34,182 nucleotides of DNA. Source: Nitrospirota bacterium (lineage in GTDB: Bacteria > Nitrospinota > Nitrospinia > SZUA-224). A model generated the notes under the pieces. It saw nothing but the letters and a program-made list of their open reading frames with translations. It did not search any database and was not told the DNA's origin. Location of the stretch: the NCBI GenBank assembly GCA_003229375.1, contig QIDP01000066.1:1-34182 (forward strand). The letters run 5' to 3'. Both the position numbers and the translations under genes were made by a program. Shown piece after piece: positions 1 through 34,182 of the stretch; positions within the stretch are counted from its first letter, which is position 1, and the number at the start of each line of letters is the position of its first letter.

Positions 1-145
1 GGATTGTTCTCATGTAGTGGAAAATGAAATATGAATTAACCCTCGGAATATCAATAGGATATCTGTTAACTTAATCAGGAACTTCAGATTAAACAATGCT
101 ACGCCGCCACTATGGATATTAACAAAAGTACTCCAGAGGGCGCGT

Positions 146-622
146 TTGGACAAGTATGGCGTTACCGCTGACAGGGCGGCCTTGATAAAACTGATATTAA
201 ATCGACATAAAAAAGGAGGTGGTTTTGTGATTACGGAAACGATTGAGGAGGGTAACAGACCGGTGGCTTATGTATGCGGTCAGATTTTTGCAAAATTAGA
301 GAGTATTCAATATGCCGCACTAAAGGATTTAAATGCCGGGATAAGGGAGAGGTATTTTACATATGCGATGACTTCGCCTGCTTCTGCATTTGGACGGATA
401 TTCAACCTTAATTCAAAACACTTCACAAAACTGAAGAGTGATAGGCCAGGGCTTGCTGTAACTCTGGACAAAGAGCTTCAGGAGTTGTGCAAGGATGTTG
501 ATATTAACGGTTTTCCGGCTACTTTCTCATTAGAGCAACAGGGCCAGTTCGCTATCGGTTATTATCACCAGAGGCAAAAACAGTTCAATTCATCAACGAA
601 AAATAAAACAGAGGAGGAATAA
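146..622 (+). CDS. cas8c: Cas8c (Csd1), C-terminal part; 5' end outside the window or broken
   Basis: Cas8c is the large subunit of the type I-C Cascade complex; it helps recognise the PAM and recruits Cas3. The visible protein matches the family's C-terminal end: an ADRAALIKLILNR segment, then AYVCGQIFAKLESIQYAAL, then SPASAFGRIFN, ending with FSLEQQGQFAIGYYHQRQ. A full Cas8c is about 550-650 residues; only about 160-195 are here. The frame is open from base 35, and the translated stretch before the TTG at 146 (ATPPLWILTKVLQRARLD) still resembles the family, so TTG 146 is probably not a real start. The same frame is closed by TGA at 32-34, which suggests a nonsense mutation, frameshift or 5' loss, but the rest is out of view. 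It ends 1 base before cas7, as expected in one operon. The family call is firm; whether it is functional is unknown. Confidence 0.8.
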   Translation: MDKYGVTADRAALIKLILNRHKKGGGFVITETIEEGNRPVAYVCGQIFAKLESIQYAALKDLNAGIRERYFTYAMTSPASAFGRIFNLNSKHFTKLKSDRPGLAVTLDKELQELCKDVDINGFPATFSLEQQGQFAIGYYHQRQKQFNSSTKNKTEEE

Positions 623-623
623 C

Positions 624-1571
624 ATGAGTGAAGCAATAAAAAACCGGTATGATTTTGTATTTCTGTTCGATGTAAAAGATGGTAACCCCAATGGTGACCC
701 GGATCAGGTGAACCTTCCCAGAGCAGATGCGGAGGATCAGCATGGACTTGTAACTGACGTTTGTATAAAAAGAAAAGTCAGAAACTATGTTCAGTTAAAG
801 CATGATTTAAACTCCCCACACGATATCTTTATCCGTCAGCGTGATATTAACAGTGAAGATAGTTACTTAAATGCAATCATTGGAAAGGCCCCTGGTAATA
901 GTGCCTCAGAGAAGCGTAAAAAATTGTGTGATGATTATTGGGATATTAGAACATTTGGTGCCGTTTTAAGCACAGGTGAGAAAGAGGGCAGTGCATCCGC
1001 CAATGAGGAAGATGACGGTGCTAAGAGCAAAAAACATAAAAAAGTAAAGATCAGAGGTGCCGGAACAGTGCGTGGGCCCGTTCAGTTTACCTTTGCACGC
1101 TCAGAAGATAGAATCTATCAATCTGAGCATTCCATAACAAGATGTTGTGTTACAACTGAGAAAGAAAGAGATGAACAGGCAAAAAAAGACCGTGACTTTG
1201 CATCAACATTTGGCCGCAAGGCTACGGTGCCTTATGCTTTATATCGTATGCATGGATTTGTATCTGTTGTCGATGCGAGAAAGACCGGGTTTTCTGAAGA
1301 TGATTTAAAACTTCTCTGGAAATCCCTTGTGAATGCTTTTGAGAATGATCGAGCTGCTGCGCGTGGAGAAATGAATCCGAGAAAACTGGTCATATTTAAG
1401 CATGAGAGTCACCTGGGCAACGAGCTGTCAGGCAGGTTGTTTGACCGCGTGACAGTTAATAAAAATGGAGATTTACCAAGAAAGATTGACGATTATATGA
1501 TTGCCGTTAACAAAGAGAACCTTCCATCCGGGATTCAAGTTAAAGAGTGGCCGGAAGAGAATGTATTTTGA
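624..1571 (+). CDS. cas7: Cas7c (Csd2), type I-C Cascade backbone subunit
   Basis: Cas7 (RAMP superfamily) polymerises along the crRNA spacer and forms the backbone of Cascade. The protein has 315 residues, close to the family's usual 280-310. It opens with the characteristic YDFVFLFDVKDGNPNGDPD strand and glycine/asparagine-rich loop. It continues with a TDVCIKRKVRNYV segment, a WDIRTFGAVLSTG segment, a GPVQFTFARS strand and HSITRC, all typical of Csd2. A lysine-rich, low-complexity stretch (about residues 120-142, including KSKKHKKVK) looks like a lineage-specific loop. The start is supported by a strong GAGGAGG ribosome site 6-12 bases upstream. The gene follows cas8c by 1 base; the next ORF starts 12 bases downstream. 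Confidence 0.96.
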   Translation: MSEAIKNRYDFVFLFDVKDGNPNGDPDQVNLPRADAEDQHGLVTDVCIKRKVRNYVQLKHDLNSPHDIFIRQRDINSEDSYLNAIIGKAPGNSASEKRKKLCDDYWDIRTFGAVLSTGEKEGSASANEEDDGAKSKKHKKVKIRGAGTVRGPVQFTFARSEDRIYQSEHSITRCCVTTEKERDEQAKKDRDFASTFGRKATVPYALYRMHGFVSVVDARKTGFSEDDLKLLWKSLVNAFENDRAAARGEMNPRKLVIFKHESHLGNELSGRLFDRVTVNKNGDLPRKIDDYMIAVNKENLPSGIQVKEWPEENVF

Positions 1572-1583
1572 GGGCAGTACACC

Positions 1584-2153
1584 ATGACTGACCGGAAAGA
1601 ATTACCGAAACTCATCCCCCCTCACGGCGGATATCAGGATCTCCAGTCCTACAGGATGGCTGAAATTGTTTATGACGCCACAGTAGTATTTTGTAACCGT
1701 TTCATCAACATCCGCTCCCGCACCCATGACCAGATGGTGCAGGCGGCGCGAAGCGGCAAACAAAACATTGCTGAAGGCAGTATGGCGTCCGGCACTTCCA
1801 AGAAATTTGAACTTAAACTTGTCGGCGTGGCGCGGGCGAGCCTTGAAGAACTGCTTCTGGATTTTCAGGATTATCTGCGCCAGCATGGCTTGTCTCTTTG
1901 GACAAAGGATCACCCGAAGGCGCATGAAGTCAGAAAGCTCTGCTATCAAAAAAATAGGTCTTATATGACTTATAAGACCTATTTAGAGGCTTCGCCTCCT
2001 GAAATTGCTGCAAACGCCATGGTCTGCCTGATTCACCAGGCAAACTACCTGCTTGACCGGCAATTGAGGTCATTGGAAAAGGACTTTTTGAAAGAGGGTG
2101 GGTTCACGGAAAGACTCTACCATGCGCGATCAAGATCGCGCAGAAAAAAATAG
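1584..2153 (+). CDS. Four-helix-bundle protein with suffix domain, inserted in the cas operon
   Basis: This is not a known Cas protein. The first 120 residues match the four-helix-bundle family related to proteins encoded in 23S rRNA intervening sequences (S23/IVS type): the segment SRTHDQMVQAARSGKQNIAEG is the family's helix 2 signature, and the region from ANAMVCLIHQANYLLDRQL to GGFTERLYHARSR matches the suffix domain of the longer subtype. The molecular role is unknown; the avd protein of diversity-generating retroelements has the same fold. It starts 12 bases after cas7 and ends 26 bases before cas4, same strand, so it is probably co-transcribed. A segment read as RSYMTYKTYLE is encoded by a repeat unit that recurs just past the stop codon, and the stop TAG lies inside that second copy. 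I read it as a mobile passenger gene, not part of interference. Confidence 0.85.
   Translation: MTDRKELPKLIPPHGGYQDLQSYRMAEIVYDATVVFCNRFINIRSRTHDQMVQAARSGKQNIAEGSMASGTSKKFELKLVGVARASLEELLLDFQDYLRQHGLSLWTKDHPKAHEVRKLCYQKNRSYMTYKTYLEASPPEIAANAMVCLIHQANYLLDRQLRSLEKDFLKEGGFTERLYHARSRSRRKK
1952..1984 (+). repeat. Inverted repeat inside the four-helix-bundle gene
   Basis: Perfect 13-bp arms (AAATAGGTCTTAT at 1952-1964 and its complement at 1972-1984) around a 7-base centre. It is translated in frame as part of RSYMTYKTYL. The left part (AAATAGGTCTTATATGAC) recurs at 2148-2165, so this is one unit of a repeat associated with the gene and not a random hairpin. The translated stretch sits between two well-conserved parts of the protein, as an in-frame expansion would. 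Confidence 0.8.
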
Positions 2154-2179
2154 GTCTTATATGACCTATAGGACATATA
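2123..2179 (+). repeat. GC-rich hairpin plus second copy of the TAGGTCTTATATGAC unit
   Basis: Positions 2123-2131 (TGCGCGATC) pair perfectly with 2134-2142. An A-run follows, then a second copy of AAATAGGTCTTATATGAC (2148-2165) continuing as a degenerate TATAGGACATATA up to the cas4 ATG. The TAG at 2151-2153 is the stop codon of the preceding gene. The GGA of the degenerate part (about 2171) is the only candidate ribosome site for cas4, so the repeat may set cas4 translation (inference). Confidence 0.7.
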
Positions 2180-2815
2180 ATGTTTAACGAAGAAGACTTA
2201 TTACAATTATCAGCCCTGCAGCATATGCTGTTCTGCGAGCGGCAGTGCGCGCTGATTCATATTGAACAGGTGTGGAGTGAAAACCTGTTTACTGCCGAAG
2301 GTCGAATTATGCATGATCGTGTTGACACATCAAAGCATGAAACACGGCGGAATATCCGGACTGAATTTGCAGTGCCTCTACGTTCGCTACGTCTCGGATT
2401 GATCGGGAAGGCCGATGTAGTGGAATTTCACAGGAAGGATGATGCGTGGAAGCCTTTTCCTGTGGAGTACAAGCGGGGGAAGCCAAAACATGATAATTGC
2501 GACAAAGTACAACTTTGCGCTCAGGCAATATGTCTGGAAGAGATGCTGAATGTTGAAATAGATAGTGGCGCACTGTTTTACGGAAAGACACGGCGGAGGG
2601 ACGAGGTAGTCTTTGACAAGGCTTTGAGAATAGAAACAGAAGAGACTGCTAAGAAAGTGCATGAGCTTATCAAAAGCGGAATGACACCCCGGCCTGAATT
2701 CTCTAAGAAATGCAAAAGCTGTTCACTGGTACAGATTTGTATGCCTGAAATATGCAGTAAAAATAATAAAGCAAGCCGGTATCTTTCGAGGATTTTCAAT
2801 GATAATCTCCTCTGA
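2180..2815 (+). CDS. cas4: Cas4 nuclease (type I-C)
   Basis: Cas4 is a RecB-like, iron-sulfur-containing exonuclease that trims prespacers and helps choose PAM-flanked spacers together with Cas1-Cas2. The protein has 211 residues, normal for type I-C. Visible motifs in order: FCERQCALIH (C19 and C23, with the family histidine at 27), GKADVVEF (acidic metal ligand), VEYKRGKPK (the RecB-motif E/K pair), QLCAQAICLEEM (motif III glutamine), and a C-terminal cluster CKSCSLVQIC that completes the four-cysteine Fe-S site with an N-terminal cysteine. All nuclease residues look intact. The start is the ATG directly after the repeat unit. It is separated from cas1 by an unusually long gap of 191 bases. 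Confidence 0.95.
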   Translation: MFNEEDLLQLSALQHMLFCERQCALIHIEQVWSENLFTAEGRIMHDRVDTSKHETRRNIRTEFAVPLRSLRLGLIGKADVVEFHRKDDAWKPFPVEYKRGKPKHDNCDKVQLCAQAICLEEMLNVEIDSGALFYGKTRRRDEVVFDKALRIETEETAKKVHELIKSGMTPRPEFSKKCKSCSLVQICMPEICSKNNKASRYLSRIFNDNLL

Positions 2816-3006
2816 CCCAGTTAAAAGTATGAAACGTCCATTTGACAAAGGGGGATTAGAAGGGATTAAAATTTCGCTTAAAGAATCTTTAAGTTGGCAG
2901 ACATTGTCTGCCAAATCCAGACTGCCTTTCAATCTGAGCTGATCACACTATGTTTTTCTGATAGAAGGTTTGGATAGAACCGGTGACTAATACAGGAAGG
3001 TTTTAA
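2816..3006. other. cas4-cas1 intergenic region with nested inverted repeats
   Basis: There is no convincing gene in these 191 bases. Two adjacent inverted repeats are visible: CTTAAAG/CTTTAAG (2877-2883 and 2887-2893), and a 10-bp pair TTGGCAGACA/TGTCTGCCAA (2894-2903 and 2905-2914) with a single-base centre. Neither is followed by a T-run, so an intrinsic terminator is unlikely. Bases 2841-2867 (TTTGACAAAGGGGGATTAGA and on) resemble half of the G/C-rich palindromic repeat that is complete inside the PBP gene at 17103-17153. The region may be another decayed insertion in the operon. Confidence 0.6.
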
Positions 3007-4038
3007 ATGAAAAAACATCTGAATACATTATTTGTAACAACGCAGGGATCATACCTTGCAAAAGAAGGCGAAACAGTAGTTGTTAAAGTTGATAAAGAAA
3101 TCCGCCTGAGGGTGCCTGTTCATACAATAGGCGGTATTGTCTGTTTTGGTCAGGTATCATGCAGTCCGTTTTTGATGGGTTATTGTGCCGGGCAGAATGT
3201 TGCAATAAGTTTCCTTACCGAATACGGCCGCTTTCTTGCAAAGGTTCAGGGGCCTGTTTCGGGCAATGTGCTTTTGCGCAGGGAACAGTACCGGCGTGCC
3301 GATGATGAGGCTGTTTCTGCAAACATCGCCAGGTCTGTCCTGACAGGGAAGCTTGCCAACAGCAGGACAGTCTTGCAGAGGTTTTTAAGGGATCATTCCG
3401 GCAAGTTTAATACTGACAGGGTTGCGCGGGTGTCTACACTTATCAACTCATCTTTGAGACGATTACAGGATGAATCAGATCTTGATGTCCTGCGAGGTAT
3501 CGAAGGAGACTCGGCACATATATATTTCAGCGTTTTTGATAATCTCATTACATCCCAGAAAGAAGATTTCTCTTTCACGGAACGCAACAGAAGGCCTCCT
3601 CTGGATAAAGTAAACTGTCTGTTGTCGTTTTTATATACGATCGTAATGCATGACGTACGCTCTGCGCTTGAGACAGCCGGGCTTGATCCTGCGGTCGGTT
3701 TCCTGCACAGGGACCGTCCCGGGCGTTATGGGTTGGCGCTTGATATGATGGAAGAGTTCAGGCCCTTCCTTGCGGACAGGCTGGCGCTTTCCCTGATAAA
3801 CCTCAGTCAGGTACAGGGGAAAGGATTCGAAGAAAAAGAAAACGGCGCGGTGCTTATGGATGACGATACGAGGAAGACATTGCTGGTTGCCTATCAGAAG
3901 CGCAAGCAGGATGAGATCATGCATCCATTCCTTAATGAGAAGGTAACGATCGGTCTGCTGTTTCATACACAGGCATTGCTGCTTGCACGGCATTTGCGGG
4001 GCGATCTGGATGTTTATCCGCCTTTTATTTGGAAATAG
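3007..4038 (+). CDS. cas1: Cas1 integrase (type I-C)
   Basis: Cas1 is the metal-dependent integrase that, with Cas2, inserts new spacers at the leader end of the array. The 343-residue protein is full length. The metal ligands are identifiable: E166 in LRGIEGDSAHIY, H234 in VGFLHRDRPGR and D246 in LALDMMEEF. The N-terminal beta domain reads NTLFVTTQGSYLAKEGETV and the C-terminal end is VYPPFIWK, both typical of the I-C branch. The ribosome site is AGGAAGG, 8 bases upstream. The stop codon lies 3 bases before an inverted-repeat element that separates cas1 from cas2. Nothing in the protein suggests loss of function. Confidence 0.97.
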   Translation: MKKHLNTLFVTTQGSYLAKEGETVVVKVDKEIRLRVPVHTIGGIVCFGQVSCSPFLMGYCAGQNVAISFLTEYGRFLAKVQGPVSGNVLLRREQYRRADDEAVSANIARSVLTGKLANSRTVLQRFLRDHSGKFNTDRVARVSTLINSSLRRLQDESDLDVLRGIEGDSAHIYFSVFDNLITSQKEDFSFTERNRRPPLDKVNCLLSFLYTIVMHDVRSALETAGLDPAVGFLHRDRPGRYGLALDMMEEFRPFLADRLALSLINLSQVQGKGFEEKENGAVLMDDDTRKTLLVAYQKRKQDEIMHPFLNEKVTIGLLFHTQALLLARHLRGDLDVYPPFIWK

Positions 4039-4041
4039 AAA

Positions 4042-4191
4042 GTAACTACTCAGGTGGATAGTCTGTAGGTGTTTAGCTGAATAGTGAGGAAGAAATATGC
4101 GAGATAATACAAAGCTCAGAGCGGTTGGGAGCCTTGATTCGTTCTTTGCGCAGTCCTAACAGACTACAGTCTAAACAACCTGAGTAGTTAC
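4042..4191 (+). mobile_element. Inverted-repeat element, deletion derivative of a four-helix-bundle gene (copy 1)
   Basis: A 150-bp element between cas1 and cas2 with perfect 14-bp terminal inverted repeats (GTAACTACTCAGGT at 4042-4055, complement at 4178-4191). The second copy is at 13204-13380 on the other strand; about 65 bases at one end and 58 at the other are nearly identical, the middles differ. A GAGGAAG ribosome site precedes ATG 4097, which opens MRDNTKLRA, the usual start of one class of four-helix-bundle proteins. It then runs into the wrong frame and stops at 4157. A second frame gives the family's C-terminus, LIRSLRSPNRLQSKQPE, whose TAG stop (4185-4187) lies inside the terminal repeat. 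So the start and end of a gene survive with the centre deleted. No clear target duplication is visible. Confidence 0.85.
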
Positions 4192-4210
4192 AATAGTTGC
4201 AAGGTGAATT

Positions 4211-4498
4211 ATGTTTGTATTAGTAAGTTATGATGTTTCTACAGAGGGTTCGGGTCAGCGTCGTTTACGCAGAGTAGCAAGGGCTTGTCAGGACTATGGG
4301 CAGAGGGTTCAATATTCTGTTTTTGAATGTATTATTGATCCGGCGCAATGGACAGTTTTGCGTCAAAGACTGATTGATGAAATTGATCCGCAAAAAGACA
4401 GCTTGAGATTTTATTTTCTGGGGTCAAACTGGAAGCATCGCGTAGAACACATTGGTGCTAAAAAAGCAATTGATCAGGACGGCCCCTTGATTGTTTAA
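4211..4498 (+). CDS. cas2: Cas2 (type I-C)
   Basis: Cas2 is the structural partner that bridges two Cas1 dimers during spacer integration. The protein has 95 residues with the ferredoxin-like fold signature: FVLVSYDVSTEGSGQRRLRRVARAC, then RVQYSVFECIID, then LRFYFLG, and the usual I-C ending DQDGPLIV. The aspartate in SYDV is in place. The ribosome site AAGGTGA sits just downstream of the inverted-repeat element, so the insertion has left cas2 translation signals intact. The TAA stop (4496-4498) abuts the next insertion element and may be its target duplication. Confidence 0.96.
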   Translation: MFVLVSYDVSTEGSGQRRLRRVARACQDYGQRVQYSVFECIIDPAQWTVLRQRLIDEIDPQKDSLRFYFLGSNWKHRVEHIGAKKAIDQDGPLIV

Positions 4499-4692
4499 GG
4501 GACTGTAAAGTAATAACTTTTATATTATGCGCTCAGATTTAGGCCAGATTTGGCTGATCTGATTGAACAAAACCTGAGGAATAGTTGGGCTATTTTGAAG
4601 GTTTTGTGAATGAAAATCGGTCAAAGATGGTCTGAAGATGAGATGCTCTGAAGATGAGATGCAAAATCTAAAAGTTATTACTTTACAGTCCC
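4499..4692. mobile_element. MITE-like element with 24-bp terminal inverted repeats between cas2 and the leader
   Basis: The left end GGGACTGTAAAGTAATAACT (continuing to 4522) is an exact reverse complement of the right end 4669-4692. TAA is present on both sides (4496-4498 and 4693-4695), fitting a 3-bp target duplication; if TAA is not a duplication the perfect repeat is 25 bp (4498-4522 and 4669-4693). There is no coding capacity. The interior holds a 16-bp tandem duplication (TCTGAAGATGAGATGC at 4631-4646 and 4647-4662). A TNA duplication with a GGG start recalls some IS5-group elements, but no parent transposase is in the window, so the family is open. Confidence 0.85.
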
Positions 4693-4695
4693 TAA

Positions 4696-4878
4696 CCATG
4701 ATGCGAACCAGAAGTTCACACATTTTTACGACAGGGTTCGCATTATGCAAAAAAATGTTTAAAATGTATGAATTAGAAGCATTGCTCTTTGACAACCGAA
4801 AATTTATTGCCTTTAAAATTGGTGGGTCGCAAAAAGCGGTTAATTACCATTTTAAAAACAATAAGTTATAAGTAAACA
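4696..4878 (+). promoter_or_regulatory. CRISPR leader
   Basis: An AT-rich, gene-free stretch directly upstream of the first repeat and downstream of cas2. It holds an inverted repeat ATGCGAACC (4701-4709) / GGTTCGCAT (4735-4743) flanking an AT-rich loop. From memory, a GCGAACC...GGTTCGC pair is a recurring feature of type I-C leaders. The perfect repeats and the decayed repeat at the far end place the leader on this side, so new spacers should enter at 4878/4879. The insertion element stops before this inverted repeat, so the leader appears intact. The array promoter must lie here, but I see no clear -35/-10 pair. Confidence 0.75.
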
Positions 4879-6569
4879 GTCGCCCCCCATGCGGGGGCGT
4901 GGATTGAAACGAGGCACAAACGCTAGCTCCACTATATAAACAGCGTCGCCCCCCATGCGGGGGCGTGGATTGAAACTATCTATCTTGCAGGCGCAGACCC
5001 TTACAGGGATGAGTCGCCCCCCATGCGGGGGCGTGGATTGAAACTAATCATTGATTTAAGAGCAGCAGATACCGCAGGTCGCCCCCCATGCGGGGGCGTG
5101 GATTGAAACAATTAGCTGTCTATATAGCGGAGCTAATGTTTGAGGTCGCCCCCCATGCGGGGGCGTGGATTGAAACATCTCTACCGTGTGTAAATCCATA
5201 ATCCCCCCAAGTCGCCCCCCATGCGGGGGCGTGGATTGAAACAGATCTGGTGGAACTCTAACTATACAAATCAAAGTCGCCCCCCATGCGGGGGCGTGGA
5301 TTGAAACACCACCTGATATACTACCGCTTATCGCTCCTAAAGTCGCCCCCCATGCGGGGGCGTGGATTGAAACCTAATATAATCTATATCATACGATGTT
5401 AGATAAGGTCGCCCCCCATGCGGGGGCGTGGATTGAAACTAAAATATAGCATTTAGGCAACAAAAAAATTGCTGTCGCCCCCCATGCGGGGGCGTGGATT
5501 GAAACGCTATATTCATCGGTGACGAAATATCTCTTACCAAGTCGCCCCCCATGCGGGGGCGTGGATTGAAACTTAAAAGTAATTGAATCGTTTTGAGACG
5601 AATTAAGTCGCCCCCCATGCGGGGGCGTGGATTGAAACAAGTTGTGGCACTCTATTTATTACAGCTTGAGAGTCGCCCCCCATGCGGGGGCGTGGATTGA
5701 AACAACCAAAATTTGGCGGTTATCATCAATATGCTCAGTCGCCCCCCATGCGCGGGGGCGTGGATTGAAACAAGGTAAAGGAGATGGCAGATCCCCTCCT
5801 CACAGGTCGCCCCCCATGCGGGGGCGTGGATTGAAACAATAAAAAAAGTAGGAATTAAACCTACTATTGCGGTCGCCCCCCATGCGGGGGCGTGGATTGA
5901 AACTGAAATATCACCATAAGCTCCCGCAGTAATCCTTGTCGCCCCCCATGCGGGGGCGTGGATTGAAACTGAAATAATAGACTGTTTGGATATTTATGAT
6001 AAGTCGCCCCCCATGCGGGGGCGTGGATTGAAACATTTAGGAGCGGTTTATGATGGTAAGAATATAAAGGTCGCCCCCCATGCGGGGGCGTGGATTGAAA
6101 CTCGCTAAAGATGTGACCATCAATGATAGAGACGGGTCGCCCCCCATGCGGGGGCGTGGATTGAAACTTAAAATTAAGAGAACCTTATTAAATAAAGTAT
6201 GGTGTCGCCCCCCATGCGGGGGCGTGGATTGAAACGATGTAGCAAATAAAAAGAAAGAGCTTAACTATAGGTCGCCCCCCATGCGGGGGCGTGGATTGAA
6301 ACATCCTATATCAAAGCCTCTTATGAGTGGAAGACGGTCGCCCCCCATGCGGGGGCGTGGATTGAAACATCTCGTGGCGGGAGACAGACTACTACCACTA
6401 AAGTCGCCCCCCATGCGGGGGCGTGGATTGAAACTTGCATTATAGACAGACTCTATCTGTCCTCGGCTGTCGCCCCCCATGCGGGGGCGTGGATTGAAAC
6501 AACTGGGCCTCCACCCAAACATACTACAACACAAAGTCGCCCCTCACGCCAGTTCGGATATAATTAAAC
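4879..6569 (+). CRISPR. Type I-C CRISPR array, 25 full repeats plus a decayed terminal repeat
   Basis: The repeat is 32 bp, starting GTCGCCCCCC and ending GTGGATTGAAAC, the normal I-C pattern of a C-run/G-run stem and an ATTGAAAC tail (the crRNA 5' handle comes from that tail). Repeats start at 4879, 4945, 5013, 5078, 5145, 5211, 5276, 5342, 5408, 5474, 5541, 5607, 5672, 5738, 5806, 5872, 5938, 6003, 6070, 6136, 6204, 6271, 6337, 6403 and 6469. All are identical by eye except number 14. A degraded repeat starts at 6536 (GTCGCCCCTCACG, ending near 6569) and marks the old end. The 25 spacers are 33-36 bp. Spacer 1 (4911-4944) and spacer 4 (5110-5144) are related in reverse complement. Confidence 0.98.
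5738..5771 (+). repeat. Variant CRISPR repeat 14 with a 2-bp insertion
   Basis: This repeat is 34 bp: it reads CCATGCGCGGGGGCG where the others read CCATGCGGGGGCG, an extra CG in the hairpin loop side. The tail ATTGAAAC is unchanged, so the mature crRNA handle would be the same, but the stem-loop recognised by the I-C processing nuclease is altered. It is the only full-length repeat that differs. Confidence 0.95.
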
Positions 6570-6612
6570 CCATAGGACTCAGAATTATTTTACTGCTTCC
6601 TGCTTCTGGTGG

Positions 6613-7137
6613 TCACTCTGCGCCCCCTCCATTGCAGAGCTGCACAATATAGGTAAAGTAGGTGGCCCAGTTGCGGCCGGGGAAGTCCGGGCCATCACCC
6701 CATGCGGTTTCATAACCGTCCAACTCCACAACAGCGTGGGCCGCAATGGATAGCTCAATGCCGTCATCCCATGCGCCGGAGTCTATGACATAGGTAAATT
6801 CAGTGATAGTCGGATCGTACTCTGTCTTATACTGGAATTTACCCGGAATCGGATTGCCTGACTTGGTCTGAGGAATGTCATCCAGGCTGGTGGCCACAGA
6901 TAGGTGCGTCTCGGTCAGACCCCAACCGCCGGTGGTGCTATATGTTACATAGAGAAACGTCTCGTCATTCCGGATGGTGACTGTTCCAACTTCTATTACC
7001 TGTCCCCCATAGAGAGTCACCTCAGCAGGGAAGCCACAGTCGGCCTCAGCCGTACCTAATGGCATCAAGGCTGTGGTCACACTTAGCACAGCCAAAACCG
7101 TTAAAGCGAAAAATATAGTTTTTCTTGTAATGTCCAT
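6613..7137 (-). CDS. Small secreted protein of unknown function
   Basis: This 174-residue protein has a clear signal peptide: a short basic start (MDITRKT), a hydrophobic core FFALTVLAVLSVTTALM, and a likely cleavage after TAEA. The mature part is acidic and beta-rich: VTLYGGQVIEVGTVTIRND, FLYVTYSTTGGWGLTETHLSV and GNPIPGKFQYK. The phrase LTETHLxVA...IPxTxxGNPIPGKF is one I recognise as recurring in uncharacterised secreted proteins, but I do not know its function. The start has a GGAGGAG ribosome site. It is the last gene of the minus-strand run that begins with pncB and lies between that run and the old end of the CRISPR array, 128 bases downstream of the CNNM gene. Confidence 0.7.
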   Translation of the reverse strand: MDITRKTIFFALTVLAVLSVTTALMPLGTAEADCGFPAEVTLYGGQVIEVGTVTIRNDETFLYVTYSTTGGWGLTETHLSVATSLDDIPQTKSGNPIPGKFQYKTEYDPTITEFTYVIDSGAWDDGIELSIAAHAVVELDGYETAWGDGPDFPGRNWATYFTYIVQLCNGGGAE

Positions 7138-7264
7138 GATTTACTCCTCCATTCTTTTTTTTATTTTGACCGGGGAAAACAATATCCTTTGTTTTGTCTG
7201 CTTGGGGTGGATCTCTACCTGTCTTTAGTATGTTCATTTGACCTCCTGGTAGAATGATAAAATT

Positions 7265-8536
7265 TTATTTTTCTCCTCTTTTCTTGTTAGAGGGTGTCCG
7301 ACGCATAATATATATAGATTTGATGCATCTTTCATTGACATCCTTAATCCTCATGTGAAGGTTCTTATGGTTTATAATCTCACCTGCTGCAGGTATCCTC
7401 TCTAAGAGGTTAATGACAAATCCCCCCAATGTCTCATAGTCTCCTTCAGGCAATCCGAGTCTTAGTTTCTCATTTATGGCATCTATCTCCATATTTGCAT
7501 CAATGAGATATCCCCCATGTGGAATAGTTTCATACAACTTTCCTTCTGAATCATATTCATCCTCTATTTCACCCACAATCTCCTCTAAGAGGTCCTCTAT
7601 GGTTACAATACCGATGCTTCCACCATATTCATCTACTACTACAGCAATATGCATATCCCTATGCTGCAGCTCCTTCAGAAGATCATCCACTTTTTTAGAT
7701 GCCGGGACATAATAGGGTGGTTTGATCAAGTCACGTATATATACCATATCATCCGGAACCCCCAGAAGGTCAAAGGTATTCAGGATGCCGACTATGTTGT
7801 ATATCCTGTTCCTAAAGACAGGGATTCTGGAGAAGGCAGTCTCTTCTACCTTTTTTATGGCATGATCTACAGTAGATCCTTCATCTATTGCAACCACATT
7901 TATCAGGGGGACCATACACTTATCAATGGTTGTGCTCCCGATGTCAAATATCTTATGTATCATCCTCTTTTCCTCAATATCCAGATCAATCTTTCTCCCA
8001 CCTATTCCTATCCTTACTAACTGTTTTATTCCTTCCCTGGTGATAAAGTGTTCTTTGACATCCTTCTCTCCTATAATGATCCTGAGGATGAGGTTAGTCA
8101 GATAGGCGATGAGGACAACTACAGGATAGAAGATAGCCAGTGCAAATCTTAAAGGGTAAATAACCTTCATGGAGATTTGGTCTGCTTTCAATTGAAACAG
8201 GGCCTTGGGGATGATCTCACCTAAAATGAGTGTAAGGGGTGCCATGATAAGTACGGCATAGAGATCCCCTTTCTCTCCAAATTGTACCATCAGAAAGCCG
8301 GTAATAACCGCAGTACCTGTTACTACCGCCAGGTTTGTCCCCACTGATGTGGTTCCAAATATCTTCTCCGGGGTATTAAGGAGCTTTTCTATCAATTGAG
8401 CAGCATTAGACCCTTCCTCTGCCTTGAATTTGATACGAATCCTGTTAACTGATATCAGGGCGATCTCAGACCCTGAAAAGAATCCTTCTACTATGAGGCA
8501 TAGAAGAACCAGGACAATAGTGGTTATAATATCCAT
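7265..8536 (-). CDS. CNNM/CorC-type transporter (hemolysin C family), full length
   Basis: This family comprises inner-membrane divalent-cation (Mg2+/Co2+) transport proteins once called hemolysins. The 423-residue protein has the whole architecture: a DUF21 membrane domain (about 1-185) with the motif FFSGSEIALISVNRIRIK, GTNLAVV and LILGEIIPKALF; a pair of CBS domains (about 200-330, with DKCMVPLINVVAID, FSRIPVFRNRIYNIVGIL and HIAVVVDEYGGSIGIVTIEDLLEEIVGEI); and a C-terminal CorC/HlyC domain (about 345-415, with GGYLIDANMEIDAINEKL and GDYETLGGFVINLL). It starts right after the stop of its upstream paralog, with a ribosome site (TAGGAGAG) inside the end of that gene, so the two are translationally close. 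Confidence 0.93.
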   Translation of the reverse strand: MDIITTIVLVLLCLIVEGFFSGSEIALISVNRIRIKFKAEEGSNAAQLIEKLLNTPEKIFGTTSVGTNLAVVTGTAVITGFLMVQFGEKGDLYAVLIMAPLTLILGEIIPKALFQLKADQISMKVIYPLRFALAIFYPVVVLIAYLTNLILRIIIGEKDVKEHFITREGIKQLVRIGIGGRKIDLDIEEKRMIHKIFDIGSTTIDKCMVPLINVVAIDEGSTVDHAIKKVEETAFSRIPVFRNRIYNIVGILNTFDLLGVPDDMVYIRDLIKPPYYVPASKKVDDLLKELQHRDMHIAVVVDEYGGSIGIVTIEDLLEEIVGEIEDEYDSEGKLYETIPHGGYLIDANMEIDAINEKLRLGLPEGDYETLGGFVINLLERIPAAGEIINHKNLHMRIKDVNERCIKSIYIMRRTPSNKKRGEK

Positions 8537-8537
8537 A

Positions 8538-9524
8538 TCACGTAATCTCTCCTACCAATTCCTCCAGGACATCTTCAAGGGTAACCAATCCTATAACACT
8601 TTCATCTTCATTCAGGACTATGGCAAGATGAACCTTTCTCTTCTTAAACTCCCTTAACAGCTCATTGATCCTTTTTGTACTCTGAACAAAAAAAGGAAGA
8701 TGGAGGAGTTTTTTAAATTCTATATCCTTTTTAGGACGCCTGCTGAATTGATGCATGTCCTTGGTGTAGAGCACACCGATTATATTGTCTATGTTTCCAT
8801 CAAAGACAGGTACTCTGGAAAAAGAGGTCTTCAAAATCCCGGGGAGTATACCATTCAGATCCTCCTTAACATCGATTAAAAACATATCTTCACGTACGGT
8901 CATCACCTTTGATACCTCTGTCTCGCTCAACTCGAATACACTGTGTATCATATCCCTTTCCTCTGATTCGATTACCCCTTCGTTCTCTCCGACATCTACC
9001 ATGATTTTTAGCTCCTCCTCTGTAACAGGAGGCTCCTTTATAACCTCTTTACCACCTGCCAGGAAGACCGCTTTATCGGCTATTGATGTCATGATCCACC
9101 GAACAGGTAATATCAGGATAGAAAATAGCTTTATAGGGAGGGATATAAAGAGGGAAAATCCTTCTGCATGCCTTATTGCAAAGGTTTTGGGGATTATCTC
9201 TCCGAACAGCAATAGGAGGAATGTCCCCACGCCAATGGAGATGGCTATCCCCCTGTCTCCAAAGATGTGGATAGCCAGGGAGGTTGCAATGGCAGCAATG
9301 GCGACATTGACCAGCTCATTACCGATGTAGAGTGTTACAAGGAGCCTTCTTGGTTTTTCTATGAGGTATCCTATAATCCTTCCGCGCCGTCCGCCGGTCT
9401 CCTTTAGCTTATCAATCCTCAACCGGCCGAGTGAGAAGAATGCTGCCTCACTCCCGGAGAATATGGCAGAAAAAATCAACAGGATCGGTAAAAGAATAAG
9501 ACGTATTGCTATAGATTCATCCAA
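8538..9524 (-). CDS. CNNM/CorC-like transporter lacking the C-terminal CorC domain
   Basis: Paralog of the next gene downstream. The 328-residue protein has the DUF21 membrane domain (FSAIFSGSEAAFFSLGRLRID, IGNELVNVAIAAIA, LLFGEIIPKTFA) and the CBS pair (VSKVMTVREDMFLIDV, FSRVPVFDGNIDNIIGVLYTKD, HLAIVLNEDESVIGLVTLEDVLEELVGEI). It ends at VGEIT*, exactly where the other paralog goes on into the CorC/HlyC domain. The end is a normal boundary, not an obvious frameshift, since the next gene begins at once. Members of this family sometimes work as hetero-oligomers; a pair made of a short and a long paralog is compatible with that (inference). Confidence 0.92.
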   Translation of the reverse strand: MDESIAIRLILLPILLIFSAIFSGSEAAFFSLGRLRIDKLKETGGRRGRIIGYLIEKPRRLLVTLYIGNELVNVAIAAIATSLAIHIFGDRGIAISIGVGTFLLLLFGEIIPKTFAIRHAEGFSLFISLPIKLFSILILPVRWIMTSIADKAVFLAGGKEVIKEPPVTEEELKIMVDVGENEGVIESEERDMIHSVFELSETEVSKVMTVREDMFLIDVKEDLNGILPGILKTSFSRVPVFDGNIDNIIGVLYTKDMHQFSRRPKKDIEFKKLLHLPFFVQSTKRINELLREFKKRKVHLAIVLNEDESVIGLVTLEDVLEELVGEIT

Positions 9525-9533
9525 GATTTAGAG

Positions 9534-10055
9534 TTATTTCCTCATAAGGTATTTTTTTTCATATTGAATCAATACTGCTGTATAGTAAACAACGATATAC
9601 GCAATCACCGATGCTATTATACCTAACAGGATCGTCCCTGTTACAAAGGGAAGAATAAAAGGCCTTGTATGTAGCCATAATCTTTCCATGTTGCTATTAG
9701 TAAGTATATTCCAGAAATCTGCTGTATTATACAATATACTTTTCAGGGTTATCTCTGTCCACTCAACAGATATCGGGGGTAGATGTTCTCTCAAGATTAT
9801 CCTTCCAAGGAGAAAGCTGAATCCAAAGATGAATGTAATGGTCCATGGATTGTTTACCAGTGTAGCAAGAATTACCACCATCAGATTCAGCTTGAACAGC
9901 CATGCTAATACAATGGCAGAGGCAGTATGCAGACCGATAGTAGGAGAAAAGGCTATAAATACCCCTACGGCAAAGGCCAATGCTATCTTGTGTGGAGAGT
10001 CATCGATATGGAAAATCTGACGAATCTTACTCCTTAATCCCGGAAAAGTGATCAT
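9534..10055 (-). CDS. DUF2062 membrane protein
   Basis: A 173-residue protein with the family's hallmark N-terminal stretch DDSPHKIALAFAVGVFIAFSPTIGLHTASAIVLAWLF, then NPWTI, and further membrane segments around residues 75-85 and 130-160. I count three to four transmembrane helices. The biochemical role is not known. It overlaps the end of thiL by 29 bases and lies 9 bases upstream of the first CNNM gene, so it is part of the same transcription unit. I base the start on the ATG giving MITFPGLRSKIRQIF; other starts would cut into the conserved part. Confidence 0.85.
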   Translation of the reverse strand: MITFPGLRSKIRQIFHIDDSPHKIALAFAVGVFIAFSPTIGLHTASAIVLAWLFKLNLMVVILATLVNNPWTITFIFGFSFLLGRIILREHLPPISVEWTEITLKSILYNTADFWNILTNSNMERLWLHTRPFILPFVTGTILLGIIASVIAYIVVYYTAVLIQYEKKYLMRK

Positions 10056-11073
10056 AACCCTCTCTTGTAAGGGGGCTTATATTATGTGCCTCATCGATAA
10101 TCAATATCCCCTCATCCTCTTCAATTATCTCCCCTATCTCTTTTATAGGGTTCTTCATTCCTTCCCAGTGTCGCGGCATATCCGCAACCATATCTTCCCT
10201 GACTGTGAACAGGAGTTCATAATCCTCTCCGCCATACAGTGCATAATCAAAAGGTGACTTGTCCCTGGAGAAGGCAATATCATTCACAGCCTCAGAGATG
10301 GGGATCTTTTTTAGATATATCCTTGCTCCAACCGCACTCTCTTCACAGATTCGCCTCAGGTCAGAGGCAAGACCATCGCTAGTGTCTATCATAGCAGAGG
10401 CCAGCCTCTTGGTTGCGAGCAGTCTTCCTTCCTCTAATCTGGGGGTTGGTAAGATATGTCGTGATATGATCTCATCTATATGGATGGTCCGCTGTGTAGC
10501 CTTTACCGGTCTGTTATCACTGATACCTGACTCTAATATCTCGAGACCAAGGGCAGAATCACCGAGGCTGCCTGTAACAAAGATTTTATCACCGACCTTT
10601 GCCCCTCTACGCCTCACAAGGTACTCTTCCTCAATCTCACCAAGGATGGTAATGGATATTATAAGCCGGTTATCTGAACCAAATGTATCCCCGCCCACTA
10701 CAACGACATTGTAACTCTCTGTTGCCTCCCTTATCCCATCATAAAAGCCATCTATATACTCCACCGAGAGAGAAGGTGGTATCCCTATCGATATCAGGAG
10801 ATAACAGGGTATTCCACCCATTGCGGCTATGTCACTAACATTGACGGCTACTGATTTCCTTCCCAGTTGGGAAGAGGATATAGTATCTGATTTGAAGTGT
10901 ATCCCCTCAATAAGGGAATCTGTTGTGGCAATAAGGAGGAGTCCTTTGGTAAGTCTTACAGCAGCACTATCATCTCCGATCCCGACAACTACACCTTTGT
11001 TCTTAAAACCCAGGCCACTTCTTATCCTCTTTATTAAGTCAAATTCACCGATTTGACTCATATCTGCCATCAT
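10027..11073 (-). CDS. thiL: Thiamine-monophosphate kinase ThiL
   Basis: ThiL uses ATP to phosphorylate thiamine monophosphate to the cofactor thiamine diphosphate. Recognisable motifs in order: GIGDDSAAV (metal and phosphate binding), TTDSLIEGIHF, LGRKSVAVNVSDIAAMGGIP, VVGGDTFGS, GDKIFVTGSLGDSALGLEIL, MIDTSDGLASDLRRI and YGGEDYELLFTV. This is the complete PurM-like kinase set. The reading frame is open 132 bases further upstream, but that part overlaps pncB and shows no family resemblance. The ATG pair just 2 bases after the pncB stop (11071-11073 or 11068-11070), giving MMADMSQIGEFDLI, is the natural start. Length is then 349 residues, slightly above the usual 310-330. Confidence 0.95.
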   Translation of the reverse strand: MMADMSQIGEFDLIKRIRSGLGFKNKGVVVGIGDDSAAVRLTKGLLLIATTDSLIEGIHFKSDTISSSQLGRKSVAVNVSDIAAMGGIPCYLLISIGIPPSLSVEYIDGFYDGIREATESYNVVVVGGDTFGSDNRLIISITILGEIEEEYLVRRRGAKVGDKIFVTGSLGDSALGLEILESGISDNRPVKATQRTIHIDEIISRHILPTPRLEEGRLLATKRLASAMIDTSDGLASDLRRICEESAVGARIYLKKIPISEAVNDIAFSRDKSPFDYALYGGEDYELLFTVREDMVADMPRHWEGMKNPIKEIGEIIEEDEGILIIDEAHNISPLTREGYDHFSGIKE

Positions 11074-11075
11074 TA

Positions 11076-12233
11076 TTATTTTATCTTCCCCATCTGCTCC
11101 AGCACATATCTCCTGATCTCCTGAGGGCCTGGCATATCCCTTTTTATCTTTCCCTGTATAATCAAGGGCCTCAGAAGAGGGATATAATCTCCTGTACAGG
11201 AACATTTTCCTGGATCAATATGTGAGGGGAGGACAATCGTATTAAAACAGTCCATACATCTTAATACCTTTTTTGTCCCTGACTCCTTTCCCCTCTTGGA
11301 GACAGGTTCCCCCTCTATCTCCACGATATCAAATGAAAAGTCGATTACAGAGGCGCTGCTGATAGCTGTCCCAACACCATAGGCATCAGCTATCTCATTT
11401 AACCTCTCTATCTCAGCTTCATCTAACCCGCCGCTGACAAATATCTTAACATCCTTAAATCCCCTGTAGTCTAGTTCCCATCTCACCTCACGGAGTATCT
11501 CCAGCATATCTCCACGCCGTGATGAGGGGGTATCAAGACGAACAGCATACAGATCCTTTCCCAGTACCTCTGCTGCCCTTAGAGATTCAAACTTTTCATC
11601 GTGAAAGGTATCCACCAGTGCTACCCTTTTCACCTTGGGTTCTATTACCTCATGGAAGGCCTTAACCGCCTCGGCAGAATCGCCGAACATTAAAACCAGG
11701 GCATGAGGAATAGTCCCCATAGGGGATTCCCCTAAGAGCTCGGCACTCTTTATTACAGCGACCCCATCACATCCCCCAATAAAGGCATTCCTCTCGATCA
11801 TAGGTGTAATGGCAGGGTGCATACGCCTGGCGCCAAAACTTATCACACTTTTATCCCCGGCAACCTTCTTGCAGCGGGCGGCCTTGGTAGCTATCCCTGA
11901 TGCCTGGCAGATAAGTCCCAGTAATGCTGTCTCATAGACAGAATAGTCGAGATAACGACCATCTATTACAAGTACAGGTTGATTAGTACTGAAGATAGTC
12001 CCTTCATCCATAGAGTAGACATCCACAGGCATCCCTTTGAAGAGCTCTGCAACCTCTTCTATACCTGCAAGCACTCCCCATTTCCAGCCCCATGGAAAGC
12101 CCTTCAATCGGACCTCGGCCATGGCCATCCTGTCTATCCCTTTTGCCTTCAGTATCTCTACAGCACGGGAGAAATAGACATCACTGGTCTTTCCACCCTT
12201 TATTTCCTCTTCACATGCAATATGAAACGGCAT
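11076..12233 (-). CDS. pncB: Nicotinate phosphoribosyltransferase
   Basis: Converts nicotinate and PRPP to nicotinate mononucleotide in NAD salvage. The 385-residue protein fits the compact, archaeal-like branch of the family. Visible motifs: KTSDVYFSRAVEIL near the N-terminus, SFGARRMHPAI, GCDGVAVIKSAELLGESPMGTIPHAL (substrate site), VDTFHDEKFESL, AVRLDTPSSRRGDM, FVSGGLDEAEI (phosphate binding) and GVGTAI. The C-terminal part holds a cysteine set CMDCFN...CSC that may bind zinc. It heads the minus-strand run with thiL 2 bases downstream. The NAD theme recurs at nadE (28570-30351), but the two genes are far apart and not co-transcribed. Confidence 0.92.
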   Translation of the reverse strand: MPFHIACEEEIKGGKTSDVYFSRAVEILKAKGIDRMAMAEVRLKGFPWGWKWGVLAGIEEVAELFKGMPVDVYSMDEGTIFSTNQPVLVIDGRYLDYSVYETALLGLICQASGIATKAARCKKVAGDKSVISFGARRMHPAITPMIERNAFIGGCDGVAVIKSAELLGESPMGTIPHALVLMFGDSAEAVKAFHEVIEPKVKRVALVDTFHDEKFESLRAAEVLGKDLYAVRLDTPSSRRGDMLEILREVRWELDYRGFKDVKIFVSGGLDEAEIERLNEIADAYGVGTAISSASVIDFSFDIVEIEGEPVSKRGKESGTKKVLRCMDCFNTIVLPSHIDPGKCSCTGDYIPLLRPLIIQGKIKRDMPGPQEIRRYVLEQMGKIK

Positions 12234-12410
12234 TATCTACCTCTGCTATCAAATATCAAATATCAAAATAATCAATTAAAAAGTAAATATTTTTTTTGAA
12301 TACTCTCTTGTCTATTCAATTACAAAATACCATATTTAGTCGCAATCGGTCAAGTTATACATTCCGAGGGGGAAAGCTCTGGTTTGATTCTCCCAATATT
12401 CAAAAAATAT

Positions 12411-12452
12411 TTGACATACATCTCAAAATGCTGTACTATCTAGACAGTCTAG
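12411..12452 (+). promoter_or_regulatory. Promoter and probable operator of the first toxin-antitoxin pair
   Basis: TTGACA (12411-12416), 17 bases, then TACTAT (12434-12439) is a near-consensus sigma-70 promoter. Immediately after the -10 lies an inverted repeat CTAGAC-A-GTCTAG (12440-12452), followed by AGTCTATAAAGAC, a second partial match. Phd-type antitoxins usually bind palindromes overlapping their own promoter, so this is the expected autoregulatory operator (inference from position). Confidence 0.7.
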
Positions 12453-12480
12453 TCTATAAAGACCAAATATTTCAGAGGCA

Positions 12481-12738
12481 ATGATTATGAAAAGAATATG
12501 GAAGCTACAAGACGCAAAAAATCGTTTTAGCAATTTAGTAAATGAAGCACTGAAAGAAGGTCCTCAAATTGTTACTAAGAGAGGAATTGAAACAGTAATA
12601 GTTTTATCTTTGAACGATTACAGAAAACTAATAAAACCCAAGACAAACTTAGTTGATTTTTTTCAGAGATCTCCCCTCCATGGCATAAAATTAGATATTG
12701 ATAGAAGCAAAGAACCATCAAGGAAGGTTGAATTGTGA
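12481..12738 (+). CDS. Phd/YefM-type antitoxin
   Basis: An 85-residue protein with the Phd/YefM N-terminal DNA-binding fold: WKLQDAKNRFSNLVNEALKEGPQIVTKRGIETVIVLSLNDYRKL. The C-terminal 30 residues (VDFFQRSPLHGIKLDI and on) are the polar tail that normally wraps the toxin. The start may be ATG 12481 or ATG 12487; AGAGG lies 2 bases before the first and 8 before the second, so the second (giving MKRIWKL) is better spaced. The stop overlaps the GTG start of the PIN toxin, a classical coupled pair. The protein should neutralise the toxin and repress the shared promoter at 12411-12452. Confidence 0.9.
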   Translation: MIMKRIWKLQDAKNRFSNLVNEALKEGPQIVTKRGIETVIVLSLNDYRKLIKPKTNLVDFFQRSPLHGIKLDIDRSKEPSRKVEL

Positions 12739-13169
12739 AATATTTACTTGACACCTGTGTTATTTCGGAACTCGTCAAAACAAAACCAAATAAAAAAGTT
12801 ATTGCCTGGGTTGGTTCTTGCCATGAAGAAACATTTTTCCTGAGCACATTGACTATTGGCGAAATTCAAAAAGGGATTACAAAACTTCCTGACTCAAAAA
12901 GAAAAGAAAAACTTCAGTTATGGATTGACTCTGAATTAAAAGACAGATTTGCCGGAAGAATTTTAGACATAAATACCGATGTTGCAAAAAAATGGGGAGA
13001 GATACAGGGTCAAGCAGAAAAACAAGGAAAAATAATGCCCGCAATTGACAGCTTAATTGCGGCAACAGGAATAACCTATGGGTTAGTAGTTGTTACAAGA
13101 AATTTTTCTGACATGGAAATCAGTGGAATTTCTTTATTCAACCCTTGGGAGCTGATAGCTGATAGCTGA
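12735..13169 (+). CDS. PIN-domain toxin, FitB/VapC type
   Basis: A 144-residue PIN-domain ribonuclease. The acidic site is intact: D6 in YLLDTCVISELVK, E43 in LTIGEIQKG, D105 in PAIDSLIAATG and D126 in TRNFSDM. The N-terminal LLDTCVISEL and the FSDMEISGISLFNPW ending are characteristic of the FitB-like group. Translation starts at GTG overlapping the antitoxin stop (GTGA). The last codons come from a tandem of GCTGATA units (13149-13169), a small slippage-prone run that sets the C-terminus ELIADS. Expected activity is cleavage of structured RNA when the antitoxin is lost. Confidence 0.92.
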   Translation: MKYLLDTCVISELVKTKPNKKVIAWVGSCHEETFFLSTLTIGEIQKGITKLPDSKRKEKLQLWIDSELKDRFAGRILDINTDVAKKWGEIQGQAEKQGKIMPAIDSLIAATGITYGLVVVTRNFSDMEISGISLFNPWELIADS

Positions 13170-13203
13170 TGAAATTGCTTTTTTAACCTGTAGATACATT
13201 AAC

Positions 13204-13380
13204 GTAACTACTCAGGTTGTTTAGACTGTAGTCTGTTAGGACTGCGCAAAGAACGAATCAGGGATCCAAACACCTTTTCAGACTCTACAAGTTTTAACTC
13301 ACAGCCGGCAAAATTGTATGATCCCGCATATTTCTTCCTCACTATTCAGCTAAATACCTATAGACTATCCACCTGAGTAC
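13204..13380 (-). mobile_element. Inverted-repeat element, deletion derivative of a four-helix-bundle gene (copy 2)
   Basis: A 177-bp element, reverse orientation relative to copy 1 at 4042. Read on the minus strand, its first 60 bases match copy 1 with a few substitutions, and its last 58 bases (ending in ACCTGAGTAGTTAC) are identical to it. The middle, about 55 bases, is different. The 5' terminal repeat has lost 4 bases (GTA-CTCAGGT). ATG at 13329-13327 after GAGGAAG opens MRDHT, then the frame fails. A longer piece of the gene's end survives, reading ESEKVFGSLIRSLRSPNRLQ and on to a TAG inside the terminal repeat. It lies between two toxin-antitoxin pairs. Confidence 0.85.
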
Positions 13381-13465
13381 GCAAAATTCAGAAAAGAGGA
13401 AGGACAAGATAAACAATGTCCCCTATTCTTCTCTATTCTTCTGGATGGATTTAGTTTACAATATT

Positions 13466-13494
13466 TTGACAACAAGATTACTTATATGTTAAAT
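13466..13494 (+). promoter_or_regulatory. Candidate promoter of the second toxin-antitoxin pair
   Basis: TTGACA (13466-13471), 17 bases, then TTAAAT (13489-13494); TATGTT slightly upstream is an alternative -10. It lies about 35 bases upstream of the antitoxin start. No clear operator palindrome is seen. Confidence 0.5.
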
Positions 13495-13529
13495 TCAATA
13501 AGAGTTTCATTAAGAAGGAGATGAATACC

Positions 13530-13745
13530 ATGAAACATGCAGTAGCAAAAAGCACTGGTGATATACTCCAGAAGATAGAGACTATAGAGAAAGAGATTAT
13601 AGATTTAAAACTGTCTTTTCTCAAAAAAAATACCCCTACTGGCAAAAAGGTTATCTCGCTTAAGGGTATTCTCAAAGGTGTGGACGTTACCAATAAAGAT
13701 ATCACCTGTGTTAAGAAGTCCCTCTATAGCAAAATAGGGATATAG
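13530..13745 (+). CDS. Putative antitoxin partner of the second PIN toxin
   Basis: A 71-residue (74 from the earlier ATG) charged protein with a helical N-terminal half (ILQKIETIEKEIIDLKLSFL) and a basic C-terminal part (TPTGKKVISLKGILKGVDV). I call it an antitoxin from position, size and a GILKGVDVT-type tail seen in antitoxins upstream of PIN toxins; there is no clear DNA-binding fold such as AbrB or RHH. Two in-frame ATGs exist. AAGGAG touches the first (13521) and lies 9 bases before the second (13530), so I prefer the second. The PIN gene begins 7 bases after the stop. Confidence 0.65.
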   Translation: MKHAVAKSTGDILQKIETIEKEIIDLKLSFLKKNTPTGKKVISLKGILKGVDVTNKDITCVKKSLYSKIGI

Positions 13746-13752
13746 AGAGTTC

Positions 13753-14142
13753 ATGAACTTTATAACAGACACACACGCCCTTCTTTGGTGGTTTATAGAC
13801 AGTCCTAAAATTAGTCCAAAAGCATCAGAGATATTTGAAAAATGCGAAGAAGGAGAAAATATCATCTTTATCCCCTCAATTGTCATTGCAGAAGCTCTCA
13901 GTATCTTTGATAAGAAACGAATCTCTTTTGATTTTAAGAAACTATTCAAACAAATAAATGACAGCGAAAATTTTGTGCTCATTGCACTTGACTACCCAAT
14001 TCTCCAAAAAATGGTTGCCCTAAAGGATATATCTGAACTCCACGATAAAATAATTGTTTCAACAGCAAAACATCTCAAGTTACCCGTCATTACAAAAGAC
14101 AAAGTCATACAAAAACTTCCCTATATTAAAACTGTCTGGTAA
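13753..14142 (+). CDS. PIN-domain toxin, second pair
   Basis: A 129-residue PIN-domain protein. Acidic residues: D6 in FITDTHALLWW, E47 in IPSIVIAEALSI, D98 in LHDKIIVSTAKHL and D116 in VITKDKVI. The THALLWW and HDKIIVSTA motifs place it in the type II VapC-like group usual for small genomic TA loci, a different subgroup from the FitB-like toxin 600 bases upstream. No sign of truncation. The upstream small ORF is the likely antitoxin. Just downstream lies the remnant of an IS4-type transposase, so the area is an accessory hot spot. Confidence 0.88.
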   Translation: MNFITDTHALLWWFIDSPKISPKASEIFEKCEEGENIIFIPSIVIAEALSIFDKKRISFDFKKLFKQINDSENFVLIALDYPILQKMVALKDISELHDKIIVSTAKHLKLPVITKDKVIQKLPYIKTVW

Positions 14143-14194
14143 TTAATAATCTTTCGCCCAGGAGCCCATTAAAAACGGAGGCTAACAAGATTGA

Positions 14195-14320
14195 ATTAGC
14201 CCGCAGTTTTTACTGGCGTCCAATATCCTGGACGACTTGATAATAGAAGCGGGTTCTATTTATACAATGGACCGAGGATACCTCGACTTTACCCGTCTGT
14301 ATAAAATAAGTGATAAGTGA
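14195..14320 (+). pseudogene. IS4-family transposase fragment
   Basis: A short open stretch translates to ASNILDDLIIEAG followed by IYTMDRGYLDFTRLYKI and a stop. The MDRGYLDF block is the second catalytic-aspartate region of IS4-type DDE transposases, whose full proteins are 350-450 residues. Only about 35 residues survive, without start, terminal repeats or the glutamate motif, so it is a dead scrap. The rest of the 306-base gap 14143-14448 holds no gene; I see only a weak GGCTAA/TTAGCC inverted repeat near 14180-14201 and T-rich runs at 14380-14400. Confidence 0.8.
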
Positions 14321-14448
14321 TAGGAAATTCCTTTTTTGACCTGAAAATTATTAAACCAAAGATCAGGAAAAAATGCAATCTTTTTTTGATTTTTTTCTGA
14401 ATTTGCCACAAATTTATCTTTTCTATTATTCCAATTGGGATGAAGCTC

Positions 14449-16089
14449 CTAAGGGACGGGTTCAGAAAAATAATCAGGATCGAATTTTAATATCTCATTT
14501 TTTACTGATTCAATATTGTTTTCCAGTTTGTTAATGTAACTATTATCAGGATATTTTTCTATTAAGGCATCCAATTCCTCATAGGCCATGGATAGATATC
14601 CCATCTTCTCTTCCATAGAACTCGCGTGTCTCGAGGCCATAAATATCCTTCCTATCCTTATACGCTCCATTTCTACGAATCTATCTGTTGCCTCTTTTAC
14701 CTTTTTTTCTGCCTCATCCTCATAGATTGTGCCGCTTAATTTATGAAATTCTTCAATTGCCTCTTCATAATCAGCATTATTAAAGAGATCTGTTGCCATG
14801 TTATATGTCTCTTCCCACTGCCTGGCAATTGTAGTATCAAGTCCTGTCTTGTATATTTCTTCCCTTCTAAATAACTCTTCTCTCATCTCCTGGATTCTCT
14901 CCTCAAAACCCTTATCAATGTATCTCCTTTCAAATTCATCAAGATCATTGAGGGCCTCTTCAAATCTGTTATCATTTATATACAGACCTTCTATATCCTC
15001 TAATATGGCCTCCAGATAGTTATGCTCTGCCTCATCTGCTTTTCTTAAGAGCTCTTCTGCCTTATATGCAAATGTGGAATCCGGAAAATTGGTTATGATC
15101 TCTTTTAGCGTTGTTCTGGCCAATGAAAATCTGTTATTGTTAATGTCGGTCTCAGCCTGGAGGAGGTTCTGGCTCATATCTTGCCTTATGGCCTCACGTA
15201 AATTATCAATATATCTAATCTTTTCAAGGGATAAGGCAGCCCATCGGGACCCTTTTCTTTGAAAATCCACTATATTTTTAAACACCCTGTATGCCTCGTC
15301 GCTTTTATTGATTTTTATCAGCCATTGAGCATATTCATAAGAGAGTTCCGGCATTGCTTCATCTACATATGTCTTTAACAGGGGGCCTCCAATCTCAATG
15401 GCTTCATTATATCGTCCGATCTTTCCAAGAGACATAGCATATTGTATCCTTTGTCTTAAAGGAATATTTTCTGGTGGAAACCCGGACAGGAGAAGGAAAT
15501 TTGAAACAACAGATGAATAGTTCCCTTCTGAGAACTGGATATCAATTGAATAGAGTATTTTATTAACCTCTTCTATATTTACAGGTTTAATCAAATTGGA
15601 ATCTATATCTATTATCCCTTCAGCAATATTATCATACGACTCAAGATACTTTTTTTCTATTCTCTTGCCCTGATTTAAATAATCCTCATATAATACGATA
15701 ATCCTCTCATCAATAGATTTATCTACTGTACCGTCAACCTCCAATATCTTACGAATATCGAGTAAATTCTGATACAACTTTAATTTTAACCCTATAAGTT
15801 CTATCCGATATTTAAGGAGACCGGTATCATCCCATATGCCTCTTTGATTGAGCTTATCCTCTAACCCTCTCTTCAAATAAGTGTAGAATTGTATAGATTC
15901 ATTTATCTGTCTCAGATCCATTTTGGTTACCGGTTTCTCTGAAATATCTATATCCCATACAGATAATATTCCTTCATCTTTAATCCTTTCTTTTACAATT
16001 TCCTTCGTAGGAGCAGCACATCCGGATATTAGAAAGATAAGCAAGATATTCAGTACGATTATATGTAATCTATTCTTTAAATGGTTCAA
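14449..16089 (-). CDS. TPR-like lipoprotein encoded with the PBP gene
   Basis: The protein starts with a bacterial lipoprotein signal: NHLKNRLHIIVLNILLIFLISGC, with the lipobox L-I-S-G-C. I choose the TTG at 16087-16089 because GGGGGAG sits 7 bases upstream and gives a normal signal peptide; an upstream ATG at 16131 would add 14 residues and break that pattern. The mature part (about 520 residues) is nearly all alpha-helical and acidic, with several tetratricopeptide-like units (for example YNEAIEIGGPLLKTYV, DEAYRVFKNIVDF and ADYEEAIEEFHKLS). The function is unknown. The gene overlaps the end of the PBP gene by 20 bases, so they are co-expressed; a role as envelope scaffold or regulator of the PBP is a reasonable guess, not shown. 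Confidence 0.75.
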   Translation of the reverse strand: MNHLKNRLHIIVLNILLIFLISGCAAPTKEIVKERIKDEGILSVWDIDISEKPVTKMDLRQINESIQFYTYLKRGLEDKLNQRGIWDDTGLLKYRIELIGLKLKLYQNLLDIRKILEVDGTVDKSIDERIIVLYEDYLNQGKRIEKKYLESYDNIAEGIIDIDSNLIKPVNIEEVNKILYSIDIQFSEGNYSSVVSNFLLLSGFPPENIPLRQRIQYAMSLGKIGRYNEAIEIGGPLLKTYVDEAMPELSYEYAQWLIKINKSDEAYRVFKNIVDFQRKGSRWAALSLEKIRYIDNLREAIRQDMSQNLLQAETDINNNRFSLARTTLKEIITNFPDSTFAYKAEELLRKADEAEHNYLEAILEDIEGLYINDNRFEEALNDLDEFERRYIDKGFEERIQEMREELFRREEIYKTGLDTTIARQWEETYNMATDLFNNADYEEAIEEFHKLSGTIYEDEAEKKVKEATDRFVEMERIRIGRIFMASRHASSMEEKMGYLSMAYEELDALIEKYPDNSYINKLENNIESVKNEILKFDPDYFSEPVP

Positions 16090-19000
16090 AATGTTTCTCC
16101 CCCTCAAAGTTTTTTCCGGTAAATATTTCAAAAGATTCTATAAAGACAATCCCGTCATCTTTTCCTGTGTCTGTATACATATTGTAAAACTCTTCAGCCA
16201 CTCTTAATCCGGAACTCTTATTGACAGGGACAGAGATTATATCTTTTGGTTTTTTTATCGGGACATGATCGACCAGACTAAAGGCAAGGTCTGCCGCATC
16301 TATAAATCTGGACTGATCTAAATAAGTAACTATCTCTTTGGCTGTAATAGTCCATGCAGGAAGCGCCCCTGAGGCCCCGGTAATCCTGATTGCCCCCTCT
16401 GACATACTCCTGTTATCATCATAGCCAACATATGTTGCTACAGTTAATGAGTGGTTATATTCCAATGTCCTGGCTTGAGTAGTCACATAGGGGATGAAAC
16501 CTATAAATGCCGCATTGGAATATGAATTAGTTGTCCCGGTCTTTCCATATAAAGGATATTCTATATGTAACATCTTTAATTCCTTGTTTTTTTGAGGATC
16601 TAAACTGGACAGCAATACCTTCCCCCGGGCCATTTGACCTGTTCCATATCTTACAACATTATATAATATCCTTCCAATAAGATAGGCATCTTTTTCATCA
16701 GAAATCCTTTCAGTTGTTGGTTTATACTGATATACAATACTATTATCTCTATCCAGTATCTTTGTAATTGTCGCTGTTTCTCCTCTTTTTATACTATCAG
16801 AAAATCTGTATATATTCCCTTCAAGGAGTGTTTGGTATATCATAGCTGCCTCAAGGAGTGTTATTGAATTACTCCCCATGGGCATGGATAATACAGCACC
16901 TATAGGACTATTTACACCTATTTTTTGGGCCAATGCTATTACATATTTCATTCCCAGCAGGATTCGGAAATCCATATTCCTATAAAGGACATCTATTGAA
17001 TATGGATCGTGCTTCATTAATTCTGGTAGTTTTTCATTTATAGCCTCTTCTATCTTATGAATGGTATCAAACGATAACATCCCGTTAACAAGATCGTCAT
17101 CTGCTAATCCCCCCCTAACCCCCCCTTTGGAAAAGGGGGGGGAGGGGGGGATTAGATCGTCATCTTTAAAAGGGATTTTCTTAAGATTATGTGCTGCCTC
17201 CAGTAGGTTAAGAAAGCTGTATCTTTTTAAAATATCTATTCTGAGCAGATGTTCCTCTGCATCACCTATTCCCTTTTTTATAAGGTTTTCATAATATTTG
17301 ATCTCCTTATCAAAACCGATCCCATAATAGAGTCTGGAGAGGTTCAAGGCCTCTTCAAATTTTCCATCAAATAAGAGATCTGCCCTGATCCCTTCCTTTA
17401 TTTCATTGAATATACCCCTTCTCTTTTGTGCCTTATTCGAGACTATTCCAAGCCTGTCTCTGATCCTTTTTACATATTCATTTCGGACTTCATGGGGCTC
17501 CTGCAATAGTCCCAATCTCCCTGCCAACCCTTTTAACTGAGCAAATGTCAGTTTATCTGTTAAGTGATACAAGAGATATACAGATGCGATATTCTCTGAC
17601 TTGACACCTGCCCAGAGCATAGAAACCTCTTCCGGGGCATCCTTGTGATACGGTCTCGGGAAATAGAGGATGTTTTCAAAGGGGAAGAGATTTCGATAAT
17701 TCCCCAATCTGTCTAAATTATTCCAGCCTAGTTGTAGTGCGGCATAGTATATTAAGGGTTTAAATGTAGACCCGAACTGCCTCACAGCCTGAGCAGCCCT
17801 GTTGTAATTTTTGTTGTCTTCGCCACCAACCATGGCCCGAATTTCTCCTTTTTCCATGATCACCATACCCCCTTGAAGGATAGGCTGGGCCTCTATGTTC
17901 AGATAAACCTTATTGTTTTTCCTGTCAATATCCCTTATGCTTGTATATAGGATATCATCTTTTTTAAGCCCTTTGATAAAATTGTTCACATCCTTTTGTG
18001 TTGCTTTTGCCCACATATTCTTTCTCTTTCCCCTCTTGATCAGATTAGCGATTCTCCTTATAGAATCACTATCAATAATACCCTCTCTGCCCCCAATATC
18101 TACAACTATCTCCGGTCGTTTTTTCTTCTTTATATCTATTATCTTTCCATAATAAAACTGGAGGCTATTAATCTCTTCATTTGTATTCGGTCTTATTTCA
18201 CGATCATTAAACCTTAGATCATCAATATCAAGGCCATCCAGAATCATACCCAATTCAGACAGATTTTTCTTGACGCCATATAAAGCAGCCTCCTGGATCC
18301 CCTTATCTATCGTAGTAAATATCTTAAGACCGGCAGTCGCCGGATTATAGATACCCTTTTCATTTAATATCTTTGTAAATCTTTCTCCCTGCAATATATT
18401 GCGTACATAGTCCAGAACCACATTCGGTTCAAACCTGAATATACCCTTTTTAAAAGGTATCTCCTTATCAATCTCCTCATTGTAGATATCTTCACCGATC
18501 ATATTTAGACGTTTCATGTTTTTAAGAACATATGAGGTTCGTATCTTTGCCTTCTTTCTCATCCTTGCCCTCTCTTCTTCAGTATTGCCAATAAAGGGAT
18601 TGTAATAATTTGGCCCCTTTACTATCCCTGCCAAAGATGCAGACTCAAGGAGTGTCAGGTCATTTATATACTTATCAAAAAAGTATCTTGCAGCTATCCC
18701 CAGCCCCCTTCCGTTTCCATTGACATAAAACTGATTGATGTAGAATTCCAGGATTTCATCCTTTGTAAAATGGGCCTCTAACTTTAATGCATTTATCAAT
18801 TCCTTAAATTTTGAGACCGGGTCTCTCCCCCTTCTGCCAAAAATATTCTTTGCTGTTTGTTGAGTCAGCGTACTCCCGCCTTCCTTTATTCTCCCTGCAC
18901 GGATGTTTATCCATGCTGCACGGAGTATACCCCTAAAATCAATACCTATATGGTTGTAGAAGTTTTTATCCTCTGCTGCAAGGAGCGCATCGATAAAGTC

Positions 19001-19243
19001 CTTTGGGACATCATCTGCATGAACATACATACGATGATCTTTGTCAAAAAAGACACCGATCTTGTTTATGCCATCCCTGTAATAGACAGGACTCTCTTCA
19101 GAGATTATACCTAATATGTACTCTTTTGATATATGTTCACCCGGATGTTTTATAATGAAGTAATAGTAGTACAAAAAAGAGGATACTATGACCAATAATA
19201 TAATGATAATAAATGAATATAATGCCCATCTATGTCTTTTCAT
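16070..19243 (-). CDS. Class A penicillin-binding protein (glycosyltransferase-transpeptidase)
   Basis: Bifunctional peptidoglycan synthase: polymerises glycan strands and cross-links peptides in the periplasm. Numbered from ATG 19243: an N-terminal membrane anchor (about 8-32); a GT51 domain with catalytic E91 in AAEDKNFYNHIGID, GGSTLTQQTAKN and a downstream EFYINQFYVNGNGRGLGIAA; and a transpeptidase domain with SxxK at S492-K495 (QFGSTFKPLIYY), SEN at 549-551, and KTGT at 901-904 (YGKTGTTNSYSNAAF). The SxN-KTG spacing is about 350 residues, roughly twice normal, owing to a helical insert (about 590-760). A 63-bp repeat insertion lies in that insert. An ATG at 19285 is also in frame, but it lies within a 30-bp palindrome and has no ribosome site. 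Confidence 0.93.
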   Translation of the reverse strand: MKRHRWALYSFIIIILLVIVSSFLYYYYFIIKHPGEHISKEYILGIISEESPVYYRDGINKIGVFFDKDHRMYVHADDVPKDFIDALLAAEDKNFYNHIGIDFRGILRAAWINIRAGRIKEGGSTLTQQTAKNIFGRRGRDPVSKFKELINALKLEAHFTKDEILEFYINQFYVNGNGRGLGIAARYFFDKYINDLTLLESASLAGIVKGPNYYNPFIGNTEEERARMRKKAKIRTSYVLKNMKRLNMIGEDIYNEEIDKEIPFKKGIFRFEPNVVLDYVRNILQGERFTKILNEKGIYNPATAGLKIFTTIDKGIQEAALYGVKKNLSELGMILDGLDIDDLRFNDREIRPNTNEEINSLQFYYGKIIDIKKKKRPEIVVDIGGREGIIDSDSIRRIANLIKRGKRKNMWAKATQKDVNNFIKGLKKDDILYTSIRDIDRKNNKVYLNIEAQPILQGGMVIMEKGEIRAMVGGEDNKNYNRAAQAVRQFGSTFKPLIYYAALQLGWNNLDRLGNYRNLFPFENILYFPRPYHKDAPEEVSMLWAGVKSENIASVYLLYHLTDKLTFAQLKGLAGRLGLLQEPHEVRNEYVKRIRDRLGIVSNKAQKRRGIFNEIKEGIRADLLFDGKFEEALNLSRLYYGIGFDKEIKYYENLIKKGIGDAEEHLLRIDILKRYSFLNLLEAAHNLKKIPFKDDDLIPPSPPFSKGGVRGGLADDDLVNGMLSFDTIHKIEEAINEKLPELMKHDPYSIDVLYRNMDFRILLGMKYVIALAQKIGVNSPIGAVLSMPMGSNSITLLEAAMIYQTLLEGNIYRFSDSIKRGETATITKILDRDNSIVYQYKPTTERISDEKDAYLIGRILYNVVRYGTGQMARGKVLLSSLDPQKNKELKMLHIEYPLYGKTGTTNSYSNAAFIGFIPYVTTQARTLEYNHSLTVATYVGYDDNRSMSEGAIRITGASGALPAWTITAKEIVTYLDQSRFIDAADLAFSLVDHVPIKKPKDIISVPVNKSSGLRVAEEFYNMYTDTGKDDGIVFIESFEIFTGKNFEGEKHFEPFKE
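17091..17165 (-). repeat. In-frame palindromic repeat insertion with a 12-bp target duplication
   Basis: The 12-mer AGATCGTCATCT occurs at 17091-17102 and again at 17154-17165. Between them lie 51 bases of C-run/G-run palindrome (CCCCCCCTAACCCCCCCTTT, then GGAAAAGGGGGG). Insert plus one duplication is 63 bases, so the PBP frame is kept and 21 residues are added, reading LIPPSPPFSKGGVRGGLADD. This sort of G/C-rich repeat occurs between genes in many genomes; inside an essential-type protein it is unusual. A partial relative lies at 2841-2867. Confidence 0.9.
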
Positions 19244-19275
19244 ACCTGAATAGCTGACCTTCCAATAAAAATAAC

Positions 19276-19305
19276 TAGAGTCCATCCATTAATGGATGGA
19301 CTCTA
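19276..19305. promoter_or_regulatory. Perfect 30-bp palindrome in the divergent PBP/thioesterase region
   Basis: The half-site TAGAGTCCATCCATT is followed directly by its exact complement, with no loop. It is 33 bases upstream of the preferred PBP start and 210 bases upstream of the thioesterase gene. It is not at the end of any gene, so it is unlikely to be a terminator. It may be an operator, or a hairpin in the 5' leader of the PBP transcript. Confidence 0.6.
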
Positions 19306-19515
19306 TCTAATTCCTTATTCCCTATATAAACCTTTATCCTAAAAAAGTCAAAAAATTTGGTTATCTACCGGGCCGTTAGTCCCGCTTTGTTACACAATTC
19401 TCGCACGTAATTTCCCTCTTTACAATCTCCATAGAATATATTACACTAATTTCAGTAGTTCAGCGGTTCAGTTTTCAATATAAAAGGCAACTATTTTATT
19501 TAAGAGAGTTCTACA

Positions 19516-19926
19516 TTGGAAATTAAGGTATATTATAATGATACTGATGCAGGCGGTGTTGTCTATTACGCCAACTATTTGAGATATTTTGAGATTGCCC
19601 GTACAGAGTATGTATCGGAAAAAGGTGTTTCTATTTTTGACTATCATACGAGGGGCATCGTATTTACAGTTATAAAGGTTGAGATAGAGTATAGGTCACC
19701 TGCAAGATATGGCGATATACTTGCTGTAAGCACAAAGGTAGAAGATGTTAGTGGAGCAAGTTTTGAACTTTCTCATATTATAAGGAATAAGATCGACAAG
19801 AGATTGATTGTTGAGGGTAGAACCAGGCTGGCCTGTATCAATGATAAAGGAAGACCTATGCGTTTGCCGGACAATCTCAAAGAGATACTTGAGAATGAAA
19901 AAGGTGTGTACGAACAAGATTCTTAA
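19516..19926 (+). CDS. YbgC-type acyl-CoA thioesterase (4HBT hot-dog fold)
   Basis: Small hot-dog-fold thioesterase of the 4HBT/YbgC group, usually hydrolysing acyl-CoA thioesters; in Gram-negatives often linked to the Tol-Pal envelope system. The 136-residue protein begins MEIKVYYNDTDAGGVVYYANYLRYFEIARTE; the catalytic aspartate is in YYNDTDAGG, the family's YxDTDxxGxVYHxxY motif with YYANYL. Later GIVFTVIKVEIEYRSPARYGDIL is also typical. The start is TTG with AGAGAG upstream; no ATG is available in the conserved part. It overlaps the next gene by 32 bases, giving an operon running to the M23 region. No tol genes are present here. Confidence 0.92.
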   Translation: MEIKVYYNDTDAGGVVYYANYLRYFEIARTEYVSEKGVSIFDYHTRGIVFTVIKVEIEYRSPARYGDILAVSTKVEDVSGASFELSHIIRNKIDKRLIVEGRTRLACINDKGRPMRLPDNLKEILENEKGVYEQDS

Positions 19927-20563
19927 GATAGTAATAATTCTATGGTTGATTATTGCCGTGGGAAGTCTGAAGGCAGAAGCCTTTCTTGTGGATAACTTCA
20001 ATGACACTCTAAAAGGATGGATGACAAAGGCAAAAAAATATCATGGATGGACCCAATATTCAATTGTGAAGTATGAAGGACATTCTGTACTGAAGGCCTA
20101 CAGTGCGGATTCTGCTTCCAGCCTTATAAAAAAATTTTCTTTATATCCCGCTGATTATCCAATTCTCAAATGGAGATGGAAGGTAGAAAATATTATCAGG
20201 GAAGGAAAGGAGCGGCAGAAAAGGAAAGATGATTATGCTGCCAGAATATATGTGATATTTGATAGCGGCTTCACACCTTTTGGCAAAAGATGTATTGTTT
20301 ATGCATGGGCGAGCACACTTAAACAAGAGGAGGTGATCTCCAGTCCATGGAACTCCAAAATCATGATCGTTGCTGTGGAAAGCGGTAATGAAAATGTCGG
20401 GAAGTGGATAAGCGAGATCAGGAATGTCTACGAAGACTATCAGAATATCTTCGGAGAGGAGCCCCCTAAGATCGATGGCATAGCAATCATGACAGATACT
20501 GATGGAACAGGTGAGACCGTCACTGCCTATTATGATGATATTATGTTTATGGAGAGTAAATAA
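19895..20563 (+). CDS. DUF3047 family exported protein
   Basis: The 222-residue protein has a signal sequence (MKKVCTNKILKIVIILWLIIAVGSLKAEA, likely cleaved after AEA). The mature part is the DUF3047 domain: VDNFNDTLKGWMTK, LKWRWKVENI, AARIYVIFDS, IVYAWAST, VAVESGNENVGKWISEIRNVYEDYQNIFGEEPP, ending in GIAIMTDTDGTGETVTAYYDDI. The beta-rich fold resembles carbohydrate-binding modules, but the function of the family is unknown. I use ATG 19895, which overlaps the thioesterase end; an upstream ORF extension to 19808 is in the body of that gene and has no support. Confidence 0.87.
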   Translation: MKKVCTNKILKIVIILWLIIAVGSLKAEAFLVDNFNDTLKGWMTKAKKYHGWTQYSIVKYEGHSVLKAYSADSASSLIKKFSLYPADYPILKWRWKVENIIREGKERQKRKDDYAARIYVIFDSGFTPFGKRCIVYAWASTLKQEEVISSPWNSKIMIVAVESGNENVGKWISEIRNVYEDYQNIFGEEPPKIDGIAIMTDTDGTGETVTAYYDDIMFMESK

Positions 20564-20576
20564 AGGGTATGTTAGG

Positions 20577-21035
20577 ATGATCAGGAAGGCGAGAGTCAGT
20601 GATATAAAGACTATTCAGGAGATAATTAACAGTTATGCGAAAAAGGGTGATCTCCTGCCACGTTCACTAAATGAGTTATATGAGAATATACGCGATTTTT
20701 TCGTTTATGAAGAAGAGGGAGAGATTATAGGCATCACCGCACTGCATATTACATGGTATGATCTGGCTGAGGTAAGATCCCTTGTTGTGAAGAAGAAGGG
20801 TTTACAAGGTATTGGTACCTCCTTAGTTAGGGAGTGTATCAGAGAGGCAGAGGCGATAGGGACAGTTAAGGTCTTCACGCTTACCCGCGCAGTCAGTTTC
20901 TTTAAAAAAATCGGATTTAAGGAGACCGATAAATCTCTCCTCCCCCAAAAAATATGGGGTGACTGTATAAAATGTATAAAGTTTCCCGAGTGCGACGAAA
21001 AGGCATTGATATATGATATTGCTATACAAACTTAA
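20577..21035 (+). CDS. GNAT N-acetyltransferase, probable N-acetylglutamate synthase
   Basis: A 152-residue GNAT enzyme that transfers acetyl from acetyl-CoA. The acetyl-CoA loop is LVVKKKGLQGIGTSLVREC. The end KIWGDCIKCIKFPECDEKAL, with its CxxC-like cluster, and FFKKIGFKETDKSLLPQKIW are what I recognise from short N-acetylglutamate synthases (arginine biosynthesis step 1). No arg gene is beside it, so the assignment rests on sequence only. The start is ATG 20577 with a weak TTAGG site; the open frame extends upstream into DUF3047 without resemblance. It lies 13 bases after that gene and 9 bases before pmbA. Confidence 0.8.
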   Translation: MIRKARVSDIKTIQEIINSYAKKGDLLPRSLNELYENIRDFFVYEEEGEIIGITALHITWYDLAEVRSLVVKKKGLQGIGTSLVRECIREAEAIGTVKVFTLTRAVSFFKKIGFKETDKSLLPQKIWGDCIKCIKFPECDEKALIYDIAIQT

Positions 21036-21044
21036 GAACACATA

Positions 21045-22391
21045 ATGACAATCAGCATTAGAAGTATTGCAGAAGATATATTACAGAAGACTCTTCGCAG
21101 GGGACCTTCTGAGGCAGAGGTGTTTGCGGTTGATTCAACTTCAACGACTATTGATGTAAGGGATCAGAAAGTGGATGCCTTTAATATAGCCAGCAGCCGC
21201 GGCATCGGGCTTCGTGTAATTCTGGATGGCAGGCTTGGCTTTTCTTATACCTCCGGGCTGACATCACAAGCAACAGATCGATTAATTGACGAATCGTTTG
21301 TCAATGCAATCAATAATGAGATAGATGAATACAATGGATTTCCTGAAGGAGATCATAAGCCTCCCCTTCTTGATAACTATTATGATATAGATTTAAAAAG
21401 GGTATCCGAGGCAGAGAAGATTGAGAAGGCAATGCTTCTTGAGAAATCTGCACTTAATTATGATTCCAGGATAAAAAAGGTAAGACAGGCCTCTTATAGA
21501 GATTCTGAAAATTCAACAGTTATATTAAATTCCAGGGGTGTCGACATATCCTTCAATGATACCCTCTGTTCAACCAGTATCCTCTCTGTGGCTGAGGATG
21601 ATTCAGGGTCCGAGACCGGCTGGGAGTTTGATTTCAACAGATTTTGCAGCAAATTAGAGATAGAGAAGGTAGGTGTGACAGCAGCACAAAAGGCGGTAGG
21701 GATGCTTGGTGCCAGGAGAATAGAGACCTGTAATCTCCCTGCGGTCCTTGCTCCAAATGTAGCCGCTGATTTTATTGGGATACTGACATCTTCACTCTAT
21801 GCTGATTCCATTCAGAAGGGAAAATCTATTCTTGGTGATAAATTACAGTCAAATATCGCTTCACCTGTAATAAATCTGGTAGATGACGGGCTGTTGGGCG
21901 GAGGTATTGGCTCAGCTCCGGTAGATAGTGAAGGGACACCCATGCAGAGGACTTTTCTTATAAAGGAGGGATATTTACAGAATGTCCTTCACAACACATA
22001 TACTGCAAGGAAGTGGGGTGTGTCTTCTACAGGCAATAGTATACGTATGGGGTTCAAAGGGCTGCCAGGGGTAGGGGTAACCAATCTATTCATTGAAAAT
22101 GGTCCGATCTCTGAGAAGGATTTGATTGAAGATGTTGAAGATGGGATATACATATCCGAGACAATGGGTGTTCATACGGCAAATACTATATCAGGCGATT
22201 TTTCAATAGGTATTTCTGGATACAGGATAGAAAAAGGGGAGGTATTATACCCTGTAAAAGGTATTGCAATCTCCGGGAACATATTGAATCTTTTGAATAA
22301 AATAGATGGTGTTGCTGATAACCTGCGCTTCTTTGGCCGGATAGGATCTCCAGGTATAAAGGTATCAGAGGTAATGATCGGAGGGAGTTGA
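21045..22391 (+). CDS. pmbA: TldE/PmbA-type metallopeptidase
   Basis: TldD and TldE (PmbA) form a heterodimeric metalloprotease that degrades unfolded peptides and matures some microcins. The 448-residue protein has the family's N-terminal SEAEVFAVDSTSTTIDVRDQKVDAF, then SSRGIGLRVILDGRLGFSYTS, and the C-terminal substrate region GTPMQRTFLIKEGYLQNVLHN...GNSIRMGF and SGDFSIGISGYRIEKGE. It lacks the HExxxH zinc motif expected of TldD, which fits TldE. No tldD is in the window. The stop is followed by a fresh promoter, so this gene closes the operon that starts at the thioesterase. Confidence 0.92.
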   Translation: MTISIRSIAEDILQKTLRRGPSEAEVFAVDSTSTTIDVRDQKVDAFNIASSRGIGLRVILDGRLGFSYTSGLTSQATDRLIDESFVNAINNEIDEYNGFPEGDHKPPLLDNYYDIDLKRVSEAEKIEKAMLLEKSALNYDSRIKKVRQASYRDSENSTVILNSRGVDISFNDTLCSTSILSVAEDDSGSETGWEFDFNRFCSKLEIEKVGVTAAQKAVGMLGARRIETCNLPAVLAPNVAADFIGILTSSLYADSIQKGKSILGDKLQSNIASPVINLVDDGLLGGGIGSAPVDSEGTPMQRTFLIKEGYLQNVLHNTYTARKWGVSSTGNSIRMGFKGLPGVGVTNLFIENGPISEKDLIEDVEDGIYISETMGVHTANTISGDFSIGISGYRIEKGEVLYPVKGIAISGNILNLLNKIDGVADNLRFFGRIGSPGIKVSEVMIGGS

Positions 22392-22399
22392 AAAAATAC

Positions 22400-22428
22400 T
22401 TGACAAAGGTATTATCAATGTGTTAAAA
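22400..22428 (+). promoter_or_regulatory. Candidate promoter of the M23 peptidase gene
   Basis: TTGACA (22400-22405), 17 bases, TTAAAA (22423-22428); the -35 is perfect, the -10 weak. The transcript would start about 30 bases before the strong ribosome site GGGAGG at 22457-22462. Confidence 0.55.
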
Positions 22429-22467
22429 ACAAACATTATCTAAAATCTTAACTGAAGGGAGGTATCA

Positions 22468-23412
22468 ATGAAAAGGAAATATTATACAATAATGGTATTT
22501 CCTGATATGATTGGCAAACCTCGTAAAATCATCTTATCGAAATTTTTAGTACAGACATTCACAACTCTTTTCAGCTTCTTTATAGTCTGTTTTATTGTTG
22601 CCTCTATCGTCTTTACCCATCGTTATATAGAGATGAGTAAAGATGCGGTGGATGTAGAATTGCTTCGTAAGGAGGCAAGTGTTCAGAAGGCACAGATAGA
22701 GAAATTTACCCGGAGACTCAAGGACTTTGAGGTTCAGATGGTGAGACTTGAGAGATTCGATAAGAAGTTGCGGATTATAACTTCATTAGAGGACTCTGAA
22801 AACTCTTTTCACAAGGCATGGGGTGTTGGCGGGGCAGATAAAGAGATATCTAACGGGTTTTATTCTCCTTCAAAGGATTTTGATAATAATGTTATAAAGG
22901 GGCTGTATGAAGATCTGAGACATTTCAAACTTCAGGCCGAACTACAGGAGATAAGCTTCCAGGAATTGGATGATTTCTTCAAGGATCAGACATCACTACT
23001 TTCGGCTACTCCATCTATATGGCCGACAAAGGGATGGGTTACCTCAAGGTTTGGCTACCGGAAGTCACCATTTACAGGTTTAAGGGAGATGCACAAAGGG
23101 ATGGATATTGCCACGAGGATCAATTCTCCTGTCACTTCTCCTGCTGATGGGGTTGTGATTCGTACAGGGATGGATTACGGATTCGGGAATGTATTGGTGA
23201 TCGATCATGGATACGGTATTGTTACCAGATATGGCCATAATTCGAAGAACTTAATAAAGGTTGGTGATAGGATAAAGAGGGGCCAGCTTATAGCTTTAGT
23301 GGGGAATACCGGACGTAGTACAGGTTCTCATCTCCACTATGAGGTCATTGTAAATGGTGTTCAGGTAGATCCATTAAGATATATTATGGATAATAATTTA
23401 GATTATTATTAG
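22468..23412 (+). CDS. M23-family (LytM-like) peptidoglycan endopeptidase
   Basis: A 314-residue protein with one N-terminal membrane segment (about 27-50, FTTLFSFFIVCFIVASIVF), a coiled-coil stretch (about 60-100, VELLRKEASVQKAQIEKF), and a C-terminal M23 domain (about 195-310). The zinc ligands are in MHKGMDIA (H and D) and GSHLHYEV (the HxH), with the supporting histidine in TRYGHNS. It is thus catalytically complete, not an EnvC/NlpD-like dead copy. It likely trims peptidoglycan in the periplasm or acts in outgrowth. It has its own promoter and an intrinsic terminator, so it is a single-gene unit. Confidence 0.93.
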   Translation: MKRKYYTIMVFPDMIGKPRKIILSKFLVQTFTTLFSFFIVCFIVASIVFTHRYIEMSKDAVDVELLRKEASVQKAQIEKFTRRLKDFEVQMVRLERFDKKLRIITSLEDSENSFHKAWGVGGADKEISNGFYSPSKDFDNNVIKGLYEDLRHFKLQAELQEISFQELDDFFKDQTSLLSATPSIWPTKGWVTSRFGYRKSPFTGLREMHKGMDIATRINSPVTSPADGVVIRTGMDYGFGNVLVIDHGYGIVTRYGHNSKNLIKVGDRIKRGQLIALVGNTGRSTGSHLHYEVIVNGVQVDPLRYIMDNNLDYY

Positions 23413-23447
23413 AGTCCTTTAGTTTTAATTATCATTATTTTTGAGAG

Positions 23448-23483
23448 CCCTGATAGAGGTTATTACCTCTTCAGGGTTTTTTT
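23448..23483 (+). terminator. Intrinsic terminator after the M23 gene
   Basis: CCCTGA-T-AGAGGT (23448-23460), TATT loop, ACCTCT-TCAGGG (23465-23476), then seven T. Two 6-bp stems with one bulged T. Confidence 0.92.
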
Positions 23484-23518
23484 GTTTTAAGACATTTTAT
23501 GTTATGATAATGGTAACA

Positions 23519-23729
23519 GTTCACAGTTCACGGTTTACAGTTCACAGTTGATGAAAACAGAAAGTAAAAGGAAGTTATGAGCGCTTCTTTTGAAAATTTA
23601 GAAGTCTGGAAAAATCTTCTGAAATAGACTCAAAAAGGTAATTAACGAATTGAAATCAATATCAAAAATGCTATAAGGGCTACATGATTCATTGAAAAAA
23701 CTGTAAACTGTAAACCGTGAACTGTGAAC
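23519..23729 (+). mobile_element. Inverted-repeat element containing a wrecked four-helix-bundle gene, upstream of secA
   Basis: Terminal repeats of 31 bp (23519-23549 and 23699-23729) match with a single mismatch; they are made of GTTCACAGTTCACGG-type tandem units. Inside, GGAAGTT precedes ATG 23577, which reads MSASFENLEVWKNLLK and stops at 23625. ENLEVWKN is the usual start of a four-helix-bundle protein. Near the right end LKSISKML-stop-GLHDSLKKL (from 23650) is the family's usual C-terminus with one nonsense codon; its TAA (23704-23706) lies in the terminal repeat. So most of the gene has been deleted. The element lies between the M23 terminator and secA and probably contains or displaces part of the secA promoter region. 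Confidence 0.85.
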
Positions 23730-23773
23730 GGATATAAATAATGTTGGGGGTAACTTTTATAAGGGACATAAAA

Positions 23774-26362
23774 ATGATAGGCCAATTTATAAAAAAGATA
23801 GTGGGGAGTAAGAATGACAGGGAGCTAAAAAGGCTGCAGGTTTATGTGGAGAAGATAAATCAGCTTGAACATAGAATCAAAGGGCTCTCTGATCAGGAGT
23901 TAAAGGCAAAGACACCAGAATTTAAAGAGATTCTTGATAGGGGCGCTGCCATAGAGGATGTCCTTTGCGAGGCATTTGCTGTTGTCCGCGAAGTGGCCAG
24001 GAGGACACTGGATATGCGTCATTTCGATGTCCAGTTGATGGGAGGGGTGGTTCTTCATGAGGGTAAAATCGCTGAGATGTCAACCGGTGAAGGCAAGACT
24101 CTAGTTGCTACTCTGCCTGTGTATCTGAATAGCCTGACTGAAAAAGGTGTACATGTAGTGACGGTTAACGATTATCTTGCCAGCAGAGACAGCGAATGGA
24201 TGGGGAAGATATATAGATTCTTAGGTCTGACAGTAGGGATAATACAACATAGTATGGGTGATATTGAGAGACAGGAGGCTTACAGGGCTGATGTTACATA
24301 TGGTACTAATAATGAGTTTGGTTTTGATTATCTTAGAGATAACATGAAGTTTTCCATTGAGAATTACGTACAGAAGGAGTTGAACTATGCCATAGTTGAT
24401 GAGGTAGATAGTATTCTGATTGATGAGGCACGTACACCTCTGATAATTTCTGGTCCCTCTGAGGAATCAACAGATAAGTATTATAAAATAAATAGAATAA
24501 TTCCCGGCCTGAAAAAGGATAAGGACTATCAACTCGAAGAGAAGACAAGAACCGTGGCATTGACTGAAGAGGGAGTCGCCCACGTAGAGAAACTCCTGTC
24601 AACAGATAATCTTTATGATCCTTCCAATATGGAGATACTCCACCATGTAAATCAGGCATTAAAGGCCCGTGCTCTCTTTAAAAGGGATGTGGACTATGTT
24701 GTAAAGGACGGTGAGGTAATCATAGTTGATGAATTTACAGGAAGGATGATGCCTGGCAGGAGATATAGTGAGGGGCTCCATCAGGCCTTAGAGGCAAAAG
24801 AGAGTGTAAATATAGAGAGCGAAAACCAGACACTCGCCTCTATCACCTTTCAAAATTATTTCAGACTATATAATAAGCTTGCAGGGATGACAGGTACAGC
24901 AGATACCGAGGCAGCAGAATTTAACAATATATATAAACTTGAGGTTGTTGTGATACCTCCAAATAGACCACTGATCCGGAATTCATATCCGGACGTGATA
25001 TACAGAACAGAAAGAGAAAAATTTAATGCTGTTGTTAATGAGATCGAGGGGTTGCACAAAAATGGACGTCCTGTCCTGGTAGGGACAATATCTATAGAGA
25101 ATTCTGAAAAGTTGGGCAGGATGTTAAAGAAGAAGGGTATAAGGCATCACGTGCTGAATGCCAAATACCATGAGAAAGAAGCAGATATCATTGCAGATGC
25201 CGGTCAGAGACTATCGGTTACCATAGCTACAAACATGGCTGGAAGAGGGACAGATATTGTCCTGGGACAAGGGATAGCAAAGATAGGAGGATTACATATT
25301 CTAGGGACAGAGAGACATGAAAGCAGAAGAATAGATAATCAGTTAAGGGGAAGATCCGGAAGACAGGGAGATCCTGGTTCTTCTCGTTTCTATCTTTCAT
25401 TAGAGGATGATCTCTTGAGGATATTCGGATCGGATCGGATATCAGGGATAATGGAGAGATTGGGTATGAATGATGGACAGCCGATAGAGCATAAGATGAT
25501 CACAAAGGCTATTGAGAATGCCCAGCGTAAGGTTGAGGGACATAATTTCGATATAAGGAAACACCTCCTGGAATATGATGATGTGATGAATAAACAGCGG
25601 GAGGTCATCTATGAGCAGAGAAGGCAGGTTCTGGAAGGTGAGAATCTTAAGGAGAGTATCTTTGAAATGATAGCAGATGTGTTAGATAATATTGTCTCTC
25701 TCTATACAAGTGAGGATACCTATCCTGAGGAGTGGGATCTGGAGGGATTGAAGGATGGATTGAGCAGGCAGTTCTCCATGAATATTACCCTTGATACTAT
25801 TGACGAATCAAGAGAGTTACGGATAGCCGGCAAAGAAGAGCTAAAAATTACTGATACGGATCAGGCAAAACTTAGGGAGATATTATTAGATGCAGTCTAT
25901 ACAAATTATGACAAAAAAGAGCAGGAGTTGGGAAGTGAGATGATGCGGTATCTGGAGAAGATGGTAATGCTTCAGATTATTGATAATCTCTGGAAGGATC
26001 ATCTTCTTGCAATGGATCACCTAAAAGAGGGAATAGGACTGCGTGGTTATGCCCAGAAGAACCCCCTTAATGAGTATAAGAGAGAGGGGTATGAGATGTT
26101 CATGGATATGATACGGCGTATAAGGGAGGAGATAACCGGGTATATCTTTAAGCTTCAGATTACAAGTGAAAGAGAAGATGGGTTTACCAGGATACATAGA
26201 AGACAAAGGGTTATGGAACATAGGGGGGAGCTTTCTCAGTCGAGGGGAGGAGGTAAAACCGCAACAGTAACAACAGTAAAGAGAAAAGAGAAGAAGATAG
26301 GGAGAAATGAACCATGCCTCTGTGGAAGCGGAAAAAAGCATAAAAAGTGTTGTGGACAATAA
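23774..26362 (+). CDS. secA: SecA preprotein translocase ATPase
   Basis: Motor ATPase driving proteins through SecYEG. Motifs: [20 protein letters not shown] (Walker A, nucleotide-binding domain 1), [32 protein letters not shown] (DEVD Walker B), [24 protein letters not shown] (preprotein cross-linking region), [14 protein letters not shown] and [33 protein letters not shown] (NBD2), [34 protein letters not shown] (helical scaffold), and a C-terminal SEC-C zinc tail [17 protein letters not shown] start at ATG 23774 (AAGGGA upstream), giving 862 residues; an upstream ATG 23741 adds 11 residues without a good ribosome site. Complete and surely functional. Confidence 0.98.
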
Positions 26363-26370
26363 TAAAAAAA

Positions 26371-26446
26371 GTGCCTAAAGTGAGCTAAAGTGCCTAAAGT
26401 GAACTAAAGTTACGAATAATAAAGAATTTTTCAATTAGCTCACTTT
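26371..26446. repeat. Inverted and direct repeats between convergent secA and dksA-like genes
   Basis: AAAGTGAGCTAA (26377-26388) is complemented exactly at 26435-26446, and GTGCCTAAAGTGA is repeated in tandem (26371-26383 and 26389-26401). The stop codon of the dksA-like gene (26440-26442) lies in the right arm. With A-runs on the left and T-runs on the right it could serve as a two-way terminator, but its tandem make-up resembles the ends of the element at 23519. Confidence 0.65.
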
Positions 26447-26799
26447 TTTAAAGAACTTTCAATCTCTGATTGACAATCCCTGCAGTAGTGAGTGAACGGA
26501 AGTATTTCGAGTCTCTTTTTGCTTATCTTCTTCTCGCATTCATCACATATCCCATAGGTTCCATTATTGATCCTGCGAAGGGCCTCTTCGATAGTCTTTA
26601 GTTCCTCTCTTTCGCGGCTGCCCATGATAAATACCATTTCGCGATTCTCAGAGATTGTTGCACGATCAATATCATCACCCCGATCAACCTCTGAGATATT
26701 TCTCTCCTTCTCTTTTGAGGAAGATATCATCTTCTGAAGTTCCTCTCTCCTCTTAATAAGTTTCTTTTTTAGATTTAATATTCCTTTTTCCTGAGACAT
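26440..26799 (-). CDS. DksA/TraR-type C4 zinc-finger protein
   Basis: A 119-residue protein: a coiled-coil N-terminal half (LKKKLIKRREELQKMISSSKEKE) and a zinc finger CDECEKKISKKRLEILPFTHYCRDC. The four-cysteine finger and the GTYGICDECEKKI segment are diagnostic. DksA proteins bind the RNA polymerase secondary channel and work with ppGpp; this one lacks the DxxDxA pair of true DksA at the coil tip (it has DDIDRATIS), so it may be a general stress relative such as YocK-like proteins. The start has TAGGAGA upstream. It is the last gene of the nadE-pdaD-DHS run, 22 bases after the DHS-like gene. Confidence 0.9.
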   Translation of the reverse strand: MSQEKGILNLKKKLIKRREELQKMISSSKEKERNISEVDRGDDIDRATISENREMVFIMGSREREELKTIEEALRRINNGTYGICDECEKKISKKRLEILPFTHYCRDCQSEIESSLKK

Positions 26800-26821
26800 A
26801 AGATCAATCTCCTATTTAAAT

Positions 26822-27850
26822 CTATAGTATCTCCAGCTTTCCTTCGAGATTAAAAGTGAGTGGTTTTCTTTTCTTTAAGATATCTTTAGCCTGATCTAAG
26901 GTCGCTGTGGCAATTATAGGTAAGGCAATAGTAGCGTCTGAATGGAGAGATACATTCATAGCGTTCTTCGAGATCTTACCCCAGGATTGCGCCTCTTTAA
27001 AGGTACAACCGCTCAGCCCACCCCAGTGAGGGGCGTCGGTAGTGATCTGAATTGCATACTTATGGCCCTTTGATGGGCAGTTATTAAAAAATGCGGTTAC
27101 TATCTCTGTTTGCTGAATAAAGTTTTTAGGCGTACCTCCTCCTATATAGATAACCCCGGTATCCTTTGCCTTCCCTGCTATGTCCGTTGTTTCTAACAAA
27201 TCATTGAGTACATCAAAGGTAAAGTCATAGATTCCATTCCTTATCCCTGTTGCCACGGCTATCCCTATAGAGCTATCTCCGATTGCAGGACAATATATTG
27301 GAACCCCTGCCTTATAAGCAGATGTTAATATACCCTCAGTCTTACCGCTAGTGCTCAACTCCCTTCCAAGCAGATAAAAGAACTCCCTGGTAGTTATAGG
27401 ACATCTATCTTTTATTGTTGCAGCCCAATCCATAATAAATTCATCTGTTTTTCTGAATTCCTCTTCTGATGCAAATACGTCATATATCCTGTCAATCCCT
27501 TTATTAAACAGCTCTATATCATCTACTATTTCGCTTCCCTGATAATGGAACATTCCAAGGGTTTCATGGCAGTCGTGAAAGAGATTTGCACCGGTAGATA
27601 CAAGACAGTCTATCATCCTCTTTTCTATTAAAGAAGATATTATCTTCCTCATTCCTGCCGGTACCATAGCGCCTGCCAGACCAAAGAATATGGTTGTATC
27701 ATCCTCTAACATCTTTACCCATATATCCCTTGCTAAAGCGAGATTTCGTCCCTGAAAGGCGGTATTCCTCATATTATCTACCAGCCTGTTTACAGTAGAA
27801 CCACCTTCTATCCCTTCCGGGATAATCTGTTTATGCAGCAAATCTTTCAT
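26822..27850 (-). CDS. Deoxyhypusine-synthase-family protein
   Basis: NAD-dependent aminobutyl transferases of the DHS fold; in archaea and eukaryotes they modify eIF5A, while bacterial members are thought to make polyamines such as homospermidine. The 342-residue protein shows GLAGAMVPAGMRKII, STGANLFHDCHE, CPAIGDSSIGIA (NAD site), YIGGGTPKNFIQQTE and EAQSWGKIS, where K292 is the lysine that forms the covalent imine intermediate in DHS. All catalytic positions appear kept. It lies 77 bases after pdaD on the same strand, which makes agmatine from arginine, supporting a polyamine role. Bacteria lack eIF5A, so protein hypusination is unlikely. Confidence 0.9.
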   Translation of the reverse strand: MKDLLHKQIIPEGIEGGSTVNRLVDNMRNTAFQGRNLALARDIWVKMLEDDTTIFFGLAGAMVPAGMRKIISSLIEKRMIDCLVSTGANLFHDCHETLGMFHYQGSEIVDDIELFNKGIDRIYDVFASEEEFRKTDEFIMDWAATIKDRCPITTREFFYLLGRELSTSGKTEGILTSAYKAGVPIYCPAIGDSSIGIAVATGIRNGIYDFTFDVLNDLLETTDIAGKAKDTGVIYIGGGTPKNFIQQTEIVTAFFNNCPSKGHKYAIQITTDAPHWGGLSGCTFKEAQSWGKISKNAMNVSLHSDATIALPIIATATLDQAKDILKKRKPLTFNLEGKLEIL

Positions 27851-27927
27851 ACTTACAGCCTTTCTCTAAAAAAAAAATATTATTATATCACTTTAAGATG
27901 CAAAGTCTACAAAAAAATTAAAAAAAA

Positions 27928-28473
27928 TCAGAATAGGAATATCGCTGCCGCAACTACTGTCGTATATCCACCATTTTTGACCGCTGCGGATTGACACTGG
28001 TTGTTAGTCATTACTATCTTGTCACTGATCTTGTAGACCTCCTTCTTTTCATCCCAGCTTTTATCTTCATCAAATTCTATACCCAGGGTAGAGGCGAGCA
28101 TAGCTGCTGCCAGATCTTCAGCATAATCTCCTGCCTCCTTTTCAGACTGTCCATATGCATGGTGTTCGCTCAAGTACCCATAAGCGTTATTATCTGTAGG
28201 AATAGCGCATCCGATAGATGCTGCTATAAGACGGTGTGGTTCATTACTGCTGCATTTTGATATTACACAATAGGAAATCATGCCGGGGACAAGTTTCATT
28301 AACCCTTCATTCCTGCTGATTATCTTGCATCCTGGTGGCAGGATACTTGAAACGTGAACAAGGTTACATTTTTCTATCCCTGCATCACGAAGAGCGAGCT
28401 CAAAGGATCGAAGTTCCTCTTTCTGGGATCCCACTCCTTTTGTAAAAAATATTTCTTTGGGCACAAGAATCAT
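27928..28473 (-). CDS. pdaD: Pyruvoyl-dependent arginine decarboxylase PdaD
   Basis: Makes agmatine from arginine, the first step in polyamine synthesis by the agmatine route. The 181-residue pro-enzyme has the self-cleavage site [11 protein letters not shown]; cleavage between S42 and S43 would turn S43 into the pyruvoyl group. Further on come [36 protein letters not shown] and a conserved glutamate within it. This enzyme class is common in archaea, Chlamydia and some bacterial phyla. The GGAGG ribosome site lies 13 bases upstream of the ATG. It is separated from nadE by an inverted-repeat element. Confidence 0.94.
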
Positions 28474-28497
28474 TTTTATTTATACCTCCATAAATTT

Positions 28498-28584
28498 GGT
28501 TCTAGGGTCTAGGTTCTAGGGTCTAGGCTGTGGGCAGTGAGAAGTAATTACTGCTTACCACCCTATAACCTAGAACCTATAACC
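28498..28584. repeat. Inverted-repeat element at the 3' end of nadE
   Basis: The left arm 28498-28521 (GGTTCTAGGGTCTAGGTTCT and on) and the right arm 28561-28584 match in 21 of 24 positions as an inverted repeat and are built from GGTTCTAGG-type units. The last codons and TAG stop of nadE (VGYRF*) are encoded in the right arm. The core has no coding capacity. Confidence 0.8.
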
Positions 28585-30351
28585 AACATATTTATTAGTA
28601 ATTGGCAGTCTCCTGTCCTTTCCGAATGCCTTAGGTGTTATCTTAATACCTGGCGGAGCCTGTCTACGCTTATACTCACTACTATCTACCATCCTTATAA
28701 CCTTCTCCACAATCTCCCTGGTAATACATTCGTCACGATTGTATACTACTGATACTATCTCTTCTATACTCTTATCCTGTTCTATATAGGTCTTGAGAAT
28801 AGGGTCTAATACAGGATACGGAGGAAGTGTATCCACATCTTTTTGATCCGGTCTCAATTCAGCAGAAGGCTCCTTCTCTATAATGCTTACAGGGATGATA
28901 TCCTTTTCCTCAAGAGAATTTCTGTATTTAGACAGCTCATAGACCATGGTTTTAGGTACATCTTTTATCACAGCAAATCCTCCAGCCATATCCCCGTAAA
29001 GGGTACAGTATCCTGTACTGGTCTCACTCTTATTGCCTGTGGTCAGCACCAGCCAGCCAAACTTATTTGAGAGCGCCATAAGGAGATTTCCCCTGATCCT
29101 CGCCTGAAGATTTTCCTCTGCAATATCCCCTTTCCCCTCTGCCAACACTCCATTGAAGGGCTCTTTCAGGATTTCCTTGTAAGCCTCCATGGCCGATTTG
29201 ATCGGGAGAGTGATTAATCTGATGCATAGATTGGAGACCAAAACAACGGTATCGCTCACACTTCCTTTTGATGAAAAAGGGGATGGCATGGAAATACCGA
29301 TTACATTCTCCTTACCCAGGGCATCTACGGCAATAACTGCTGTTAAGGCCGAATCTATTCCACCACTCAGACCGATTACCACCTTTTCAAAACCGTTCTT
29401 CCTGACATAATCCCTTGTCCCGAGGATCAGGGCATTATATATTTCCTCTGATGGGCCAGGTATACGGACAGGTTTAAAATTTGTCCCTACGGAATGGATG
29501 GGAGGCTTATCTCTTTTAGTAATACTCTTTGAGATTTCTATCTTTCTCAGAACATGCCTTTTGTTCCGACACCTTTTCCCTCCTTTTTTGGATTTGCTGA
29601 ACTCCTCCTTGCCCCTCTTTTCTATATCCAGATCTGCCAGGATCAGATCTTCCTCGAACTGTCTTCCCTGGGCAATCAATCTTCCTTTACGATCGAATAT
29701 CATCCCATTTCCATCAAAGACGAGTTCATCCTGTCCACCTACAAGATTGTTATATGCCACAAACGCACCATTCTCTGCAGCCCTTTTTGATAGCATCTCC
29801 TCTCTGATCACTCTTTTTCCTGCATGATAGGGTGAGGAGGATATATTTATTATAACATCGGCCTTTCCCTGGCTGCACAATATCTGTGTCTGCTCATCCT
29901 CCCATATATCCTCACATATATTAATTCCTATAACAGTTCCTTCCAGGGTAAAGACCATATATTCATCCCCGGCCCTAAAATATCTATTTTCATCAAATAC
30001 ACCATAATTAGGGAGGAGTATCTTATGATATACACCCTTTAATGAGCCATTATAGATTATAGCTGCTGCATTATATATCTCCTCTTTCCCGTCTGCAAAA
30101 CCGATAATAGCTATTATATCCTCAACCTTGTCGGCGATTATTTTCAGACATTCCTGATTCTCCTTGATAAAGTGCGGTTTCAGCAAAAGATCCTCTGCCG
30201 GATACCCGGGTATTGATAATTCCGGGAAGGTGATAACATCCACATCCTTTGCCTTTCCTTTATTTATAAGCTCTATAATCTTCTCGGTATTCCCCTCGAG
30301 ATCCCCAACAGTGGTGTTAATCTGTGCCATTCCTATCCTTAACCTTCTCAT
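28570..30351 (-). CDS. nadE: Glutamine-dependent NAD+ synthase
   Basis: Two-domain enzyme that amidates nicotinate adenine dinucleotide to NAD+ using ammonia from glutamine. The N-terminal nitrilase-like glutaminase (about 1-260) shows the catalytic Glu in FPELSIPGYPAEDLL, Lys in YHKILLPNYGVFDE and Cys in GINICEDIWED. The C-terminal synthase (about 300-593) has the P-loop-like SGGIDSALTAVIAVDALG and TTGNKSETSTGYCTLYGDMAGGFAVIKDV. Length is 593 residues, in the usual range. The last residues after PITNK (YVGYRF) come from an inserted repeat and replace the natural end. It heads the gene run toward pdaD. Confidence 0.95.
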   Translation of the reverse strand: MRRLRIGMAQINTTVGDLEGNTEKIIELINKGKAKDVDVITFPELSIPGYPAEDLLLKPHFIKENQECLKIIADKVEDIIAIIGFADGKEEIYNAAAIIYNGSLKGVYHKILLPNYGVFDENRYFRAGDEYMVFTLEGTVIGINICEDIWEDEQTQILCSQGKADVIINISSSPYHAGKRVIREEMLSKRAAENGAFVAYNNLVGGQDELVFDGNGMIFDRKGRLIAQGRQFEEDLILADLDIEKRGKEEFSKSKKGGKRCRNKRHVLRKIEISKSITKRDKPPIHSVGTNFKPVRIPGPSEEIYNALILGTRDYVRKNGFEKVVIGLSGGIDSALTAVIAVDALGKENVIGISMPSPFSSKGSVSDTVVLVSNLCIRLITLPIKSAMEAYKEILKEPFNGVLAEGKGDIAEENLQARIRGNLLMALSNKFGWLVLTTGNKSETSTGYCTLYGDMAGGFAVIKDVPKTMVYELSKYRNSLEEKDIIPVSIIEKEPSAELRPDQKDVDTLPPYPVLDPILKTYIEQDKSIEEIVSVVYNRDECITREIVEKVIRMVDSSEYKRRQAPPGIKITPKAFGKDRRLPITNKYVGYRF

Positions 30352-30370
30352 CCTTTATTCCTTTGTAATT

Positions 30371-30445
30371 TCACCACGGATATTCACACAATTACACTGA
30401 TTAATTAAGTTAATTTCAGTGATATTCCGTGTCTTTTCGTGATGA
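30371..30445. repeat. Imperfect inverted repeat of the CACGGA/TCCGTG type
   Basis: Left side TCACCACGGATATTCAC, right side AGTGATATTCCGTG followed by TTTTCGTGATGA, with CACTGA/TCAGTG in the centre (about 30396 and 30415). It recalls short repeats common in related environmental genomes. No coding capacity. It lies between the start of nadE and the histidine kinase promoter. Confidence 0.55.
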
Positions 30446-30540
30446 ACTCTTACCAATTCTTGAGTGGATAACGACAGTAAAGCATACACAAAAATGATAA
30501 AAAAGGCAATATTTTTTTCAAAAATCATCAATGTTTTTAT

Positions 30541-30569
30541 TTGCCCGCCCTGGAAATATGGTCTATAAT
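30541..30569 (+). promoter_or_regulatory. Promoter of the histidine kinase gene
   Basis: TTGCCC (30541-30546), 17 bases, then a perfect TATAAT (30564-30569). Its start point lies about 22 bases before the coding start, and AAAGGAAA supplies the ribosome site. Confidence 0.7.
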
Positions 30570-30598
30570 AAGTTTAGATCATAAAGGAAAATTCAATC

Positions 30599-32200
30599 AT
30601 GCTTTCAAATATATTTTCAAAAATGAATCTGGGTTACAAGATCATCCTTTATATAGGAACTATTATCTCTATTATTATTACAGTTCTCTTTATCCTTATC
30701 TCCTACAGAGAAGATAAACTAATCAGGGAAGAGGTGGATAGAGAGGCCAGGGCCCTTTTAAATCAGATTCTTATTGTTCGAAAATGGGTTGCAAAATATG
30801 ATGGGGTTTATGTAGATAAATCAAAGGAGACCGGTCAGGGGTATTATTTCTATTTTCCGGGAATTAAGCAGGAGATCACCGATACTAACGGCAGGATATA
30901 TAGAAAGAAAAATCATGCTATGGTGACCAAGGATCTATCTCACTACTCAGAAAATTCCCACCGCTTTCATATTACAGGGTTGAAATTGCTAAATCCCGAT
31001 AATGCCCCTGATGACTTTGAAAAAGAGGCCCTGAAAAGGTTTGAGAAGGGAGAAAAAGAGGTCTCCTGGACCGAATACGAAAACTACCACAAGGTCTACC
31101 GTTATATGATCCCCCTTTATACTGAAGAGAAGTGTCTTCAATGTCATGAGTCAGAGGGGTATAAGGTGGGAGATGTGTTAGGCGGGATCAGCGTCACCGT
31201 TCCCCTTGAGGAGGCAGAAAAGGCCATGTCTTTAAATAAGATACTCCTCGTTTCTTCGGCCTGCGTGATTGTACTCTTAATGATGGCCACCCTTTATTAT
31301 TCTATAAAAATATTAGTGATCAAGCCGTTGAGAAAGATAGGGAATCTTACTAACCATATTGGCAGGGGCGATTTTGATTATCACTCTGATATAAGGAGCG
31401 GGGACGAGCTGGAACATCTGGCGCATGAGTTTGATAATATGGCCAGGAAGCTCAAAAGATCTTATTCTAATCTGGAAGAAAAGACCAGGGAATTAGAACG
31501 GAAGAACAAGGAGATAGAGAGTCTGGTTTCTATAGTCTCCCATGACCTTAAGGCGCCTCTTATCTCAATAGGTGGATTTGCTTCCCTGCTCGAGAGGACT
31601 ATGAAGGATTCTATTCCCCCCAAGGGCAGGAACTTTCTTAACCTTATAAAGAAAAACACTATAAGGATGGAGATCCTGATACAGGATATATTAAAGCTGT
31701 CCAGTATTGGCAAGATAATCGAGCTTTATGAAGATGTAAAGAGTAAGGATATAGTTAATGAATCTATCAAAATTTTTCAAGTCGAATTAGAAGAAAAGGG
31801 TATAGAAGTAAAGGTTGATGAGGACCTGCCTGTAATCTACTGCGATAGTAAATGGACAGCTCATGTCTTTACTAACCTTATAAATAATGCTATTAAATTT
31901 ATAGGAGATCATCCATCTCCACGGATTAAGATCGGGTATGAGGAGAAGGGGAATTTTTATCAATTTTATGTTGAAGACAATGGAATCGGGGTTCAAAAAA
32001 AGTTTCAAGAGAAAATCTTTGATCCCTTTCAACGGGTTCATACAGGAGACAATATTGAAGGATCCGGTATGGGACTGGCAATTGTTAAGAAGATTGTCGA
32101 GATCCATGGTGGGAAGGTCTGGATAGAGAGTGAAAGAGGTAAAGGGAGTATTTTTTATTTTACACTGCCAAGGAAAGGCAAGGATGATGAAGGAGAATGA
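30599..32200 (+). CDS. Haem-binding sensor histidine kinase (Tll0287-like/DUF3365, HAMP, HisKA, HATPase)
   Basis: A 533-residue membrane sensor kinase. In order: transmembrane helix 1 (about 15-36), a periplasmic domain (37-212) with one c-type haem motif C179-L-Q-C182-H183 in EEKCLQCHESEGYKVGDVLGGISV, typical of the Tll0287-like/DUF3365 sensor domain, transmembrane helix 2 (214-237), HAMP (about 238-290), a dimerisation domain with the phosphorylated H315 in SIVSHDLKAPLISIGGF, and a HATPase domain (TNLINNAIKF, VEDNGIGV, EGSGMGLAIVKKIVEIHGG). It likely senses redox state or a haem ligand such as NO. No response regulator is next to it, so its target is unknown. Confidence 0.93.
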   Translation: MLSNIFSKMNLGYKIILYIGTIISIIITVLFILISYREDKLIREEVDREARALLNQILIVRKWVAKYDGVYVDKSKETGQGYYFYFPGIKQEITDTNGRIYRKKNHAMVTKDLSHYSENSHRFHITGLKLLNPDNAPDDFEKEALKRFEKGEKEVSWTEYENYHKVYRYMIPLYTEEKCLQCHESEGYKVGDVLGGISVTVPLEEAEKAMSLNKILLVSSACVIVLLMMATLYYSIKILVIKPLRKIGNLTNHIGRGDFDYHSDIRSGDELEHLAHEFDNMARKLKRSYSNLEEKTRELERKNKEIESLVSIVSHDLKAPLISIGGFASLLERTMKDSIPPKGRNFLNLIKKNTIRMEILIQDILKLSSIGKIIELYEDVKSKDIVNESIKIFQVELEEKGIEVKVDEDLPVIYCDSKWTAHVFTNLINNAIKFIGDHPSPRIKIGYEEKGNFYQFYVEDNGIGVQKKFQEKIFDPFQRVHTGDNIEGSGMGLAIVKKIVEIHGGKVWIESERGKGSIFYFTLPRKGKDDEGE

Positions 32201-33827
32201 AAATCGCTTCATATTTTCCAATATTCAGATCCAGTGCCTTATTTTATGTTTATTAATCACATCTCTTTATCTCCTATCTTTTGTAAAAGAGATCAATGGT
32301 GATGGAATTGGATATGTAAGGAGAATAGAACAGGATACATGGCAAACTCTATTTCTGCCAGGGCATCTGATTTATTGTCCAATTGGATTGCTGCTTAAAG
32401 AGATGTGCGGTGTTATCGGGATAAATATCCCAACCCATGTTATTCTGAGAATCTTCAACTCCATCTTAGGGGGAATAGGAATTGCCCTGTTCTGTCTGGT
32501 GGTCTTTAGATATGTCAGATCAAATTTCCTGGCTATTGCTGCATCTGTTGGACTTGCAATCTCTTTTGGCTATTGGATACAGGGGATCGATGTTGAGACC
32601 TATATGCCTGCCATCTTTTTTCTTATTCTCTGCTTGTATTTACTCGAATCTGAATCCGGAACCCCATATCTGAATGGGTTTATATTGGGGCTTTCCCACT
32701 CACTTGCTGTCCTCTTTCATCTCAGTAATGTCCTGTTTTTTCCATTCGTGGTGACATACCTTTTTTTTCGACCATTCAGAGAAGGCGGATCGAGTAAAGA
32801 TGGACAAAAGGTTAGATTTTTTACCTATATAGTTACCTTTATCGGATTAACCGGATATGCGTATTACTATGTAATATTTCAGTTGATGGATATTTGCAGC
32901 CTTACCGGGGCATGGCAATGGATATTATCCTCAGCACATGAATTTAAAGATACCACCGGCCTTATAAATCTTATAAAGGCCTTTTACGGCTTTGCCAGAA
33001 GCATCATCTATGTAGAATTGATCTTTACCACGAGATGGGGGATAAATATAGCAATATTTTCCCTCATTACATTTCTATTGTCTCTGTTTACACTCTTTCT
33101 GGTAAAAAGAGGTAAAGATATCATAAATTGCTACAGGAATATATTAATATCCCTCTCTATCTGGATCATTCCTTATCTCCTGTTTGCCCTTTTTTTCTTT
33201 AGTGCTGACACAGAGAGGTGGGTCTTCATATTACCTGCACTCTGGTTGATCTTTGCCTTATCTATTACAACTACAACTACAAACAGCGATAATCAAATAA
33301 CCCTGAAACAAGGTTGGGGGATAATTATTATTTTGACGATCATCTTCAGCACAAATCTTGTCACAACTGTCTATCCAATGCACAAACAGGACTCCAGAAT
33401 TAAGAGGACAGCATTCATGGCAAGATATATTAAGGATGGGGATCTCATTATAACCCCGGGTCATGATCAGACAGATTTTGTCTGGCTCTATAATGGTATC
33501 AGGTGCGATGTGCTTCAACTAACCTACGTTGTTGGAGGCCTCAAAGAAGATAAGAACAGCATCTTTGAGTACATGGATAGGGAGATATACTATAAACTCT
33601 CTGCCGGACAAAGAATTTTTCTTATAAGGATATTTGATGACCCTAAAGATAGAGAGATGATATACGGATGGAAAGAGATCACCCCTCTTGGAATTACACC
33701 CCTGGATTTTGTTAGATATTTTTCAAAATATAACTGTACTCCAATCGCCTTTTACGAAAAGGAAGGACTTACTCTATGGGAACTATCCGGCCCAAGACCT
33801 CATATTTCAATCTATGCCTATCCCTAA
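32184..33827 (+). CDS. Multi-spanning membrane protein, GT-C glycosyltransferase-like (DUF2723-like)
   Basis: A 547-residue protein with about 11-12 hydrophobic helices in the first 420 residues and a soluble C-terminal domain of about 130 residues. The first loop after helix 1 has an acidic pair in EINGDGIGYV, where GT-C enzymes place their catalytic aspartate. The stretch GYWIQGIDVETYMPAIFFLILCLYLLE is like the DUF2723/protein O-mannosyltransferase group (QxxDVETY). I therefore infer a polyprenyl-phosphate sugar transferase, but this is tentative. The start is ATG 32184 (or 32187), preceded by GGCAAGG and overlapping the kinase end by 17 bases, so the two are co-translated; an earlier ATG 32130 would overlap by 71 bases. 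Confidence 0.7.
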   Translation: MMKENENRFIFSNIQIQCLILCLLITSLYLLSFVKEINGDGIGYVRRIEQDTWQTLFLPGHLIYCPIGLLLKEMCGVIGINIPTHVILRIFNSILGGIGIALFCLVVFRYVRSNFLAIAASVGLAISFGYWIQGIDVETYMPAIFFLILCLYLLESESGTPYLNGFILGLSHSLAVLFHLSNVLFFPFVVTYLFFRPFREGGSSKDGQKVRFFTYIVTFIGLTGYAYYYVIFQLMDICSLTGAWQWILSSAHEFKDTTGLINLIKAFYGFARSIIYVELIFTTRWGINIAIFSLITFLLSLFTLFLVKRGKDIINCYRNILISLSIWIIPYLLFALFFFSADTERWVFILPALWLIFALSITTTTTNSDNQITLKQGWGIIIILTIIFSTNLVTTVYPMHKQDSRIKRTAFMARYIKDGDLIITPGHDQTDFVWLYNGIRCDVLQLTYVVGGLKEDKNSIFEYMDREIYYKLSAGQRIFLIRIFDDPKDREMIYGWKEITPLGITPLDFVRYFSKYNCTPIAFYEKEGLTLWELSGPRPHISIYAYP

Positions 33828-33988
33828 TAATTTGGGTCTTCCGGAAATAGTGTTGAGAAAAAGAATATGCCTAATACATATACAAAGTTATATTTTGATC
33901 TTCTTTTATGTCGCCATAAAATTGACGAATCTCTTTTTCTTCTGCTTCCTTTAATTATATTTTCCCCTAACCTTTGTAGAAAATTGAC

Positions 33989-34061
33989 TCTGTCCTAATC
34001 ATCTATGAAAATATCTGTTTTATTAATCCCTCTTACCATTTATGACTGGAGTTAGGACAGA
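33989..34061. repeat. Inverted repeat TCTGTCCTAA/TTAGGACAGA
   Basis: Perfect 10-bp arms at 33989-33998 and 34052-34061 around 53 bases of AT-rich DNA without an ORF. It could be a small MITE-like element or a transcript hairpin. The gene-free stretch 33828-34182 has no other convincing gene. Confidence 0.55.
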
Positions 34062-34102
34062 TAGAAAGTTAAAATGAACAAAGACGATTTGTAATACCTG
34101 AA

Positions 34103-34149
34103 TCTTGCACGAATTTCATTAATTCTCGTGCAAGAAATTTCTTGCACGA
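34103..34149. repeat. Three alternating copies of TCTTGCACGA, including a 24-bp palindrome
   Basis: TCTTGCACGA at 34103-34112, its complement at 34126-34135, and again forward at 34140-34149. The second and third copies form a perfect 24-bp palindrome (half-site TCGTGCAAGAAA). The window ends 33 bases later, so the partner end of any element cannot be seen. Confidence 0.7.
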
Positions 34150-34182
34150 TTGTAAAGCTATTATAATCAGCAAGTTACAAAG

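Follow-up and report, generated by a model that had tools for sequence, protein, structure and literature searches.

Among the described systems closest to the locus studied here is the 23S rRNA IVS of Coxiella burnetii, which is 428 nt long, has a 28-bp stem, carries an S23p ORF and involves RNase III, and whose functionality and origin are stated to be unclear in that study (PMC4990558). Proteins of the S23p/IVP family (PF05635) are common 'hypothetical' genes that have been known from 23S rRNA IVS for decades without a function. A separate body of work concerns heptanucleotide intergenic repeats, which have been described as TAACTGA in Beggiatoaceae (PMC4679880) and as a GGGACCG type in Geobacter metallireducens (PMC2700814). 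Such heptameric repeats are widespread and unexplained, and here they become tied to the IVP protein by a rule that links protein lineage and heptad sequence.

We examined a stretch of 34,182 nucleotides (the window), which harbors at positions 23513-23735 a 223-bp element running from GTAAC at 23513 to GGATAT at 23735, with boundaries defined by comparison with other copies. Inverted-repeat analysis pairs two arms of 31 nt (23519-23549 and 23699-23729) that are 97% complementary, with one mismatch. The left end (23513-23549, forward strand) consists of the GTAAC tip and a 5' heptad array that follows a direct 7-nt register (ACAGTTC ACAGTTC ACGGTTT ACAGTTC ACAGTT), and the right end (23699-23735, forward strand), delimited by the inverted repeat and by comparison of copies, consists of the 3' heptad array and a tip that reads GGATAT in this copy and GTTAC or GATAC in others. 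Comparison of the flanks of different copies identified the adjoining 8-mers TGATAATG (23505-23512) and AAATAATG (23736-23743) as an 8-bp target duplication, matching at 6 of 8 positions and thus carrying two differences, while other copies of the family match at 8/8. What the element retains of a PF05635/TIGR02436 gene is its first 13 codons and roughly its last 30. The start remnant, MSASFENLEVWKN (23577-23612, forward strand; codons ATG AGC GCT TCT TTT GAA AAT TTA GAA GTC TGG AAA AAT), was delimited by aligning it with two intact genes, G003:C208 and G003:C8, and its reading frame continues past the deletion junction to a TAG at 23625-23627. The end remnant (23613-23706, forward strand) was delimited by alignment to the same intact genes and to a less deleted copy in the source genome (C93:3149-3398); it comprises SEIDSKKVINELKSISKML, an internal stop, and GLHDSLKKL followed by a second stop, so that the translation before the internal stop ends in INELKSISKML, and its last codons lie inside the 3' arm. 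In the alignment, the corresponding intact relative, G003:C208, reads MSASFENLEVWKKSCRL...NELKSISKMLQALHDSLKKP.

The upstream neighbor, taken from the ORF list, is a peptidase-like ORF (22468-23412, forward strand), which is followed in the sequence by an intrinsic-terminator-like hairpin at about 23443-23483, and the downstream neighbor is secA (23774-26362, forward strand), whose start ATG at 23774 was set by alignment with relatives. The element sits about 100 nt past the upstream stop, behind the terminator-like hairpin, and not tightly at a stop-start gap. Its predicted RNA fold has an energy of -69.3 kcal/mol (z = -8.9), which no shuffled sequence equaled, and a search of the window against Rfam gave no match, that is, no known structured RNA. 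We also considered base-by-base compensation between the arms of this family, but the heptads are imperfectly matched by eye (TTCAC opposite TTATC), and no covariation is claimed.

A 251-bp query matched 123 pieces in the source genome, representing about 40 elements, and a 19-bp end pattern with at most 3 mismatches gave 151 matches, versus 2 for the reversed control, so that the repeat is well above chance expectation. Most of these copies have been cut to roughly 80-140 bp, and a few are longer and retain more of the gene. In 12 of 29 copies the flanking 8-mers agree at 6 or more of 8 positions, versus 4.3% of mismatched pairs. Ends of the same type surround intact genes at G003:C208:11628-12072 and G003:C8:4115-4526, so that G003, which belongs to the same class but to a different family, holds the intact parent type; the G003:C208 protein scores 117 bits against TIGR02436 (cut-off 24) and 120 bits against PF05635 (cut-off 33.8). 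Both the inverted repeat and the gutted four-helix-bundle gene that a sequence-only reading of this DNA had proposed are thus borne out. No intact gene of the window family was found in the assembly of the source genome despite its roughly 40 copies, and present activity there is therefore doubtful. With its terminal inverted repeats, 8-bp target duplication, multiple copies and internal deletion from a longer parent, the window copy taken alone is an ordinary degraded MITE; the interesting part is the general rule to which it belongs.

A second MITE family, with GTAACTACTCAGGT ends, occurs in the window at 4042-4191 and from 13204 onward, and ends of this type have 151 matches in the source genome. 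In 11 copies for which both ends could be read, flank identity is 0.76 at length 8 (null 0.36) and near background at all other lengths, indicating an exact 8-bp duplication. In another genome, GTAACTACTCAGGT-type ends enclose an intact IVP gene (G007:C416; L124:339-786), with the 8-bp duplication CAAATTTT/CATATTTT alongside. The statement in the sequence-only reading that the ends of the window element share nothing with GTAACTACTCAGGT stands only in part: both families start with GTAAC and both give 8-bp duplications. These duplications indicate a DNA-level, cut-and-paste-like insertion for the two GTAAC families, whose copies in the source genome show a mild sense bias only (15:5). At two loci of the source genome, C88 (L016) and C7 (L021), GTAACTACTCAGGT elements are nested inside window-family copies at one common internal point, between CTACATGATTC and GTAACTAC, and may have spread together afterwards.

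As the earlier reading had proposed scoring inverted repeats at both sides of such genes against random genes, and had named a lack of enrichment as the outcome that would speak against it, we analyzed the source genome and 13 relatives, taking PF05635 matches over the curated cut-off and counting a gene as flanked when its best cross-gene inverted repeat scored at least 14. Enrichment was found: inverted repeats flank 87% of 63 PF05635 genes; for 438 other ORFs from these contigs the share is 3.9%, and for 1890 random windows it is 0.7%. A second, independent set came from a GTDB-wide scan, which yielded 80 relatives spread over more than 20 phyla. Of the 78 that could be scored, 72% were flanked, versus 0/217 random windows; this set was collected with a closer alignment as the query and is biased to one large IVP branch.

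A complete unit has the form of a 5' heptad array, an IVP gene and a complementary 3' heptad array, and spans about 430 bp; the median arm is 30 nt long, which fits four to five heptads. Over 110 arms, self-identity at offsets 7, 14 and 21 is 0.61, 0.60 and 0.57, respectively, versus 0.31 after shuffling, and the best period is 7 in 76 arms and 8 in 26. The 5' arms have the weak consensus NNAGKNA, the spacing between AG dinucleotides peaks at 7, 14 and 21, and AG outnumbers CT in 95 arms versus 6; because the arms are inverted repeats, this polarity is identical on both strands. Arms are unrelated when the proteins are less than about 50-60% identical and are shared above 60-70%. In most of 10 pairs the arms agree better than third codon positions (for example, 0.91 versus 0.47 and 0.84 versus 0.36; the best overlap of random arm pairs is 0.45, with a 95th percentile of 0.65), which argues that the end sequence matters within a protein lineage. 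End sequences thus differ between IVP lineages and are retained within a lineage. This agrees with the earlier suggestion that sequence-unrelated ends accompany one protein family, but does not support, as worded, its corollary that no particular terminal sequence defines the unit, since the ends have a 7-nt period, AG in phase, and letters that are kept within a protein lineage.

Several individual arrangements of ends were also recorded. Four species of Rhizobium and Rhizobiales (L277, L280, L282 and L288), all culturable hosts with proteins 89-93% identical, have the common end heptad AGGCAAT. At G000:C120 (L154, 1400-2050), an intact IVP gene with GGGTCTA ends is followed by a gutted copy (ATGAAGTTTAGTTTTGAGGAATTGGAT...) and by more GGGTCTA units, in a tandem or nested arrangement. 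Gene-less hairpins of the CACAGAGGCACAGAGA type, which have an 8-nt period, recur at gene gaps in several genomes (for example, G015 L312:2890-3022 and G019 L379:15917-16084), and IVP genes that are intact lie between similar ends, GGCACAGAGG/GGCACAAAGG, in L229 (a Nitrospirae genome) and at G007:C316.

The median distance between the upstream stop codon and the beginning of the 5' arm is 2 nt (quartiles -7 to 11), and that between the end of the 3' arm and the next start is 14 nt. Of the units between co-directional genes 97 are in sense and 7 in antisense orientation, the class set alone giving 46:1. Moreover, the same gaps are filled differently among relatives (gene names at the compared gaps are our reading of the flanking sequence). 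At the presumed xerC-hslV gap, G019 and G011 have IVP units whose ends differ, G013 and G015 have heptad hairpins that lack a gene, and G017 has just 8 bp. At the presumed cusB-cusA gap, G013 and G019 each have an IVP unit, but not the same one, and G017 has a gene-less hairpin. The leader of what we take to be secA contains the window element in the source genome; in G001 it contains a gutted version of the unit that is intact at G001:C145, and in G002 it has neither of them, so that intact and gutted copies of one family coexist within the single genome G001. Seven IVP-bearing relatives yielded 25 periodic hairpins over 488 kb, some stretches of which were picked via hairpin hits, versus 0 over 400 kb from three IVP-less relatives, and the same detector found none in an unbiased 140-kb sample of the source genome. 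Among intergenic periodic hairpins with both neighbors seen, 16/17 lie between co-directional genes. For heptad units outside the GTAAC families no target duplication was detectable in 16-nt or 37-nt flanks, and these units may therefore use another route than the GTAAC families. At G007:C90 (L110, about 4830-5330), the end of the upstream gene recurs as a long direct copy flanking an IVP unit (CGGAGCTTGGATAAAGAGGCGTGG / CGGAGTTTGGATAAGGAGGCGTAG), which may represent a long target duplication.

The solved relatives of the IVP protein, 2gsc and 2rld, have five chains. Alignment of the family reveals six near-invariant polar residues (Q42, R45, S49, N53, E56 and E79), which suggests that they mark a putative functional site. 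A distant relative of the four-helix family, a TIGR04258 suffix domain, is encoded in the window at 1584-2153 between cas genes; this gene adjoins a CRISPR region that is type I-C-like and includes several repeat arrays (about 5050-6540).

The units have a mobile architecture, lineage-specific heptads and a sense placement at stop-start gaps. The window feature itself is probably a non-autonomous copy with an internal deletion, derived from a minimal mobile element that has S23p/IVP (PF05635, TIGR02436) as its sole gene and whose mobility, we propose, is directed by the IVP. According to this proposal, the arms would pair in the transcript as they do in the 23S rRNA IVS, and the paired insert would fold out of the RNA or be cleaved by RNase III, leaving the neighboring ORFs unharmed; such a harmless insert would account for both the tolerated sites and the sense bias. 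A pentameric IVP might recognize its own heptads, with each protomer reading about one AG-heptad, and might mobilize gutted copies in trans as well as the full element. On the other hand, the sense orientation could reflect selection for translation rather than the insertion step.

IS66 elements have GTAA tips and generate 8-bp duplications. As the GTAAC-tipped families show exact 8-bp duplications, the source genome contains an IS66 DDE fragment and its assembly lacks an intact IVP gene of the window family, these families may be moved by another transposase; in the full form of this account, which we regard as unlikely but deserving of attention, the GTAAC families are mobilized in trans by a separate IS66-like DDE transposase, and the IVP gene is cargo that became enclosed by such ends. 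However, the DDE fragment amounts to a 63-residue stretch only, for which reason IS66 was rejected as the driver and retained as a rival, and we saw no IS with GTAAC-family ends. Furthermore, the IVP family bears heptad ends everywhere, without GTAAC tips or duplication, and the ends track the IVP lineage. A retro-mobility route, in which an IVP-bound hairpin RNA is reverse-transcribed by the host or by a DGR reverse transcriptase, seems to us decidedly improbable. The sense insertion in transcribed gaps would fit such a route, as would the weak matches of IVP proteins to the Avd model (24-30 bits versus a cut-off of 80) and the structural likeness between Avd (4DWL) and 2GSC described in PMC10053308, but it is difficult to reconcile with the exact 8-bp duplications of the GTAAC families, and PF00078 was absent from the source genome and from G001, G004, G009, G019, G021, G028, G037 and G039, some of which are incomplete assemblies. 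A host reverse transcriptase was accordingly rejected as a general requirement.

That the IVP is simply a host gene of ordinary operons, with the stems acting as attenuators or stability elements and nothing being mobile, would agree with the sense orientation within operons and with the stability of the stems. We consider it very unlikely, since the neighbors differ everywhere and conserved neighborhoods of one IVP lineage across genera were not seen, one and the same gap may, from relative to relative, be empty or contain unrelated units or hairpins that lack a gene, gutted forms are multicopy, and arms are shared between phyla only where the protein is shared. Least credible of all is that polymerase slippage in intergenic DNA produced the heptamer arrays and that their link to the IVP is incidental. 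In many bacterial genomes, longer repeats are reported to be most commonly heptamers, for which slippage has been invoked (work cited in PMC4679880), but slippage yields direct arrays, not complementary inverted ones on both sides of one gene family; nor would it be expected to give arms that track the protein lineage across phyla, orthologous gaps that are empty or differently filled, exact 8-bp duplications, or zero periodic hairpins in the 400 kb of IVP-less relatives.

Extending the proposal of IVP-directed mobility beyond the window, we suggest tentatively, and with somewhat less than even confidence, that PF05635 proteins are mobilizing or homing factors of unrecognized cross-phylum minimal elements with a lineage-specific heptad code (one AG-heptad per protomer) and sense stop-start insertion, and that such elements are the source of many heptameric hairpins and of 23S rRNA IVS. 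If this is true, one mechanism would explain the 23S rRNA IVS, many multicopy intergenic hairpins and the repeated remodeling of operon junctions. What is new is the sense placement at stop-start junctions and the variable filling of the same junctions among relatives. We found no description of heptad-ended IVP units between protein genes in the literature accessible to our search, outside which lay most subscription journals and all bioRxiv preprints, and the heptamer-repeat papers searched draw no link to the four-helix IVP protein.

Compared with known systems, the units resemble REP/REPIN sequences with their RAYT, which are likewise short palindromic mobile sequences outside genes that rely on a gene in trans, but the units have no Y1 gene and different ends; a PF01797 (Y1) profile search gave two matches in the source genome and none in the IVP-rich G019, whose assembly is 78% complete, which speaks against a Y1/RAYT transposase as a general requirement. 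The likeness to IS66 is confined to the GTAA tips and 8-bp duplications of the two GTAAC families of this genome; no IS66 genes lie within the unit, its ends are heptads, and other IVP units have neither GTAA tips nor the duplication. Bacterial MITEs are likewise short and non-coding, with inverted ends, an 8-bp target duplication and tens of copies, but the parent gene here encodes an IVP protein and no recognized transposase, and the ends are heptad arrays. The DGR protein Avd is a related small pentameric four-helix protein (weak NCBIfam matches; PMC10053308), whereas IVP units have no reverse transcriptase, template or variable repeat, and the source genome lacks PF00078. The heptamers of Beggiatoaceae and Geobacter are also multicopy 7-nt tandem units between genes, often just ahead of start codons, but were published as direct repeats and putative regulatory sites, with no link to a four-helix protein or a mobile unit. 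Finally, the 23S rRNA IVS, which has been published as possibly mobile (PMC4990558), shares with the heptad units a single ORF of the same family between complementary, stem-forming ends of about 30 bp, a length of about 430 nt and a sense placement in transcribed RNA, whereas the heptad units lie between protein genes and not in an rRNA gene, and have 7-nt tandem ends, many unrelated end sequences and multicopy gene-less derivatives.
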